Part shown: piece by piece, positions 1 through 64,000 of the stretch
How the letters are laid out: every line of letters begins with the position of its first letter
Position numbering within the stretch: position 1 is the stretch's first letter
Assembly: GCF_019063845.1 (NCBI RefSeq)
Contig: NZ_CP077683.1
Coordinates: 992,001 to 1,056,000 of the forward strand
From: Geomonas subterranea
GTDB taxonomy: Bacteria > Desulfobacterota > Desulfuromonadia > Geobacterales > Geobacteraceae
Length of the DNA stretch: 64,000 nt
Direction of reading: 5' to 3'
Program-made: the position numbers and the translations under genes
Notes under the pieces: model-generated
The model's input: only the letters and a program-made list of their open reading frames with translations
Database searches by the model: none
What the model was told of the DNA's origin: nothing

Positions 1-1514
1 ACCACCACCTCGCTGTAGCCCAGGTGCGCGTCCACGATGCAGGCGATGCGCTGGTCGCAATGCTTTAAAACCACCGCCGAGAGCGTCAGGTCCCCCGCCT
101 CGCGCCGATCGGTGAGCCCCAGCATCCCCGGCAGGCTGTACAGCGGCGTGGTCGCGCCGCGCACCTTGATCACCTCGCCGCTCCCAAGGGTGTCGATCTC
201 GCTTGCGCGCACCTTGACGATCTCCTGCAGGTACGTTGTGGGGATGGCGAAGGTTTCCCCCCCGCAGGCGACGATCAGCGCGTCCAGGACCGACAGGGTG
301 AGCGGAAGCTGCAGGGTGACCTGGGTGAAGCTCCCCGGCACGCTGGCGAGGGTCACGCTCCCCTTGACCCGCTCTATGTTCTTCTTCACCACGTCCATCC
401 CCACCCCGCGCCCCGAGACGTCGGTGACGATGTCGGCGGTGGAGAAGCCGGGACGGAAGGTGAGGTAGAGGGCCTCGTCGTCGCTGAGCGCCTCGGCCTC
501 GCGGGGATCGAGCACGCCGCGCGCGACCGCGGCGGTCTTGATGCCGGCGGGGTCCATGCCCCGGCCGTCGTCGCGCACCTCGACCAGCACCGAGTTCCCC
601 TGGTGGCGGGCCGAGAGCAGGACCGCGCCCTGGCGCGGCTTCCCGGCGGCCGCGCGCGCCTCGGGGCTTTCGATGCCGTGGGAGAGGGCGTTGGTCAACA
701 GGTGGATCAGGATCGGTTTCAATCCATCGAGGAGCACGCGGTCCATCTCGATGGCCTGCCCGACGATCTGGAAGCGCACCTCGCGCCCCAGTTGCTGCGC
801 GAGGTCGCGCACCAGGCGTTCCAGGCCGTCGGAGATGGTGCGCAGGGGGAGCATGCGCAGCCCCATCGCTTTTGCGTGCAGCTCCTGGATCAGGTAGTCG
901 AGGTAGAGGACGTCCTCCTCCAGCTCCCCGCGAAAGGCCGCAAGCTCCGTGACGTGACCGGCGGGGAGCGCGCCGGTTATCTCCTTGAGGCGGTCCAGCT
1001 TCGATTCCAGGCGCTTCTTGTTGATGATCAGCTCGCCAACCAGGTTCACCAGGTGGTCCAGGGTCTTCACGTCCGCGCGCACCGTGTCCGCAAGCGCCGC
1101 CTCGGGCTGGCTCTCCCGGGGCTCGGTGTGGAGCTGCTGCCCAAGTTCGCCCCGGTCGTACTCCGCGACGAACCGCTCCACGTCCAGTTCCGGCTTCTCG
1201 CCGCGCATCAGGGCCGAGGTGATGAGCGCCACCGCATCGGCCCCCCGTAACAGCAGGTCGATGCCCCGGGCGTCCACCTTGCGCTCGCCGCTCTCCATCC
1301 CCTTTAACTGCTCCTCCATGGTGTGGGTGATGGCGCTGATGTCGGCGAGCCCCACCATGCGCGCCGACCCCTTCAGGGTGTGCGCGTTGCGCAACAGCTC
1401 GTGCAGCAGGTCGGTGCGAGCCGGGTTCTTCTCCAGGACCAGCAGGCCGCTTTGCAGCGAGGCCAGGTGCTCCTCCGCCTCCCGGCAGAAGATCTCCAGG
1501 TAACGGTTCCCCAT
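1..1514 (-). CDS. cheA: CheA-type chemotaxis histidine kinase, 3' end cut by window edge
   Basis: Sensor histidine kinase of a chemosensory array: autophosphorylates on its HPt domain and passes the phosphate to response regulators. About 504 residues are visible from ATG 1514. An HPt domain comes first, with phospho-His about residue 45 in NAHTLKGSARMVGL. A short linker follows, with no evident P2 regulator-binding domain. Then come the dimerisation helices, the HATPase core (N box LLTNALSHGIES, G1 box VRDDGRGMDP, G2 box VSGRGVGMDVV) and the start of the CheW-like domain (LPLTLSVLDALIVACGGETFAIP). The start codon directly follows the MCP stop (1515-1517), so the two are co-transcribed and probably translationally coupled. 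The C-terminus lies outside the window, so a fused receiver domain cannot be excluded. Confidence 0.93.
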   Translation of the reverse strand, partial: MGNRYLEIFCREAEEHLASLQSGLLVLEKNPARTDLLHELLRNAHTLKGSARMVGLADISAITHTMEEQLKGMESGERKVDARGIDLLLRGADAVALITSALMRGEKPELDVERFVAEYDRGELGQQLHTEPRESQPEAALADTVRADVKTLDHLVNLVGELIINKKRLESKLDRLKEITGALPAGHVTELAAFRGELEEDVLYLDYLIQELHAKAMGLRMLPLRTISDGLERLVRDLAQQLGREVRFQIVGQAIEMDRVLLDGLKPILIHLLTNALSHGIESPEARAAAGKPRQGAVLLSARHQGNSVLVEVRDDGRGMDPAGIKTAAVARGVLDPREAEALSDDEALYLTFRPGFSTADIVTDVSGRGVGMDVVKKNIERVKGSVTLASVPGSFTQVTLQLPLTLSVLDALIVACGGETFAIPTTYLQEIVKVRASEIDTLGSGEVIKVRGATTPLYSLPGMLGLTDRREAGDLTLSAVVLKHCDQRIACIVDAHLGYSEVV

Positions 1515-3251
1515 CTAGGCCTCTTCCTCGGTGATCTCCTTAAGCCGCTCGGCGAGTTCCAGTATCTCGGCGATCGCCTTCTCGGTCTCGTGCGCCGAGA
1601 GCGCCACCTGCTGCGCCACGTCGCGCACCTCGGTCATGGTCTCCGCCATCTGCTCGCAGGCCGAGGTCTGCTGCTGCGTGGAAAGGGTGATCTCCTTGGC
1701 GGTGCGGGCGGTCTCCTGGGCGGTGGACATGATGGAGGCGAAGGAGAACTGCACCTTGTCGACCAGGTGGGAGGCCGCGTCGACCGCCTTGGTCCCCTCC
1801 TCGGTGACCATGATGGTGTTGTTGGTGGCGCGCTGGATCTCGCCGATGAGCCCCTTGATCTGGCGGGTCGCCTCGACGGTCCGGTCGGCCAGGCGCTTCA
1901 CCTCCTGGGCCACGATGGCGAAGCGCTTCCCCGCCTCGCCGGCGCCCGCCGCCTCGATGGCCGCGTTGAGCGCGAGGAGGTTGGTCTGGTCGCTGATCTC
2001 GTCGATGATCTCCACGATGCCGCCGATCTTCTGGCTGTTGTCCCCAAGCTCGAGCATGCTCTTCGCGATGCTCTGCACCTGGCTTCTGACCTGTCCCATC
2101 CCGTCGATGGCGTTGGTGACGTCCTCGCGGCCGCTGTTGCAGTTCCTGGTGGTGTCCTCGGCGACCGCCTCCACGCTCTTCGAGTTGCCGGTGATCATCT
2201 TGGCGGTGATGGCGATCTCCTCGCTGGTCGTCGTCACCTCCTGGACCGCGCTCGCCTGCTGGGTCGAGCCCGACGCCTGCTGCGCGCTGATGGCCATCAT
2301 CTCGTTGGCGGCGCTGGAGAGCTGGATCACCGCTTCCTTCACCGAGGCGATCAGGCGCCCCGAGCGCCCGATCTCGTCCTTCAGGTCCCTCACGATCACC
2401 GTGGTCATCACGTTGAAGGCCTCGGCCAGTTCGCCGATCTCGTCGTTGCTCTCAACGGGGATGGTTTCGTCCAGGTCCCCGCCGGTGATCTTGTGCGCCT
2501 TCTCGGTCAGCTTGCGCAAAGGCTGCACCGCGCGGCTCACCACCACCAGGATGGTGATGCTCGCCACCAGGAGCATGATCGCCATGCTCCCGACGATCTG
2601 GTTTCTAAGCTCGGCCCCCTTCTGCTCGGTCTTCACCATCGAGAAGCCGATCCGGAAGGAGCCCCAGTGTTTCCCCTTCACGTAGACGGGGGCTGAGAGG
2701 TCCCACATGGTCTCGCCTGTGTCACGCTGGTAGACCTGCTTCAGTATCGGCTCCACGTTCTTCGACGCCGCGACCCCCACCGGGTCGTTGAACATCCGCT
2801 TGGTGCGGTTGTTGAGCTTGTCCTTCTCCCGGTCGCCGGTGAGCGGGGCGGAATACTTGCTGTTGTGAGTCGGGATGTAGCCGTTTCTGTCGGTCAGGAC
2901 CGCGAACACGATCTGGTCGTCCTTCAGGAACTCGTCCTCGAGCGCCTGCACCGCCTGGTCCGTGAACCGGTCGAACTGGGTGTGGAACTTCTGGGGCTCC
3001 GTGTTCGGAATCGGGATGTAGCGCTCGTCGAAGAGCTGGTCCTGGGTGAGGGTGCCGTTGGCCACCGCCTCCTCCATGATCCGTTCCATCGACCTGGCCC
3101 CGGTCTGCGCCAGGATGCGCCCCTTGGAGAGGAGTTCCTCCTCCATGTTGGCGCGTCGCGAACGGACGAAATAGACCGAGAAGGCGGTCATGATGACCAC
3201 CATGACCATGATGAGAACGCTGACGATCTTTACCGATAGCTTGTTGGACAT
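1515..3251 (-). CDS. Methyl-accepting chemotaxis protein
   Basis: 578-aa transmembrane chemoreceptor. TM1 is about residues 7-28. A periplasmic sensor of about 190 residues follows; its end ([21 protein letters not shown]) resembles the PAS-like sensors of Geobacter MCPs, some of which bind heme c. No CXXCH is present, so heme attachment is not supported. TM2 is about residues 222-244. A HAMP domain follows ([19 protein letters not shown]), then a long signalling coiled coil with the hairpin tip [18 protein letters not shown]. The tip carries Gly where the usual AARAGE motif has Arg, and GKRF instead of GRGF. No C-terminal receptor pentapeptide for CheR docking is visible. It lies between cheW and cheA and presumably feeds that CheA. 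Confidence 0.93.
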
Positions 3252-3322
3252 GTCGAAACCCCAATATCTAATTTTATGTTCGAAACTTCCTTATCCTCGT
3301 GCGAAGCCTGCCCCGCGCCCCT

Positions 3323-3859
3323 TCACGCCTCGCCGGCGACCAGCTCGGGGTCTGCCAGAAGCGTCTCCATGTCGAGCAGGATCACGTTCCCTTCCTCGAG
3401 GTTGAAGTGTCCCCTGACGAACTGCGCCTTCATCCCGGAACCGGAGGCGACCGGCTCGAAGCCGTCGAAAGAGAGCCCCTGCACCCCGTGGGCCGCTTCC
3501 GCGAGGATGCCGGTGGCGAAGTTCTCCCCCCGCACCACCAGGATCCTCCCCGTGGGACCGATCTCGGGCTGGGGAAGTCCAAGCATGGGGCGGATGTCGA
3601 TGGCGGCGGTTATCTCGCCGCGCAGGTTGAAGATCCCCCTGATCAGGCTCTGCACGGCAGGTACCCGCACCAGCTTTGGGACACGGATCACCTCGGAGGC
3701 GTAGTGGGTTTCGAAGGCGTAGCGCTTGCCACCCAGGGTGAACACCAGGCATTCAAGGGTCTCTTTCGCCTCGCTCTCCTCCCCGGCGAGCGCCTGCCAG
3801 TATTCTTCCCGCATCTGGCTCAGGATGGAGCGGATGTCGTAGCTGTTGTCGTCTCCCAT
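3323..3859 (-). CDS. cheW: CheW-type chemotaxis coupling protein
   Basis: 178-aa scaffold that couples receptors to CheA. One CheW domain spans roughly residues 35-165 (LECLVFTLGGKRYAFETHYASEV at its start, FNLRGEITAAIDIRPMLGLP in the middle). I chose ATG 3859 because AGAGG sits about 7 bases upstream. An in-frame GTG at 3877 would add six residues but has a poorer ribosome site. It lies 30 bases downstream of the cheR stop and 71 bases upstream of the MCP start, all on one strand, so the cluster looks like one operon. The N-terminal 30 residues before the domain are acidic and probably flexible. Confidence 0.92.
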   Translation of the reverse strand: MGDDNSYDIRSILSQMREEYWQALAGEESEAKETLECLVFTLGGKRYAFETHYASEVIRVPKLVRVPAVQSLIRGIFNLRGEITAAIDIRPMLGLPQPEIGPTGRILVVRGENFATGILAEAAHGVQGLSFDGFEPVASGSGMKAQFVRGHFNLEEGNVILLDMETLLADPELVAGEA

Positions 3860-3889
3860 CGCAATACCTCTCGTCACGGCGACGGCGGC

Positions 3890-5803
3890 CTAGGCCACCC
3901 GTGCCAGCGTGTTCTGCAGTTGCAGCATGCAAACGGCCCTGGTGAGCCCCCCGGAGAAGGGGACGGTTTCCTCTTCGCGGCTGCGCGACAGGATCTTGAT
4001 GCTGTTCCTGATCTCCCGTGCCCCGTCGGCGATCCGTCCCTGGCGCAGGTGCAGCCGTCCCATGTGGTAGCGCGGCATGATGAAGTCGTGGTCCAGAAGA
4101 AGCGCCTTGCGGTACTCCCGGGCCGCCTCGTCCAGCCGGTCTGCAGCGTCAAGGAGCACACCCTTAAGGAAGTAGGCCTCGGGGAGCAGGTCGTTCAGCG
4201 CCAGGACCCGCTCGCTCGTCTCCAGCGCCTGATCCAGAGCCCCCTTGCCGGCCAGGATGAACCCCTTGAGCACCAGGGCGTCGGGAAGGTCGGGAGTGCG
4301 CTCCAGCACCAGTTCCAGAAGCTCCTGGGCCGGGTCGAATTCCTCGCGGTCGAAAAGTTCGCGCGCCGCCTGTAAAAGCTGCGCGTCGTCCGGTGCCGCG
4401 TCGCGGGGCTCCGCGGGGCACGGCGCGGCGGGTTGCGGCTGCCGCGGCTGCGGCTCCGTCTCCGTCTCCGTCTCCCCCTGCCAGGGCGTCTGCTCGCTCA
4501 GCCACGCGGCCGCCAACCGGAGCTGTTCGGCGGTGAGTCCGCAGGGATCGTCGCCTCTTCGCTCCTCCGGGGGGAGGGGGGCGATGACGGCCGCAGGCGC
4601 GACGCAGGCGCTCCTCACGTAGTAGAAGCTTTTCTCTTTGCGCTTCAGTTCGAGGTCCAGGCCGCGCTGCAGCAGGGTCTCCGAGTGTCCCAGAAAGAGA
4701 AGCCCCGAAGGTTTGAGCGCCCCGGCGAACCTCTCCAGCATCCCCGCCGCGGTCTCGGGAGTGAAGTAGATGAGGACGTTGCGGCAGAAGATGGCGTCGA
4801 GGTCCCGCAACTCGTCGCAGACCGGCTCCCGGCAGGGGACGGAGAGGTTCAGGTGGGAGAACTGCACCAGTTGCTTCACCTCGTCCCGGATGAGGAAGCT
4901 TTCGCCGACCCGCCTGAAATAGCGGGCGGACTGTTCCGGGGTGGTGATCCTCATGGACCACGGGGAGTAGACCCCTTCGCGCGCTCTCTTCAGCGAGCGG
5001 TTGTTGATGTCGGTCGCGATGATCCGGATGTCGCGCTCCCTCCAGTCCGGAAGCGCCTCCATGAGCGTCATGGCGATGGAGTACGGCTCCTCGCCGGTGG
5101 AGCACCCCGCCGACCAGATCCTGATCGGGCCGGCGCCGGCGAAACGGGCGGTGCAGTGCTCCTTCAGCACCTCGAAGTGCGCGGGATAGCGGTAGAAATA
5201 GGTCTCCCCGACGGTCAGGAACTGAAGCAGCTTCTGGAGCTCGTGCCGGTCCTCGCCGTGCTCTTTCAGGTACTGCAGGTACTCCTTGAAATCGGTCAGG
5301 CGCAGTGCCGCCATCCGCTTGAGCAGTCCGCGCGTCAGAGCCGCGCGGTTGCGCTGGTCGAAGTGCAGCCCGCTTCGGGAGAGGATGTGCCGGGAGAATG
5401 CTGCCGCCACGCGCGGCTCGAGTTCCTGCTCTTGCGGGGGGACGTCCTTTCTGAGCGTCACCGCCGTGATGTCGTCCATGAGGCGCTTCACGTCCAGGGG
5501 CTTGCCGATGAAGTCGAAGACCTGCAAAAGCTCCGCCTCGAGCCTCAGGCACTCCGAGATGACGATGACCGGAACGGAGCGCGGCCCCGACGGCGTCTGC
5601 ACCCTGTGCTCTATGGCGAGAGGGGGGATTTTCGCCGCATCCAGGGCGAGGATGATCAGATCCGGTTTCTGGCGCCTGATGGCGGGAAAGGCCTCCTTTT
5701 CCTGCGCGACGCAACGGATGGTGTGCCCGGCATCCCGCAGCAGCTCACCCAGGTAGGTGGTGAAGGATTCGTTGTCGCTGATGATGAGGATTTGCAGTGG
5801 CAA
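3890..5803 (-). CDS. cheR: Receiver-CheR methyltransferase-TPR fusion
   Basis: 637-aa chemoreceptor glutamate methyltransferase in an unusual three-part form. Residues 1-118 resemble a receiver domain: D10 and K101 (GKPLD) are in place, but the expected phospho-Asp position after LIIL is Ala, with Asp two residues later, so phosphorylation is doubtful. Residues about 135-200 are the CheR helical domain, ending in TVGETYFYR. Residues about 225-395 are the SAM-binding domain (WSAGCSTGEEPYS at 230-242, later FCRNVLIYF). A Pro/Glu-rich linker leads to TPR-like helices (about 475-620), as in CheR-TPR proteins of Wsp and Frz type pathways. The start is TTG 5803, preceded by GAGAGGA. First gene of the chemosensory operon. 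Confidence 0.9.
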   Translation of the reverse strand: MPLQILIISDNESFTTYLGELLRDAGHTIRCVAQEKEAFPAIRRQKPDLIILALDAAKIPPLAIEHRVQTPSGPRSVPVIVISECLRLEAELLQVFDFIGKPLDVKRLMDDITAVTLRKDVPPQEQELEPRVAAAFSRHILSRSGLHFDQRNRAALTRGLLKRMAALRLTDFKEYLQYLKEHGEDRHELQKLLQFLTVGETYFYRYPAHFEVLKEHCTARFAGAGPIRIWSAGCSTGEEPYSIAMTLMEALPDWRERDIRIIATDINNRSLKRAREGVYSPWSMRITTPEQSARYFRRVGESFLIRDEVKQLVQFSHLNLSVPCREPVCDELRDLDAIFCRNVLIYFTPETAAGMLERFAGALKPSGLLFLGHSETLLQRGLDLELKRKEKSFYYVRSACVAPAAVIAPLPPEERRGDDPCGLTAEQLRLAAAWLSEQTPWQGETETETEPQPRQPQPAAPCPAEPRDAAPDDAQLLQAARELFDREEFDPAQELLELVLERTPDLPDALVLKGFILAGKGALDQALETSERVLALNDLLPEAYFLKGVLLDAADRLDEAAREYRKALLLDHDFIMPRYHMGRLHLRQGRIADGAREIRNSIKILSRSREEETVPFSGGLTRAVCMLQLQNTLARVA

Positions 5804-6131
5804 GTGGCTGTCCTCTCCCTGCGTATCCTGGGGGCCGGGTTGAAGCGCCAGAGGTGGCGGAAAGATCCGTGTACATCGTAATAAAACGGTCTGGTAAAAG
5901 GTAATAGTCCGAAATCACAACAATACTATTGGTTTAATCTAAACAGGTCAACTAAAATTAATTTCATCCGTAAAATAATGTTCTGATGATTTATCTCCTT
6001 GAATTACCATGCAAGATTGCAATCACGGGTGTCGATGTTAAAAACTTACAATGTTTTGCCAGCCCCGAAAAATAACCGCGACAGCGGCTTGACCCGCCTC
6101 AGTCTTGGGGCGCTGGTTCACGAGGATACCC
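5804..6131. other. Divergent intergenic region, cheR / wecB
   Basis: 328 bases between two divergent genes, visibly A+T-rich in the middle (about 5880-6060) and so probably carrying both promoters. An AATAGT...ACTATT inverted repeat with a 14-base spacer lies around 5902-5929. I could not assign a convincing -35/-10 pair or a sigma-28 or sigma-54 site. No gene is supported here. Confidence 0.5.
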
Positions 6132-7217
6132 ATGAACGTCCTGCTGATTGCCGGTGCCAGACCAAATTTCATGAAAATCGCTCCCATCTACCGCGCCTCG
6201 CTCGCCTGCCGGTCGGTACGCTGCAGCATCGTTCACACCGGCCAGCACTACGACCAGGAGATGTCCGGCACCTTCTTCGAGGAGCTGGAGATCCCGCAAC
6301 CGCGCTACTCGCTGAATTCAGGTTCCGGCACCCACGCCGCCCAGACCGCTGCCGTCATGGTGGCCTTCGAGGAGGTCTGCCTCAAGGAGCGCCCCGACCT
6401 CGTCCTGGTGGTGGGGGACGTGAACTCGACCCTGGCCTGTTCCATCGTGGCGAAAAAGTGCGGCATAGCGGTGGCACACGTGGAGGCCGGGTTGCGCAGC
6501 TTCGATCTGGCCATGCCCGAGGAGATAAACCGGATGGTGACCGACGCCATCTCGGACCATTTTTTCGTCACCGAGGAGAGTGCCGTCGACAACCTGCTCA
6601 GGGAGGGGAAGCCGGCCGGGCGGATCCACGCGGTGGGGCACGTGATGGTCGACAACCTGCTGCACCAGGTGGAGTGCCTCTCCCGCCAGGATCAGACGCT
6701 CCTCAAGGGGTTCCCGCTGAAGGAGCAGGCGCACCCCTACCTGTTCCTCACCCTGCATCGTCCCTCCAACGTCGATTGCCGCGCGACCTTTTCCGGCATA
6801 GTGGAGGCTCTGAACCAACTGGCCCAGAGCCGGACCATTTTCTTCCCGGTGCACCCGCGCACCGCGAAGATGATGCAGGAGCACGGTATCCTCCTTTCCG
6901 ACAAGGTGGTCCTGTTGCCGCCGCTTGGCTACCGTGACGCACTGTTTCTCTGGAAGGACGCCGAGGCCGTGTTGACCGACAGTGGCGGACTACAGGAGGA
7001 AACCACCGCCCTCGGTGTTCCCTGCGTGACCATCAGGGAGAATACGGAGCGTCCCATCACCGTCGAACTTGGTAGCAACGTCCTCGCGGGGACCTCGCCG
7101 CAAGGGATCCTCAACGGGTTCCGGGAGAGCCTGGCCAAGAAGGAAACGGCGCGTGTACCGCCGCTTTGGGACGGGCGGGCAGCGCAGCGCATATGGAAAG
7201 TGCTTACCGAAGGGTAG
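6132..7217 (+). CDS. wecB: UDP-N-acetylglucosamine 2-epimerase (non-hydrolysing)
   Basis: 361-aa cytoplasmic enzyme interconverting UDP-GlcNAc and UDP-ManNAc, a precursor step for surface polysaccharide. It has the GT-B fold typical of the family, of normal length. Recognisable motifs are the N-terminal AGARPNFMKIAPIYRA, HTGQHYDQEMSG, GDVNSTLA, VAHVEAGLRSFD, MPEEINRMVTD, LTLHRPSNVD and DSGGLQEET near the C-terminus. ATG 6132 is chosen over the in-frame ATG 6105 because the protein family starts at MNVLLIAGARP and CGAGGA lies just upstream. No other polysaccharide genes are adjacent, so the target polymer is unknown. Confidence 0.95.
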   Translation: MNVLLIAGARPNFMKIAPIYRASLACRSVRCSIVHTGQHYDQEMSGTFFEELEIPQPRYSLNSGSGTHAAQTAAVMVAFEEVCLKERPDLVLVVGDVNSTLACSIVAKKCGIAVAHVEAGLRSFDLAMPEEINRMVTDAISDHFFVTEESAVDNLLREGKPAGRIHAVGHVMVDNLLHQVECLSRQDQTLLKGFPLKEQAHPYLFLTLHRPSNVDCRATFSGIVEALNQLAQSRTIFFPVHPRTAKMMQEHGILLSDKVVLLPPLGYRDALFLWKDAEAVLTDSGGLQEETTALGVPCVTIRENTERPITVELGSNVLAGTSPQGILNGFRESLAKKETARVPPLWDGRAAQRIWKVLTEG

Positions 7218-7233
7218 AGGAAACGATCATCCC

Positions 7234-7262
7234 TTGACAGGAAATTATTGCGGATATAGTAT
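7234..7262 (+). promoter_or_regulatory. Sigma-70 promoter of the zinc-ribbon gene
   Basis: TTGACA at 7234-7239, 17-base spacer, TAGTAT at 7257-7262. It lies about 40 bases upstream of the FmdB-family start, so that gene can be transcribed independently of wecB. Confidence 0.7.
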
Positions 7263-7302
7263 ATGCAAAAATTTGAATATGAGTAAGACCAGGAGAGACA
7301 CC

Positions 7303-7479
7303 ATGCCCATTTTCGAGTACGTTTGCAACGACTGCGGTACCCGGTTCGAGAAGCTGCAAAAAGGGAACGCCGCCGAGGAATGCGGTTGTCCGGCCTGCGG
7401 TTCGGCCGCGGTGAAGAAGGCGCTATCCACCTTCGCGGCGGGAAGCGGGGCGGCGACGAAGTGCCACAGCGGCGGCTGA
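7303..7479 (+). CDS. FmdB-family zinc ribbon protein
   Basis: 58-aa small protein of the FmdB / CxxC_CxxC_SSSS type. It starts MPIFEYVCNDCGTRFEKL and has a second pair CPACGS, so four cysteines (two CXXC knuckles) can bind one zinc or iron. The tail is Gly/Ala-rich with an extra Cys-His. Members are often called putative regulatory proteins, but the function is not established. AGGAGA precedes ATG 7303, and the gene has its own promoter and an intrinsic terminator, so it is monocistronic. Confidence 0.88.
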   Translation: MPIFEYVCNDCGTRFEKLQKGNAAEECGCPACGSAAVKKALSTFAAGSGAATKCHSGG

Positions 7480-7525
7480 AGGGTATGATCGGCCGCCCAG
7501 TTGGGCGTCGCACGAAGTGAGAAGG

Positions 7526-7554
7526 GGAGGTCGCAGGCGACCTCCTTTTTTTTT
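7526..7554 (+). terminator. Intrinsic terminator after the zinc-ribbon gene
   Basis: Perfect 9-bp stem GGAGGTCGC / GCGACCTCC with a 2-base loop, followed by nine T residues. Confidence 0.9.
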
Positions 7555-7570
7555 ACCTGCCTCTCCAGCT

Positions 7571-7690
7571 CTCCCCCTCCCTTGACCCAGGCCTATACAA
7601 CGGGAGGGGCAGGGGGTGGGTGAACCTGCCATGAGCACGAAGGTGGCACCTACCCCCACCCCCTGACCCCCTCACGCGAGGGGAGGGGGA
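7571..7690. repeat. REP/MITE-like G/C-rich inverted repeat (family B, copy 1)
   Basis: About 120 bases with pyrimidine/purine-strand arms: an ACGGGAGGGGCAGGGGGTGG half faces a CCCCCACCCCCTGACCCCC half around a short centre. A related element lies at 11101-11204. It is non-coding and sits between a terminator and the next promoter. Confidence 0.65.
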
Positions 7691-7786
7691 CTTATCCGGA
7701 TAGTGCGACATCCTAACAACAACGCTGACTTTGGCGCCGCACCGGCGGGGGGCGCCGAGCGTGTTTCCGTAAACAGAGGAATTATC

Positions 7787-7816
7787 TTGACATGCAAAAA
7801 GCCGAATGTGTATTGT
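7787..7816 (+). promoter_or_regulatory. Sigma-70 promoter of small membrane protein gene
   Basis: TTGACA at 7787-7792, 18-base spacer, TATTGT at 7811-7816 with an upstream TGTG. It lies 50 bases before the GTG start at 7866. Confidence 0.65.
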
Positions 7817-7865
7817 GCCGTGGCATGAGGCGCGGTCGAGTGGTCGCGTCTTTTGGGAGGGGCAT

Positions 7866-8111
7866 GTGGGAAAGCTGAAACTGCCGGGATACGGCACCCT
7901 GATTCCGGTCGCCGTGCTGCTCGGTCTCGCCCCTTTTGTCCCCGAGCCGCACCTGGTCGGCAAGGTGTGGATGCTTCTTTCGGGGAGCCTGACCAAGCCG
8001 TTGGATATATTCGACCTTTTCTGGCATGTCTGGCCTTTCGCGTTGCTGGCCTGCCGCGTCGTGGTGGATTTTCGGGGCGGAGGGAAACCGGCCGCCGGTC
8101 ACCGACCGTAG
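7866..8111 (+). CDS. Small membrane protein, function unknown
   Basis: 81-aa protein starting VGKLKLPGYGTLIPV. A first hydrophobic stretch (about residues 9-25) and a second around WHVWPFALLACRVVV (about 51-65) suggest two membrane segments, with a basic tail. GTG 7866 has GGGAGGGG immediately upstream; the nearby ATG at 7864 is out of frame. I associate the pattern loosely with short proteins annotated near RND transporters in Geobacter, but assign no function. It lies 81 bases before the CoA-disulfide-reductase gene and may share its transcript. Confidence 0.72.
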   Translation: MGKLKLPGYGTLIPVAVLLGLAPFVPEPHLVGKVWMLLSGSLTKPLDIFDLFWHVWPFALLACRVVVDFRGGGKPAAGHRP

Positions 8112-8192
8112 CGTGGCGAGGCCGGATGAGCGTTATCCCGGCTGCGGAGCTGCTGCGCTGAGCCTGCAGACGATAGCTGCAAGGAGACGTGG

Positions 8193-9863
8193 ATGAACAA
8201 GAGGATAGTGGTTATCGGCGCAAACGCCGCCGGGGCCAAGGCGGCCGCCAAGGCCAGGAGGATCGATCCGCGGGCCGAGATAGTCGTGCTCGATCGTGGC
8301 AACTTCATATCGTACGGCGCCTGCGGCATACCGTACTACGTTTCCGACACGGTCAAGGAGCTGAAGGAACTGATGAGCACTCCGGTCGGGGTTGTGCGCG
8401 ACCCCAACTTCTTCAGCAAGGTGAAGGGTGTCTCGGTTAGGACCAACACCGAGGTGACCGCCATCGACCGCCTGCAGAAGGTGATCCGCCTGCGCGAGGG
8501 GGGAGGGGGTGAAAGCGAGCTTCCCTACGACAAGCTGGTCCTCGCCACCGGCAGTTCCCTTTCTGTTCCCGCCTTGGACAACGTCACCTTGCCCAACGTC
8601 TTTACCGTCAAATCTATCGAGGACGCCGAGCTGCTGAAGCAAAAAGCTGTCTCCGGAGCCACGGCATGCATCATCGGCGCCGGCCTCATCGGCCTGGAGA
8701 CGGCCGAGGCGCTGCAGGGGAACGGGATGCGGGTGACCCTGGTCGAGATGCGGAACCAGCTGCTGCCCGGCGTCCTCGACCCGGAGGTGGCGGCGGTGGT
8801 GGAGAAGCAGGTGAAGCTGCAGGGGGTGACGGTGCTGACAGGCTGCGCCGTCACAGGGTTCGCCGGCGAGGGAAGGGTGCGGAAGGTGATAGCCGGCGAC
8901 CATGAGATACCCGCGGACCTGGTGGTGCTGGCGCCCGGGGTCACCCCCAACGTCTCGCTCGCCCGGGAGGCCGGCCTCGCCATAGGGGTGACCGGCGCCA
9001 TCGCCGTGGACGAGCGGTTACGCACCAGCGACCCCGATATCTACGCCTGCGGCGACTGCTGCGAAACCACGCACCTCGTCACCGGGAAGAAGGTGTTTGT
9101 CCCGCTGGGGAGCACCGCCAACAAGCAGGGGCGGGTGGCCGGGATCAACGCGGCCGGCGGCGACGCGACTTTCGCCGGCGTCATTGGCACCAGTATCCTC
9201 AAGGTGTTCAACGTCAACGCGGGGAAGACCGGTCTCACCGCGACGGAGGCCCGCAACGAGGGGTTCGACGTTGAGACGGTGCTCTCGCCGGCGCCTGACC
9301 GCGCCCATTTTTACCCGGGTGCCAAACCGATCCTGCTGAAGCTTATCGCCGAGCGCGGTACCGGCCGCATCCTGGGGCTGCAGGCGGCAGGGGAGGGGGC
9401 CGTGGACAAGCGGCTCGACGCCGCGGCCGCCGCCATCACCTTCCGGGCCACAGCGGAGCAGCTCTCCCAGCTGGACCTCGCCTACGCTCCCCCTTACGGT
9501 GCCGCCATGGACAACCTCATCGTTGCCGCCGACATCATGAAGAACAAGCTGTCCGGCCATGCGCGTGGCATCACGGCGCGTGAGGTGAAGCGGAAACTCG
9601 ACGACGGCGACGACTTCATACTGCTCGATGTCCGCTCCCCCGCCGAGCACGGGGAGATAGGCATAGCGGGAGCGAAACTGATCCCGTTGGGGATGCTGCG
9701 CGAGAAGCTGGACGAGCTCCCGAAGGACAAGGAGATCGTCACCTTTTGCAAGGTGAGCCTCAGGGGGTACGAGGCGCAGAAGATCCTCGATGCCGCCGGG
9801 TTTACCGATGTCAAGTTCATGGACGGCGGCATCATGGCCTGGCCCTACCGCTTCCGCGACTAA
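8193..9863 (+). CDS. CoA-disulfide reductase / NADH oxidase family protein with C-terminal rhodanese domain
   Basis: 556-aa FAD flavoprotein. The N-terminal Rossmann motif is VVIGANAAGAKAAAKARR. A single redox Cys about residue 44 lies in SYGACGIPYYVSD, the CoA-disulfide-reductase arrangement rather than a CXXXXC disulfide. A second nucleotide motif is IIGAGLIGLETAEAL, and the FAD motif IYACGDCCE is near residue 285. The last roughly 100 residues form a rhodanese domain (LLDVRSPAEHGEIGIAGA, Cys about 519 in TFCKVSLRGYEA). Such fusions reduce CoA disulfide, per- or polysulfides with NAD(P)H. Cytoplasmic. AAGGAG lies upstream and a terminator follows, so it is a short unit with, at most, the small membrane protein before it. 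The exact substrate is inferred. Confidence 0.9.
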   Translation: MNKRIVVIGANAAGAKAAAKARRIDPRAEIVVLDRGNFISYGACGIPYYVSDTVKELKELMSTPVGVVRDPNFFSKVKGVSVRTNTEVTAIDRLQKVIRLREGGGGESELPYDKLVLATGSSLSVPALDNVTLPNVFTVKSIEDAELLKQKAVSGATACIIGAGLIGLETAEALQGNGMRVTLVEMRNQLLPGVLDPEVAAVVEKQVKLQGVTVLTGCAVTGFAGEGRVRKVIAGDHEIPADLVVLAPGVTPNVSLAREAGLAIGVTGAIAVDERLRTSDPDIYACGDCCETTHLVTGKKVFVPLGSTANKQGRVAGINAAGGDATFAGVIGTSILKVFNVNAGKTGLTATEARNEGFDVETVLSPAPDRAHFYPGAKPILLKLIAERGTGRILGLQAAGEGAVDKRLDAAAAAITFRATAEQLSQLDLAYAPPYGAAMDNLIVAADIMKNKLSGHARGITAREVKRKLDDGDDFILLDVRSPAEHGEIGIAGAKLIPLGMLREKLDELPKDKEIVTFCKVSLRGYEAQKILDAAGFTDVKFMDGGIMAWPYRFRD

Positions 9864-9888
9864 TAGCGGGTAAGGGAGCCGCGTTCCG

Positions 9889-9923
9889 AAAGGGACCGCC
9901 CGGCGCGGTCCCTTTTCTTTTTT
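9889..9923 (+). terminator. Intrinsic terminator after the CoA-disulfide-reductase gene
   Basis: 11-bp stem AAAGGGACCGC / GCGGTCCCTTT with a 5-base loop, then a T-rich run. Confidence 0.88.
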
Positions 9924-10001
9924 GCGGTAGCCCACCAAAAGAGCCATCGTCACCTGTAGGGGCGAATAACCATTCGCCCGTCCACTCTTCCCTCTCCTTC
10001 T

Positions 10002-10121
10002 CCCTCTCCCCCTGGGAGAGGGGCGGGGTGAGGGCCCGGGGTGAGGGGATGGAGCATGAACTCGGTGATGGCGGCAGCGCCCTCACCCGGCCTGCGGCCA
10101 CCCTCTCCCAGGGGGAGAGGG
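10002..10121. repeat. MITE/REP-like inverted repeat element (family A, copy 1)
   Basis: 120-base element whose 21-base ends (10002-10022 and 10101-10121) are exact reverse complements; each end is itself a near-palindrome of the type CCCTCTCCC...GGGAGAGGG. Inner arms GGGTGAGGGC and GCCCTCACCC also pair. A second copy in the opposite orientation lies at 63342-63452. It encodes nothing. Confidence 0.8.
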
Positions 10122-10156
10122 GATAAGGTAATCCCCCCCTGTCTTTACAGTGATCG

Positions 10157-10221
10157 GCTGCTGGATCGTGTGCTGCTGGATCGTGTGCTGCTGAATATTC
10201 TGCAATGTGCAGGGAATATTC
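10157..10221. repeat. 15-bp tandem duplication plus two GAATATTC palindromes
   Basis: The 15-base unit GCTGCTGGATCGTGT occurs twice in tandem (10157-10186). The palindrome GAATATTC follows at 10193-10200 and again at 10214-10221. This lies upstream of the M23 peptidase gene and may include its regulatory region. No clear promoter was assigned. Confidence 0.5.
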
Positions 10222-10364
10222 TCCAAGGTCCGCGCGAGGGTCCCGATACGTACCGGGGCAGATATCTTTAGAGTCAGCTGGTTAGCAGGAAACGGCGGGG
10301 CGGGCACGGTACTTGATACAGGTACGCTGTCTCGAGCATCACATTTTATTACGTCGGGGGGCCA

Positions 10365-10952
10365 GTGGCCGCAGTACGGCATCTCTTTTCCGCATTGACC
10401 ATACTCTTCTGCTTGGCGCCCTTTCCCGCTCTGGCCGGTGGCTCGCTGCCGGTGGACGGCGTGGTGACCTCGGGGGTGGGGTGGCGGCTCGATCCATTCG
10501 GGAGCGGCAAACTTGTCTTTCACCGTGGCGTCGACATAGCCGTCCCTGCAGGAACGCCGGTGCGGGCAACGCGCGGCGGGAAGGTCGCCTTCGCGGGTCA
10601 GCGCCGCGGCTACGGTGCCACCGTGATCCTGGAACACGAAAACGGCGACCGCACCCTGTATGGGCACAACTCCTGGCTGAACGTCCATTCCGGTGATCTG
10701 GTAGAGGCGGGAGCGGTGCTGGCCTTATCCGGCAACAGCGGCAGATCGACGGGACCGCACGTCCACTACGAGCGGATTGCGGGGGGCGGCCCGGTGAACG
10801 GGGAGAACGAGGAGGCGCCGGACGTTGCGGTGGCCGCGCCGCCACATTCCCAGGGGATGAGCGCGGAGACGCGCCGGGCGCTGGAGCAGCGGCTCGACGA
10901 GTCCCTGGGCTCCCTGTTGCAGCACATCAAGTCCGATATCAACGGCGGCTAA
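10365..10952 (+). CDS. Secreted M23-family (LytM-type) metallopeptidase
   Basis: 195-aa exported peptidoglycan endopeptidase-like protein. A signal peptide (about residues 1-25, ending PFPALAGG) is followed directly by a compact M23 domain. Zinc ligands are visible in FHRGVDIAVPAGTPV (His and Asp) and in GPHVHYE (HxH). GYGATVILEHENGDRTLYGH is the family's central strand pair. All expected ligand residues are present, so it should be catalytic. The C-terminal 55 residues are Glu/Arg-rich and helical. The start is GTG 10365 behind a G-rich stretch. It is monocistronic, with a strong terminator downstream. Likely role: cell-wall remodelling in the periplasm. Confidence 0.87.
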   Translation: MAAVRHLFSALTILFCLAPFPALAGGSLPVDGVVTSGVGWRLDPFGSGKLVFHRGVDIAVPAGTPVRATRGGKVAFAGQRRGYGATVILEHENGDRTLYGHNSWLNVHSGDLVEAGAVLALSGNSGRSTGPHVHYERIAGGGPVNGENEEAPDVAVAAPPHSQGMSAETRRALEQRLDESLGSLLQHIKSDINGG

Positions 10953-10963
10953 ACGGTGTTATT

Positions 10964-11007
10964 GGCACACCCTTGTAAACCTCCTCCGGGGTGTGCCTTT
11001 TTTTTCT
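10964..11007 (+). terminator. Intrinsic terminator after the M23 peptidase
   Basis: 9-bp stem GGCACACCC / GGGTGTGCC with a 16-base loop and a run of about ten T/TC residues. Confidence 0.85.
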
Positions 11008-11030
11008 TCACCTTGGCTGCGCGCATACAG

Positions 11031-11072
11031 AAAAGGCCCACCCCTCACCGGGGCGGGCCTTTCTATTTGTTC
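11031..11072. terminator. Second hairpin terminator between convergent genes
   Basis: AAAGGCCCACCCC pairs with GGGGCGGGCCTTT apart from one mismatch. It is T-rich on the right and A-rich on the left, so it could stop transcription from either side. Confidence 0.6.
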
Positions 11073-11100
11073 AACCGGATTTAAACGATCCCTTGACTGG

Positions 11101-11204
11101 TCCCCCCGCCCCTTGCGGGAGGGGGCTAGGGGGAGGTGCCATCATTTCCATTGCGTTGCGGCTTCACCCACCCCCCGACCCCCTCCCGTCAAGGGAGAGG
11201 GGGA
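11101..11204. repeat. REP/MITE-like G/C-rich inverted repeat (family B, copy 2)
   Basis: About 104 bases: GGGAGGGGGCTAGGGGGAGG faces CACCCACCCCCCGACCCCCT across a short unique centre. Same design as 7571-7690. It lies between the M23 peptidase terminators and the 3' end of the nitroreductase gene. Confidence 0.65.
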
Positions 11205-11268
11205 TGAACTGCCCGACAGGGTTGCGCTTCCGTAACGGAGCCGGTTAGCAACCGTGGATGTCGCAGCG

Positions 11269-11790
11269 TCAAGACCAGCGGTTTTTCCTCACCTTTTCGC
11301 GCTGCAGTTTCTCCGCCGGAAGGGGCCTGGGGCGCTCGGCGGGATGCCCGATCCCCAGGATGCACTCCACCTTTACCTCCTCCGGGAGCCCCAGCAGTTC
11401 CTGGACGTACCGCTCGGCGCTCGTTTCCGCGTCGTGCTTGCGGTGGCGTATCTGCGCCCAGCAGCTCCCAAGCCCCAGCGATACCGCTGTGCACTGGACC
11501 AGGATGGCGGCGATGGAACAATCCTCGACCCAGACGTCGGACTTGGTACTGTCGGCACAGACCACGATGGCCAAGGGCGCCCGCGCCACGAACTCGGAGC
11601 CATGCTGTTTGGCGCGCGACAGCTTCTGAAGCAGCTGCGGATCGTCCACGACGACGAACTCCCAAGGGTTGAGACTGCGGGAAGCGGGCGCTCTCAGGGC
11701 CGCCTCCGTGAGTATCTCCACGGCCTCGGCCGATACCTTTTCATCGGTGAATTTCCTCACGCTGCGGCGTTTGCGTAACAGTTCGATCAT
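11269..11790 (-). CDS. Nitroreductase-family flavoprotein
   Basis: 173-aa FMN-dependent oxidoreductase of the small nitroreductase type. It starts MIELLRKRRSVRKFTDEKV, with the Arg-rich FMN phosphate site. APASRSLNPWEFVVVDD, VEDCSIAAILVQCTAVSLG and the C-terminal GIGHPAE are family landmarks. ATG 11790 has AGGGAGG upstream; an in-frame ATG at 11832 would add an atypical tail. Substrate unknown: members reduce nitro compounds, quinones or flavins. It faces the M23 gene and is transcribed divergently from the TetR gene, with 218 bases between the two starts. Confidence 0.88.
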   Translation of the reverse strand: MIELLRKRRSVRKFTDEKVSAEAVEILTEAALRAPASRSLNPWEFVVVDDPQLLQKLSRAKQHGSEFVARAPLAIVVCADSTKSDVWVEDCSIAAILVQCTAVSLGLGSCWAQIRHRKHDAETSAERYVQELLGLPEEVKVECILGIGHPAERPRPLPAEKLQREKVRKNRWS

Positions 11791-11947
11791 GGTCCTCCCT
11801 CTCTCACAGGCATAGCTTGGTCGTTGATCCAAAGGGGGGAAATCTACTCCAAAAGTGCGTGTCCGTCAAATGCGCGCTGATGCTGCGCCCCGTTGCCCTG
11901 ATAGCGGGTCCTTGGTCGCATTTAATCCTTTTTTTCCACTTCCCTTA

Positions 11948-11994
11948 TTGACATCGGTGCGGGAGGAGGAATATAAGGAATGAAGGTTCATTCC
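11948..11994 (+). promoter_or_regulatory. Promoter and palindromic operator of the tetR-RND operon
   Basis: TTGACA at 11948-11953 and TATAAG at 11972-11977 (18-base spacer). A perfect inverted repeat GGAATGAA-GG-TTCATTCC at 11977-11994 covers the end of the -10 and the expected start point. This is the classic position for a TetR autorepressor site. A half site TTCATTCC recurs at 12623-12630, just after the tetR stop. Confidence 0.8.
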
Positions 11995-12008
11995 GCAGGA
12001 GAGAGACA

Positions 12009-12611
12009 ATGGATAAATCCCACAAGTGTGACAAGTCTGACAAGTGCTTGGAGAAGCGTGAGGCCATCATCCAGGCGGCGCTGGAGCTGGTTGCCGAGCA
12101 GGGCTTCCACGGCGCGCCCATGGCCATGATCGCGGAGAAGGCCGGCGTGGGCGCCGGGACCATCTACCGCTACTTCGAGAACAAGGACGACCTGATGCGC
12201 TGGATCTACAAGAACGTGGAGGAGCGCTTCGTCGAGGTCATGATGCAGGGGTACCCGGAACACGGGCCGGTGCGCGAGCGCCTGGTGCACATAGGGACCG
12301 CGCTGGTGCGCCACCTGATCAGCGAGCCGCTGCAGCTGCGCTTCGTCGAGCAGTTTCACAACTCTCCCTACGGCATCGACCACCGCCGCGAAAAGATCTT
12401 CGGCCAGCAGAAGAAGGACATCATCAGCGAACTGTTCGACGAGGCCGTGGCGCAGCAGATCTTCAAGCCGCTGGAGCTGGCCATCCTCTTTTCGCTCTTC
12501 TTCGGCCCCTTGGTGGATATCTGCCGGGACCACATCCTCGGCTTCATCAAGCTCGACGATGTCCTGATCGAGCAGGTAGTAGGGGCGTGCTGGGACGCGC
12601 TGCGCCGCTAG
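12009..12611 (+). CDS. TetR-family transcriptional regulator of the RND operon
   Basis: 200-aa repressor. The N-terminal helix-turn-helix spans about residues 17-62 (IIQAALELVAEQGFHGAPMA, then KAGVGAGTIYRYFENKDDL, a canonical TetR recognition helix). The remaining helices form the ligand/dimer domain (FSLFFGPLVDICRD near the end). It starts at ATG 12009 after AGGAGAGAG. It is the first gene before an efflux pump and has a perfect palindrome over its own promoter. The natural inference is autorepression plus repression of the pump, released by a toxic ligand. The N-terminus is unusually Lys/Cys-rich (KSHKCDKSDKC). Confidence 0.92.
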   Translation: MDKSHKCDKSDKCLEKREAIIQAALELVAEQGFHGAPMAMIAEKAGVGAGTIYRYFENKDDLMRWIYKNVEERFVEVMMQGYPEHGPVRERLVHIGTALVRHLISEPLQLRFVEQFHNSPYGIDHRREKIFGQQKKDIISELFDEAVAQQIFKPLELAILFSLFFGPLVDICRDHILGFIKLDDVLIEQVVGACWDALRR

Positions 12612-12648
12612 CTGACGGATCGTTCATTCCATAACGAGGTGGTTTCCG

Positions 12649-12729
12649 ATGCTGATGAAGCTTTGTCTGATCCTGTTCGCCCTTACCTGGGGCGGCATAG
12701 TGGTGATAGTTTCCTTTAGACGCAAATAA
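12649..12729 (+). CDS. 26-aa putative single-span membrane peptide
   Basis: ATG 12649 opens MLMKLCLILFALTWGGIVVI followed by VSFRRK and TAA. It is one hydrophobic helix with a basic C-terminus, so topology would be N-out/C-in. CGAGGTGG lies about 10 bases upstream. It sits between tetR and the RND adaptor, in the same direction. Several bacterial efflux pumps have tiny membrane partners (AcrZ with AcrB is the known example). Equivalence is inferred from position only, and translation is unproven. Confidence 0.5.
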   Translation: MLMKLCLILFALTWGGIVVIVSFRRK

Positions 12730-12797
12730 TTACGGCGGGCCAAGCGGTCCGCCTGGATCTTTTTAGACGGCAGCAACCAACCAAACGAGGTGTTTTC

Positions 12798-14087
12798 ATG
12801 CAGATCAAGTACAGGGCACAGTTAGTATCCGTCGTTGTAGTTCTGAGCGGCTCCCTGCTTCTCGCCGGGTGCGGCAAGAAGCAACAGGCCGGCGGCCCGC
12901 CGATGGGACCCCCCGAGGTGGGCGTCGTCGAGGTGAAGCCTGAGCGCGTGGCCCTGACCACCGAGCTTCCGGGGCGCACCTCCCCTTACCTCATCGCCGA
13001 GGTCCGTCCCCAGGTGAGCGGCATCATCCTGAAGCGGGTCTTTACCGAGGGTAGCGACGTCAAGGCCGGCCAGGTGCTCTACCAGATCGATCCCGCGACC
13101 TACCAGGCCGCCTACGCCAGTGCCAAGGCCTCCGAGGCGCGCGCCGAAGCCAACGTCCTCCCCGCCAGGCTGAAGGAGGAGCGCTTCCGCGAACTGGTCA
13201 AGATCAACGCGGTCAGCAAGCAGGATTACGATGCCGCCTACGCCGCGCTGAAGCAGGCCGAGGCCGACGTGGCCTCCGCCAAGGCAGCCGTGGAAACGGC
13301 GCGCATCAACCTGGCCTACACCAAGGTGACCGCCCCCATCTCCGGCCGCATCGGTCGCTCCACCGTGACCGACGGCGCCCTGGTGACCGCCAACCAGCCG
13401 ACCGCCCTGGCGACCATCCAGCAGCTCTCCACCATGTACGTCGACGTGACCCAGTCGAGCTCGGACATGCTGAAGCTGAACCGCAGCCTCGCCACCGGCC
13501 TGTTGAAGCGTGACCAGGCGGGGCAGGCACGGGTCAAGCTCCTCCTCGAGGACGGCACCGCGTACCCCGTGACCGGCTCCCTCAAGTTCTCCGACGTGAC
13601 GGTTGACCAGAGCACCGGCTCCATCACGGTGCGCGCCCTGTTCCCCAATCCGAAGCAGACCCTGCTCCCGGGGATGTTCGTTCGCGCGGTCCTGGAAGAG
13701 GGGATCAACGAGGCGGCGATCCTGATCCCGCAGCGCGGCGTGACCCGCAACGCAGCCGGCCAGGCCATCGTCATGGTGGTGGGTGCCGAGAACAAGGTGG
13801 AGCCGAGGCCGATCCAGGTGTCCCGCACCGTGGGCGATGCCTGGCTGGTGAGCTCCGGCCTGAAGCCTGGCGAGAAGGTGATCCTGGAGGGGCTGCAGAA
13901 GGCGCGTCCGGGTACCCAGGTGAAGGTGGTTCCGTTCCAGTCCCCCGAAGGGCAGGGCGGCCCCGGCGGCGCACCCGGTGCGGCAGGTCAGGGTGGCGCA
14001 GGCGCCGCAGGTGCCGCAGGTGCCAAACCCGCTGCTGCGGGCGCCCCGGCAGCCCCGGCGGCTCCGGCGCAGCCCCAGAAGAAGTAG
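12798..14087 (+). CDS. RND efflux periplasmic adaptor lipoprotein (AcrA/MexA type)
   Basis: 429-aa membrane-fusion protein joining the inner membrane pump to the outer membrane channel. The signal peptide ends in lipobox LLAGC (Cys about 25). The first lipoyl half and barrel follow (LPGRTSPYLIAEVRPQVSG). A helical hairpin covers about 105-170, rich in Ala/Lys/Glu. The second lipoyl half is NLAYTKVTAPISGRIGRS, and the beta-barrel and membrane-proximal domains follow (YPVTGSLKFSDVTVDQSTGS, PGMFVRAVLEEG). The last 45 residues are a low-complexity Gly/Ala/Pro tail that is longer than usual. Part of the tetR-adaptor-permease-OMF operon. Confidence 0.94.
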   Translation: MQIKYRAQLVSVVVVLSGSLLLAGCGKKQQAGGPPMGPPEVGVVEVKPERVALTTELPGRTSPYLIAEVRPQVSGIILKRVFTEGSDVKAGQVLYQIDPATYQAAYASAKASEARAEANVLPARLKEERFRELVKINAVSKQDYDAAYAALKQAEADVASAKAAVETARINLAYTKVTAPISGRIGRSTVTDGALVTANQPTALATIQQLSTMYVDVTQSSSDMLKLNRSLATGLLKRDQAGQARVKLLLEDGTAYPVTGSLKFSDVTVDQSTGSITVRALFPNPKQTLLPGMFVRAVLEEGINEAAILIPQRGVTRNAAGQAIVMVVGAENKVEPRPIQVSRTVGDAWLVSSGLKPGEKVILEGLQKARPGTQVKVVPFQSPEGQGGPGGAPGAAGQGGAGAAGAAGAKPAAAGAPAAPAAPAQPQKK

Positions 14088-14172
14088 CCGGCGATCCACC
14101 ACAGGTACAACAGTAGACGTCCGCGTGGAACGTAGAACGTAGAACGTCCTCTAGATTTAAGGAGCTTATTCC

Positions 14173-17100
14173 ATGTCCAGGTTTTTCATAAACAGACCCA
14201 TCTTCGCCTGGGTCATCGCCATCGGGGTCATGCTGGCGGGCCTTTTGGCCATGAAGTCGCTGCCGGTCTCCCAGTACCCCCCCATCGCGCCGCCGCAGAT
14301 CTCGGTCAACGCCATGTACCCGGGCGCCTCCGCCCAGACGGTGCAGGACACCGTGACCCAGGTCATCGAGCAGAAGATGAACGGGATCGACAACCTGCTC
14401 TACATGTCCTCCACCAGCGACTCCGCCGGAGCGGTCTCCATCAACCTGACCTTCAGGGCCGGGACCGACCCGAACATCGCGCAGGTGCAGGTGCAGAACA
14501 AGCTGCAGCTCGCCACGCCGCTGTTGCCGCAGGTGGTGCAGAAGCAGGGGATCCAGGTGGTCAAATCCACCCGCAACTTCCTGATGATCGTCGGCATCGT
14601 CTCCGAGGACGGCAGCCTCAACCGCTACCAGCTGACCGACTACATGGTCTCCAACGTCCAGGACATCGTGAGCCGCATCGAAGGGGTCGGCGAGGTGACC
14701 GTGTTCGGCTCCCAGAACGCCATGCGCATCTGGCTCAACCCGGAGAAGCTGAACAACTACAAGCTGACCCCCAACGACGTCACCAACGCGCTGCAGGCCC
14801 AGAACGCCCAGGTCTCCGCCGGCCAGTTCGGCGGCATGCCCGCCATGCAGGGGCAGCAGCTGAACGCCACCATAACGGCGCGGACCCTGCTGCAGAACCA
14901 GGAGCAGTTCCAGGAGATCGTGCTGCGCACCAACCCCGACGGCTCCACCGTGAAGCTCAGGGATGTGGCCAAGATCGATATCGGCACCGAGAACTACGAT
15001 ACCCTGGCCCGCTACAAGGGTAAGCCGGTCGCCGCCATGGCGCTGCGTCTTGCCGCCGGCGCCAACGCGCTGGATACCGCGGACCGGGTGAAGACCAAGA
15101 TGGCGGAGCTGGAGAAGTTCTTCCCCGGCGGCGCCAAGGTCGTCTACCCGTACGACACCACCCCGTTTGTGAAGATCTCCATGGAGGAGGTGGTGAAGAC
15201 CCTGATGGAGGCCGTGTGCCTGGTCTTCATCATCATGTTCCTGTTCCTGCAGAACATCCGCGCCACCCTCATTCCGACCATCGCGGTTCCGGTCGTCCTT
15301 CTGGGCACCCTGGGCGTCCTCTTCGCGGCCGGTTTCTCGATCAACACCCTGACCATGTTCGCCCTGGTCATCGTCATCGGCCTGCTGGTCGACGACGCCA
15401 TCGTCGTGGTCGAGAACGTGGAAAGGATCATGACCGAGGAGGGGCTCTCCCCGCACGACGCCACGGTCAAATCGATGGGGCAGATAACCTCGGCGCTTTG
15501 GGGCATCGCCACCGTCCTTTCCGCCGTCTTCATCCCGATGGCGTTCTTCGGCGGCTCCACAGGCGTCATCTACCGGCAGTTCTCCATCACCATCGTCTCC
15601 GCGATGATCCTGTCTGTTCTGACGGCGCAGATCCTGACCCCGGCGTTGTGCTCCACACTGCTGAAGCCGGTGGTCAAGGGGCACGAACCGTGCGAGTCCG
15701 GATGGTACTGCGGCTTCTTCCGCTGGTTCAACAGGGTGTTCGACAAGGCGCGCCACAGGTACGAGGGCATCGTAGGGAACTCGTTTGGCGAGCCGCTGCG
15801 CTACCTCGTCTTCTACGGCTGCCTGGTCGGCGCGATGGTCTTCTTCTTCCTGCGCCTCCCCACCGCGTTTCTGCCGGACGAGGACCAGGGGTTCATCGTC
15901 TGCCAGATCCAGCTTCCTGCCGGTGCCACCCAGGAGCGCACGATCAAGATGCTGGAGAAGGTCGAGAAGCACTTCATGGAAAACGAGAAGAAGAGCGTCG
16001 ACTCCCTTATTACCGTTGCGGGCTTCAGCTTTGCCGGCCGCGGCCAGAACATGGGCCTCGCCTTCGTCAAGTTGAAAGACTGGAAACTGCGTCCCACCCC
16101 CGATCTCAAGGCACCGGCCGTTGCCGGGCGCGCCATGGGCGCCTTCTCCCAGTTCCGCGACGGCATGGCCTTCGCCTTCTCGCCGCCTGCCGTGGTCGAA
16201 CTCGGCCAGGCCAACGGCTTCGACTTCCATCTGCAGGACCGCGCGGGCCTCGGGCACCAGGCGCTCATGGACGCCAGGAACCAGCTTTTGGGCATGGCGA
16301 GCCAGAACAAGAAGCTCATGGCGGTGCGACCCAACGGCCAGGACGATACCCCGCAGTTCAAGCTGAACATCGACGACGTCCGCGCCGGTGCGCTCGGCGT
16401 GTCGCTCGCTGACATCAACAACACCCTCGGCACGGCCTGGGGCTCCTCCTACGTCAACGACTTCCTGCAAAACGGCAGGGTCAAGAAGGTGTACCTGCAG
16501 GCGGATGCCTCCTACCGCATGGTCCCCGAGGACATCAACAAGTGGTACGTGAGAAACGACAAGGGGGAGATGGTTCCCTTCTCGGCCTTCGCCACGGCCA
16601 AGTGGGAGCACGCCTCTCCGCGCCTGGAGCGCTACAACGGCATCCCGAGCGTCGAGATCATGGGCAACGCCGCCAAGGGGATCTCCACCGGCGAGGCGAT
16701 GTCCGAGATGGAGGCCATGGCCGCGAAACTTCCCGCGGGGATCAGCTACGAGTGGACCGGCCTCTCCTACGAGGAGAAGAGCGCGGGCAAGCAGGCACCG
16801 GCCCTCTACGCCATCTCGCTCCTGGTCGTGTTCCTGGCCGTCGCCGCGCTCTACGAGAGCTGGACCATCCCGTTCGTCAACATGCTCATGCTTCCCTTGG
16901 GCCTGGTGGGTGCGGTGACCGCGGTCACGCTCAGGGTGCTCCCGAACGACATCTACCTGCAGATCGGTCTCCTGACCACCGTGGGCCTGTCGACGAAGAA
17001 CGCGATCCTCATCATCCAGTTCATCAAGGACCAGATGCACCAGGGGCACGAGCTGGTCGATGCGACACTTGCCGCCGTCAAGATCAGGCTCCGTCCGGTC

Positions 17101-17328
17101 ATCATGACCTCGCTGGCCTTCTTCTTCGGCACGCTCCCGCTCGCGCTCACCAAGGGGGCGGGTGCCGGTGCCCAGAACGCCATCGGCACCGCGGTCACCG
17201 GCGGTCTTCTGTCGGCGACCTTCATCGACCTTATCTTCATCCCGTTCTTCTTCGTCATGGTGACGAAGACGTTCTCCAAGAAGCACGGATCGGCCAAAAA
17301 GGCCGCTGCCGCTGCGGAGGTGCACTAG
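14173..17328 (+). CDS. RND multidrug efflux permease (AcrB/MexB, HAE1 family)
   Basis: 1051-aa proton-driven inner membrane exporter of full family length. It starts [20 protein letters not shown] (TM1). [19 protein letters not shown] leads into the porter domain. TM4 carries the proton-relay Asp pair in [17 protein letters not shown], and the TM10 Lys is in [16 protein letters not shown]. Two homologous halves with large periplasmic loops are evident, as expected for a trimeric pump. AAGGAG precedes ATG 14173. The adaptor lies upstream and the outer membrane factor starts 2 bases downstream. Substrates are probably hydrophobic compounds, inferred from the family. Confidence 0.96.
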
Positions 17329-17329
17329 C

Positions 17330-18745
17330 ATGACACGCACGATAGCCAGACCGATTGCCCTGGCCGCCTTCCTCTTCCTGGGAGGGTGCGCCTCTATGGC
17401 ACCCACATACACCAAGCCGGCCCCCCCGGTCGCGGGTAACTGGCCCGCCGGCCCCTCCTACAAGGCGGAACAGCCGGCGCAGAAGCCGCTGGCCGAGATC
17501 CCCTGGCAGGAGTTCTTCGTCGAGCCGCAGCTGCAGAAGCTCATCACGCTCGCCCTGGACAACAACCGTGACCTCAAGGTGGCGGTTTTGAACATGGACC
17601 GCTACCGCGCCCTGTACCAGATCAAGCGCGCCGACCTCCTTCCCACGGTCACCGGCGACGGCGCGGTTTCCGTCAGGAAAACCGCGGACGACCTGGCCCA
17701 GAACGGCAACGGCGGCGTCGGGCACTCCTACAACGTCTCGGTCGGGATCAGTTCCTACGAGCTCGACTTGTTCGGCAGGATCAGGAGCTTGAAAGACCAG
17801 GCCCTGGAACAGTACCTCGCCACCGAGCAGGCAAGGCGCAGCGTGCAGATCACCCTGGTCTCCCAGGTCGCCAACGCCTACCTGACCCTCGGCTCCGACC
17901 TGGAGCGTCTGCAGCTTGCCAAGGACACCCTGGCGAACCAGCAGGAGTCCTACCGGCTCAGCAAGAGCCGTTTCGAGGCGGGGGTCTCCTCGGCGCTGGA
18001 CCTGCAGCAGGCCCAGACCAGCGTCGATTCCGCCCGGGTGGACATAGCCCGCTACACCACCCTGGTGGCGCAGGACCTGAACGCCCTGACCCTGGTGGTG
18101 GGTTCCGACGTCCCGCAGGATCTCATGCCCAAGTCGCTGACCGAGGCACTGACCGCGGTCAAGGACGTGGCGCCGGGGCTTCCCTCTGACGTGCTCCTCT
18201 CCCGCCCCGACATCCTGCAGGCCGAGTACAACCTGAAAGGGGCCAACGCCAACATCGGTGCGGCGCGCGCCGCCTTTTTCCCGCGCATCGCCCTGACCAC
18301 CAGCGTCGGCTTTGGCAGCGACCAGCTCTCCGGCCTCTTCAAGGGAGGGAACCTCGCCTGGAGTTTCGCACCGAGCATCTCGGTCCCCATCTTCGAGGGG
18401 GGGCGCAACAAGGCGAACCTCGAAGTGGCCAAGGTGGACCGCGACATAGCCGTGGCCCAGTACGAAAAGGCGATCCAGATCGCCTTCCGCGAGGTGGCCG
18501 ATGCCCTGGCCCAGCGCGGCACCATCGACGAGCAGGTGGCGGCGCAGCAGTCGCTCACCGGCGCCACCGCCGAGACCTTCCGCCTCTCCCAGGCCCGCTA
18601 CCAGACCGGGATTGACAGTTACCTGAACGTCCTGGACGCGCAGCGTTCGCTGTACGTGGCCCAGCAGAACCTCATCACCACCCGCCTCGCGCGCCTGAAC
18701 AACATGGTCACCCTCTACAAGGTGCTCGGGGGCGGCAGCAAATAA
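17330..18745 (+). CDS. Outer membrane efflux lipoprotein (OprM/NodT family)
   Basis: 471-aa TolC-like channel completing the RND pump. The signal peptide ends in lipobox FLGGCAS (Cys about 23). Two repeated alpha-barrel halves follow; the family motifs VAVLNMDRYRALYQIKRADL, SYELDLFGRIRSLKDQALEQ and LPSDVLLSRPDILQAEYNLK are visible, and the second-half FREVADALAQRGTIDEQVAA. The start ATG lies 1 base after the permease stop, so translation is probably coupled. A strong G/C hairpin (18760-18783) follows the stop. Confidence 0.95.
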   Translation: MTRTIARPIALAAFLFLGGCASMAPTYTKPAPPVAGNWPAGPSYKAEQPAQKPLAEIPWQEFFVEPQLQKLITLALDNNRDLKVAVLNMDRYRALYQIKRADLLPTVTGDGAVSVRKTADDLAQNGNGGVGHSYNVSVGISSYELDLFGRIRSLKDQALEQYLATEQARRSVQITLVSQVANAYLTLGSDLERLQLAKDTLANQQESYRLSKSRFEAGVSSALDLQQAQTSVDSARVDIARYTTLVAQDLNALTLVVGSDVPQDLMPKSLTEALTAVKDVAPGLPSDVLLSRPDILQAEYNLKGANANIGAARAAFFPRIALTTSVGFGSDQLSGLFKGGNLAWSFAPSISVPIFEGGRNKANLEVAKVDRDIAVAQYEKAIQIAFREVADALAQRGTIDEQVAAQQSLTGATAETFRLSQARYQTGIDSYLNVLDAQRSLYVAQQNLITTRLARLNNMVTLYKVLGGGSK

Positions 18746-18759
18746 GGCAGAAGACTCAT

Positions 18760-18783
18760 CCCCGGGCCGGCACCGGCCCGGGG
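18760..18783 (+). terminator. G/C hairpin after the RND operon
   Basis: Perfect 11-bp stem CCCCGGGCCGG / CCGGCCCGGGG with a 2-base loop. There is no clear T tract, so it may protect the 3' end or attenuate rather than terminate fully. Confidence 0.55.
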
Positions 18784-18845
18784 AAGCTGTATCTCGCGCA
18801 GAGGGGCGAACTGTGTCGAACCCTCAGTGGCTGAAAGGAGCAGAG

Positions 18846-18977
18846 TTGTCCAGAGCACGCATTACTCTCTACTGCATTGTCGCCGTTGTCGCTTTACTCA
18901 CCGCCTACTACCTTCTGGCACCGGAGCCTCATCCTGACTGGCCGATAAATCTGGTCCACTTTCTTTTCAAACACTAG
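18846..18977 (+). CDS. 43-aa putative membrane peptide
   Basis: TTG 18846 with a strong AAAGGAG six bases upstream opens MSRARITLYCIVAVVALLTA and ends in FLFKH-TAG. It has one hydrophobic helix of about 18 residues after a basic N-terminus, then a Pro-rich tail (LAPEPHPDWP). An in-frame GTG at 18813 is possible but lacks a ribosome site. It lies between the RND operon and the second efflux operon. No function is assigned, and translation needs proof. Confidence 0.45.
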   Translation: MSRARITLYCIVAVVALLTAYYLLAPEPHPDWPINLVHFLFKH

Positions 18978-19088
18978 ATTGGGTTTATAGTTTTACCTGA
19001 GAGCTTCCCGCGGCGTAGATAGTGTATTTTCTTCGGGGTAGCCTCGCTGTAGCTTGTGAAGAATTCCTTGTGACAGAGGAGCACATTC

Positions 19089-20651
19089 ATGGCACAGAAG
19101 GCAGCAGATGATGACCCGCTGGAACCCCGACCTTCCCGCTGGCTCGGCCGACCTTGCGTCCGGCCGCTCCCCCTTGTTCCGAGCCCCCCCTCACGTTCCG
19201 GTACCTTCTCTCTTGCCGTTTTGCTCCTCTTCCTGGCCGCCCTGCCGTGTGGTTGCTCCCTGAAGCCTCCCTACCAGCGCCCGGCGCTGCCGGTGCCGCA
19301 GCACTACCCTGGCGCCGAGCGCGACGACGCGGCCGCACTCTCTTTGTCCGACTGGTCCGCCTTCTTCGCCGACCCAGAACTGAAGCGCCTGGTCACCCTT
19401 GCCCTGGAGCGGAACCGGGACCTCGCCATGGCGCGCCAAAAGGTCGAGGAGGCCCGCGCGATGTACGGTATCCGCCGTGCCGACCTGCTCCCCGGCATCT
19501 CCGCCGGAGCCCTGGCCGAGCGCTCCCGCACCCCGGCGGACCTCTCGCTCACCGGAGCGCCCGTGACGGCCAACGTTTTCCAGGCAGGTCTTTTCCTTGC
19601 CAGTTGGGAGCTCGACTTCTGGGGGAGAGTCAGGAGCCTGAAGGAGGCAGCCCTCGAGTCATACCTCGCCAGCCTGGAGGCCAGGCGTGCGGTCCAGGTG
19701 AGCCTGGTGGCGCAGGTGGCCCAGAGTTACCTGCAGGAGCGTGAACTCACCGAGCGTGTTGACCTGGCGGAGGCGACCATCAAAAGCCGCGATGAATCCT
19801 TCCGTATCGCCCGGCGCCGTTTCGAGGTCGGCTCCGCCTCCAAACTGGACGCGGTGCAGGCGGAAACCCTGCTGAACCAGGCCAGGGCCGAACTCGCGGG
19901 GCTCATGCGGCTGCGCGCCCTCAACCTGAACGCGTTGGCGCTTCTCACGGGCGGACCGGTGAGCCTCGTGCCGCTCCCCCTGACCGTGGTGGAACGGGAT
20001 TTTCTCGCCGTGATCGCGCCCGGGCTCCCCTCGGATCTCCTCCTAAACCGGCCGGACGTGATAGCGGCGGAGCATGAATTGAAGGGAACCAACGCGGCCA
20101 TAGGCGCCGCGCGCGCAGCCTTTTTCCCGGCCATCGCCCTCACCGGCAGCTTCGGCAGCGCGAGCAGCGAACTTTCCGGGCTCTTCGCCGCCGGAAGCGG
20201 CACCTGGAGCTTCACCCCGGCCGTATCCCTACCCATCTTCCAGGGGGGGCGCAACGTGGCCAACCTGGAACTGGCGCGGGCCCGGGAACGGGAGGCCGTC
20301 GCAGCCTACGAGCGCGTGCTGCAGCGTGCTTTTCGCGAGGTGGCGGACGCGCTGGCGCAGCGGCACTGGCTGGCCGAGCAGGTCGAGGCGCAGAAGGCGA
20401 CACTTGCCTCCCAGACCGAGCGGACCCGGCTGGCCCGGCTTCGTTACGACACCGGCGCGGCCACCTATCTCGAGGTGCTCGACGCCGAAAGGGACCGGTT
20501 CTCCGCCCAGCAGGCCCTGGTGCAGACCCGCCGCGCCCTGCTCTTTGCCGGGGTCGAGCTTTACGCGGCACTGGGGGGAAGGGGGCAGGCCGCGCCAGGC
20601 GAACCAGGCGGCCATGCCGGCGACGTCCGCAACGGGGAGGCCAAGCCATGA
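19089..20651 (+). CDS. Outer membrane efflux lipoprotein of the ABC export operon (NodT family)
   Basis: 520-aa TolC-like channel, distinct from the one at 17330. An extended N-terminus of about 35 residues precedes the hydrophobic signal and lipobox LPCGC (Cys about 56). Family motifs are ALERNRDLAMARQKVEEARA, SWELDFWGRVRSLKEAALES, LPSDLLLNRPDVIAAEHELK and FREVADALAQRHWLAEQVEA. The ATG at 19089 follows GAGGAG; a later start nearer the signal peptide is possible. The stop overlaps the next start (ATGA), so this is the first gene of a four-gene export operon. Confidence 0.93.
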   Translation: MAQKAADDDPLEPRPSRWLGRPCVRPLPLVPSPPSRSGTFSLAVLLLFLAALPCGCSLKPPYQRPALPVPQHYPGAERDDAAALSLSDWSAFFADPELKRLVTLALERNRDLAMARQKVEEARAMYGIRRADLLPGISAGALAERSRTPADLSLTGAPVTANVFQAGLFLASWELDFWGRVRSLKEAALESYLASLEARRAVQVSLVAQVAQSYLQERELTERVDLAEATIKSRDESFRIARRRFEVGSASKLDAVQAETLLNQARAELAGLMRLRALNLNALALLTGGPVSLVPLPLTVVERDFLAVIAPGLPSDLLLNRPDVIAAEHELKGTNAAIGAARAAFFPAIALTGSFGSASSELSGLFAAGSGTWSFTPAVSLPIFQGGRNVANLELARAREREAVAAYERVLQRAFREVADALAQRHWLAEQVEAQKATLASQTERTRLARLRYDTGAATYLEVLDAERDRFSAQQALVQTRRALLFAGVELYAALGGRGQAAPGEPGGHAGDVRNGEAKP

Positions 20652-21715
20652 GAGGGGTGGGAAACAGGAGGATCCTGATCGCGGCGGCGGTCGTTTTGAT
20701 GTTGCTCGGCCTGATTCTTTGGCAGCAGTTCGGCCGGCGCAACGTGGACGATGGGATCGTGAGCGGCAACGGCCGCATCGAAGCGGTCGAGATCGATGTC
20801 GGTCCCAAGAGCCCGGGGCGGGTGAGGGAGATCCTGGTCCGCGAGGGGGATTTCGTCAGAAGCGGAGAGACGGTGGCGCTTATGGACTCCGAGGTGCTGG
20901 AGGCGCAGCACCGGGAGGCGCAGGCCCAACTGGTCAAGGCGCGCAACGCGGTGCTCACCTCCAAAAGCGAGATGACCCAGCGCGCCAGTGAGAAGGCTGC
21001 GGCACAGGCCGTCGTGGCGCAGCGGGAGGCGGAACTGGCCCTGGCCGGCAAAAGGGTGACCCGCTCCACCACCCTTGCGCGCGAGGGGGCCACGTCCCAG
21101 CAGGAGGCCGACGACGACCTGGCCCGCCTGGCGAGCGCCCGGGCTTCGACGGCGGCGGCGCGGGCCCAGGAGGCGGCGGCCGAGGCCGCCGTGGCCACGG
21201 CGCGGCAAAAGGTGCTGGGGGAGGTCTCCAACGTGGCCGCTGTGGGCGCGACGGTGCAGCGCATCGAGGCCGACATGAGGGACGCCCGACTCAAATCCCC
21301 GCGGGACGGCCGGGTGCAGTACCGCGTGGCCCAGCCGGGCGAGGTGGTGGCCGCTGGCGGGCGGGTGCTGAGCCTGGTCGACTTGAGTGACGTCTACATG
21401 ACCTTTTTCCTCCCGACCGCCGCGGCGGGGAGGGTTCCCCTCGGCACCGAGGTGCGGATCGTCCTCGATGCCGCTCCACGGTACGTCATTCCGGCCCGGG
21501 TCTCATTCGTTTCCGACGTCGCCCAGTTCACCCCGAAAACGGTCGAGACGGCGAGCGAGCGCGAAAAGCTCATGTTCAGGGTGAGGGCCCAGCTCCCTGT
21601 GGAACTCCTCAAAAAGCACATCACCCAGGTGAAGACCGGTCTGCCCGGCATGGCCTACGTCCGCCTCGATGGCAACCGGCCCTGGCCGGCGCATCTTGAG
21701 AAGGTGGTCCGGTGA
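20648..21715 (+). CDS. HlyD-family periplasmic adaptor of ABC exporter
   Basis: 355-aa membrane-fusion protein resembling E. coli YhiI. An N-terminal anchor about residues 8-26 ([17 protein letters not shown]) is followed by a first lipoyl half ([20 protein letters not shown]). A long Ala/Glu/Gln-rich coiled coil spans about 70-195, then the second lipoyl half [20 protein letters not shown] and the barrel. It starts inside the outer membrane factor's stop codon and ends overlapping the GTG of the ABC fusion protein, indicating tight coupling. It should bridge the ABC permeases and the outer membrane channel. Confidence 0.93.
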
Positions 21716-24510
21716 CCCCGCGGGCACCAGAGCCGGAGGGACAGGTGACCGGCGGCAAAGGCGGCTGCGCCGTACTCGTGCAGGGGGTAACGCTGCGCTA
21801 CGGCAGGACCCTCGCGCTTGACGACGTCACCCTCACCTTGCCGGCCGGTTGCATGGTGGGGGCCATCGGCCCGGACGGGGTGGGGAAATCGACCCTGTTC
21901 TCCCTGGTGGCGGGCTCCCGCAGGATGCAGGCGGGAAGGGTGGAGGTCCTTGGCGGGAGCATGGCCGACCCCCGACACAGAAGGCGGGTCTGCCCGCGCA
22001 TCGCGTACATGCCCCAGGGGCTCGGGCGCAACCTCTATCCGACCCTGTCGGTCTTCGAGAACGTGGACTTCTTCGCGCGCCTTTTCGGCCACGGCCGCGC
22101 CGAACGGGAGCGCCGCATCGGCGAACTCTTGGCCGCCACGGGACTCGCCCCCTTCGCCTCCCGTCCTGCCGGCAAGCTCTCCGGGGGGATGAAGCAAAAG
22201 CTCGGGCTTTGCTGCGCGCTGATTCACGATCCCGACCTCCTCGTCCTGGACGAACCGACCACCGGCGTCGACCCGCTGTCGCGGCGCCAGTTCTGGGAAC
22301 TGATCGGCCGCATCCGCGGCCGGCAAAGCGGCATGAGCGTCCTCGTCGCCACCGCCTACATGGAGGAGGCCGCGCGCTTTGACTGGCTGGTGGCGCTGAA
22401 CGCCGGGCGGGTGCTGGCGACCGGGACCCCGGCTGAACTTCTGGAACAGACCGCCAGCCGCACCCTTGAGGAGGCGTTCATCGCGCTCCTTCCCCCTGCC
22501 CAGCGCGCGGGGTACCGACCGGTGCGGATCCCGGAGCGGGAAGGGGACCTCGCCGCAGAAACCGCGATCGAGGCGTCGGGCCTCACCATGCGCTTTGGCG
22601 ACTTCACCGCGGTGGACCGGGTCAGCTTCCGGATCGGGAAGGGGGAGATCTTCGGCTTCCTCGGCTCCAACGGCTGCGGCAAGACCACCACCATGAAGAT
22701 GCTGACCGGCCTCCTCCCCGCAAGCGAGGGGGAGGCGAGGCTTTTCGGGCGCCCGGTCGATCCCGACGACCTCGACACCCGGCGCCGGGTCGGCTACATG
22801 ACCCAGTCCTTTTCCCTCTACACCGAACTCACGGTGCGCCAGAACCTCGTACTCCACGCGCGCCTTTTCCGGCTCCCGAAAGCGGCGATACCCGGCCGCG
22901 TCGCCGATATGGCCCGGCGCTTCGGGCTCGAGGCGGTGATGGATTTCCTTCCCGATGCGCTTCCGCTCGGCGTGCGCCAGCGGCTTTCCCTGGCCGTCGC
23001 CATGATCCACGGCCCGGAACTGCTCATCCTCGACGAGCCGACCTCCGGGGTGGACCCGGTGGCGCGGGACGGCTTCTGGCAGATCATGGTGGACCTGGCC
23101 CGCCGCGACCAGGTCACCATCTTCATCTCCACCCACTTCATGAACGAAGCCGAGCGCTGCGACCGGATCTCCCTCATGCATGCAGGGCGGGTGCTGGTGA
23201 GCGACGCCCCGGCGCGGCTGGTGCGGGAGAGGGGAGCCGCAACCCTGGAGGAGGCGTTCATCGGCTACCTGGAAGAGGCCTGCGTGGAGCCCGCAGCACA
23301 AGGAGGCGCCTTCACCGAGGCAAAGCCGCAGGGGACGGATCTCCCGGTAAACCGGGGGGAACCCGGCGTCCAGGTCGGGCGCAGCTTCAGCCCGCGTCGC
23401 CTGTTCAGCTACGCGCACCGCGAGGCGCTGGAACTGCGCCGCGACCCGGTTCGCCTCTGCCTCGCCCTGCTTGGCTGCGTCATCCTCATGTTCGTCATGG
23501 GGTACGGCATCACCATGGACGTCGAGGACCTGACCTTCGCCGTCCTGGACCGGGACCAGAGCGCCCTGAGCCGCGACTACGCCTTGAACCTGGCCGGGTC
23601 GCGCTACTTCAAGGAGCGTCCCCCGTTAAGGGACTACGCGGAGCTGGACCGCCGCATGCGCTCGAGCGACATCTCCCTTGCCATCGAGATACCGCCGGGA
23701 TTCGCCCGCGATCTCGAGCACGGCAGGCCGGTCGCCATCGGGGCCTGGATCGACGGCGCCATGCCCTCGCGCGCCGAGACCGTGCGCGGCTACGTCCAGG
23801 GGATGCACGCCCATTGGCTCGCTGCCCTGGCGCGGCAACGCATCAGTTCCCCGCCGCCGGCCTCCCCAGTCAGCATCCAGACCCGCTACCGCTACAATCC
23901 GGACGTGAAGAGCCTTCCTGCCATGGTTCCCGCCGTCATTCCGCTGCTTCTGATGATGATCCCGGCCATCGTCACCGCACTTTCCGTGGTGCGCGAGAAG
24001 GAGCTCGGCTCCATCGTGAACCTCTACGTGACCCCGGTGACCAGGCTGGAGTTTCTGCTCGGCAAGCAGATCCCCTACCTGGTCCTCTCCATGGTGAGCT
24101 TTTTGCTGCTCACCCTCCAGGCGGTCTTCATCTTCCAGGTCCCCCTGAAGGGGAGCCTCGCCGCCCTCTGCCTCGGCGGATTTTTGTACGTTGGGGCCGC
24201 CACCGGCCTCGGCCTGGTCATCTCCACCTTCATGAAGAGCCAGATCGCCGCGCTCTTCGGGACGGCGCTTTTGACCATACTCCCGGCCGTCGAGTTCTGC
24301 GGCATGCTGGAGCCGGTCCGCTCGCTGGAAGGGGTGGGGGCCCTGATCGGGCGCGTCTACCCGACCACCTACTTCCTCCTGATTGCCCGCGGCACCTTCG
24401 GCAAGGGGCTCGGGTTCGAGGAGCTGAAGCTGTTTTTCATCCCCCTTGCGCTGGCCGCGCCGCTTCTTCTTTTATTGGGAACGGTCCTGCTCAAGAAGCA
24501 GGAGTCCTGA
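21712..24510 (+). CDS. ABC exporter fusion: two ATPase domains plus ABC-2 permease (RbbA/YhiH-like)
   Basis: 932-aa fusion. NBD1 (about 15-250) has Walker [10 protein letters not shown], signature [12 protein letters not shown] and Walker [18 protein letters not shown]2 (about 285-520) has Walker [10 protein letters not shown], a signature-like [10 protein letters not shown] (Ser-Gly-Gly not conserved) and Walker [15 protein letters not shown]. The C-terminal part has an N-terminal membrane helix ([19 protein letters not shown]), an extracytoplasmic domain and five or so membrane helices ([20 protein letters not shown]). NBD1 Walker A has Asp in place of the usual Asn/Ser (GPDGVGKS). The start is GTG 21712, overlapping the HlyD stop. 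It exports an unknown substrate. Confidence 0.93.
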
Positions 24511-24512
24511 CC

Positions 24513-25634
24513 ATGCGCGCCGCCAACGTCCTCCACCTGGGAGTCAAGGAACTCTTCAGCCTGTTGCGCGACCCGGTCATGCTGGTCCTGATCTGCTACG
24601 CCTTCTCGCTCGCCATTTACGCCGCCGCCACCGCCATGCCCGAGACCCTGCACAAGGCCCCTATCGCCATCGTGGACGAGGACCGCTCCCAGCTTTCCAC
24701 CCGGATCACCGACGCCTTTTACCCGCCCCAGTTCTCCCCCCCATCCCTGATCACCAGGCAAGAGATGGACGCGAGGATGGATGCGGGACTCGACACCTTT
24801 GCCCTCTCGATTCCCCCCGATTTCCAGCGCGACCTCCTTGCCGGGCGCGGCGCCGAAATCCAGTTGAACATCGACGCCACCAGGATGAGCCAGGCCTTCA
24901 CCGGCAACAGCCACATCCAGACCATCGTCGCCAACGAGATCACCGGCTTCCTGCGACGCCACCGCCCGGACTCGGGGCAGCAGGTCGACCTGGTCTTGAG
25001 GTCGCGCTTCAACCCTGAGCTGAACAAGTCCTGGTTTGGTGCGGTCATGAAGATCATCGACAACATCACCCTGCTATCCATCATCCTGACCGGCGCCGCC
25101 CTGATCCGCGAGCGGGAGCACGGCACCGTCGAGCACCTGCTGGTCATGCCCATCACCCCCTTCGAGATCATGATGGCCAAGGTCTGGGCCATGGCCCTCG
25201 TGGTGCTGTGCGCCACCACGGCCTCGCTGTACCTGGTGGTCGAAGGGGCGCTGCGGGTGCCGGTCGAGGGATCGGTGCCGCTGTTCCTGGCCGGGACCGC
25301 GCTGCACCTTTTCGCGACCACCTCCCTGGGCATCTTCCTCGGCACGGTCGCACGCAGCATGCCGCAGTTCGGCCTTTTGACCATGCTGGTATTGCTTCCC
25401 TTGCAGATCCTTTCCGGAGGTACCACGCCGCGCGAGAGCATGCCGGCGCCGGTGCGCGGCGTCATGCTCGCCGCCCCCAACACCCATTTCGTCATGCTTG
25501 CCCAGGCGATCCTTTACCGCGGCGCCGGGTTTGACGTGGTGTGGCCCCAGTTCGCGGCGCTCTTTGTGATCGGGAGCGTCCTCTTCGCCATCTCGCTGTC
25601 GCGTTTCCGCAAGACCATCGCGACCATGGCGTGA
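24513..25634 (+). CDS. ABC-2 type permease of export operon (YhhJ-like)
   Basis: 373-aa inner membrane permease. The first helix is about residues 25-45 (DPVMLVLICYAFSLAIYAAA). A large periplasmic loop of about 170 residues follows (APIAIVDEDRSQLSTRI), then five helices; the ABC-2 signature region IREREHGTVEHLLVMPITPF is clear. The start ATG lies 2 bases after the fusion protein's stop. With the preceding three genes it forms a complete trans-envelope exporter comparable to E. coli yhiI-rbbA-yhhJ with its own outer membrane factor. Confidence 0.93.
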   Translation: MRAANVLHLGVKELFSLLRDPVMLVLICYAFSLAIYAAATAMPETLHKAPIAIVDEDRSQLSTRITDAFYPPQFSPPSLITRQEMDARMDAGLDTFALSIPPDFQRDLLAGRGAEIQLNIDATRMSQAFTGNSHIQTIVANEITGFLRRHRPDSGQQVDLVLRSRFNPELNKSWFGAVMKIIDNITLLSIILTGAALIREREHGTVEHLLVMPITPFEIMMAKVWAMALVVLCATTASLYLVVEGALRVPVEGSVPLFLAGTALHLFATTSLGIFLGTVARSMPQFGLLTMLVLLPLQILSGGTTPRESMPAPVRGVMLAAPNTHFVMLAQAILYRGAGFDVVWPQFAALFVIGSVLFAISLSRFRKTIATMA

Positions 25635-25704
25635 AACGTGTGCCTGCCGGGAAATTTGGTATAACTAAGGCTTGTTGCCGAAATCCGGTTATCTGGAGGA
25701 GCAT

Positions 25705-26691
25705 ATGCACTCTTTCCGAAATGCCGCACGCCTGGTCGTGCTGGCCGCAGCCGCCGCGCTTCTTTTTCCGTCCCTCCGCGCCGAATGCGCCACAATCAAA
25801 CCCTTCTCCATCTCCTCGGGCACCACCACCAGTTCCTATTACGCCGCCGCCAGTGCCGTAGCCAAGGTCTTCAACAAGAAGAGCGCGGTCTACGGGGCGA
25901 GGCTCGCCACGCTCGCCTCGGCCGGGTCGGTGGCCAACATCGACGCGGTCGCCGAGGGGAAGGCGGCGTTCGGCATAGCCGAGACCGAGCTTTTGAAGCG
26001 GGCGGCGCAGGGGGTACGACCCTGGGAGGGGAACGCGAAGGGGCAACTGCGGGCCGTGCTCGGGCTCTACCCGGCAACCGTCACCATCGTTGCCGCGGTG
26101 GACAGCGGCATACAGCGCATCGCTGACCTGAAAGGGAAAAGACTTAACATCGGCGCTCCCGGCTCCATTGACAACACCTACGCCAGCGCGCTGTTGCAGA
26201 TGTCCGGGCTCAACCCCGCGGAGGTGATCACCTCCGGGCACTCTACGGCCATCGCCCCGGAACTGCTGCAAAAAGGGGATATCGACGCCTACCTCTGCAT
26301 TGTCGGACACCCGAACCTGACGGTGCTGGAGGCGAGTGCCGGGAAACGCAAGGTGCTCCTGGTCCCGCTCGAGGAGAGCTTGATCAGGCAGGTGACAAGC
26401 AACAACCCGCTCCTCGCCCCGGTCGTCATCCCCATGCGGTTTTACCCCAACGTGCAGGCGACCGGTACCGTCCAAAGCCTGGGCGTCCGTACCGTCTTGT
26501 TCACCTCTGCCGACCAGTCCGACGACTCCGTGTACAGTATCGTGCGCGAGATCCTCGGCAACCTGGACCTGTTCCGGCGCCAGCATCCGATCCTCCAGGA
26601 TCTGACACCGGAGCAGGCGGCACGAGTGACCGTGATTCCGCTGCATCCGGGAGCGGCACGCTACTTCAAAGAGTCCGGCCTGGTGCCGTAG
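25705..26691 (+). CDS. TAXI-family solute-binding protein (TRAP-type)
   Basis: 328-aa periplasmic receptor. The signal peptide is about residues 1-31 (ending FPSLRAECA). The TAXI family landmarks follow: ISSGTTTSSYYAAASAVAKV, ASAGSVANIDAVAEGKAAFG, DLKGKRLNIGAPGSIDNTYA and a hydrophobic C-terminal half. GGAGG lies before ATG 25705; an upstream in-frame ATG at 25672 lacks this. No TRAP membrane subunits are in the window, so it may serve distant ones or act as a sensor or chaperone. It lies 70 bases after the exporter operon and 23 bases before the hydrolase gene. Confidence 0.9.
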   Translation: MHSFRNAARLVVLAAAAALLFPSLRAECATIKPFSISSGTTTSSYYAAASAVAKVFNKKSAVYGARLATLASAGSVANIDAVAEGKAAFGIAETELLKRAAQGVRPWEGNAKGQLRAVLGLYPATVTIVAAVDSGIQRIADLKGKRLNIGAPGSIDNTYASALLQMSGLNPAEVITSGHSTAIAPELLQKGDIDAYLCIVGHPNLTVLEASAGKRKVLLVPLEESLIRQVTSNNPLLAPVVIPMRFYPNVQATGTVQSLGVRTVLFTSADQSDDSVYSIVREILGNLDLFRRQHPILQDLTPEQAARVTVIPLHPGAARYFKESGLVP

Positions 26692-26714
26692 CGGCCGGCC
26701 GTAGGGAGGTCTCC

Positions 26715-28004
26715 ATGAAACGTTTATTGGCGCTGGCTCTGCTGCTTCTTTCCTTCATCGCCGCCGCACCTGCCGCCGCGGCGCCTCCGCAATCCTACTT
26801 CTACCCCTTCGTGAACCCCTACGAGGCGACGGTGATGGAGCTCCCGAAGGAATTCGAGGTCAGGCTCCCCGACAAGGTCCCGATCTACGAGTTCGTGGTC
26901 CGCCCTTTCCCGAAGCGGGAGATCCCCGAGGTCTTCTGGTACGAAAACGGGCTGATCTGTTCCCTGGTGTACCAGGATCACAAGGCCCCCCTGGTCTTTC
27001 TCGTCGCGGGCTCCGGTTCCCGTTTCGACGTGCCGCGCATGTTGAAGTTGCAGAAAGTGTTGTATCAGGCTGGCTTCCATGTCATTTCGGTCACGTCGCC
27101 GACCCACATGGATTTCGTGGTGAATGCCGCCCGCGGCCTCCCCGGCATCGCCACCGATGACGCCAAGGACCTGTACCGGGTGATGGATCTCGCCTACCAG
27201 AAGGTTCGTGACCGGGTCGATGTCTCCCATTTCATGCTCGCCGGTTACAGCCTGGGGGGCTTCGATGCCGCCTTCGTCGCCAGACTCGACGACCAGGAAC
27301 ATCGCTTCAACTTTAAGCGCGTGCTCCTGATCAACCCGCCGATCTGCCTGTACGATTCCGTCTCGGCACTGGACCGGTTGCTGGTTGATAACGTTCCCGG
27401 GGGCATGGACAATTTCGACAACTGGTTCCGCGGCGTTTTCAGCCAAACGATGCAGCTTGCCGAGGCCTGGGAGCCTGGCGGCCTGAGCGGCGAATCGATG
27501 TACCGCACCTACAAGCGGATGCAGCCCAGCGAAAGCAACCTGGCGGCGTTGATCGGTCTCACCGCTCGCATGAATGCTGCCGACATGATCTTCACAGCGG
27601 ACGTCATGAACGGCGGCGGCTACATCGTGCCCAGAAACGTACGCCTCACCTCGACGACCTCGCTCACCCGCTATGCCATCGTCGCCTACAAGACCAGCTT
27701 CGTCGACTACTTCGAACAGTGGCTTTTACCGCACTACCAGAAGATGGAGCCGGGGCTTACCCGCGAGGACCTGCTGCGGCGGGAAACCCTGCGGGCGCTC
27801 GAAGGGTACCTGAAGGGGTCCAACAAATTCGGGCTCATCCACAACGAGGACGACATCATCCTGGTCTCCGGGGACATCGAGTACCTCGAGCGGGTCTTCG
27901 GCGACCGCGCCTGGATCTTCCCCAGCGGCGGGCACATGGGCAACATGTTCCACCCCGACGTCGTCTCCGCCATCACCGGCTTTCTCAAAGGGAAGGAGGA
28001 GTGA
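26715..28004 (+). CDS. Secreted alpha/beta hydrolase-like protein
   Basis: 429-aa exported protein. The signal peptide is about residues 1-23 (FIAAAPAAAAPP). An alpha/beta hydrolase fold is indicated by strand LVFLVAGSGSRFD (oxyanion region) and the nucleophile elbow GYSLGG (Ser about 179). A likely acid lies around 381-386 (LVSGDIEYLE) and a His in PSGGHMGNMF near residue 415. The substrate could be a lipid or ester, suggested only by the MlaA gene following 2 bases after the stop. GGGAGG precedes ATG 26715. I do not recognise a named subfamily. Confidence 0.82.
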   Translation: MKRLLALALLLLSFIAAAPAAAAPPQSYFYPFVNPYEATVMELPKEFEVRLPDKVPIYEFVVRPFPKREIPEVFWYENGLICSLVYQDHKAPLVFLVAGSGSRFDVPRMLKLQKVLYQAGFHVISVTSPTHMDFVVNAARGLPGIATDDAKDLYRVMDLAYQKVRDRVDVSHFMLAGYSLGGFDAAFVARLDDQEHRFNFKRVLLINPPICLYDSVSALDRLLVDNVPGGMDNFDNWFRGVFSQTMQLAEAWEPGGLSGESMYRTYKRMQPSESNLAALIGLTARMNAADMIFTADVMNGGGYIVPRNVRLTSTTSLTRYAIVAYKTSFVDYFEQWLLPHYQKMEPGLTREDLLRRETLRALEGYLKGSNKFGLIHNEDDIILVSGDIEYLERVFGDRAWIFPSGGHMGNMFHPDVVSAITGFLKGKEE

Positions 28005-28006
28005 TC

Positions 28007-28846
28007 ATGAATAAGCACGCCGATCACATGCCTTGTTCGATGTCGCGCGTAAAAGGAACACGGAGCCCCATCATGGCGAAGGGTGCCGGCCTGCGGCTTC
28101 TGATGCTGGTGCTCCTCGGGCTGTCGCTCTCCGCCTGCAGCACGACGCCCAAGGTGACCGGGCCGGTGGAGCCGCCGCTTAGGCGCTACGAGGATTTCGT
28201 GAAGCCGGGCCAGCCCAACATGCTCAACGTGAAGGATTCGGTGGAGGGGTTCAACCGGGGCAGCTACCGGTTCAACTACTACTTCGACGAGTACTTTTAC
28301 CTTCCCGTGGTGCGCGGCTACGAGTTCATCATGCCCAACTACCTCGAGGACCGGGTTTCCGATGCCATCGACAACCTGGGAGAAATAACGAACTTGACTA
28401 ATAATCTCTTCCAGTTCAAATTCAAGTCCGCCGGAATCACCGTGAGCCGCTTCGTGATAAATTCGACCATCGGTGTCGGCGGCCTGTGGGACCAGGCCGG
28501 GAAGATGGGGCTCAAACGCCAGACCGAGGACTTCGGGCTGACACTTGGGCACTACGGTACCGGGAGCGGGACCTACCTGATGCTCCCCGTGCTCGGCGCC
28601 TCCAACGTCCGGGACACCACCGGTCTGGTCGCCGACCTGGCCACCTCCAACTACCTGGGCCCCGTGGCGTGGATCGACGACACCACGTTCACCTACGCCT
28701 ACTCCGGGATCTACGCCGTGGACCGCAGGCACCGAACCCCCTTCAGGTACCGCCAGACCGGTTCCCCCTTCGAATACGAGCTGATCCGGACCCTGTACAC
28801 CATGAAGCGTGAATTCGACATCGAGCAGGGCAACGAGACGAAATAA
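28007..28846 (+). CDS. mlaA: MlaA (VacJ)-family outer membrane lipoprotein
   Basis: 279 aa from ATG 28007 (SD AAGGAGGA); an alternative ATG at 28073 gives a more typical signal peptide directly before lipobox LSACS. MlaA proteins remove misplaced phospholipid from the outer leaflet of the outer membrane. Family landmarks are DSVEGFNRGSYRFNYYFDEY, YLEDRVSDAIDNLGEITNLT, RFVINSTIGVGGLWDQAGKM, EDFGLTLGHYGTGSGTYLML and GASNVRDTTG. No mlaBCDEF genes accompany it; instead it sits between a hydrolase and a protein of unknown function, suggesting a variant lipid-handling operon. Confidence 0.92.
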   Translation: MNKHADHMPCSMSRVKGTRSPIMAKGAGLRLLMLVLLGLSLSACSTTPKVTGPVEPPLRRYEDFVKPGQPNMLNVKDSVEGFNRGSYRFNYYFDEYFYLPVVRGYEFIMPNYLEDRVSDAIDNLGEITNLTNNLFQFKFKSAGITVSRFVINSTIGVGGLWDQAGKMGLKRQTEDFGLTLGHYGTGSGTYLMLPVLGASNVRDTTGLVADLATSNYLGPVAWIDDTTFTYAYSGIYAVDRRHRTPFRYRQTGSPFEYELIRTLYTMKREFDIEQGNETK

Positions 28847-28860
28847 TATGGAGGCAGCAG

Positions 28861-29814
28861 TTGCTTAAGTTTCTTCATTCCATCTTCCGGCGCGGCACCA
28901 GGGCGGGTGCCGTGCCGGACGCTTTGGTCAACAAGGCCATCGAGCGCGCGGTTGACGGCACAGATCCCTGGATCCGTGCCGTTTTCGGTTACAAGAAAAA
29001 GCTCCGCCCAGCCGTCCTGCACGCCATCAACCACGTGGTGTCGCTGGTGGACGGGACCGGTCCGGTCCTGGTGCTCGACCCGCTGCGCTTCGACCTGGAC
29101 GCAAACCTGCGCACCTACTTCATCTCCGGCGCGGAGCTGCGGGATTTCCTGGAGCGCGATCCGGGGCTCAGGCAACTGCGCGGCACGACGGGAAGGGGGC
29201 AGCACGGGGTGACGGGGCTTCTGGTAATGGAGAAGCGGGAGAGGCTCATACTCGGAGCTGAGGTTTCAGGCGAGGTGGTGCTGCGGGACGTGCCGCAGCT
29301 CGCGGTAAGCTTCGAGGCGCACCAGCTCCTCGACCTCAACGGCAAGGAAGAGGATACCCGTTACCAGTTGAAACGCCGCGCTTACGATCATCTGCTTCGC
29401 CAAGCGCTGGGGCGGATCACGGAGATCAAGACCCGGCGGGGCAACCTGGAGAAGCACCGCGCCCTCCTGGAGGCGAAGCTCACCGTGCTGCGGCGCGGTG
29501 GCTTCGGTTTCGATCCGCGTTCGGGCGAGGAGACAGACGTGATTGCAGTTGAGAAAAGCCTGGCTGATATCGAGGCGCAGGTTCTGGCGATAGGGAAGGA
29601 CGACAAGATGCTGGAGGTGTACCTTGGCGTGGTGGCAGACGTGTTGGGGCGGGCCGAGGAACATCTGTGGCTGGGCGAGGAGACGCTTATCGTGGACCGG
29701 ATGGGGATCAAGCGCAAAGAGGCCGGTGCCGGGGCTTGCGAGGTGAAATTCGACGTCCTTCGCGACGCGGAGGGGAGGAGACTGGTGGTCTCCCTGGTGA
29801 GCATTCCGGACTAA
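28861..29814 (+). CDS. Hypothetical protein, unknown function
   Basis: 317-aa protein that I do not recognise. The start is TTG 28861 with GGAGG about 10 bases upstream, 14 bases after the mlaA stop, so it is probably the last gene of that operon. There is no signal peptide or membrane helix, so it should be cytosolic. Residues 1-160 are mixed alpha/beta. Residues about 180-235 look coiled-coil (REITEI-type heptads, LEKHRALLEAKLTVLRR) with a second helix pair at 232-275. The C-terminus (VKFDVLRDAEGRRLVVSLV) is beta-like. A hairpin with a T-rich tail follows at 29855-29890. Confidence 0.78.
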   Translation: MLKFLHSIFRRGTRAGAVPDALVNKAIERAVDGTDPWIRAVFGYKKKLRPAVLHAINHVVSLVDGTGPVLVLDPLRFDLDANLRTYFISGAELRDFLERDPGLRQLRGTTGRGQHGVTGLLVMEKRERLILGAEVSGEVVLRDVPQLAVSFEAHQLLDLNGKEEDTRYQLKRRAYDHLLRQALGRITEIKTRRGNLEKHRALLEAKLTVLRRGGFGFDPRSGEETDVIAVEKSLADIEAQVLAIGKDDKMLEVYLGVVADVLGRAEEHLWLGEETLIVDRMGIKRKEAGAGACEVKFDVLRDAEGRRLVVSLVSIPD

Positions 29815-29854
29815 CCGGCATTCCAACGACATGAAGAAAGATCCCCGTACCTTC

Positions 29855-29890
29855 GCCCCCCGCGGCTTCACTGCAGGGGGCGCTTTGTTT
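29855..29890 (+). terminator. Probable terminator of the TAXI-MlaA operon
   Basis: GCCCCC (29855-29860) pairs with GGGGGC (29876-29881), followed by GCTTTGTTT. Confidence 0.55.
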
Positions 29891-30016
29891 CCTGGCCGCG
29901 GGTTCCTATTCGCTCAGCACGATTCCTCCACCGCTGTTTTTATGCAGACCTCGCATTTCCTGCCGAATATGCCACTTGTGTTGTTGAATATTCTCTGGTT
30001 TTGATCCGTCCTTATG

Positions 30017-30038
30017 GCTGATTTTACGTAAAATCAGC
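30017..30038. promoter_or_regulatory. Perfect 22-bp palindrome, probable activator site
   Basis: Arms GCTGATTTTAC and GTAAAATCAGC are exact reverse complements with no spacer. It lies 12 bases upstream of a sigma-54-type promoter, so an enhancer-binding protein site is a reasonable inference. Confidence 0.65.
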
Positions 30039-30050
30039 TGCTTGTGAGGT

Positions 30051-30066
30051 TGGCACGTCCGATGCT
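30051..30066 (+). promoter_or_regulatory. Sigma-54-type promoter
   Basis: TGGCACG-TCCG-ATGCT matches the -24/-12 consensus TGGCACG-N4-TTGCW except for one base, with exactly 10 bases between the GG (30052-30053) and the GC (30064-30065). The expected start point is near 30077, about 55 bases before ATG 30132. Confidence 0.65.
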
Positions 30067-30131
30067 CTTAGTAGGGCAGACAGTGCATCGAGGCGCTGCA
30101 GCAAGAACTTTCACTCAAGGAGGATGTAACG

Positions 30132-30437
30132 ATGAAAAAGAAACTCTTGGTATTTATGGCGGTATCCCTTTTCGCGGCGGCAACGCCGGTTCTGGCTGAC
30201 GAGGCGGTCACCCACGGCACCATGCACAAGGCCGGTGACGCGCAGTGCGAGAAGGAGTGCGCGATGCTTTTGAAGGACTGCAACAACCAGGTCGACAGCA
30301 TCCAGGACAGGATCAGGAAGCTGCAGGTCGCCATCAACGAGAAAGGTGCCAGCACCTACACGGTCGAGGAACTAAAGATCCTCAGGAATAAGCTCCAGGA
30401 GGCTAACGAAACGCTGCGCGCGCTGAACAGGCACTAA
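30132..30437 (+). CDS. Small secreted cysteine-containing coiled-coil protein
   Basis: 101-aa precursor with a clear signal peptide (MKKKLLVFMAVSLFAAATPV, cleavage near VLA-DE). The mature part is about 79 residues with three cysteines (CEKECAMLLKDC, spaced C-X3-C-X6-C). A heptad-rich helix follows (VDSIQDRIRKLQVAI and VEELKILRNKLQEANETLRAL). The odd Cys number suggests metal or heme-free thiol chemistry, or intermolecular disulfides; this is inference. SD AAGGAGG precedes ATG 30132. It has its own sigma-54-type promoter, a palindrome and a strong terminator, so it is a separately regulated single gene. Family unknown to me. Confidence 0.8.
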   Translation: MKKKLLVFMAVSLFAAATPVLADEAVTHGTMHKAGDAQCEKECAMLLKDCNNQVDSIQDRIRKLQVAINEKGASTYTVEELKILRNKLQEANETLRALNRH

Positions 30438-30485
30438 GCCGCGCCGCCACCTGATGCCGGCCTGACCGACGGCCGGTCGCGAGGA

Positions 30486-30522
30486 AAGGGCACGCTTCGC
30501 ACGAAGCGCGCCCTTCTTCTTT
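30486..30522 (+). terminator. Intrinsic terminator after small secreted protein
   Basis: 14-bp stem AAGGGCACGCTTCG / CGAAGCGCGCCCTT (one mismatch) with a 2-base loop and a pyrimidine/T-rich tail. It may also end transcription of the convergent cytochrome gene. Confidence 0.82.
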
Positions 30523-30534
30523 TCCGCGCGGCAG

Positions 30535-32403
30535 CTAACGCTGCTTCAGTATCGCCTTTGCCAGCGCCAGGTTGTGGTAGGCGATGCTCCTGATTTTCTT
30601 CCCCTCCGCGCCGCTCGCTTTATAACCGGCCAGGAACGCATCAAGCTCGCTTCTGGCGGAATCGGTCTTCCGCTTGTCGTAGGGAAGCGAGAAGTCGATC
30701 CCCTTGACGTCCCAGGCGCTTGCGGGCAACAGGGTGAAGGGGGCGATATCCTCCACCTTCCGGGCTCCCGCCATTTCCGGCTGCTCCCACACTTGGTCCG
30801 TGAAACGGATGCCGTCCCTGTCGGCCACTACCGTGTAGCTCCCTTTGAATGCCTTCTTTACGTCCGACTTTTCAAAATAGCTCCACTGCGATTTCCCCAC
30901 CTGCGCGTACGAATCGTGGCAGGTGGGGCAGCCGCGCGGTTTGCCGATGGCGTGGCTCATCTTGTCCATCTGCACCCAGAGTATGGCCTTGTTCCCCGAG
31001 GGAAGATCGTTGCGCGTACCGACGCCGATATAGGCGTCGTTGACCTCGCGGACGCCGCGCACCGCCTCGAAGAGCGTCGGCTCGCCGATGGCCGGGTTCC
31101 CGGGGATCTCTCTTTTCGGGATGGCCCGGAACAGCAGCCCCGTCGGGGCCAGCTCACGGGTCTGGTTCAGCACCGCCATCGGGTAGGGCTTAACCCCGAT
31201 CCAGCGGCCGTCAGCGTTTTTGATGATGGTGGGAAGGTCGCGGGTGCCGTAGTACTCCTTGTGTTTGCCGTACGGTGTCTCCACCCCGAAGGTCATGCCG
31301 GGACCCCAGAAGGTGTACTGGTAGGCGCCGACCAGGGTGACGTGGCAGGCCGTGCAGTCCACCTTGCCGTGGACCGAGCTTGCCAGCGCCTGGACTATCC
31401 CGGCGTGGCAGTTGCCGCATGAGGCGCGGGCCTGGTCGGAGCCGAGATGGCCGAACTTGTGGTTCACCGGCTTGTGACAGTCGGTGCACTGCAGCCCCGC
31501 CTTGAAATGTGTATCCTGGGGGAGGTTGGGCGGGAACGAATAATCGCCCCGGAAGTAACCGGCGCCGCGCCTGCGGTCCATCGGTCCCGCATGGCAGATG
31601 CTGCCCCGTCCGCCACCGTAGCAACTGGCCGTATCGGGGAGGCCGAAGCTGTGGCTTCCCTTACCCTCGTGCGGCTTGAAATGGCAGTCGTTACAGCCGG
31701 GGTGGCACATGTTGCAGCTCCGGTCCGAGGCCGCGTTCTGCGCCTCGCTGTACGGCACGGCGGTCTGACCCTTCAGGTTGTCGTAATTCTGGCCGAACCA
31801 CATGCCGCAGTTTTGAGGGCCCGGGAGCTGTTCCGACCAGCTGCGGTAGGATCTCTGGTGCTTCAGGCGTCCCATCTCGGAACTGCTGTACTCCTTCACC
31901 TCCTGGGCGTGGCACCTGCCGCAGGTCTTCTCCGCCACCGCCGGCGAGAAGGCGAAGCTCTTCGGGTCGCGGTCCTGCCAATGTATGTTGGCGATGGTCT
32001 TGATGCCGGCTGCCGCGAATTTCGCCGGATCCCCTTCGGGTATCATGCTCTCCATGTCATTCGCCCGCGGCACCAGCGCCTTCAAGGCCCCGGCGGTTTC
32101 CCGGGGCAGCGCCTGTCCCTTCAGCCTGGGGCCGACCCCCACCAGAAAAGGGCGCACCATTCCCTGGTGCGCTCCCTCTTTGCCGGCCTTAGCCCCGTCA
32201 CCTAAGTGGCAGTCGACGCAGGTCGCACCGGGCATCCTTACCTCCCGGTCTACCTGTGCCGGGTCCAAATACAGTGATTCAGCCCCCAGTGTCTTGATCA
32301 GGACTTTGTCACTGTGACAGATGACACACTGAGACTTCGCATCGAAGCCGAAGGCAATGCCCGTCAGTGTGAGAGAGAGAACCAGCGCGAGCATAGTTTT
32401 CAT
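30535..32403 (-). CDS. Multiheme cytochrome c (nine CXXCH motifs)
   Basis: 622-aa exported cytochrome. The signal peptide is about residues 1-20 (ALVLSLTLTGIAFG). Canonical heme sites are CVICH, CVDCH, CGRCH, CNMCH, CNDCH, CTDCH, CGNCH, CTACH and CPTCH, i.e. nine covalent c hemes. An extra CYGGGRGSICH (CX8CH) could be a non-standard tenth site. Most hemes lie in the first two thirds; a heme-poor stretch of about 130 residues separates the eighth and ninth. It is likely periplasmic or outer-surface electron transfer, as in Geobacter metal respiration. I cannot match it to a named Omc protein. It has no obvious operon partner. Confidence 0.9.
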   Translation of the reverse strand: MKTMLALVLSLTLTGIAFGFDAKSQCVICHSDKVLIKTLGAESLYLDPAQVDREVRMPGATCVDCHLGDGAKAGKEGAHQGMVRPFLVGVGPRLKGQALPRETAGALKALVPRANDMESMIPEGDPAKFAAAGIKTIANIHWQDRDPKSFAFSPAVAEKTCGRCHAQEVKEYSSSEMGRLKHQRSYRSWSEQLPGPQNCGMWFGQNYDNLKGQTAVPYSEAQNAASDRSCNMCHPGCNDCHFKPHEGKGSHSFGLPDTASCYGGGRGSICHAGPMDRRRGAGYFRGDYSFPPNLPQDTHFKAGLQCTDCHKPVNHKFGHLGSDQARASCGNCHAGIVQALASSVHGKVDCTACHVTLVGAYQYTFWGPGMTFGVETPYGKHKEYYGTRDLPTIIKNADGRWIGVKPYPMAVLNQTRELAPTGLLFRAIPKREIPGNPAIGEPTLFEAVRGVREVNDAYIGVGTRNDLPSGNKAILWVQMDKMSHAIGKPRGCPTCHDSYAQVGKSQWSYFEKSDVKKAFKGSYTVVADRDGIRFTDQVWEQPEMAGARKVEDIAPFTLLPASAWDVKGIDFSLPYDKRKTDSARSELDAFLAGYKASGAEGKKIRSIAYHNLALAKAILKQR

Positions 32404-32568
32404 TTTTTATTCCCCATACACGGATTCTTTTGGCAGACCTTGGAAATGTTACTGCCGATTTCCGCTATGACAATGCGGGAATATTCAAAAGAGACCCCCG
32501 GACAGGAGCCCCAATGGTGCCGGCTTCTGGTTCTTGGAAGATCAAGCGGTTATTCATCATGTTCTGCG

Positions 32569-32649
32569 GCCATTGGGGCTATCTTCGGTTTTCTCCCGGC
32601 GCACCCGGCAGCCGGCCTCAATCCCATAGACGCCTTGCGGCACGAGTGA
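32569..32649 (+). pseudogene. Relic of a MacB/FtsX-type ABC permease C-terminus
   Basis: The frame AIGAIFGFLPAHPAAGLNPI followed by DALRHE and TGA matches the universal C-terminus of MacB-type permeases (G-x-x-x-G-x-x-P-A-x-x-A-A-x-L-x-P-I-x-A-L-R-x-E). Upstream of 32569 the frame loses all resemblance to a permease, and no start or membrane domain is present. It is therefore a remnant of a deleted gene between the cytochrome and the 991-aa protein. The rest of 32404-32753 holds nothing I can identify. Confidence 0.7.
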
Positions 32650-32753
32650 GACCGGCACAGTTTCGTCAAACTGTCCAATGAGCATGGAACACCCGCAAAG
32701 CGAAGTTCAGGGGGCGCACGTGATGCACGCTGGACATGCTTGCCACCGGACCA

Positions 32754-35729
32754 TCAGCACTTGGTGTCATTTCCAGGGGGGGGCTCTCCGGGAGGGGCTG
32801 ATTGCACGATGCTGAAGAAGTCGGGGTCCTCCAGCTTCTTTACGAATTCGACGGCAGCGTCCTCGTCGGCACCAGCGGGGAGAAAAACTTGCCATTCCAG
32901 AAGCGTGTCCAATTCGTCGGTGATGTCCTTCACCTTCACAGCGAGGTTTGGGGTGTCGATTTCGGTGTAATACCATCGGCTCGGAGTCTCGGTGCCCAGC
33001 ACACGCCCACCGGAGAACTTCTGGCTGAACATGTTGGTTTTCATGTTGTAAAACAATTTCCTCCCATCGACGTTGACCAGCGCGATGTCCTTCTCGGGAC
33101 AGACAGCGGCTAATAGCGTAATAGTCATGTGTGCGACGGTTGCCGCATTCAAATACTGCTTCACCGCTCGCAGCTTGGTGTTCAGGACGTTTACGATGCC
33201 GTCCCCAAAAGCATAGATCTGGCTTTTCCCAGCGTCGATACCGAGGCAATTGAGACCCTGGGTTGATCCTATTCTGCTGCAGCCTCTCGGCGGGTCCAGG
33301 TTGCTCTCCAAAACGTGGGTGTAATTTTCGGTGAGTGCCAGGAATCTGTCGGGCTGATATGACAGCCGGAAAGCGTCCAGTTCCTCACACGGTGCTTGGT
33401 AGGTTCTCACCGTACTGGTGACAAGGTCGATGGATTGCTTCACTACTCTAAACTTGCTCCCTTCCCGGATGACAGCGTAGTAGGAATTGTCCTTACTGCT
33501 GGACATGAATATCCCCTTGAAAACCGCGTCGTCCTGGCAGTCGAAATTCTCATTGATGTCGAAGGCGGCCGTGAATCTGCTTTCCATTTCTGAAAGTGTG
33601 GCGCGCCATATCGTGTTGTTGGTCTGAGAGTTGACCAAGAGGAAGACGTCCTTGTCCGGCAAGCAATCTATCACGTCCAGGTCCTTGAAGTTGGGGGACC
33701 GGTACTTGGTGGCGCTCATACGCCACATGTTGAGGACGATGATGGTCTCCTCGTCCTCGCGCAACAGCACGTGCCGGTCGGAGAAGTAGAATTTGTTCAG
33801 GCCTTCGGCCAATTCCGAGGAGAGATCCACGACCAGGTCCGGCGAAACGATCATCGGGATCGCTTCGGCGGAAATGGCGAACATCTGCGTAACCTCGTTG
33901 TCGTACTGATCAAGAAACACTGCATGAAAGGGGCGGGTCAAGGTCTCCCTGATCTGCGCCGCTTTTGTGGAATTTCCTAAAATCAGAGCCTCACGGTAAT
34001 CCAGTGGGCTCCACCACTCCGTCTCCGGTTCGAGCCGGCGAATTGTGTGTTTGGCATCCTCCTTATAGGCGGCCCTCTCGGTTGCAGGCAACACCGCTAA
34101 CGACTTTTGCAGTTGGGCGTACAGCTTTCTCGCTGTGGCCAATGCGTCCCTTTCTTCCTCCGCATCCAGTTCATCCATCAAAGAAAGCAACTGATCCGCC
34201 TCTCGCCTCGCCTTCGCCGACTCCAGTTCGAGGAGCGTGTCGTATAGTTCCTTGAACAGAGGATAGCCGTAAAAATACTGCTGCAGGTCCTGCACCATCT
34301 CCCAGCAACCTTCCGTATTTCCCTGTTGCACCTGCCGCTTGACCCTGATGAACCTGAGCCACTGCTCCATAGCATTTTCGTCCGAAAGCTTCCGAAGCCC
34401 CTTGTTGTGGCAGAGTGCGGAAAAATAAGGAGATATGGCGCATGCCCGATGGTAGTCCGCCTCCGCCGCTTGGCGCGACAGCCAGAGCAAATTGTCATAG
34501 CACTCCTCCCACCGTTCCTGCGCGGCGAGTGCCCGGAGCGTGTCGAGGCGCTCTTCTACCGCCTCTTGCTTCTGGCGGTTTTTTTCCCGTATCAAAAGGT
34601 CCCTGATATGCTCTCCTCTCTCCTTGTCCCGCTCCAGAAGCCGCGCCAGCAAATCGAGTCTCTCGGTGCACTTCTCGCTGGACCCGAGTCGCTCCCAGAG
34701 CCGCTCCACTTCCGCTCCAGTCTTCATCGCCTCAACCTCTCCGGCTAATTCGCGCGCCTTCTTGAAGTTCGGGTAATGGGAAAGGGCTCGCTGAAGCAGG
34801 GACTGCGCTTGGCTGAGATCGTTGCAGGCAAAAGCCGCCTCCGCCTGTTGCAGATAAGGCTCGGCTTCTGCGAACATGGCCGCCTCCAGCTCCTTTCTCA
34901 AGCTGGTATGGGTGGTCACGAATCCTTCTTTTTCCTCTGCCACCTTCAGAAGATAAAAGGCCTGTGACAAGTTGCCATCCTTGAAGGAAATGTCGGCGTA
35001 GGCGTACAGAGAGCCTTTCTCGAGATCCCCTGGCTCCGCTGTTTCGAACAGAGCCCTCGCCTCAGCAATAGAGCCGTTGCCGTAATAGGTCATGGCGAGC
35101 AGTTCCCGGACGACCTTGTCTTTAAGCAGATGCCTGGGCTGCGCCAGCAAGAGCTCGATAGCCCTTTGGTACGCTCCCATCTGCTCCGTCAACATCCTGG
35201 CGGCTTTGATCAGGGTCGGCATATCTCCGGGGGCAGAGATGCGAATGGTGGCCAGGAGTTCCTCCGCCTGAGGGTACTCGTACTGCTCAAGCAGAAGTTC
35301 GGCGTTGCTCACGGCTTCCTTAGGCGAACCGCTGGCGGGCTGTTTCCTGCTTTTCGCCCCCTTCGCCTCTTTGGTTGTCGGGGAAGGCGCTGGTGCCGAG
35401 GGGATGCTGCCTACCGTGTCGAGCGCTTTCACCGAAAGAGCTTTGAGATCTGCATGGCAGGCGTCGATGGAGGGGAGGGCATTGTGCTTGATGAGGACTA
35501 TGTCCGCGTTGCAGGGATGAGGCGCCAGGTGGAAGGTTTCTCCGTAGGTCTCCAGAAGCAGGTTTTGCAGCTGGTTTTTGATGCGGTAGCCATGCTCCCT
35601 GTCAGTCTCGGGAAGCTGAAGGCAGGTGGGATTGACACGCTTTATAAGTGATATCAGTTCCGGAGAGGACGGAATCCGCGCCGACTCGAGAACGCTCTCC
35701 GCCGCTTTGACATGCTGTTGCCAACTCAT
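32754..35729 (-). CDS. Large TPR-like repeat protein with probable beta-propeller C-terminus, unknown function
   Basis: 991-aa protein without signal peptide or membrane helix. Residues about 1-90 form a small folded domain, then a Pro/Lys-rich linker (about 110-145). Residues about 145-590 are tandem helical pairs of TPR type (NAELLLEQYEYPQAEELLAT, AEAAFACNDLSQAQSLLQRA and LFETAEPGDLEKGSLYAYAD). The C-terminal 390 residues are beta-rich with WD/propeller-like strands (DLDVIDCLPDKDVFLLVNSQ, KSQIYAFGDGIVNVLNTKL, KDIALVNVDGRKLFYNMKT). ATG 35729 has AAGGAGGG; the in-frame ATG 35750 does not. Base composition is lower in G+C than its neighbours, and it is next to a gene relic, so acquisition by transfer is plausible. 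No family recognised. Confidence 0.82.
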   Translation of the reverse strand: MSWQQHVKAAESVLESARIPSSPELISLIKRVNPTCLQLPETDREHGYRIKNQLQNLLLETYGETFHLAPHPCNADIVLIKHNALPSIDACHADLKALSVKALDTVGSIPSAPAPSPTTKEAKGAKSRKQPASGSPKEAVSNAELLLEQYEYPQAEELLATIRISAPGDMPTLIKAARMLTEQMGAYQRAIELLLAQPRHLLKDKVVRELLAMTYYGNGSIAEARALFETAEPGDLEKGSLYAYADISFKDGNLSQAFYLLKVAEEKEGFVTTHTSLRKELEAAMFAEAEPYLQQAEAAFACNDLSQAQSLLQRALSHYPNFKKARELAGEVEAMKTGAEVERLWERLGSSEKCTERLDLLARLLERDKERGEHIRDLLIREKNRQKQEAVEERLDTLRALAAQERWEECYDNLLWLSRQAAEADYHRACAISPYFSALCHNKGLRKLSDENAMEQWLRFIRVKRQVQQGNTEGCWEMVQDLQQYFYGYPLFKELYDTLLELESAKARREADQLLSLMDELDAEEERDALATARKLYAQLQKSLAVLPATERAAYKEDAKHTIRRLEPETEWWSPLDYREALILGNSTKAAQIRETLTRPFHAVFLDQYDNEVTQMFAISAEAIPMIVSPDLVVDLSSELAEGLNKFYFSDRHVLLREDEETIIVLNMWRMSATKYRSPNFKDLDVIDCLPDKDVFLLVNSQTNNTIWRATLSEMESRFTAAFDINENFDCQDDAVFKGIFMSSSKDNSYYAVIREGSKFRVVKQSIDLVTSTVRTYQAPCEELDAFRLSYQPDRFLALTENYTHVLESNLDPPRGCSRIGSTQGLNCLGIDAGKSQIYAFGDGIVNVLNTKLRAVKQYLNAATVAHMTITLLAAVCPEKDIALVNVDGRKLFYNMKTNMFSQKFSGGRVLGTETPSRWYYTEIDTPNLAVKVKDITDELDTLLEWQVFLPAGADEDAAVEFVKKLEDPDFFSIVQSAPPGEPPPGNDTKC

Positions 35730-35762
35730 AACGCCCTCCTTGATAAACATAAAATTATTTTA

Positions 35763-35790
35763 ATTGTAGTGGGTTTTCCTCACTGTGCAA
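35763..35790 (-). promoter_or_regulatory. Sigma-70 promoter of the 991-aa protein gene
   Basis: On the minus strand TTGCAC (35790-35785), 16-base spacer, TACAAT (35768-35763), about 35 bases before ATG 35729. Confidence 0.65.
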
Positions 35791-35958
35791 GAAAGTTCCT
35801 TTGCAATAACTCGCGGCAACGTCATCTTGTTTTCCATCCTTGTTTTCTCTGGCTGTTGGCGTTATCTTTGCGGATCTGACCGGCTCCCGTCCGGTGAATG
35901 TGTGGATGAGCCCCATGGCGCGATTCCGACTCTGACATCAAAAAGGCAGCCCTATCCA

Positions 35959-37296
35959 GTGACCAACCACGTACCGCGCCTGCTGAAACTGGCAGGCCCC
36001 ATGATACTCTCGACCTCCGCCATCACGCTGATGCAGATCGTCGACGCCATCGTCCTGTCCCGGCACTCCAGCGCCGCGGTCGCGGCCATCGGCCCGGCCG
36101 GCCTCGCCGTCATCCTGTTCCAGGGCTTTCTCTTCGGCACTGCGGGGTATGCCGGCACCTTCGTGGCCCACAACCACGGCAGGGGCGACGCCGCCGGCGT
36201 GCGCAAATCGGCCTGGCTCGGTATCCATACCTCGCTTGCCTCCGGCGTCCTCGCCCTGGCCGTCGCTTGGCCTATCGGTCAGCTCTTCCGGCTGGCGGGT
36301 CACACTCCTGACGTCGCCGCCGACGAGATCAGCTACTTCACTATCTGCATGGCTGGTTCACTCTTTCCGGTACTGGGCTCCGCGCTGGCAGGCTGGCTTT
36401 CCGGTATCGGGCGCCCTGTCATCGGCACCGCGGTGACCTTCTTCTCGTTTGCTATCAACGCGCTGCTCGCCTGGGGACTGGTGCTGGGTGTCTGGGGCTT
36501 TCCGCGCCTGGGGATCACCGGCGCCGCGCTGGCCACCGTTTCGGCCCAAGGGGTTGCCGCGCTCCTCTACGTCGCAATTTTCGTTGCCGGCGGGGGATGC
36601 ACGGACCGTGGCGCCAGGCGCCTGGACGGCGTCGAACTGTCCCGCTTCTTGAAACTGGCCATGCCCATGGGGCTGCGCATCAGCGGGGAGCTTCTTGCCT
36701 GGACCCTCTTTCTCGTGGTGCTGGGGCGGCTGGGGACCGTGGAACTCGCCGCTTCCAGCATCGCTTTCCGGATCAACGGCCTGGCCTTCTTTCCCGCCCT
36801 CGGCCTCGGCCAGGCGGCCGGCATCCTTGTGGGACACGCCCGCGGGAGAGGGGAGGACGACGAGGTCCCGGCCATCGCCTCCCAGTCGCTGCTCGTGTGC
36901 GAGGTCTGGATGCTGGTGATGGCGGTACTGTTCGCCACCTGCTCGGCCCCGCTCATCGCCGTGTTCGCAGGACACGGCCCGGAGAGCGCCCGCATCGTAG
37001 AGACCGGCTCGCTAATCATGAAGTTCGTCGCCTTTTACTGCCTGTTCGACGCCGCCAACGTCATGACCGGCTGCGTGCTCTCTTCCGCCGGCGACACCAA
37101 CTGGGTCGCCCGCACCTTCGTCTATTCCTCCGCCGGTTTCCTGCTCCTCCTGTGGCTGATCGACAGCTTCATGCCTGGCCTGGTTGCCGAGTGGACGCTT
37201 GGTACCTGCTTCGTCCTGTTCACCGCCGTAATCTGGTCCCTGCGCTTCCGCTCCGGCGCCTGGAGAACGATCCGGGTGCTGCATGACTCCCATTGA
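35959..37296 (+). CDS. MATE-family multidrug/cation efflux transporter
   Basis: 445-aa inner membrane antiporter of usual family length, with about 12 membrane helices in two related halves. Helix 1 region is LLKLAGPMILSTSAITLMQI, followed by DAIVLSRHS and GTAGYAGTFVAHNHGRGDAA. The second half begins FLKLAMPMGLRISGELLAWT and includes AFRINGLAFFPALGLGQAAG. I chose GTG 35959, where homology to the family begins. The same frame stays open upstream to GTG 35785, but that segment is A+T-richer, not MATE-like, and overlaps the divergent gene's promoter. Substrate unknown. It stands alone between the orphan gene and cysH. Confidence 0.9.
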   Translation: MTNHVPRLLKLAGPMILSTSAITLMQIVDAIVLSRHSSAAVAAIGPAGLAVILFQGFLFGTAGYAGTFVAHNHGRGDAAGVRKSAWLGIHTSLASGVLALAVAWPIGQLFRLAGHTPDVAADEISYFTICMAGSLFPVLGSALAGWLSGIGRPVIGTAVTFFSFAINALLAWGLVLGVWGFPRLGITGAALATVSAQGVAALLYVAIFVAGGGCTDRGARRLDGVELSRFLKLAMPMGLRISGELLAWTLFLVVLGRLGTVELAASSIAFRINGLAFFPALGLGQAAGILVGHARGRGEDDEVPAIASQSLLVCEVWMLVMAVLFATCSAPLIAVFAGHGPESARIVETGSLIMKFVAFYCLFDAANVMTGCVLSSAGDTNWVARTFVYSSAGFLLLLWLIDSFMPGLVAEWTLGTCFVLFTAVIWSLRFRSGAWRTIRVLHDSH

Positions 37297-37542
37297 GGCA
37301 CGCCAGGACAGTCCCCACCATTCCCCACTGACTCCGCTGTAGTATCCTCTTCTGTTTCTACTTTTTCGGCGCTCTATCCCGTTATTTTTGGGTCCGGCAC
37401 GCCCTCCCGGCTGACGGCGTCTCGTTCGTATTTCTGCAGCTGAATCGGGTTGTTGCAGCGGGCAATGTTTTCCATTTGTTTTGCACTGAAACAAGGTACT
37501 ACAAAAACCTACCACTATGCTGTGCAATTAAGATAAATTTTC
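37297..37542. other. Intergenic stretch without recognisable gene
   Basis: About 245 bases, of mixed and mostly lower G+C, between the MATE stop and the cysH promoter. I see no terminator hairpin, RNA gene or open frame with a ribosome site. Confidence 0.4.
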
Positions 37543-37571
37543 TTGACTGCTTTGGTTGAATAAGCTACAAC
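37543..37571 (+). promoter_or_regulatory. Sigma-70 promoter of cysHDN
   Basis: TTGACT at 37543-37548, 17-base spacer, TACAAC at 37566-37571, about 78 bases before ATG 37649. Confidence 0.55.
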
Positions 37572-37648
37572 GTCACACAAGCTTGGATCGGTGGTTTTAT
37601 GTCGACTGCCGATCGTGCAACCGAATCGCATCTGGAAAGGAAGCCCCC

Positions 37649-38341
37649 ATGAACGCTGTGCCTGAAGTCCCCGCCAACGCAACCGCCCAGGACATCCTTC
37701 GCCTCGGTCTTGAAGCAGCTAAAGGACCGGTGAAACTCGCTTGCTCCTTTTCGCTCGAGGATGTCGCCATCATCGAGCTGGCCAAGGAGGCCGGTCTGGA
37801 GATCGGCGTCTTCGCCCTCGATACCGGCAGGCTCAATGAGGAAACTTACGAGGTGGCCGACGCCCTCACCGAACGCTACCGCATCCAGATCGACTGGTAT
37901 TTCCCGAAGCACGAGGCGGTGGAGAAGCTGGAGCGCGAGAAGGGGCTGTTTTCCTTCAGGGAATCTCTTGAGAACCGTCACGAGTGCTGCCACATCCGCA
38001 AGGTGGAACCGCTGGGGCGGGCGCTGCAAGGGCTCGCCGGCTGGATCACCGGCATGCGCCGCGAGCACAACGTCACCCGCACCGATCTGAAGGCCATCGA
38101 GCTGGACCAGTTGAACGGCGGCATCCTCAAACTCAACCCGTTGCTGGACTGGAGCGAGGCGCAGCTTTTGGAGTTCGTCACGGGACGCCGCCTGCCGCAG
38201 AACCGCCTCTTGAAGCAGGGATATCGCTCCATCGGCTGCGCTCCTTGTACCAGGGCGGTCCAGCCGGGCGAGGATGCCCGCGCCGGAAGGTGGTGGTGGG
38301 AGAACCCTGAGCACAAAGAGTGCGGTCTGCACCGCAGGTAA
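37649..38341 (+). CDS. cysH: Adenylyl-sulfate (APS) reductase, thioredoxin-dependent
   Basis: 230-aa cytoplasmic enzyme reducing APS (or PAPS) to sulfite for cysteine synthesis. The PP-loop core starts SFSLEDVAIIELAK. Two Cys pairs for a [4Fe-4S] cluster are visible in HECCHIRKVEPL and GCAPCTRAV; this pair set marks the APS-using, bacterial-type reductase. The C-terminal catalytic Cys is in HKECGLH. ATG 37649 follows AAAGGAAG; an in-frame ATG at 37556 would add an unrelated tail. First gene of cysH-cysD-cysN, 69 bases before cysD. Confidence 0.94.
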   Translation: MNAVPEVPANATAQDILRLGLEAAKGPVKLACSFSLEDVAIIELAKEAGLEIGVFALDTGRLNEETYEVADALTERYRIQIDWYFPKHEAVEKLEREKGLFSFRESLENRHECCHIRKVEPLGRALQGLAGWITGMRREHNVTRTDLKAIELDQLNGGILKLNPLLDWSEAQLLEFVTGRRLPQNRLLKQGYRSIGCAPCTRAVQPGEDARAGRWWWENPEHKECGLHRR

Positions 38342-38410
38342 CAGGGCAGAGGAAGACGCGCCCGGCGCTGTTACAGCTCCGGCACACGAAGATCGATACG
38401 GGATAATGCC

Positions 38411-39316
38411 ATGAAGAAAAATCTGACCCATCTGCAGCAACTCGAAGCCGAAAGTATCCACATCATCCGCGAGGTGGTGGCCGAGTTCGACAACCCGGTG
38501 ATGCTTTATTCCATCGGGAAGGACTCGGCCGTCATGCTGCACCTGGCCCGCAAGGCCTTCTACCCGGCTCCGCCGCCGTTTCCGCTTCTGCACGTCGACA
38601 CCACCTGGAAGTTCCGCGAAATGATCGAGTTCCGTGGACGGATGGCAAAGGAGTCCGGTATGGAACTACTGGTGCACGTGAACGAGGAAGGTGTGAAAAA
38701 AGGGGTATCGCCCTTCACCCACGGCTCCGCGCTCTACACCGACGTGATGAAGACCGAGGGGCTCAAGCAGGCGCTCGACAAATACAAGTTCGACGCGGCC
38801 TTCGGCGGCGCCCGCCGCGACGAGGAGAAGTCCCGCGCCAAGGAGCGCATCTTCTCCTTTAGGAGCGCGAACCACCGCTGGGATCCCAAGAACCAGCGCC
38901 CCGAGCTCTGGAGCCTGTACAACACCCGCATCAAGCCGGGCGAGAGCATCCGGGTCTTCCCGCTCTCCAACTGGACCGAGCTGGACATCTGGCAGTACAT
39001 CCACCTGGAAGAGATTCCCATCGTGCCGCTCTACTACGCGGCGGTGCGCCCGGTGGTCGAGCGCGACGGCATGCTGATCATGGTCGACGACGACCGGCTG
39101 GAGCTTAAGCCGGGCGAGAAGGTCGAGTACAAGCCGGTCCGTTTCCGCACCCTGGGGTGCTATCCGCTGACCGGTGCGGTCGAGTCCGAGGCCGACACGC
39201 TCCCCGAGATCATCCAGGAAATGCTGCTCACCCGCACCTCCGAGCGCCAGGGGCGCCTGATCGACCACGACCAGGCCGGTTCGATGGAGAAGAAGAAACA
39301 GGAAGGGTACTTCTAA
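38411..39316 (+). CDS. cysD: Sulfate adenylyltransferase subunit 2
   Basis: 301-aa small subunit of ATP sulfurylase, which activates sulfate to APS together with the GTPase CysN. The PP-loop is [20 protein letters not shown]; the conserved [35 protein letters not shown] and the C-terminal [12 protein letters not shown] are all present. Normal length. Its stop codon overlaps the CysN start by one base, so expression is coupled. Cytoplasmic, sulfate assimilation. Confidence 0.97.
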
Positions 39317-40968
39317 TGGCACATCAATCTGAACTGATCGAGAAAGATATCCTTGCCTACCTGAAGAGCCAGGAGGAGAAGTCGCTGCTCCGTTTCATCA
39401 CCTGCGGCAGCGTGGACGACGGCAAGAGCACCCTGATCGGGCGCCTGTTGTGGGACTCCAAGATGGTCTTCGAGGACCAGCTGGCCGCGCTCGAGGCGGA
39501 CAGCAAGAAGGTGGGGACGCAAGGGGGCGCCATCGACTACGCGCTCCTTCTGGACGGCCTGCAGGCGGAGCGGGAGCAGGGGATCACCATTGACGTCGCC
39601 TACCGCTTCTTCTCCACCGACCGGCGCAAGTTCATCGTCGCCGACACCCCGGGGCACGAACAGTACACCCGCAACATGGTGACCGGCGCCTCGACCGCCA
39701 AGGTCGCGGTGATCCTGGTCGACGCCAGGAAGGGGCTTCTGACCCAGACCCGCCGTCACAGCTTCCTGGTCTCCCTGGTGGGGATCAAGCACATCGTCCT
39801 GGCCATCAACAAGATGGACCTGATCGGCTACGACGAGGAGAAGTTCCGCGCCATCGAGGCGGATTACCGCGAGTTCGCCGCACCGCTCGGCTTTACCAGC
39901 ATCACCGCGCTCCCGATTTCCGCGTTGAACGGCGACAACATCATCGAGAAGAGCAGCGAGACTCCCTGGTACCAGGGACCGCCCCTGCTGCATTTCCTGG
40001 AGACGGTGCAGGTCGAGGACGACCGCGACGAGCAGCCTTTCCGTCTCCCGGTGCAGTGGGTAAACCGCCCCAACCTCGATTTCCGCGGCTTCTGCGGCAC
40101 CGTCGCCTCCGGCACCGTCCGTCCCGGCGACGAGATCAGGGTTGCCTCCTCGGGCCAGACCAGCAAGGTTGCCCGGATCGTCACCTTCAACGGGGACCTG
40201 GAAGAGGCGGTGGCGGGGCAGGCGGTCACGCTCACCCTGGAGGACGAGATCGACATCAGCCGCGGCGACATGCTGACCCGTCCCGAGGCGCCGCCCTTGT
40301 ACACCAGGCATCCCGAGGCGCACCTGGTCTGGATGCACGACGAGCCGCTTCAGCCCGGGCAGCTCTACCTGGTGAAGACCGCTACCGGCGTGACGCCGGG
40401 ACGTGTCACCGCCGTGCAGTACGCGGTGGACGTGAACACCCTGGAGCAAAAGCAGGTGAGCACCCTGGGGCTGAACGAAATCGGCCTCGCGCGGATCGAA
40501 CTGGACCGCCCAGTGTCCTTCGACCCGTACGGCGCCAACCGCGATACCGGCAGCTTCATCCTCATCGACCGTTTCACCAACGCGACCGTGGCGGCGGGCA
40601 TGGTGCTGAACGCGCCGGACGAGTCGCAGAGGGCGCATCTCTCGGAAAGGGAGAGCAACCCTTGGGCTCCGCGGCACATTACCCTTGACGCCGTGGCCGC
40701 GACCAACCTGAACGTCGTCGATCTCACCGGGGAGAAGGGGCTTTTCATCCTCGATCTCGCCCAGAGCATCCACGACTATCTGGGCAAGGGGAACCGTATC
40801 CTGATCCGGCTGCGTGACCTCTCCCAACTGGAGCCGGTGGCGCAACTGGCCTACGAGCATGAACTTGCCTTCGAATTCGACCGCAGCGGCGACGGGGCGA
40901 GCATCCTGCTCTTCAAGCGAGGAAGTACCCCGCTGAAGGGATACGGCGACGACGGCACCGGCATCTAA
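39316..40968 (+). CDS. cysN: Sulfate adenylyltransferase subunit 1 (GTPase)
   Basis: 550-aa EF-Tu-like GTPase that drives APS formation by CysD. G1 is [15 protein letters not shown]3 is [14 protein letters not shown] and G4 is NKMD. Domains II and III follow ([20 protein letters not shown]), then about 110 extra residues with no Walker A. The length shows a plain or slightly extended CysN; there is no recognisable CysC APS-kinase fusion. This agrees with an APS-using (not PAPS-using) CysH. A strong terminator ends the operon. Confidence 0.95.
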
Positions 40969-40986
40969 GCAACAAGAGGCAAAAGG

Positions 40987-41027
40987 AGAGGCCAAGGAGC
41001 AAAACATTGCCCCTTGGCCTCTTTTTG
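40987..41027 (+). terminator. Intrinsic terminator of cysHDN
   Basis: Perfect 11-bp stem AGAGGCCAAGG / CCTTGGCCTCT with a 14-base loop and a T run. Confidence 0.9.
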
Positions 41028-41086
41028 TTTAACATTCAGCAGTCCGACCATTGACGGCAGCACCAGCCAGAAAACCGGAGGCACCC

Positions 41087-42226
41087 ATGGACCCCATCTA
41101 CCTGGACTACAACGCGACCACCCCGGTTGACCCGGCAGTGGTCGACGAACTCCTTCCTTTTCTCACCACGCACTTCGGCAACCCTTCCAGCAACCACCCT
41201 TACGGCACGGCCGGCAAGGAGGCGGTGGAACTGGCGCGGGGGAGGGTGGCGGCTGCGCTTGGCTGCACCCCCGGCGAGGTGATCTTCACCAGCGGCGGGA
41301 CCGAGTCCGACAACCAGGCCCTGATCGGGACCGCCTTCGCCAACCGGGCGCGTGGCAACCACATCATCGCCTCTGCGGTGGAGCACCCCGCGGTGCTCAA
41401 GCCGCTGAGCTGGCTTGAAGAACAGGGCTTCGCGGTGAGCTACCTGCCGGTGGACGGCGCAGGAATGGTCGATCCGGATGAGGTCCGCAAGGCCATCACC
41501 GGCCGGACCATTCTGGTGAGCATAATGCACGCGAACAACGAGGTAGGTTCGATCCAGCCCCTGGCCGAGATCAGCTCCATCACCAGGGAAAGGGGCGTTC
41601 TGTTGCACAGCGACGCAGCTCAGTCGGTGGGTAAGGTCCCGACCCTGGTAGATCAACTGGGGGTTGACCTGCTCACCGTTGCCGGTCATAAGCTCTATGC
41701 CCCCAAAGGGGTCGGCGCACTCTACATCCGCAAAGGAGTGCGCGTGGCGCCTTACCTGCACGGGGCGGGGCATGAGGGTGGCATGCGGGCCGGGACCGAA
41801 AACGTCCCCTACATGGCGGCACTCGGTAAGGCAATGGAACTGGCAGCGGAGCGTATCTCCGCCGGCGAGCCGGGCAAGGTGGAAGCCTTGCGTGATCGCC
41901 TGCACGCGCAACTCCAGGAATTGGCCGGCGGGGTGGTTCTGAACGGGCCGGAAAAGGAGCGCCTCCCCAACACGTTGAACGTAAGCTTCGAAGGCGTGGT
42001 GGGAGCGGATCTCCTGGCGCGTCTTCCTGACATCGCTGCCTCCACCGGTTCCGCCTGCCATGACGGCAAAGGTGAGCTTTCGGGCGTGCTGAAGGCGATG
42101 GGACTTTCCAGCGCGCAGGGGTTCGGCGCGGTGCGGCTGAGCCTTGGCCGTCTTACCACCGCCGAAGAGGTGGACCGTGCGGCCGCACTCATCGCCGCCA
42201 AGGTTAAGGAGATCCGCGTCTCGTGA
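41087..42226 (+). CDS. Cysteine desulfurase (NifS/IscS family)
   Basis: 379-aa PLP enzyme that removes sulfur from cysteine. It starts MDPIYLDYNATTPVDPAVV. The PLP lysine is in VAGHKLYAPKGVGALYIR; other landmarks are TSGGTESDNQALIG and HSDAAQSVGKV. The catalytic Cys is in STGSACHDG. It starts at ATG 41087 after GGAGG. No iscU, iscR or nif genes are adjacent, so whether it serves Fe-S assembly or another sulfur pathway (it lies next to sulfate assimilation) is open. It overlaps the GNAT gene by 4 bases. Confidence 0.94.
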   Translation: MDPIYLDYNATTPVDPAVVDELLPFLTTHFGNPSSNHPYGTAGKEAVELARGRVAAALGCTPGEVIFTSGGTESDNQALIGTAFANRARGNHIIASAVEHPAVLKPLSWLEEQGFAVSYLPVDGAGMVDPDEVRKAITGRTILVSIMHANNEVGSIQPLAEISSITRERGVLLHSDAAQSVGKVPTLVDQLGVDLLTVAGHKLYAPKGVGALYIRKGVRVAPYLHGAGHEGGMRAGTENVPYMAALGKAMELAAERISAGEPGKVEALRDRLHAQLQELAGGVVLNGPEKERLPNTLNVSFEGVVGADLLARLPDIAASTGSACHDGKGELSGVLKAMGLSSAQGFGAVRLSLGRLTTAEEVDRAAALIAAKVKEIRVS

Positions 42227-42687
42227 TCATCACCCGGGCAGACGTCACCGATGCCGCCGAGATCCTGGCACTGCAGAAGACCGCCTACCTGAGCGAGGCG
42301 GCCATCTACCAGGACTACGCCATCCCGCCGCTCACCCAGACCCTGGCGGAGCTTAAGGACAGCTTTTCCCGCAACACGGTCCTCAAGGCGGTGGAGGACG
42401 GCAGGATCGTTGGGTCGGTTAACGGAAGGATGAGCAAAGGGCGCTGCCTCATCGGCCGACTGATGGTGCACCCGGAAAGGCAGGGGAGGGGGGTCGGTGC
42501 GGCCCTGATGCGGGCCATCGAAACCACCTTCGCCGAAGCAGCCTGTTACCGACTCTTCACCGGCGAGAGGAGCGAGAGCAACATCCGCCTGTACCAAAAA
42601 CTGGGGTACCGGATCTTCGAGAGGAAGCAGGTCCCCGGCAGCTTCGCCATCGTCTTCATGGAAAAACCGCCGGAGCGCCTCCCCTAG
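42223..42687 (+). CDS. GNAT-family N-acetyltransferase
   Basis: 154-aa protein with the acetyl-CoA binding signature in IGRLMVHPERQGRGVGAALM (the Q-x-x-G-x-G/A loop) followed by a helix of family type and the C-terminal LYQKLGYRIFERKQVPGSF. The start is GTG 42223, overlapping the desulfurase stop, so translation is coupled. The substrate (small amine, peptide or protein N-terminus) cannot be told. Genomic pairing with a desulfurase gives no clear hint. Confidence 0.88.
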   Translation: MIITRADVTDAAEILALQKTAYLSEAAIYQDYAIPPLTQTLAELKDSFSRNTVLKAVEDGRIVGSVNGRMSKGRCLIGRLMVHPERQGRGVGAALMRAIETTFAEAACYRLFTGERSESNIRLYQKLGYRIFERKQVPGSFAIVFMEKPPERLP

Positions 42688-42696
42688 TGCTCGCTA

Positions 42697-43185
42697 CTAA
42701 AGCCGGGTGAGGTAGGCATCCTTCGTCAGCCACAGCTCTTCGATCCGGTACATGTGCCAGTGATCGTGCATGAGTATGTGTCTGACCAGGATGTAAAGCG
42801 AATATGCATCGTATTCCGGATGGGTCCCCGTCCTGCGCCAGGTTCCCTGGTCCAGTCCTTTCAACAGCTCCAACTGCCGCAGCCGGCAGGTGGTGAACTG
42901 CTCCAAAGCCGACGCCATTTCCAACCGCGCCGGGGTGTCCGGTTCCTCTTCCCCTTTGCCGGGGAGGTACGGGATGAACTCGGGATGCTCCTCCTTCAGA
43001 AAACGGCCGATCCTCTGCAGCAGCATGGGCTGCACCTCGGCCAGATGACTGACATGTTCGGCTATGGTCCAGAAACCTTCACCACGTCTCAGATCCAGTT
43101 TCTGCTGCGGAATGGTATCCACCAACTCGGCTAAAATGTTGGGCGTCCTGCTCAGTGAATCGAGAAGATCGGGGATGTCGCGCAT
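42697..43185 (-). CDS. DinB-family protein
   Basis: 162-aa four-helix protein of the DinB/YfiT-like superfamily. Putative metal-binding histidines lie in the expected places: FWTIAEHVSHLAEVQPM, and HILMHDHWHMYRIEELW near the C-terminus. Members are often thiol transferases or damage-induced proteins; no specific role can be given. I chose ATG 43185 because AAGGAGG precedes it; ATG 43206 in the same frame lacks a ribosome site. It is convergent with the GNAT gene and divergent from the c7 cytochrome. Confidence 0.85.
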   Translation of the reverse strand: MRDIPDLLDSLSRTPNILAELVDTIPQQKLDLRRGEGFWTIAEHVSHLAEVQPMLLQRIGRFLKEEHPEFIPYLPGKGEEEPDTPARLEMASALEQFTTCRLRQLELLKGLDQGTWRRTGTHPEYDAYSLYILVRHILMHDHWHMYRIEELWLTKDAYLTRL

Positions 43186-43252
43186 CGCTTCCTCCTTGCC
43201 TGCCATGGTGTGCCACCGTAGGTCCGTACTGCGGAGGCATCTGCGTAAATTG

Positions 43253-43281
43253 TTGACTTAGACCTTGAAAGGTACTAGATA
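43253..43281 (+). promoter_or_regulatory. Sigma-70 promoter of the c7 cytochrome gene
   Basis: TTGACT at 43253-43258, 17-base spacer, TAGATA at 43276-43281, about 50 bases before ATG 43333. Confidence 0.6.
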
Positions 43282-43332
43282 GTGTCGGTGTGAGCAACCA
43301 TGTTATGCATTGAGCCGATGGAGGATGTTGTC

Positions 43333-43632
43333 ATGAAATGGATTTTGGTGCCCGCCGTGTTTGCAGTAGTTGCCGGCCTTGCCGGGGTTGCCTTTGCCAA
43401 CGGCAAAGATGTCCTGGAGTTTCCCAACGCGAAGGGAACAGTTATCTTCTCACACGCAAAGCACGAGAAACTTGCCGACAGCGATTGCAAAGTCTGTCAC
43501 GAAAACCAGGTGGGTGCCATCAGGGCCTTCGGCAAGGCCTACGCCCACCGCGTCTGCATCGGTTGTCACGAGCCTGAGGCTGGCAAGATGGAAGGGCCCA
43601 TCACCTGTGAAGGATGCCACCAGACTCCCTGA
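43333..43632 (+). CDS. Triheme cytochrome c7, PpcA-like
   Basis: 99-aa precursor with signal peptide (WILVPAVFAVVAGLAGVAFA). The mature protein of about 77 residues has three CXXCH sites: CKVCH, CIGCH and CEGCH. Extra axial histidines are in VIFSHAKHEKL and KAYAHRVC, exactly the cytochrome c7 (PpcA family) layout. Such proteins carry electrons across the periplasm of Geobacter to metal-reducing outer membrane complexes. ATG 43333 follows GGAGG. It is monocistronic by its own promoter; I cannot tell which of the PpcA-E paralogues it is. Confidence 0.93.
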   Translation: MKWILVPAVFAVVAGLAGVAFANGKDVLEFPNAKGTVIFSHAKHEKLADSDCKVCHENQVGAIRAFGKAYAHRVCIGCHEPEAGKMEGPITCEGCHQTP

Positions 43633-43686
43633 TCGCACCGCGACCGTCGGCGGGAGTCAAATAAGACCCGATTGATCTTTTTTGTG

Positions 43687-43716
43687 TTGACTTGGACAGT
43701 CCGGGCGGTGTATGAG
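43687..43716 (+). promoter_or_regulatory. Promoter of the 22-aa peptide unit
   Basis: TTGACT at 43687-43692, 18-base spacer, TATGAG at 43711-43716 (TAGATA overlaps just downstream). Confidence 0.5.
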
Positions 43717-43746
43717 TAGATAACTTCTATTTCGGGAAAGGAGATC

Positions 43747-43815
43747 ATGGCAATGTGGACCTCTAAGTTTGCTATTCGCCCTGTATCACACTGCAAAGAA
43801 GGTTGCAGTATTTAG
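43747..43815 (+). CDS. 22-aa putative peptide with C-X3-C
   Basis: ATG 43747 with SD AAAGGAG opens MAMWTSKFAIRPVSHCKEGC, then Ser-Ile and TAG. It lies inside a compact unit: promoter (43687), ribosome site, this frame, a hairpin starting at the stop codon (43815-43836) and a strong terminator (43848-43879). The transcript would be about 160 bases. It could be a peptide, a regulatory leader or an sRNA carrying a short ORF. There is no adjacent modification enzyme. Translation is unproven. Confidence 0.5.
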   Translation: MAMWTSKFAIRPVSHCKEGCSI

Positions 43816-43836
43816 CCCGTCTCCAGCGAGGCGGGC
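43815..43836 (+). other. Hairpin at the end of the 22-aa ORF
   Basis: GCCCGTCTC and GAGGCGGGC pair over 9 bp (one G-U) with loop CAGC, starting on the last base of the stop codon. Confidence 0.6.
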
Positions 43837-43847
43837 GTCCCTTAGCC

Positions 43848-43879
43848 AAAAAGCCCCGGCAGCGATGCCGGGGCTTTTT
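43848..43879 (+). terminator. Intrinsic terminator of the 22-aa peptide unit
   Basis: 13-bp stem AAAAAGCCCCGGC / GCCGGGGCTTTTT with a 6-base loop. The symmetrical A/T ends make it usable from both strands, including the convergent kinase gene at 43905. Confidence 0.9.
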
Positions 43880-43904
43880 GTATTTGAGGGATGCTGCCGA
43901 AGTT

Positions 43905-45422
43905 TCAGCAAAGCGAGAAGTAGAAGGTGGCCCCCTTGCCCTGTTCGCCTTCCGCCCAAACCCGGCCTCCGTGCCGCTTGATGATCCTCTCCACCGTCGC
44001 GAGACCGATGCCGAAGCCTCCTGACCGCTGCGCCCCGGGCAGACGCCGGAAGGGGACGAATATCTCCTTCGTCTGCGCCATGTCGAAGCCGATGCCGTTG
44101 TCACTGACATAGAAAACGGCTTCGCCTTCACGCATGGTGCTGCCGAATTCGATCAGCGTCTCGGTCCGCTCCGTCGTGTACTTCCAGGCGTTGCCGAGCA
44201 GGTTTGCCAGGACCGCCCTGAGCAGTTGGCTGTCCCCCCGGGCCGAGAGCCCCGGCGCGATGATGAACCTCGCCTGTCGCTTGGGCTCCGACCGCGCCAG
44301 TTCGGCCGCAAGCTCCTCCGCCTCGCGGCTTAGGTCGACCGTTTCCTGCTTCGGTTCCGCATGTGCCATTTCGGCGAACTCAAGCAGGGCATTCACCAGC
44401 TTGTTCATCTTCACCGTCCCCTCGAAGGCCTTTTGCAGGAACTCCCGGCAATCTTCATTGAGCATCTTCCCGCAGGTCATGCTGACGGCCTGGCAATACC
44501 CGCTGATGAGATTCAAGGGCTGGCGCAGGTCGTGCGCCACCGTGTAGTTGAAGGCCGTCAGGTCGCGGTTGGCATCCTCCAGTTCCTCCGCTCGCACCGA
44601 AAGGGCACGGTTCAGTTCTGCGATTTCCTGTTCCAGGATCTTGCGCTGCGTTATATCGTCGACGATGGCAACCATGAAGCTGTCCTTGCCGGAGCGGTCC
44701 TGCACCATGGAGACGGTCAGCGAAGCCCACAAGGTTATCTCATTGTGCACGTAACGCTTTTCCAGTGAATACGAGCGCTGTTTTCCTTCCAGCAAGAGCT
44801 CGTGGTGCGTCCGACAACCAGGGAGGTCCTCGGGGTGGGTGAAGTCGTAGATCGTGCCGGGTACGCTGCCGGTGTTGCACCCGGCGATGGCGCAGTACTT
44901 GTCGTTGATGCGCAGGAAAGAACCGTCCATGGCGACGTGTCCGATGCCGACGGCGGCCTGGTCGAAGGTTGCCTGGAGTCGCTGTTCGCTTATGCGCAGC
45001 AGCTCGTTCTGCTCGCTGAAACGGTGCTTCAACTCCCTCACCTTGATGATCCTGTTCAGGGCGGTGAGCAGTTTTGAGAAGTTGACCGGCTTGAAGACGT
45101 AGTTGCTAAAACCAAGCTCGATGGCGCGCACGAGGAAGCTGGTGTCGCTGTAGGCGCTGAGCGCGATCAGGTCGACCTCCTGGTCCATGTCCCGTATGTG
45201 TCCGGCCATGGTAAGGCCGTCCATCACCGGCATCCTGATGTCAGTGACCACGATCTGCGGACGGTGCTCCTTGAACAGGGTGAGCCCCTCGGCCCCGTCT
45301 GCCGCGATGATGATCCTGAGGTGCCGATGTTCCTCGCTCAGCAGGTTGCCGATCAACTCCCTTGCCTCGGCCTCGTCTTCCACGTAAAGGATGCTCGTTA
45401 CCCGCTCTCTGGCTGTTGGCAT
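43905..45422 (-). CDS. Hybrid sensor kinase: receiver-PAS-histidine kinase
   Basis: 505-aa cytoplasmic two-component protein. The N-terminal receiver (about 1-125) is complete: acidic YVEDEAEA, phospho-Asp in VTDIRMPVMDG, Lys in YVFKPVNF. A coiled linker leads to a PAS domain (about 150-270, QATFDQAAVGIGHVAMDGSF). HisKA has phospho-His in VAHDLRQPLNLISGY; the ATPase has N box LANLLGNAWKYT, G1 DNGIGFDM and G2 GGFGIGLATVERII. There is no membrane segment. ATG 45422 lies 1 base after the stop of the upstream kinase gene (TGA-C-ATG), so the two are coupled and probably act in one pathway. Confidence 0.92.
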   Translation of the reverse strand: MPTARERVTSILYVEDEAEARELIGNLLSEEHRHLRIIIAADGAEGLTLFKEHRPQIVVTDIRMPVMDGLTMAGHIRDMDQEVDLIALSAYSDTSFLVRAIELGFSNYVFKPVNFSKLLTALNRIIKVRELKHRFSEQNELLRISEQRLQATFDQAAVGIGHVAMDGSFLRINDKYCAIAGCNTGSVPGTIYDFTHPEDLPGCRTHHELLLEGKQRSYSLEKRYVHNEITLWASLTVSMVQDRSGKDSFMVAIVDDITQRKILEQEIAELNRALSVRAEELEDANRDLTAFNYTVAHDLRQPLNLISGYCQAVSMTCGKMLNEDCREFLQKAFEGTVKMNKLVNALLEFAEMAHAEPKQETVDLSREAEELAAELARSEPKRQARFIIAPGLSARGDSQLLRAVLANLLGNAWKYTTERTETLIEFGSTMREGEAVFYVSDNGIGFDMAQTKEIFVPFRRLPGAQRSGGFGIGLATVERIIKRHGGRVWAEGEQGKGATFYFSLC

Positions 45423-45423
45423 G

Positions 45424-47916
45424 TCACACCTCGATTCTGAATTCGGCGCCGCCATCGGCGTTGCGTGCCGTTAACTTGCCGCCCATGCTCTTCTCTATGA
45501 TCGCCTTGGACATGAACAGCCCGATCCCCGTCCCCCTGCCGGGTTCCTTGGTGGTGAAATAAGGATCGAAAATCTTCTCCAGAACGTCTGCGGCGATACC
45601 TCCCGCGTTGTCCAAGATGGTCACCACACTTTTGTCGCCTTGCCTGTTGATGCCGATGGTAACCCTTGCATCGGGGACTGATTTATCGCGCAGTGCGTCG
45701 CGTGCATTGACCAGGATGTTGATCACCACCTGTGCGTATTCGTTGCGGTAGCCCTCCGCAAAAACGGGCTCATCCGGGGTGTGCACTTTTATTTCGATGC
45801 CATGCAGGCTTTCCCTCACCATTGACACCGCATTGTTGATTACCTCGCCCACATCGAAGGAGAGCTTGGTCTTGTCCGGGTTTAGGTAGGCAGAGAAGTC
45901 TGCGATGGTCTTGGACATGTGTTCGATTAACTCCGTGCCGCGGCGGACGCTTTTTCGCACCACCTCTACCGACAGGGCACCCCGTTCGTAGCTCCTCGCA
46001 AGGTTCTGTAGTATGAGTCCGAGTACGTTCAGGGGCTGGCGCCACTGGTGCGATATGTTGACCAGCATCTCTCCCATGGCGGCAAGGCGGCTTTGCTGCA
46101 TCAACATCTGTTCCCTGACCCTTAGTTCCTCGACCGCCCGTATCCGTTCCTCTGTTTCGCTTCTGAGGTGCTGCAGGGCGCGGTTTAGCTCCTCGGTGCG
46201 TTCCTGCACCCGTAACTCCAGGCTGCTCCGTGCCTGGCGCACTTCCTCCTCGGCTTTCTTGCGCTCGGTTATGTCCAGAACGAAAGCGACCCCTTCCTCC
46301 GGGGCTTCAGGGAGCGTCGCCGCGCCTATCAGGATTGGGACTCTGGTGCCGTCGCTGCGGAAAAACTCCTTTTCATAGGGGGTGTCCAAGCCCGTGGCAC
46401 GCAGTTCGCCCAGGGCATACTGATCGAGAGCGTCGAATTCGGGGGGCGTAAGCTCGCTCCACTTTATCGTGCCCGCTTCAAGTTCGGCGCGGCTTCTTCC
46501 CAGCACGTTAAGGAAGGCGTCGTTGGCGTCCAGGATGTCACCGTGCATGTTCCAGTAGATCAGGCCGATCATGCCGGAGTCGAAGATCCGGCGCAGGCGG
46601 GCTTCCGCCTTCTTCGGCTCGGTGATGTCGAGGGTGGTACCGAGCACGCGTGTAGGCGCTCCGGTTGCGTCGAATAAAACCCGTCCTCTGGCCATGAGCC
46701 AACGTTCCTTGCCGTCCTCAATGCCGATGGTCCGGTATTCGGCCCGGTAGAAACCGTCGCTCCCCGGCTGCAGCGCCCTTTTGAGCGCTTCCTGGGCCTC
46801 CTCGCGGTCTTCCGGGTGCAGCGCTGAGATGAACAATTGGTAGCTTTCCGTTGCGTCAGGTGCCAGACCGAAGTTCGCCTTTGCCTGTGCGGACCAGGTG
46901 AGTTTTCCAGTTTGTGGCTCAAATTCAAAGGTGCCCATCCCCGTGGAGCTGATCGCCATCTGCAGGGTCGCCTCGTTGTAGCGCAGCCTCTCCTCGCTTC
47001 GCGCCAGTTCCTCCGAACGCTTGGCGAGTTCCTGGCTCTTTTCCTGCTCCTTGCGCGCCAGGCGGACGTAATCCGACAGCAGTCCGAACAACATGATGAG
47101 AGCTCCGATGACCACTATGTTCCTGCCGAGATAGAAGGGAAGGGTGAACCAGGCAGCACCCAGCGCGTTCATCGCTACCGATGAGGTGACGGCCAATTGA
47201 GACAGCGCGGTATAGGCAAACAGGTTGTCGCCGGAGCCAAGATAGCTCCACGTCGCCACAGCGGCGCTGACCAGCAGCAACAACGATATGCACAACAGCA
47301 AGACGATCTCGCTGCCCGTGAACCTCCCTGAGGTGATGAGCACCGGGAGCTTCGTGTCCAGCTTAACGAGGGTGAGGCCGGCCAGGAGGGCCGTTGCTAC
47401 CGCCGTCAGGGTACCAAGCCACGAGCTCCACCTCTCGCGCGGGGCCCTCGTGAATGGCGCGGCTGTTACGCACGTTGCCAGTGTGGTCATCTGCACGTTG
47501 ACAAGCCAGGGGGACAGGGTCGGTACCGCCTCGATGATCCCCATATTGCCGGGTAGGGTCGGGAAAACGAGGAGCCGGAAGATGGTGAAGATGGAGTAGG
47601 AAAGATAGGCCACTCCGATCCAGAAGGGGGCCGGGTATTTGAGCACCTGATGCCGCCCGATGGCCAGGAAGGCGACACAGAAGGAGCAGAGGGCTACGAA
47701 GGTATGGACGGTGGGCAGATACCACGGGACCACCCAATATTTGGTGGCAGGCGAGGCGAAGTACACCACGGTATTGACCAGACCGAGGAAGATGGCCACT
47801 GCGACAATGACTGAATAGAGGGGCCGGTCCGGCCTGTTGAAGAGACGGCTCCGAGAGGTCACAGTTACCCGCCTGTTGGTAAAGAGAGCTGCGCCGGGTG
47901 GACTGGCATACGGCAC
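45424..47916 (-). CDS. Membrane sensor histidine kinase with MASE-like 8-helix N-terminus and PAS domains
   Basis: 830-aa kinase. Residues about 30-290 hold seven to eight hydrophobic helices (VIVAVAIFLGLVNTVVYFAS; TFVALCSFCVAFLAIG; ALIMLFGLLSDYVRLA), a MASE-type membrane sensor. A coiled linker and at least two PAS/PAC domains follow (about 315-440, ending EDGKERWLMARGRVLFDATG, and about 445-565). HisKA is ISHQWRQPLNVLGLILQNLA; ATPase N box INILVNARDAL, G1 DNAGGIAADVLEKIFDPYF and GTGIGLFMSKAI are intact. The start codon GTG 47916 has no obvious ribosome site and an internal GTG could be used. First gene of the two-kinase unit. Confidence 0.88.
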   Translation of the reverse strand: MPYASPPGAALFTNRRVTVTSRSRLFNRPDRPLYSVIVAVAIFLGLVNTVVYFASPATKYWVVPWYLPTVHTFVALCSFCVAFLAIGRHQVLKYPAPFWIGVAYLSYSIFTIFRLLVFPTLPGNMGIIEAVPTLSPWLVNVQMTTLATCVTAAPFTRAPRERWSSWLGTLTAVATALLAGLTLVKLDTKLPVLITSGRFTGSEIVLLLCISLLLLVSAAVATWSYLGSGDNLFAYTALSQLAVTSSVAMNALGAAWFTLPFYLGRNIVVIGALIMLFGLLSDYVRLARKEQEKSQELAKRSEELARSEERLRYNEATLQMAISSTGMGTFEFEPQTGKLTWSAQAKANFGLAPDATESYQLFISALHPEDREEAQEALKRALQPGSDGFYRAEYRTIGIEDGKERWLMARGRVLFDATGAPTRVLGTTLDITEPKKAEARLRRIFDSGMIGLIYWNMHGDILDANDAFLNVLGRSRAELEAGTIKWSELTPPEFDALDQYALGELRATGLDTPYEKEFFRSDGTRVPILIGAATLPEAPEEGVAFVLDITERKKAEEEVRQARSSLELRVQERTEELNRALQHLRSETEERIRAVEELRVREQMLMQQSRLAAMGEMLVNISHQWRQPLNVLGLILQNLARSYERGALSVEVVRKSVRRGTELIEHMSKTIADFSAYLNPDKTKLSFDVGEVINNAVSMVRESLHGIEIKVHTPDEPVFAEGYRNEYAQVVINILVNARDALRDKSVPDARVTIGINRQGDKSVVTILDNAGGIAADVLEKIFDPYFTTKEPGRGTGIGLFMSKAIIEKSMGGKLTARNADGGAEFRIEV

Positions 47917-48044
47917 GCCCGATCGTATTTAAATTAAAACCAGTCAATTATAGCGGTGCTGGAGAGAGAGGCAATGCGTCGTCAGAACCAACTTCCAACT
48001 AATTGGGGCGGCACTGGGGAGGGGAAAGAGGGCGGCATGAAGAA

Positions 48045-48075
48045 GCGGGATTGCTTGCGGCAAGCATCCCGCTCA
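48045..48075 (-). terminator. Hairpin after the 101-aa hydrophilic protein gene
   Basis: AGCGGGAT-TGCTTG and CAAGCATCCCGCT form a long near-perfect stem around loop CGG. The minus-strand tail is TTCTTCAT, weakly T-rich. Confidence 0.55.
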
Positions 48076-48092
48076 TGGTTGCAGAGGGGTTC

Positions 48093-48398
48093 TTACTTAA
48101 CCTTGACGGGCGATGTCGCCATCAATGCCGATCCCTCGGTGGGGTCGCGCTCAGCGGTGTGTTGCGCCCACCGCTCGTGCACCGGCGCCGTAAAGGCCAC
48201 GTCGGCCCCTTCAGCTGGGTCTCGACCCGGGGTGAAATCCTCGGTGACGCTTTGACGCATACTTGTTACTGTTCCTGCGTTGGAAGATGATGCTCCTTCC
48301 CGGGCCAGGTGCTGGCCCCCTATCGATCCCTGGTGCTGGCGGTCCAGATCCGCCTCAGGGGTGGCGTGTCTTAGTTGCTGATGACCGTCTCTTTTCAT
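48093..48398 (-). CDS. Hydrophilic hypothetical protein
   Basis: 101-aa protein, unrecognised. It has no hydrophobic segment, no Cys and high Gln/Ser/Thr/Gly/charged content, so it is probably disordered. Two related stretches are visible: RDPAEGADVAFTAPV and RDPTEGSALMATSPV. The ribosome site GAGGAGG sits 6 bases before ATG 48398, which is the main evidence for a real gene. It has an apparent hairpin downstream. It stands alone between the kinase unit and the tRNA genes. Confidence 0.58.
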   Translation of the reverse strand: MKRDGHQQLRHATPEADLDRQHQGSIGGQHLAREGASSSNAGTVTSMRQSVTEDFTPGRDPAEGADVAFTAPVHERWAQHTAERDPTEGSALMATSPVKVK

Positions 48399-48693
48399 GA
48401 TCGACCTCCTCGGGCTACCTCCTGCTCACCAGTCATGTCATCTCATTCCTTGATTTTACGCCTATTTATCCGGCGGTTGGGTAATATACTGCTGCGCCTT
48501 CCCAGCTACGAAAGGAACCACGGGTTACCGCTGGGAGGGAATGCGTGCGTGCAGCATGATGATGGAAGGCACCGTCCGGGCGGGAGAGTGGAGTAGAGGG
48601 GGGGAGCTGTAGAGGAGCTCGTCGAGGAGATGAGGAAAGTGCCGGGGTAATCGTGAACGCGGCGAAGTTCCGGCTGTCCCCGCAGGGGAGAAC
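48399..48693. other. Intergenic stretch, no gene recognised
   Basis: About 295 bases between the 101-aa gene and the tRNA-Ala terminator. It includes the upstream region of the 101-aa gene on the minus strand. A purine-rich stretch (48580-48640) and no convincing open frame are seen. Confidence 0.4.
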
Positions 48694-48726
48694 GAAAAAC
48701 GGGGTTAGGCTTTCGCCTAACCCCGT
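48694..48726 (-). terminator. Intrinsic terminator after tRNA-Ala
   Basis: Perfect 12-bp stem ACGGGGTTAGGC / GCCTAACCCCGT with a 4-base loop; on the minus strand it is followed by TTTTTC. Confidence 0.9.
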
Positions 48727-48735
48727 CATCTGTGA

Positions 48736-48811
<76 letters not shown>

Positions 48812-48840
48812 ATCAGCTCTCGCGGTTTGAAGGAAGAAAA

Positions 48841-48868
48841 AAGAGGTTAGGCTAAAGCCCAACCTCTT
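48841..48868 (-). terminator. Hairpin between tRNA-Leu(CAG) and tRNA-Ala
   Basis: 12-bp stem AAGAGGTTAGGC / GCCCAACCTCTT (one mismatch) with loop TAAA; the minus strand continues TTTTT. Its core resembles the terminator at 48699-48726. Confidence 0.8.
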
Positions 48869-48875
48869 GATCTTT

Positions 48876-48962
48876 TGGTGCCGAAGACTGGAATCGAACC
48901 AGCACACCCTTGCGAGTACTAGAACCTGAATCTAGCGCGTCTACCAATTCCGCCACTCCGGC
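48876..48962 (-). tRNA. tRNA-Leu (anticodon CAG)
   Basis: 87 bases with encoded CCA and a long variable arm typical of leucine tRNA. The acceptor stem begins GCCGGAG, the anticodon loop TTCAGGT sits on stem CTAGA / TCTAG, and the T arm has GGTTCGATTCC. Confidence 0.96.
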
Positions 48963-48976
48963 TTGCGAGAGACCTA

Positions 48977-49005
48977 CTTATAGCAAAGGAGGCTTTTCCG
49001 TGCAA
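48977..49005 (-). promoter_or_regulatory. Sigma-70 promoter of tRNA-Leu(CAG)
   Basis: Minus strand TTGCAC (49005-49000), 17-base spacer, TATAAG (48982-48977), just upstream of the tRNA 5' end. Confidence 0.7.
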
Positions 49006-49075
49006 GAAAAAAATGACTTGAATGATTAACTTTTTTCGCCGGAGTCATAAATATTCGAAAAATCGCCGGATGCAA

Positions 49076-49099
49076 AAAGGGGGCTTGGAGCCCCCCTTC
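49076..49099 (-). terminator. Intrinsic terminator of the ferritin-like gene
   Basis: On the plus strand AAGGGGGCTTGGAGCCCCCCTT forms a short G/C stem; the minus strand ends in TTTTTGC. Confidence 0.75.
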
Positions 49100-49126
49100 G
49101 GGATGCTGCTGTCGGAGCGTTACAGG

Positions 49127-49615
49127 CTACTCCCTGACGTAAGTGTCCATGTCCGATTCGTCCACCATCGCCATCACTCTCGCGTATTCAGCCTCGATGG
49201 TGAGGAAATGGTTGTGGGTCTCGTTGGCGTTCCAGAGGAAGATTTCCTTGATGTCGGGGTCCGTGATCCTACCCGCCGTCTCGCGCAGGGCGTTCTCCAG
49301 GTGGGTCTCTTTCTCCATGGCGTACTCAAGCGCCTTCTGCTCGGTGAAATCAGAGCCGACCGCCTTTTGAATGGAGGTGATCCAGAGAGCCTCGTTCTGC
49401 GGCGGCGAGGTGATGAACTCCTCGAAGGAACCGAGGTCGTTGCCCTTGTAGGCCTTGAAGAACTGGGCTGCGTGTTCCTTCTCTTCACGCGCCAACTGCT
49501 CGAACAGCCGCTTGGCTTCCTTGTCCTTCATATTCTGTGCGCCGATCTGGTAGAAGTTCATTGCGTTCTTTTCAGTTTGAATCGCTTGTTTCAGGGCATC
49601 TTGCGTGTCTTTCAT
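49127..49615 (-). CDS. Ferritin-like (rubrerythrin-type) diiron protein
   Basis: 162-aa four-helix protein. Candidate diiron ligands are Glu in IQTEKNAMNFYQ, the EXXH motif in REEKEHAAQFF, Glu in KETHLENALR, and NETHNHFLTIEAEY, which together give the ferritin-like pattern. No C-terminal rubredoxin CXXC pair is present, so it is an erythrin-type domain alone. It probably deals with peroxide or iron in the cytoplasm. AGGAGG lies before ATG 49615, and the promoter is near consensus, predicting high expression. Monocistronic. Confidence 0.85.
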   Translation of the reverse strand: MKDTQDALKQAIQTEKNAMNFYQIGAQNMKDKEAKRLFEQLAREEKEHAAQFFKAYKGNDLGSFEEFITSPPQNEALWITSIQKAVGSDFTEQKALEYAMEKETHLENALRETAGRITDPDIKEIFLWNANETHNHFLTIEAEYARVMAMVDESDMDTYVRE

Positions 49616-49662
49616 TCACACCTCCTGTTTCCTTGAATATCATTAAAGTCGTCGGTGTAAAC

Positions 49663-49690
49663 ATTATATGGGGTGTTGTTTGGTTGTCAA
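49663..49690 (-). promoter_or_regulatory. Consensus sigma-70 promoter of the ferritin-like gene
   Basis: Minus strand TTGACA (49690-49685), 16-base spacer, TATAAT (49668-49663): both hexamers match consensus exactly. Confidence 0.85.
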
Positions 49691-49864
49691 CCTGACCAGT
49701 TTTACTTCTCAATGTCAGTGGGGAAGGTGACTGCCAGTGAATTAGTGAGATGAGCTAAGTGTAATACGTGGGGGGATCAAACGTGCAGGTTGGTGGCTGG
49801 TACGCGCTGTAACAGGGACTTGCTGCTTGTGACAGTTCTGAAGATGTGACGAGAAGTAGAAACA

Positions 49865-49896
49865 AAAAACGCCCCGGCTGGAAAGCTGGAGCGTTG
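49865..49896 (-). terminator. Terminator after tRNA-Leu(GAG) copy 1
   Basis: Imperfect stem AACGCTCCAGC / GCCGGGGCGTT, followed on the minus strand by TTTTTTG. Confidence 0.65.
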
Positions 49897-49904
49897 TGTT
49901 TGTG

Positions 49905-49991
49905 TGGTGCCGAAGACGAGACTCGAACTCGTACAGGCTATCGCCCGCCACCCCCTCAAGATGGTGTGTCTACCAATTCCACCACTTCGGC
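49905..49991 (-). tRNA. tRNA-Leu (anticodon GAG), copy 1
   Basis: 87 bases with encoded CCA and a long variable arm. The anticodon loop TTGAGGG sits on stem CCATC / GGTGG, and the T arm has GAGTTCGAGTCTC. The sequence is identical to the copy at 50800-50886, including about 8 flanking bases. Confidence 0.95.
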
Positions 49992-50004
49992 AAGAAGAAC
50001 TCAT

Positions 50005-50033
50005 TTTTTAGCATCTGTTGAGGTCGAAGTCAA
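50005..50033 (-). promoter_or_regulatory. Promoter of tRNA-Leu(GAG) copy 1
   Basis: Minus strand TTGACT (50033-50028), 17-base spacer, TAAAAA (50010-50005). Confidence 0.55.
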
Positions 50034-50130
50034 GCTTTAACCGATGGTAAAGGACGATTGTTACTTGACCAGAAGGGAACAACTACAAACTCGAAGAACT
50101 GGATACTGCATGTCATGCAACGCATTCACC

Positions 50131-50663
50131 GCTCAGCGAATGCATTTGCCGGAGGATCGAACGCATCCGCCGCTCAGCGAATGCATTTGCCGGATGACGG
50201 AACGCATCCGCCGCTCAGCGAATGCATTTGCCGGATGACGGAACGCATCCGCCGCTAAGCGAATGCATTTGCCGGATGACGGAACGTATCCGTCGCTCAG
50301 CGAATGCATTTGTCGGATGACGGAACGTATCCGCTGCTCAGTGAATGCATTTGCCGGATGACGGAACGCATCCGCCGCTCAGCGAATGCATTTGCCGGAT
50401 GACGGAACGTATCCGTCGCTCAGCGAATGCATTTGTCGGATGACGGAACGTATCCGCCGCTCAGCGAATGCATTTGCCGGATGACGGAACGCATCCGCCG
50501 CTCAGCGAATGCATTTGCCGGATGACGGAATGCATCCGCCGCTCAGCGAATGCATTTGTCGGATGACGGAACGTATCCGCCGCTCAGCGAATGCATTTGC
50601 CGGAGGACGGAACGCATCCGCCGCTCAGCGAATGCATTTGTCGCGGTTGGGATGCATCTGCCG
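50131..50663. repeat. Tandem array of thirteen 41-bp units
   Basis: Units begin with GCTCAG (one GCTAAG) at 50131 and every 41 bases to 50623, with no length variation. Consensus order: GCTCAGCGAATGCATTTGCC, GGATGACGGAACGCATCCGC, C. Each unit holds the palindrome ATGCAT and an inverted repeat CGGATG-N8-CATCCG; variants with TATCCG keep a G-U pair. A degenerate half unit precedes it (50101-50130) and a decayed one follows (about 50664-50680). As 41 is not a multiple of 3, reading frames rotate and coding is not supported. It fills the gap between two identical tRNA-Leu genes. Confidence 0.95.
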
Positions 50664-50762
50664 GTTAGGGCAAAATTACAAGGCTGTTATCCTGGCGAAC
50701 TGCGAAAACGGACTGGGCAGGTGGAGTAGGGGAGAGGGATGGTGGCAAATCTGGAATGAAAA

Positions 50763-50790
50763 AAGGGTTACGGTGTTGACCGTAACCCTT
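50763..50790 (-). terminator. Terminator after tRNA-Leu(GAG) copy 2
   Basis: Perfect 12-bp stem AAGGGTTACGGT / ACCGTAACCCTT with loop GTTG; the minus strand continues TTTT. Confidence 0.88.
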
Positions 50791-50799
50791 GGTTTCTTT

Positions 50800-50886
50800 T
50801 GGTGCCGAAGACGAGACTCGAACTCGTACAGGCTATCGCCCGCCACCCCCTCAAGATGGTGTGTCTACCAATTCCACCACTTCGGC
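50800..50886 (-). tRNA. tRNA-Leu (anticodon GAG), copy 2
   Basis: 87 bases, base-for-base the same as the copy at 49905-49991, with the same anticodon loop and encoded CCA. It has its own promoter and terminator, so both copies look functional. Confidence 0.95.
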
Positions 50887-50899
50887 AAGAAGAGCTAAG

Positions 50900-50928
50900 T
50901 TTGTAACATTACTCGGCAGAGATGTCAA
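50900..50928 (-). promoter_or_regulatory. Sigma-70 promoter of tRNA-Leu(GAG) copy 2
   Basis: Minus strand TTGACA (50928-50923), 17-base spacer, TACAAA (50905-50900). Confidence 0.72.
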
Positions 50929-50946
50929 CAGCTAATCTCTAATTAA

Positions 50947-51345
50947 TTACTTTGCCGGAGCGGGTGCTGCAGGAGCAGCCGGTGCAGCGGGAGCAGGTGC
51001 CGCAGGTGCTACCGCGTTGCCGGGTGCCGCGGGTTTGACCGGTTGCTGCAACGGCATGCCGCCCATCGGTGCCGGCTTGACCTTGGGGGCCTTGGACATG
51101 ATGGAGGAGCCGCCGCCTTTGCCCGACACGAAGGCCAGGGAGAGGGAGGTCAGCATGAAGATGACCGCTGCGTACGTGGTCAGTTTACTCATGAAGGTGT
51201 TGCCGCCGCCCGCGCCGAACACGGACTGGCTGCCGCTGGCGCCGAAGGATGCGCCCATCTCAGCCCCTTTGCCGGACTGCAGCAAGACAACAACGATGAG
51301 GGCGAAACAGACGATGACGTGCAGGGTTACCAGTAAAAAAGTCAT
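50947..51345 (-). CDS. secG: Preprotein translocase subunit SecG
   Basis: 132-aa inner membrane component of the Sec translocon. Two membrane helices are seen: TFLLVTLHVIVCFALIVVVL (first) and LTTYAAVIFMLTSLSLAFVS (second). Between them lies the conserved LLQSGKGAEMGASFGASGSQ and VFGAGGGNTFMSK. The C-terminal 50 residues are a Pro/Ala-rich tail, longer than in E. coli but common in this group. ATG 51345 follows GGAGG at 11 bases; an in-frame ATG 51384 is less likely. It lies downstream of tpiA in the gap-pgk-tpi cluster, a frequent arrangement. Confidence 0.94.
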   Translation of the reverse strand: MTFLLVTLHVIVCFALIVVVLLQSGKGAEMGASFGASGSQSVFGAGGGNTFMSKLTTYAAVIFMLTSLSLAFVSGKGGGSSIMSKAPKVKPAPMGGMPLQQPVKPAAPGNAVAPAAPAPAAPAAPAAPAPAK

Positions 51346-51423
51346 TGAAAAACTAACCTCCAAGAGTGTTCGAGAGACTGCCAAAGAGACTGTTTAGCAT
51401 ATTTGCAAAAAATAACCAAGTGT

Positions 51424-52179
51424 TTATTCGCCAAAACGGACGATCGAGGCGAAAGAGGCTCCCTTGAGACTTGCACCTCCCACGAGGGCGCCGTCTATGT
51501 CAGTGCAGGACATGAGCCCTTTGACATTGTCAGGCTTGACCGAACCGCCATAGAGTATTCTCACCTTGTCGGCGGCAGCTTGGCCGAACATCTTGGCGAC
51601 CACGCCGCGGATGAAGGCATGTGCTTCCTGCGCCTGCTCGTCGGTGGCCACCTTTCCGGTCCCGATGGCCCAGACCGGTTCGTAGGCGATGATCACCGGC
51701 GCGAACTGGGGTTCGGTGAGTCCTTCCAGGCCGCCCCGCACCTGGCGCTCAAGGACCTTGAACGTGTCGCCCGCTTCGCGCGCCTCCAGCGTCTCCCCGA
51801 TGCAGAATATGGGGACCAGGGCCCCCTTGAGAGCCGCCTTGATCTTCTTGTTCACCGTCTGGTCGGTTTCGCCGAAGTACTGCCTGCGCTCGGAGTGCCC
51901 GATAATGACGTGGCTTGCGCCCGCGTCAAGCAGCATGCGCGGCGATACTTCGCCGGTGAAGGCGCCTTCCTCCTCCCAGAAGACATCCTGGGCGGCGAGG
52001 CTGATGCTGGTGCCGGCAAGCGCGGAGGGGAGGGAGGGGAGAACGGTGAACACCGGCGCCACCACCACTTCAACGTTGTCCACCCCTGCGACCAGTGGTG
52101 CCAGTTCCTCGATCAGTGCCAGCGCCTCGTCCTTTGTCTTATACAGTTTCCAGTTGCCTGCGATGACCGGCTTGCGCAT
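51424..52179 (-). CDS. tpiA: Triosephosphate isomerase
   Basis: 251-aa TIM-barrel enzyme interconverting dihydroxyacetone phosphate and glyceraldehyde 3-phosphate. The N-terminal Asn-Lys site is IAGNWKLYKT, the electrophilic His is in HVIIGHSERRQYFGE and the catalytic Glu in AYEPVWAIGTGKVA. The phosphate loop ends with ILYGGSVKPDN. ATG 52179 follows GGAGGAA. Normal length, cytoplasmic. Third gene of gap-pgk-tpiA-secG. Confidence 0.98.
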   Translation of the reverse strand: MRKPVIAGNWKLYKTKDEALALIEELAPLVAGVDNVEVVVAPVFTVLPSLPSALAGTSISLAAQDVFWEEEGAFTGEVSPRMLLDAGASHVIIGHSERRQYFGETDQTVNKKIKAALKGALVPIFCIGETLEAREAGDTFKVLERQVRGGLEGLTEPQFAPVIIAYEPVWAIGTGKVATDEQAQEAHAFIRGVVAKMFGQAAADKVRILYGGSVKPDNVKGLMSCTDIDGALVGGASLKGASFASIVRFGE

Positions 52180-52261
52180 TGGTTCCTCCAACAATGGTAG
52201 TGTCTGCAATGGTGGTCCGACCAGTCTGGCTGGTCGGACTCGTTGGACTGACTTGATCGGC

Positions 52262-53461
52262 CTACTTGTGCCCCTTGTCTTCCAGCACCTTGATGCCCGG
52301 CAGCTTCTTCCCTTCGAGCAGTTCGAGGAAGGCGCCGCCGCCTGTGGAGATATAGCTTATCTTGGCGTACTCGCCGGCACGGTGCACCGCGACGTCGGTG
52401 TCGCCGCCGCCGACGATGGTGAGCGCATAGGAGTTGGCGACCGCGGAGACCATGGCGAAGGTGCCGCGGGAGAAGGCATCCATCTCGAAAACGCCCATCG
52501 GTCCGTTCCAGACGATGGTCTTCGCGTTATGCAGCGCCTCGGTGAAGAGGGCCACGGTGGCGGGGCCGATGTCCAGCGCCATCCACCCTTCGGGGATCTC
52601 CTGGATCGGACAGACCTTGGTCTCGGCTGCGGGGTTGAACTGGTCGGCGACCACGCAGTCGACCGGGAGGTAGAACTTGACCCCCTGGGCGCGCGCCTTC
52701 TCGTAGGTCTTCATCGCGGTCTCGATGAGGTTGTCCTCGACCAGGGACTTGCCGACGTTGTACCCCATTCCTTTCAGGAAGGTGAAGGCCATGCCCCCGC
52801 CGATGATGATCTTGTCCACCTTGTCGCACAGGTTCTCGAGGACCTCGATCTTCCCGGAAACCTTGGCGCCTCCCAGGATGGAGACCAGCGGGCGGATCGG
52901 GTTCTTCATCGCCTTCTCGAAGTAGTTCATCTCGTTTTTCATCAGGAAACCGGCGGCCACGACCGGGAAGAAATCGGTGATTGCCTCGACCGAAGCGTGG
53001 GCGCGGTGCGACACGGCGAAGGCGTCGTTCACGTACACCTCGCAGCCGTTGGCCAGTGCCTTGGCGAAGTCAACGTCGTTTTTCTCCTCGCCGGCGTAGA
53101 AGCGGACGTTCTCAAGCATGATCACGTCGCCGGGCTGCATGGCGTCGATCATGGCGCGCACCTCGTCACCGATGCAGTCGGAGGCGAGCTTCACCTCTTT
53201 GCCAAGGAGCCTGGAGAGGCGCTTGGCTGCGGGCGCCATCGAGTACTTCTCCTTGCGCTCACCCTTGGGGCGTCCAAGGTGCGAGGCCAGGATGATCTTC
53301 GCCTTCTGGTCCAGCGCGTAGTTCAGGGTCGGCAGCACGGCGCGGATCCTGGTGTCCTCGGTGATGTTCTGGTTGTCGTCCAAAGGCACGTTGAAGTCGA
53401 CACGCATGAACAGCTTCTTTCCGGCGAGGCTTTCGATTTCATCGATGTAACGAATTGACAT
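52262..53461 (-). CDS. pgk: Phosphoglycerate kinase
   Basis: 399-aa two-domain kinase making ATP from 1,3-bisphosphoglycerate. Landmarks are [80 protein letters not shown] and [20 protein letters not shown], with [19 protein letters not shown] at the C-terminus. ATG 53461 follows AGGAGG. It lies between gapA and tpiA on the same strand and is probably co-transcribed. Confidence 0.98.
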
Positions 53462-53533
53462 GACTCCTCCTAGACACAATAAAAATAAACGGGGGAAAAT
53501 CTCCCCCCGCAATTTACCTTCTGTTGACTTGTT

Positions 53534-54541
<1,008 letters not shown>

Positions 54542-54568
54542 TTAATTAAGTATTCCTTCACAATTGGG

Positions 54569-54597
54569 ATACTAACAGCCGAACCAGTGCCCGTCAA
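54569..54597 (-). promoter_or_regulatory. Sigma-70 promoter of the gapA-pgk-tpiA-secG cluster
   Basis: Minus strand TTGACG (54597-54592), 17-base spacer, TAGTAT (54574-54569), 40 bases before ATG 54529. Confidence 0.75.
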
Positions 54598-54719
54598 GAT
54601 TTTATTCAAGCTTTTTCCCGTATGGTCGATAGCGACAATGGGGACGAGCGGCGACGCTTTCGACGCTGGTTCGCGTGGTTGGGCCGGAAATTTTATCGGT
54701 GAATAAATCCACATAATAA

Positions 54720-54749
54720 TTGACTTTTTGTCGGCGTATAAATTATGCT
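54720..54749 (+). promoter_or_regulatory. Promoter of the sensor kinase gene
   Basis: TTGACT at 54720-54725, 18-base spacer, TATGCT at 54744-54749, about 58 bases before ATG 54807. Confidence 0.55.
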
Positions 54750-54806
54750 GGCGTGGCCCATGATGCGCATTTCTTTCATCCACGCCGTTGCTGGAATAGA
54801 CCATAG

Positions 54807-56873
54807 ATGAAAATGACACTGGAAAAACGCATCTTACTGTTCTCCTTCCTGATCCTCTTCCTCACCATCTTCATTGGTTCCGGTATGGACATAATGGCGT
54901 TGCGCAAGGACCAGGTGAACGCGCTGAACCTGCGTTCCAAGGGACTTGCCGTCGCTCTCAAATCCAACATCGAGAAGGTCATCAACCTCGGTCTGGAATT
55001 GAAGGACATGACCGGTGTGTCCGAGAAGTGCCGCGAGATCATCGAGGGGAACCCCGACATCGCCTACTGCGTGGTCACTGAACTAAACGGCAGGGTGCTC
55101 TTCGCCAGCGACCCGCGCTTCATGTCGCTTCCCGTCCAGCAGTCCCAGAAGGAAGAGGCGCGGGTAGGGGAGGAGCCGGTCTACAAGCGCCGTATCGCCA
55201 TGACCGTGGACGGCTCCAGTAACTCCTACTACGACAGCGCCGTCATGGTCATGAGCCCCTACGGCAAGCCGGTCGCCCAGGCGCACGTCGGCTTCAGCGA
55301 GCAGGTCGTCTTCGACAAGATGAAGGGAATGGTGCTGAAGACCCTGTTCCTCCTGGCGTTCTCCCTGGTCACCTCCTTCACGCTCATCATGCTCTTCATG
55401 AAGCGCTACGTGATGCAGCCCATCTCCCTGCTGCTCAAGGGGGTGAAGCAGATATCCGAGGGTGCCTTCGACACCCATATCGGGGAGGTGCAGGTCTACG
55501 AGTTCAACGAGCTCGCCCGCAACGTCAACATCATGTCCCAGTTCCTGAAGAACAGGGACGCCGAGATCAAGAAGAACTACCAGGACATGGAGCGGACCTT
55601 CGACGAGCTGCAGGCCTCCTACCGCAAGCTGGAAAAACTCTCCACCGACCTGGAGCGCTCCGAGGAGCTTTACAAATCGCTGATGGAGGACGCAAGCGAC
55701 GCCATCGTGGTGATCGGGGCCGACGAGTCCATCCGCATGGTCAACAAGATGGCCGAGGAGTTCTTCGGTTACGACGCGAAGGAGCTGGTGGGGCTGCCGC
55801 TCACCAAGATGCTCCTGCTCCTCAACATCAGCAACATCCCGAAGGTGCACCGGATCTTCCGGGAGGCCGCCGAAGGGGCGCACATCGCCGAGGAGATGCA
55901 GCTTTGCCGCAAGGAAGGGGGCGCCATGGTCGCCATGCTGCACGCCTCCAATATAAAGAGCGGCGCGGAGACGCTGGTGCAGGCGATCTTCCGTGACGTG
56001 ACCCGCGAGCGCGAGATCATCCTCAACCTGGAGAAGAGCTCCGCGGACCTGGCGCGCCTGAACCGGATGAAGGATTCCTTCCTCGGGCTCGCCTCCCATG
56101 AGCTGAAGACACCGCTCACCGTGATCATGGGGTACTCCGAGCTGATCACCACCGACCTTGCCGACAAGGTGGACAAGACGGTCCTGGAGATGGTGGTCAA
56201 CATCGCCAACGCCGCTTCGCGCCTGGACAACATCATCAAGGACATGGTCGACGTCTCCATGATCGACGAGAAGCGGCTGCAGCTGAAAGTCGAGGACATC
56301 CAGCTGAACCGCCTCATCGAGGCGAGCGTAAACGAACTGCGCTTCTTCTTCTCCATGAGAAAGCAGGACGTGGTGCTCAACCTGGACGAGTCGCTTCCCA
56401 CCATCCGCGGCGACGCGCTCCGTCTCATGCAGCTTCTCTCCAACATCTTGGGCAACGCCATCAAGTTCACCCCGGACGGCGGCCGCATCACGGTCAGCAG
56501 TTCCGCCAAGTATCTCCTGCGCGGCCCCTCGGGGAGCGGGGAAGGGCGGGAACACCACCTGTTCCTGGAGATCACCGTGACCGACACCGGGATCGGCATC
56601 GACCGCGAGGACCAGCTGCGTGTCTTCGACAAGTTCTACGAGGTGGGGAATATCCAGGAACATTCCAGCGGCAAGGTCGCCTTCAAGGCCAAGGGGGCGG
56701 GCCTCGGCCTCTCCATCGCCAAGGGGATCGTCGACATGCACGGCGGCGAGATCTGGGTCGAATCCACCGGCTACAACGCGGAGCGCTTCCCCGGCTCCAC
56801 CTTCCACATCCTGCTCCCCGTGTCCCCCGGCCTGAACGAGGGAAGCACCGACTACAGCAGGCTTTTGCGTTAA
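54807..56873 (+). CDS. Membrane sensor histidine kinase (HAMP-PAS-HisKA-HATPase)
   Basis: 688-aa kinase. TM1 is about residues 9-30; a periplasmic domain of about 140 residues follows, then TM2 about 180-200 (LKTLFLLAFSLVTSFTLIML). HAMP follows (MQPISLLLKGVKQISEGAFD), then a coiled coil and a PAS domain about 290-405 (MEDASDAIVVIGADESIRMV). HisKA has phospho-His in GLASHELKTPLTVIMGY; ATPase boxes are NILGNAIKFTPDGGR, TVTDTGIGIDREDQ and KGAGLGLSIAKGIVDMHGG. A response regulator is not adjacent, so the partner is unknown. The ribosome site is weak; ATG 54813 is an alternative. It is divergent from gapA. Confidence 0.93.
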   Translation: MKMTLEKRILLFSFLILFLTIFIGSGMDIMALRKDQVNALNLRSKGLAVALKSNIEKVINLGLELKDMTGVSEKCREIIEGNPDIAYCVVTELNGRVLFASDPRFMSLPVQQSQKEEARVGEEPVYKRRIAMTVDGSSNSYYDSAVMVMSPYGKPVAQAHVGFSEQVVFDKMKGMVLKTLFLLAFSLVTSFTLIMLFMKRYVMQPISLLLKGVKQISEGAFDTHIGEVQVYEFNELARNVNIMSQFLKNRDAEIKKNYQDMERTFDELQASYRKLEKLSTDLERSEELYKSLMEDASDAIVVIGADESIRMVNKMAEEFFGYDAKELVGLPLTKMLLLLNISNIPKVHRIFREAAEGAHIAEEMQLCRKEGGAMVAMLHASNIKSGAETLVQAIFRDVTREREIILNLEKSSADLARLNRMKDSFLGLASHELKTPLTVIMGYSELITTDLADKVDKTVLEMVVNIANAASRLDNIIKDMVDVSMIDEKRLQLKVEDIQLNRLIEASVNELRFFFSMRKQDVVLNLDESLPTIRGDALRLMQLLSNILGNAIKFTPDGGRITVSSSAKYLLRGPSGSGEGREHHLFLEITVTDTGIGIDREDQLRVFDKFYEVGNIQEHSSGKVAFKAKGAGLGLSIAKGIVDMHGGEIWVESTGYNAERFPGSTFHILLPVSPGLNEGSTDYSRLLR

Positions 56874-56990
56874 CCAAATCTCAGCAACTTCATCTTGAAT
56901 CTACCAGCCAGTTCCTGTATAAAAATAAGGTTTTTCTGCCGTTCATGAGCTCCCGCTTCGGGGCCGGATTGCGCTAGTTTGGAGGGGAAA

Positions 56991-57761
56991 ATGAGGCTCA
57001 GCCTCTTGGCAAGTGGCAGCAAGGGGAATTCCCTGTTTCTGGAAACCGATTCCTGCCGTTTGCTGATCGATGCCGGCCTCTCCGGTCGGGAGACCACCAA
57101 CCGGCTTGCCTCCATCGGCGTCGATGCCGCCACGCTGGACGGCATCCTGGTCACCCACGAGCACACCGACCACATCCGCAGCGTTGGCACGCTGGCCCGG
57201 CGCCTGAAGATCCCGGTACTTGGTTCCAGCCGGATGCTGCAGGCGGCGCACCACGTGATCGGCAAGGCTGAGACGGTCGAGTTCGAAGCCGGCGCCTCCT
57301 TCGTTTTCAAGGGGGTTTCGATCGATCCCTTCCCGGTGACGCACGATGCCTGCGACCCGGTCGGCTTCCGGATCGAAAGCGGCGAGGGATGCATCGGTTT
57401 CGCCACCGACCTCGGGATCGCCACCCGGCTCACGCAGGAAAAGCTCAAGGGGTGCCGCGCGCTGGTGCTGGAATTCAACCATGACGAGCAGATGCTGCAG
57501 GACGGACCGTACCCCTGGCACCTCAAGCAGCGCATCCGCTCCCGCCACGGGCACCTCTCCAACGCGGAGGGGGCGAATCTTCTGGAGGAGCTTCTGCATG
57601 GCGATCTTCAGGGGGTCTTTCTCTCCCATCTCTCCGAGGTGAACAACGATCCGGCGCTGGCGCTTGCCGCCGCGCGCGGACTTTTGAGCCGTCAGAACCA
57701 GTGCGGTCCCGATCTCTTTCTCGGGTGCCAGCACCAGGTAAGCGGCGTATTCTCTGCGTGA
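56991..57761 (+). CDS. MBL-fold metallo-hydrolase (YycJ/WalJ-like)
   Basis: 256-aa cytoplasmic metallo-beta-lactamase-fold protein. It starts MRLSLLASGSKGNSLFLETD, typical of the YycJ/PhnP-like exonuclease branch. Metal ligands are in VTHEHTDHIRSV (HxHxDH), PVTHDACDPVGF and GFATDLGIATR; a further His is in RHGHLSNAEG. ATG 56991 with GGAGGGG is chosen over ATG 56979. Likely a nuclease or cyclic-nucleotide hydrolase, by family only. It lies 117 bases after the kinase stop and may be separately transcribed. Confidence 0.88.
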   Translation: MRLSLLASGSKGNSLFLETDSCRLLIDAGLSGRETTNRLASIGVDAATLDGILVTHEHTDHIRSVGTLARRLKIPVLGSSRMLQAAHHVIGKAETVEFEAGASFVFKGVSIDPFPVTHDACDPVGFRIESGEGCIGFATDLGIATRLTQEKLKGCRALVLEFNHDEQMLQDGPYPWHLKQRIRSRHGHLSNAEGANLLEELLHGDLQGVFLSHLSEVNNDPALALAAARGLLSRQNQCGPDLFLGCQHQVSGVFSA

Positions 57762-57778
57762 CACTCGCACCCCCTGGT

Positions 57779-57868
57779 AAAGGGGACAGGCTACTTTTCG
57801 GTGCTCCGTTTATAAAAGGGGACAGGCTACTTTTCGTGGCCTCCCTGGTAAAGGGACAGGCACCTGGC
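57779..57868 (+). repeat. Direct repeats of an AAAGGGGACAGGCTAC type element
   Basis: A 22-base unit AAAGGGGACAGGCTACTTTT+CG occurs at 57779-57800 and again, identical, at 57815-57836 (36-base spacing). A shorter relative TAAAGGGACAGGCACCTGG starts at about 57850. Non-coding, between the MBL hydrolase and purB. Similar sequences are common in this group near REP-associated transposases, which is recalled knowledge and not tested here. Confidence 0.75.
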
Positions 57869-57946
57869 GGAGCCAGTCCTCTTTAGAGGGGATGCACCTG
57901 TTTTTGCCATAAAAAAATCAGACAATTCAGCAAGGGGGAAGAATTC

Positions 57947-59242
57947 GTGATCGAACGTTACAGCCGTCCTGAAATGACCCGCATCTGGGAGCCCGAAAAC
58001 CGCTATGCCAAGTGGCTCGAGATAGAGATCTACGCCTGCGAGGCCCACGCCGAGATGGGGCGTATCCCGAAAGAGGCGGTCTCCCGCATCAGGGCCAAGG
58101 CGAGCTTCGACGTGGCGCGCATCGACGAGATCGAGCGCACCGTAAAGCACGACGTCATCGCATTCCTCACCTCCGTTGCCGACTACATCGGTGACGATTC
58201 CCGCTTTGTCCACCTGGGCCTTACTTCCTCCGACATCCTCGACACCTCCTTCGCCATGCTCCTCAAGGAAGCGGGCGAACTGATCCTCTCCGACATCAAG
58301 CGCCTCATGGCCGTGATCAAGACCCGCGCCTTCGAGCACAAGATGACCCCGCAGATGGGGCGTTCGCACGGCATCCACGCCGAGCCGGTCACCTTCGGCC
58401 TCAAGATGGCGCTCTGGTACGACGAGATGGCCCGGAACCTTAAACGGATGGAGTCGGCCCTGGAGACCATCTCCTACGGCAAGATCTCCGGCGCCGTCGG
58501 CACCTTCGCCAACATCGACCCGCAGGTCGAGGAGTACGTCTGCAAGAAGGCGGGGCTGAAGCCCGCTCCCTGCTCCACCCAGGTGCTGCAGCGCGACCGC
58601 CACGCCGAGTACTTCACCACCCTTGCCATCATCGCCTCCTCCATCGAGAAGTTCGCAGTGGAAATCAGGCACCTGCAGAGGACCGAGGTGCTCGAGGCCG
58701 AGGAATTCTTCAGCAAGGGGCAGAAGGGCTCTTCCGCCATGCCGCACAAGAGGAACCCGGTCCTTTCCGAGAACCTGACCGGCCTCGCCCGCCTTATGCG
58801 CGGCTACGCCCTTTCCGCGATCGAGAACGTGCCGCTGTGGCACGAGCGTGACATCTCCCACTCCTCCGTTGAGCGCATCATCGGGCCGGACGCGACCGTC
58901 ACCCTGGACTTCATGCTGAACCGCGCCATCGGCCTCATCGAGAACCTGGTGGTCTACCCGGAAAACATGATGCGCAACCTGAACCAGATGCGCGGCCTGA
59001 TCTTCTCCCAGCGCGTGCTCCTGAAGCTCGCCGAGGCGGGCGCTTCCCGCGAGAAGGCCTACGCCCTGGTGCAGAGAAACGCCATGAAGGTATGGGAAGA
59101 AGGGAAGGATTTCCAGACCGAGCTCCTGAACGACGAAGAAGTGGCCTCCTTCCTCCCCGCCGAGGAAATCAAGGAAGCCTTCGATCTGGGTTACCATCTG
59201 AAGCACGTCGACACTATTTTCACGAGGGTCTTTGGTGGATAA
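57947..59242 (+). CDS. purB: Adenylosuccinate lyase
   Basis: 431-aa enzyme of the fumarase/aspartase superfamily that acts twice in purine synthesis (SAICAR to AICAR, adenylosuccinate to AMP). It starts MIERYSRPEMTRIWEPENRY. The fumarate-lyase signature GSSAMPHKRNPV (catalytic Ser loop), the His-containing MGRSHGIHAEPVTFGLKMAL and LTSSDILDTSFAMLLKEAGE are all present. Start GTG 57947 after AAGGGGG. Its 3' end overlaps the mscS gene by 8 bases. Confidence 0.97.
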   Translation: MIERYSRPEMTRIWEPENRYAKWLEIEIYACEAHAEMGRIPKEAVSRIRAKASFDVARIDEIERTVKHDVIAFLTSVADYIGDDSRFVHLGLTSSDILDTSFAMLLKEAGELILSDIKRLMAVIKTRAFEHKMTPQMGRSHGIHAEPVTFGLKMALWYDEMARNLKRMESALETISYGKISGAVGTFANIDPQVEEYVCKKAGLKPAPCSTQVLQRDRHAEYFTTLAIIASSIEKFAVEIRHLQRTEVLEAEEFFSKGQKGSSAMPHKRNPVLSENLTGLARLMRGYALSAIENVPLWHERDISHSSVERIIGPDATVTLDFMLNRAIGLIENLVVYPENMMRNLNQMRGLIFSQRVLLKLAEAGASREKAYALVQRNAMKVWEEGKDFQTELLNDEEVASFLPAEEIKEAFDLGYHLKHVDTIFTRVFGG

Positions 59243-60323
59243 CCTCCTGTACTACCTGAAACCGGACGAGATGGACCCGTTCTATCTGTTCTGGGCCAAG
59301 CAGGCGCTGATTTCCGTCTGCATCATCGCCGTTTTCTACCTCCTCTCCAGGCTCTTGCAGGTGCTGATCGCCAAGATCGGCACCCGTCTGTGCGCCGCCA
59401 CGGAGACGGATCTCGACGACAGGATCCTTGAGCGGGTCTCCGGGCCCGCCATGCTCCTGGTCAACTGCGCGGGCCTGTACCTGGCCATCAAGCGCCTGCC
59501 GCTGCACGACAAGGTCGGCATCGCCGCCGCCGGGCTTCTGTTCGTGGTGAACATCACCATCCTCACCGTGATCGCCTACCGGGCGCTGGACGAGCTCCTC
59601 AGGGCGTACGGTGCGCGGGTGGCCGGGGCCGAGGTGAGCCGCCAGATCATGCCGCTGGTGGAGAAGCTGTGCACCATCTTCCTGGTGGTCACCGCACTCA
59701 TCATCACCCTCAAGCATTTCAACTACGACATTCTGTCGCTGGTCACCGCCCTGGGCGTCGGATCTCTGGCCATCGGTCTTGCCGCCAAGGACACCCTGGC
59801 CAACATGGTGTCGGGCTTCACGCTCATGATCGACCGTCCCTTCCGGATCGGCGATCGCATCCAGCTCGGCACCCAGGTCGGGGACGTCATCGATATCGGT
59901 CTCAGGAGCACCAAGATCAAGGGGGCGGACAATACCTTCCTGATCATCCCGAACTCCGAGCTGTGCAACTCGACCCTGGTCAACATGGCCTTCCCGGACG
60001 TGCGGGTGAAGGGGCGGGTCAACATCGGCATCGGCTACGAGTGCGACGTGGCGCGCGCCAAGGACCTGATGGTGCAGACCGCCCTCTCGGTGCCGGACGT
60101 GCTCAACGAGCCCAAGCCCGAGGCCTTCTTCATGAACTTCGGCGACAGCTCGCTGAACCTCTCGCTCTTCTTCTGGGTCGCCGACTACACCCACACGGTG
60201 GCGGCCACCGACCAGATCAACGGCGCCCTGCTGCAGTGCTTCCAGGACAACGGCATCACCATCCCGTACCCGACGCGTACGGTTATCCATGAAAAGGACA
60301 CCAACAATGCCCCACAGGATTGA
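59235..60323 (+). CDS. MscS-family mechanosensitive ion channel
   Basis: 362-aa membrane channel. Helices about residues 18-38 (WAKQALISVCIIAVFYLLS) and 70-115 precede the MscS core. The pore helix region is ILSLVTALGVGSLAIGLAAK, followed by DTLANMVSGFTLMIDRPFRI and the beta domain GDVIDIGLRSTKIKGADNTF, IIPNSELCNSTLVN. GTG 59235 is the likely start (TTG 59232 is also in frame). It overlaps purB upstream by 8 bases and purL downstream by 17, so it is locked into the purine operon. It would relieve osmotic pressure. Confidence 0.93.
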   Translation: MDNLLYYLKPDEMDPFYLFWAKQALISVCIIAVFYLLSRLLQVLIAKIGTRLCAATETDLDDRILERVSGPAMLLVNCAGLYLAIKRLPLHDKVGIAAAGLLFVVNITILTVIAYRALDELLRAYGARVAGAEVSRQIMPLVEKLCTIFLVVTALIITLKHFNYDILSLVTALGVGSLAIGLAAKDTLANMVSGFTLMIDRPFRIGDRIQLGTQVGDVIDIGLRSTKIKGADNTFLIIPNSELCNSTLVNMAFPDVRVKGRVNIGIGYECDVARAKDLMVQTALSVPDVLNEPKPEAFFMNFGDSSLNLSLFFWVADYTHTVAATDQINGALLQCFQDNGITIPYPTRTVIHEKDTNNAPQD

Positions 60324-63297
60324 GATCACCCTAAAGGATGAGGTTCGCGACCCGCGCGGCGAGCGCATCAAGCGCGAGATCGCGCACTTCCTCCACCTCG
60401 AAGTGGCCGACGTGCGCACCATCGACGTCTACACGGTCGACGCGGCACTCTCCGCCGAGGAATTGACCCAGGTTGCCGCCGGCCCCTTCAGCGACCCGGT
60501 CATCCAGAACTACTCGATCGACAAGCCCGCTGCCGCCGGTTTCGACTACCTGGTTGAGGTAGGCTTCCGTGCCGGCGTCACCGACAACGTCGGCCGCACC
60601 GCTGGCGAGGCGATCAGCTACCTCCTGGGCCGCCCGCTGGCCGCCGGGGAGGGGGTGTACACCTCCGTTCAGTACCTGATCTCCGGGAAGCTGGCCCAGG
60701 CCGACGCCGAGAAGATCGCCACCGGCCTTTTGTGCAACACGCTGATCCAGCGCTACCAGATCCTCGACGCGGCGACCTTCAAGGCCCAGGGGGGCGTCGC
60801 CCCCTTCGTCCCCAAGGTGCAGGTCGAGGCGAAGGTCGAGGTGAACACTATCAACCTCGAGGTCTCCGACGAGGAACTGATGCGCATCAGCCGCGACGGC
60901 GTGCTGGCGCTGACCCTGGACGAGATGAAGATCATCCAGGCGCACTACCGTGACCCGCAGGTGGTCGAGAAGCGCAAGAGCCTCGGCCTTGGCGCCGCGC
61001 CCACCGACGTCGAACTGGAAGCCCTGGCCCAGACCTGGTCCGAGCACTGTAAGCACAAGATCTTCTCCGCCGACGTGACCTACGACGACGGCACCGGCAA
61101 GACCGAGAAAATCAACTCCCTGTTCAAGAGCTACATCCAGAAGACCACCGCCGACGTGCGCGCTGCGCAAGGGGACAAGGACTACTGCCTCTCCGTCTTC
61201 AAGGACAACGCCGGCGTCATCAAGTTTAACGACGACTGGTCCCTGGTGTTCAAGGTCGAGACCCACAACTCCCCGTCCGCCCTCGACCCCTACGGCGGGG
61301 CGCTGACCGGCATCGTCGGCGTGAACCGCGATCCGTTCGGCACCGGCAAGGGGGCCAAGCTCATCTTCAACACCGACGTCTTCTGCTTCGCCGACCCGTT
61401 CTACGAGAAGGAGCTCCCCAAGCGCCTGCTGCACCCGCGCCGCATCTACGAAGGCGTGGTCGAGGGGGTCGAGCACGGCGGCAACAAGAGCGGCATTCCG
61501 ACCGTGAACGGCTCGCTGGTGTTTGACGAGCGCTTTGCCGGCAAGCCGCTGGTCTTCTGCGGCACCGCGGGGCTCATGCCCGCCACCATCAAGGGTGAGC
61601 CCTCCCACCAGAAGAAGATCGTACCGGGCGACCTGATCGTGATGACCGGCGGCCGCATCGGCAAGGACGGCATCCACGGCGCCACCTTCTCCTCCGAGGA
61701 GCTGAACGAGAACTCGCCGGTCTCCGCGGTGCAGATCGGCGACCCGATCACCCAGAAGCGGATGTTCGACTTCCTGATCCGCGCCCGCGACAAGGCGCTC
61801 TACCGCTTCATAACCGACAACGGGGCAGGGGGGCTTTCCTCCTCCATTGGTGAGATGTCCGAGGAGTGCGGCGGCTGCCAGCTCGACCTCTCCAAGGCGC
61901 CGCTCAAGTACCCGGGGCTGGCTCCCTGGGAGATCCTGATCTCCGAGGCGCAGGAGAGGATGAGCCTCGCCGTGCCCCCCGAGAAGATCGATGAGTTCAT
62001 GGAGATGGCCAAGCGCTACGGCGTAGAGGCGACCGTGCTCGGCACCTTCACCGATTCCGGCATCTTCCACATGCTCTACGGCGACAAGACCGTGGCTTAC
62101 CTGCCGCTTTCCTTCATGCACGCGGGGCTGCCGCCGATGCAGATCCCGGCACGCTGGGAAAAGCCGGTGCACGAGGAGCCGAAGCTGGCCCCGGCCGCTG
62201 ATTACACCACCGACGTCAAGGCGCTTCTCTCCTCCTTGAACATCTGCTCTAAGGAGAGCGTGGTGCGCCGTTACGACCACGAGGTCCAGGGGGGCTCCGT
62301 GGTGAAGCCGTTCACCGGCGTCGACAACGACGGCCCGTCGGACGCAGCGGTGGTCCGCCCCATCCTCGATTCCTTCGAGGGGGTCGTGGTCGGCCACGGC
62401 ATCTGCCCGCGCTACAGCGACATCGACGCCTATGACATGGCGGCCAACGCCATCGACGAAGGCTTGAGGAACTACGTCGCCGTCGGCGGCTCGCTCGACC
62501 TCGTCGCCGGTCTGGACAACTTCTGCTGGTGCGACCCGGTCCTCTCCGAAAGGACCCCGGACGGCCCGTACAAGATGGCTCAGCTCGTGCGCGCCAACAA
62601 GGCGCTCTACGACTACTGCACCGTCTTCTCCATGCCGCTCATCTCCGGCAAGGACTCGATGAAGAACGACTTCTACGACGGCACCACCAAGATCTCCATC
62701 CCGCCGACCCTGCTCTTCTCGGTCATCGGCAAGATGGAGGATGCGCGTCTCGCCGTCACCATGGACGTGAAGCGCGCCGGAGACCAGGTGTATCTCCTGG
62801 GCGCCACCGCCAACGAGCTGGGCGCTTCCGAGTACCTGGCGCAGAAGGGCTTCGTGGGCAACAACGTACCGAAGGTCGACGCGCAGGCGGCACTGGCCAC
62901 CTACCGTGCCTACGGCGCGGCGCTCAAAGCAGGCCTCGTCGCTTCCTGCCACGACCTCTCCGACGGCGGCCTCGCGGTTGCCGCGGCCGAGTCTGCCTTT
63001 GCCGGCGGCTTCGGCATGGACCTGGATCTCTCCCAGGTGGCCTACAAGGGTGACGCCGCAGAGAAGAGCGACATCGTACTTCTCTTCTCCGAGTCCGCGT
63101 CCCGTCTGCTGGTCACGGTGGGCGCCGGGAAGGAGGCGGAGTTCGAGAAGGCCATGGCGGGGACGAGCTTCGCCAGGATCGGCGCGGTGACCGCCGAGCC
63201 GGTTCTGAAGGTGAAGGGGCTTTCCGGGAGTGTGGTGGTAAACGCGCAGAACGCCGAGCTGAAGGCCGCCTGGCAGGAGCCGCTGAAGGATCTGTAA
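60307..63297 (+). CDS. purL: Phosphoribosylformylglycinamidine synthase, PurS-like domains fused to PurL
   Basis: 996-aa FGAR amidotransferase synthetase subunit. Two PurS-like segments come first: residues 2-73 (HRIEITLKDEVRDPRGERIK) and about 78-155 (YLVEVGFRAGVTDNVGRTAG). A linker and the PurL ATP-grasp-like core follow, with TWSEHCKHKIFSADVTYDDG, VETHNSPSALDPYGGALTGI, GGRIGKDGIHGATFSSEELN and ISDNGAGGLSSSIGEMSEEC-like ITDNGAGGLSSSIGEMSEEC. There is no glutaminase domain; that is PurQ, next gene. ATG 60307 follows AAAGGACA and lies inside the end of the mscS frame. ATG 60289 in frame is less likely. Confidence 0.95.
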   Translation: MPHRIEITLKDEVRDPRGERIKREIAHFLHLEVADVRTIDVYTVDAALSAEELTQVAAGPFSDPVIQNYSIDKPAAAGFDYLVEVGFRAGVTDNVGRTAGEAISYLLGRPLAAGEGVYTSVQYLISGKLAQADAEKIATGLLCNTLIQRYQILDAATFKAQGGVAPFVPKVQVEAKVEVNTINLEVSDEELMRISRDGVLALTLDEMKIIQAHYRDPQVVEKRKSLGLGAAPTDVELEALAQTWSEHCKHKIFSADVTYDDGTGKTEKINSLFKSYIQKTTADVRAAQGDKDYCLSVFKDNAGVIKFNDDWSLVFKVETHNSPSALDPYGGALTGIVGVNRDPFGTGKGAKLIFNTDVFCFADPFYEKELPKRLLHPRRIYEGVVEGVEHGGNKSGIPTVNGSLVFDERFAGKPLVFCGTAGLMPATIKGEPSHQKKIVPGDLIVMTGGRIGKDGIHGATFSSEELNENSPVSAVQIGDPITQKRMFDFLIRARDKALYRFITDNGAGGLSSSIGEMSEECGGCQLDLSKAPLKYPGLAPWEILISEAQERMSLAVPPEKIDEFMEMAKRYGVEATVLGTFTDSGIFHMLYGDKTVAYLPLSFMHAGLPPMQIPARWEKPVHEEPKLAPAADYTTDVKALLSSLNICSKESVVRRYDHEVQGGSVVKPFTGVDNDGPSDAAVVRPILDSFEGVVVGHGICPRYSDIDAYDMAANAIDEGLRNYVAVGGSLDLVAGLDNFCWCDPVLSERTPDGPYKMAQLVRANKALYDYCTVFSMPLISGKDSMKNDFYDGTTKISIPPTLLFSVIGKMEDARLAVTMDVKRAGDQVYLLGATANELGASEYLAQKGFVGNNVPKVDAQAALATYRAYGAALKAGLVASCHDLSDGGLAVAAAESAFAGGFGMDLDLSQVAYKGDAAEKSDIVLLFSESASRLLVTVGAGKEAEFEKAMAGTSFARIGAVTAEPVLKVKGLSGSVVVNAQNAELKAAWQEPLKDL

Positions 63298-63341
63298 CCG
63301 GCCCAATTCCCTCTCCACCCCATACCTCGTCCGGAAGCGTA

Positions 63342-63452
63342 CCCTCGCCCTCCGGGAGAGGGTGGCCGAAGGCCGGGTGAGGGAGATGGCACGAAGTGAG
63401 GACAACGCAGCTGTCGATGCCCTCACCCCGGCCCTTTCCCAGGGGGAGAGGG
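63342..63452. repeat. MITE/REP-like inverted repeat element (family A, copy 2)
   Basis: 111-base element: the left arm CCCTCGCCCTCCGGGAGAGG plus GTGGCCGAAGGCCGGGTGAG matches the reverse complement of the right arm of the copy at 10002-10121. The right arm ends CCCAGGGGGAGAGGG. It lies between purL and purQ without blocking the operon order. Confidence 0.75.
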
Positions 63453-63570
63453 AGGATGTGGACAGGCGGCAGCTTGTATCGCGAATCTTTTATATGCAGA
63501 AAAAGAGCGGGTTGTGCAATAATGAGAACCGCTGTGCCCGCTACTAACCATCCGATAGAGGACTTTATTG

Positions 63571-64000
63571 ATGACCAAGGCTAAAGCGCTTGTCATAACA
63601 GGCAACGGCACCAACTGCGAAACCGAGGCGGCCCACGCCTGCAAGCTGGGCGGCTTCGACGAGGCGCGCATCGCCCATATAGCTGAACTTCTGACCGGTG
63701 AGGTGACCCTGGACGACTACCACTTCCTGAACCTTACCGGCGGCTTCCTGGACGGCGACGACCTGGGGAGCGCCAAGGCACAGGCGAACCGCCTGCGTTA
63801 CGCCGCGGTGGAAGGTAAAGAGGAGCGCCTGGTGGACCAGATCACCCGTTTCATCGCCGACGGCAAGTTGATCCTCGGCGTCTGCAACGGCTTCCAGCTC
63901 CTGGTGAAGATGGGAATGCTCCCCGCCCTTGGCGGAAACTACCTGAATCAGACGGTTACGCTGACCTACAATGAAGGCGGCCGTTTCCAGGACCGCTGGT
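63571..64000 (+). CDS. purQ: FGAR amidotransferase glutaminase subunit PurQ, 3' end cut by window edge
   Basis: The first 143 codons of the class I glutamine amidotransferase subunit are visible. It starts MTKAKALVITGNGTNCETEA. The catalytic Cys is in ILGVCNGFQLLVKMGML, the typical nucleophile elbow. ATG 63571 has TAGAGGAC about 10 bases upstream. It delivers ammonia to the PurS/PurL fusion encoded just upstream, 273 bases away, with a REP-type element between. The catalytic His-Glu pair lies beyond the window. Confidence 0.94.
   Translation, partial: MTKAKALVITGNGTNCETEAAHACKLGGFDEARIAHIAELLTGEVTLDDYHFLNLTGGFLDGDDLGSAKAQANRLRYAAVEGKEERLVDQITRFIADGKLILGVCNGFQLLVKMGMLPALGGNYLNQTVTLTYNEGGRFQDRW

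Follow-up and report, generated by a model that had tools for sequence, protein, structure and literature searches.

The tandem array that lies between two identical tRNA-Leu(GAG) genes of Geomonas subterranea is, with high confidence, a gene-less orphan of a family of arrays linked to genes, and there is little doubt that the module formed by gene and array is real. The arrays of this family fit a period of two turns of B-DNA (20-21 bp), whereas from one subfamily to the next their sequences are unrelated. The array was found in a stretch of 64,000 nucleotides, hereafter the window, from the genome of G. subterranea (G000; one contig, 4.99 Mb).

A preliminary description of the window had reported an identical pair of tRNA-Leu(GAG) genes together with an indel-free array of 41-bp units, and both were confirmed by ARAGORN, by sequence identity and by TRF. 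The downstream copy of the tRNA gene occupies positions 49905..49991 and the upstream copy positions 50800..50886, both on the minus strand, and the array extends from 50119 to 50640 (TRF: period 41, 12.7 copies, 93% matches, 0% indels). Its score is 904, against 74 for the best non-array entry among the window's 18 TRF rows. The array had also been said to fill the interval with 13 units; the 41-bp period and a count of 12.7 units stand, but the tRNAs lie 808 bp apart and the array accounts for 522 bp of this distance, the remainder being non-array flanks of 127 bp and 159 bp. Since TRF gives a second reading with a period of 20 (24.7 copies, 58% matches), the 41-bp unit consists of two half-units of about 20.5 bp each. 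The hairpin described in the unit, CGGATG-N8-CATCCG, is present, but shuffled units match the length of its 6-bp stem in 18% of trials, so that taken alone it is within chance. A coding array was considered and rejected on account of stops in the window unit and of 40-bp units in some other arrays (judged by eye). An Rfam scan of the window at the gathering score lists its two other tRNAs and no other RNA family, omitting both tRNA-Leu(GAG) genes called by ARAGORN.

One origin suggested for the array was the duplication of the tRNA gene. The tRNA-Leu(GAG) locus was located in 19 of the 19 genus genomes searched. Both copies were read in 15 of them and are identical within each genome, and a 41-bp array separates them in a single one of these 15, that of G. 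subterranea. The tRNA pair and the window array are independent of each other, and an array born with the duplication was rejected on this comparison. For the other four genomes, the fetched locus held one tRNA-Leu(GAG) copy (G007, G015 and G016) or none (G006), a contig end being close to the locus in G006, G015 and G016. Among the 15, the copies are 130-310 bp apart in 12 genomes and farther apart in two (625 and 922 bp); in G. subterranea the distance is 808 bp. The same interval in G001 (L039) contains about 34 copies of TGGGAC, which indicates that the inter-tRNA interval collects different repeats.

Absence from close relatives, which had been named beforehand as a mark of a neutral minisatellite, is thus observed at the tRNA locus but not for the array family. 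In an array search of 58 genomes, nine, the own genome included, gave a match at E 0.001 or better; an exact 24-mer search of genome contigs gave 0 matches. G000 itself carries two further large 41-bp arrays, at 36301-36840 and 2883196-2883655, and arrays syntenic with the one at 36301, behind the same gene, are found in at least seven congeners (G001, G002, G003, G005, G009, G010 and G017). The nearest arrays to that of the window are the array beside the G003 ortholog of the gene at G000:C1:35503 (78%) and the array of G000:C1:35503 itself (73%), and the window array falls in the same sequence cluster as the arrays beside the orthologs of this gene. No family gene was detected in the window with two profiles, hence the term orphan. 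A separate family of dispersed intergenic repeats was also seen, CCCTCTCCC-rich with an inverted GAGGG part and tandem copies of 42-89 bp (L154:9960-10380, L192:18430-18649, L196:12265-12435 and L012:13453-13671).

The gene at G000:C1:35503 encodes a 217-aa product with a weak fibronectin-III match (E 0.034). Proteins of the family, about 217 aa in length, comprise a helical domain, a basic linker and usually a fibronectin-III domain. In a family-based structure model (pLDDT 91) the N-terminal domain is helical and the C-terminal one adopts a fibronectin-III fold, and the basic inter-domain linker is present in 35 of 35 proteins. Foldseek retrieved fibronectin domains only and no known DNA-binding fold with the whole protein, and no match better than E 0.76 in the PDB with the helical domain alone (model pLDDT 90). 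Pfam and NCBIfam yielded only weak fn3-type matches for the family proteins and no match to a replication initiator or a ParB-type protein; nor was a nuclease or Cas match obtained, and the PADLOC defence search matched 0 of 6 proteins. In PHROGs, three of six proteins match tail proteins, solely over the fibronectin part. Some members are short and consist of the helical domain and a basic tail, without the fibronectin domain (L241:1498-1875, L242:1372-1770, L243:1426-1908, L233:1492-1950, L235:1444-1944 and L232:1366-1773); arrays adjoin those of L242 and L233. The ratio dN/dS is 0.09-0.26 in 15 ortholog pairs drawn from six orthologs, with dS near saturation in most pairs.

In the genomes of the phylum that were sampled, the protein family is lineage-specific. 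With profile A1, built from 35 proteins and used at E 1e-6, each of the 19 genus genomes contains between at least 7 and at least 17 members; in addition there are at least 21 in G024, at least 2 each in G020 and G023, and at least 1 in G046, all of these numbers being lower bounds among the best 25 candidates per genome. In total 23 of the 117 relatives searched were positive. The full profile matched 2 of 395 genomes of the phylum, namely the own genome and G046, where the match is fibronectin-only within a 1121-aa frame, and the helical-domain profile matched one of 297, the own genome; close relatives were sparse in these phylum samples, and members do occur in G020, G023 and G024. The closest named relatives of one member are in Geomonas azotofigens, diazotrophica, edaphica and oryzae (98-89% identity).

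Linkage of gene and array was assessed on 70 family genes chosen by protein match rather than by array, with the exception of the seed gene, which was met via its array; these 70 are a subset of all matches, and for two of them (L087 and L129) too little downstream sequence was available. An adjacent TRF array is present at 57 of the 70 genes, downstream at 48 and upstream only at 9, while 13 have none. When the same criterion was applied to control segments that follow long open frames in the same genome, 29 of 500 were positive, the like-for-like comparison being with the 48 of 70 downstream arrays. One of the 29 positive controls is a long 20-bp array, itself beside a family gene, and the next best score 340 and 179 and are of a CCCTC-rich type. 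By autocorrelation, 55 of the 70 family genes lie above the highest of 93 control tiles, several only just. An even 1.264-Mb sample of the genome, window included, contains 18 arrays with at least 3 copies and a period of at least 15. Two of these are long arrays of the family kind, one beside a family gene and the other the window's own, and five more, with a period of 21 or 42 and a length of 64 to 220 bp, lie away from family genes. Of the 15 family members of G000, 12 are clearly accompanied by an adjacent array, whereas at the other three the array is short or weak. The gene at G000:C1:4926345 has two short 21-bp arrays nearby (L258:1996-2059 and L258:2234-2289), with a perfect operator-like palindrome, TGTAACCGTTACA.

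Downstream arrays begin 86 to 388 bp past the stop codon, and the spacer between gene and array is 63% pyrimidine on average. A strong hairpin (-20 kcal/mol or below) follows the stop codon of 42 of 48 family genes, compared with 24 of 100 random segments, which suggests that the array probably lies outside the transcript of the family gene. In the window, a 12-pair terminator-like hairpin with a T run intervenes between the upstream tRNA and the array (50790-50763, minus strand); the pattern scan that detected it is a consensus match, with 2 sites found versus 1.4 expected in shuffles. This hairpin makes it unlikely that the array is copied into RNA by read-through from the tRNA, as had been proposed. 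The arrays could instead be transcribed separately or antisense, giving hairpin chains with a function as RNA. The folding of the consensus units speaks for such a role, since both strands fold better than shuffled sequences over 44 arrays (mean z -1.36 sense and -2.05 antisense; z below -1.64 in 15 of 44 sense and 24 of 44 antisense). Yet hairpins set the arrays apart from their genes, a terminator-like site lies between the tRNA and the window's array, the period suits turns of B-DNA, Rfam matches in the window are restricted to tRNA, and no sigma-70-like promoter site was found in 49700-51000. A structured RNA is improbable.

Sequence comparison placed 71 arrays (the G003 hisG array having been entered twice) in 41 clusters, and units differ between subfamilies. 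By contrast, a fundamental period of 19.9-21.0 bp, with a median of 20.5, fits 53 of the 54 arrays that were long enough among 58 array entries, the sole exception being a 146-bp duplication upstream of one gene. The scan covered 15 to 26 bp and multiples thereof, and because multiples were accepted a 41-bp array scores 20.5 whether or not its halves are alike. The periods assigned by TRF itself are 20-22, 39-42, 58-63, 80-84, 102, 120-126 and 202, and 146 for the exception. Windows around the multiples would admit an estimated one-fifth or so of arbitrary periods up to 130 bp; a fit of 53 in 54 is thus far from chance, with the reservation that arrays of common descent would not be independent. 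The window array has the family period, 41 bp being 2 x 20.5, in keeping with its second TRF reading. The idea that the units are spaced by helical turns consequently gains partial support, from the period common to these 53 gene-linked arrays.

The units themselves carry a further signal. In the 35503 orthogroup, a gap-free alignment was obtained for 53 units drawn from nine arrays, including that of the window (53 of 96 candidate units were used, in phase and distinct, and the cells counted are sequences, not events). At the dyad formed by columns 22-31 of this unit, 95.5% of cells are paired versus 83.3% in shuffles, 31 cells are doubly changed versus 11.0, and covariation amounts to 0.479 versus 0.266, each of these values being reached in 0 of 500 shuffles. 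Two other measures of the same dyad are not clearly raised: the number of pairs with a double change (3 versus 2.7 in shuffles) and that of further pair types (8 versus 6.8, reached in 34 of 500 shuffles). The second dyad of the unit (dyad A) shows no covariation, and over all arrays dyad stems exceed chance (p < 0.05) in 12 of 48 units. The protein-binding array put forward in the preliminary description is favoured, short of proof, by the two-turn period and by the one covarying dyad.

Two of the three known orphan arrays of G000 sit at places that, in other species, are taken by cassettes differing in sequence. One is the tRNA-Leu(GAG) site, which in G007 contains a full cassette, a family gene with a 21-bp-type array, between tRNA-Leu(CAG) and tRNA-Leu(GAG), and in G015, near a contig end, an array related to that of G007 (84.5%). 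The second large orphan array of G000 lies 3' of hisG. Here G001, G003, G004 and G009 carry a family gene oriented with its 3' end towards an array, and G002, G005 and G013 a reversed family gene without a TRF array; in the other 11 genomes neither family gene nor array was seen within the fetched flanks. Family genes or arrays of various kinds are thus present 3' of hisG in 8 of 19 genomes, and beside tRNA-Leu(GAG) in 3 of 19. The third orphan is a short array of period 42 at G000:C1:4674131 that is similar to the array at 868073, and the 7 kb fetched there contain no family gene; likewise, no family gene lies within about 7 kb of an array on G024:C33. Such a distribution could be produced by a mobile cassette, in which gene and array transpose or recombine together, the array serves as recognition site and orphans are copies moved in trans. 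The varied occupancy of the two sites, the 15 members in one genome and the orphan arrays of G000 and G024 all agree with mobility. However, the family proteins contain no recombinase or transposase domain, one member gave no match in viral contigs and another none in plasmid and phage collections, and neither target duplications nor clean boundaries were established. I regard a mobile cassette as improbable.

The main rival of a binding function is a neutral satellite, according to which a repeat of roughly 20 bp originated a single time behind an ancestral family gene, was multiplied along with the genes and undergoes sequence drift through slippage and unit conversion; its period would persist by descent, its palindromes by hairpin-templated mutation, and orphan arrays would be left-overs. 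Array similarity follows protein similarity as this predicts: arrays are similar in 0 of 1392 pairs below 40% protein identity, in 2 of 128 at 40-60% and in 67 of 133 at 60% or above. The same relation is, however, predicted by joint descent and by cognate pairing alike. Inner units of an array are alike while edge units have diverged, and the 13 of 70 genes without a TRF array also fit neutrality. G009 holds two copies of one gene-array locus (L060:7007-7736 and L061:6989-7554), and their arrays, of 17.8 and 13.8 units, differ by 164 bp, exactly 4 x 41. On the other hand, the period is held at 20-21 bp or multiples although the sequence is saturated, one dyad keeps pairing through double changes, and the same sites are taken by unrelated arrays with different family members, so that a neutral account must explain both a period that does not wander and the repeated use of the same sites. 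A neutral minisatellite would show neither a constraint on period or sequence nor a functional tie to a gene family; here the sequence drifts, the period does not, and the arrays accompany a gene family. Neutrality is a distinct possibility, but well short of an even chance.

The reading that I favour, at nearly an even chance, is that the arrays are iteron-like docking platforms on DNA for the cognate family protein. A protein, in all likelihood the cognate member acting through its helical domain and basic linker, would bind the half-units on one face of the helix and assemble along the array; each subfamily, having its own unit sequence, would thereby possess a private address. Orphan arrays, that of the window among them, may be extra sites in trans for the G000:C1:35503 protein, or relics of a cassette that has lost its gene. 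Docking is suggested by the two-turn period, constant across unrelated sequences, by the dyad that covaries, by the linker's basic character and by the location of the arrays beyond a hairpin. The frequency of arrays beside family genes relative to controls, the rise of array similarity with protein similarity and the dN/dS values also speak for it. Against it stand the lack of a known DNA-binding fold, the fact that joint descent would likewise make arrays and proteins vary together, the genes without a TRF array and the second dyad without covariation. Within the 35503 orthogroup, moreover, the array of a 79%-identical G013 protein is closer to another type. The better-than-shuffled folding of both strands, which also counts against docking, is what an RNA role would lead one to expect as well.

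Comparison with known systems bears on the docking reading. In iterons, direct repeats of about 17-22 bp follow one another in helical phase and are recognised by a replication initiator whose gene lies nearby. The present arrays resemble plasmid iterons and partition sites in being direct repeats of about two turns near a protein gene, with phased half-sites (here about 20.5 bp), but they are chromosomal, belong to a family with about 15 gene copies in one genome and change their unit with the subfamily, and the family proteins match no replication initiator or ParB-type protein. REP/RAYT systems are characterised by a gene for a RAYT-type tyrosine transposase. With REP/BIME and RAYT the present family shares palindromic intergenic repeats, a linked gene and gene-less copies elsewhere, whereas the protein here is not a transposase but combines a helical and a fibronectin fold, and the arrays are regularly tandem at a fixed period. 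CRISPR arrays, which have unique spacers between their repeats, and similar guide arrays are likewise regular and adjacent to a protein gene; here there are no unique spacers, full-length units are 93% alike and no nuclease or Cas protein is matched.

Closer to the organism, the main text on the Geobacter bemidjiensis genome describes intergenic direct repeats of 6-42 nt, multicopy and present throughout, and leaves them unexplained; it also describes three riboswitch-linked fibronectin-type-III genes (PMC2996986). These repeats are intergenic, of a similar size range and from a related bacterium, and they probably include some arrays of the present family, although that main text ties them to no gene family or fixed period (PMC2996986). 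A literature search of main texts found no published link between such arrays and the gene family, which points to a gene-and-repeat module so far undescribed in these soil bacteria.

In one genome, private addresses and orphan arrays together raise the tentative and rather unlikely prospect that some 15 protein-array pairs work side by side to mark, tether or regulate different sites on the chromosome. Paralog after paralog is accompanied by its own array, in which the letters vary and the spacing stays constant, and the family therefore amounts to a natural experiment on the purpose of repeat spacing. If the proteins do not bind their arrays, these bacteria harbour a family of satellites in which the period has outlived the sequence, an unusual situation in its own right. 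If they do, the bacteria would possess many orthogonal DNA-address systems, and binding would account for part of the unexplained intergenic repeats noted in the main text on the Geobacter genome of 2010 (PMC2996986).
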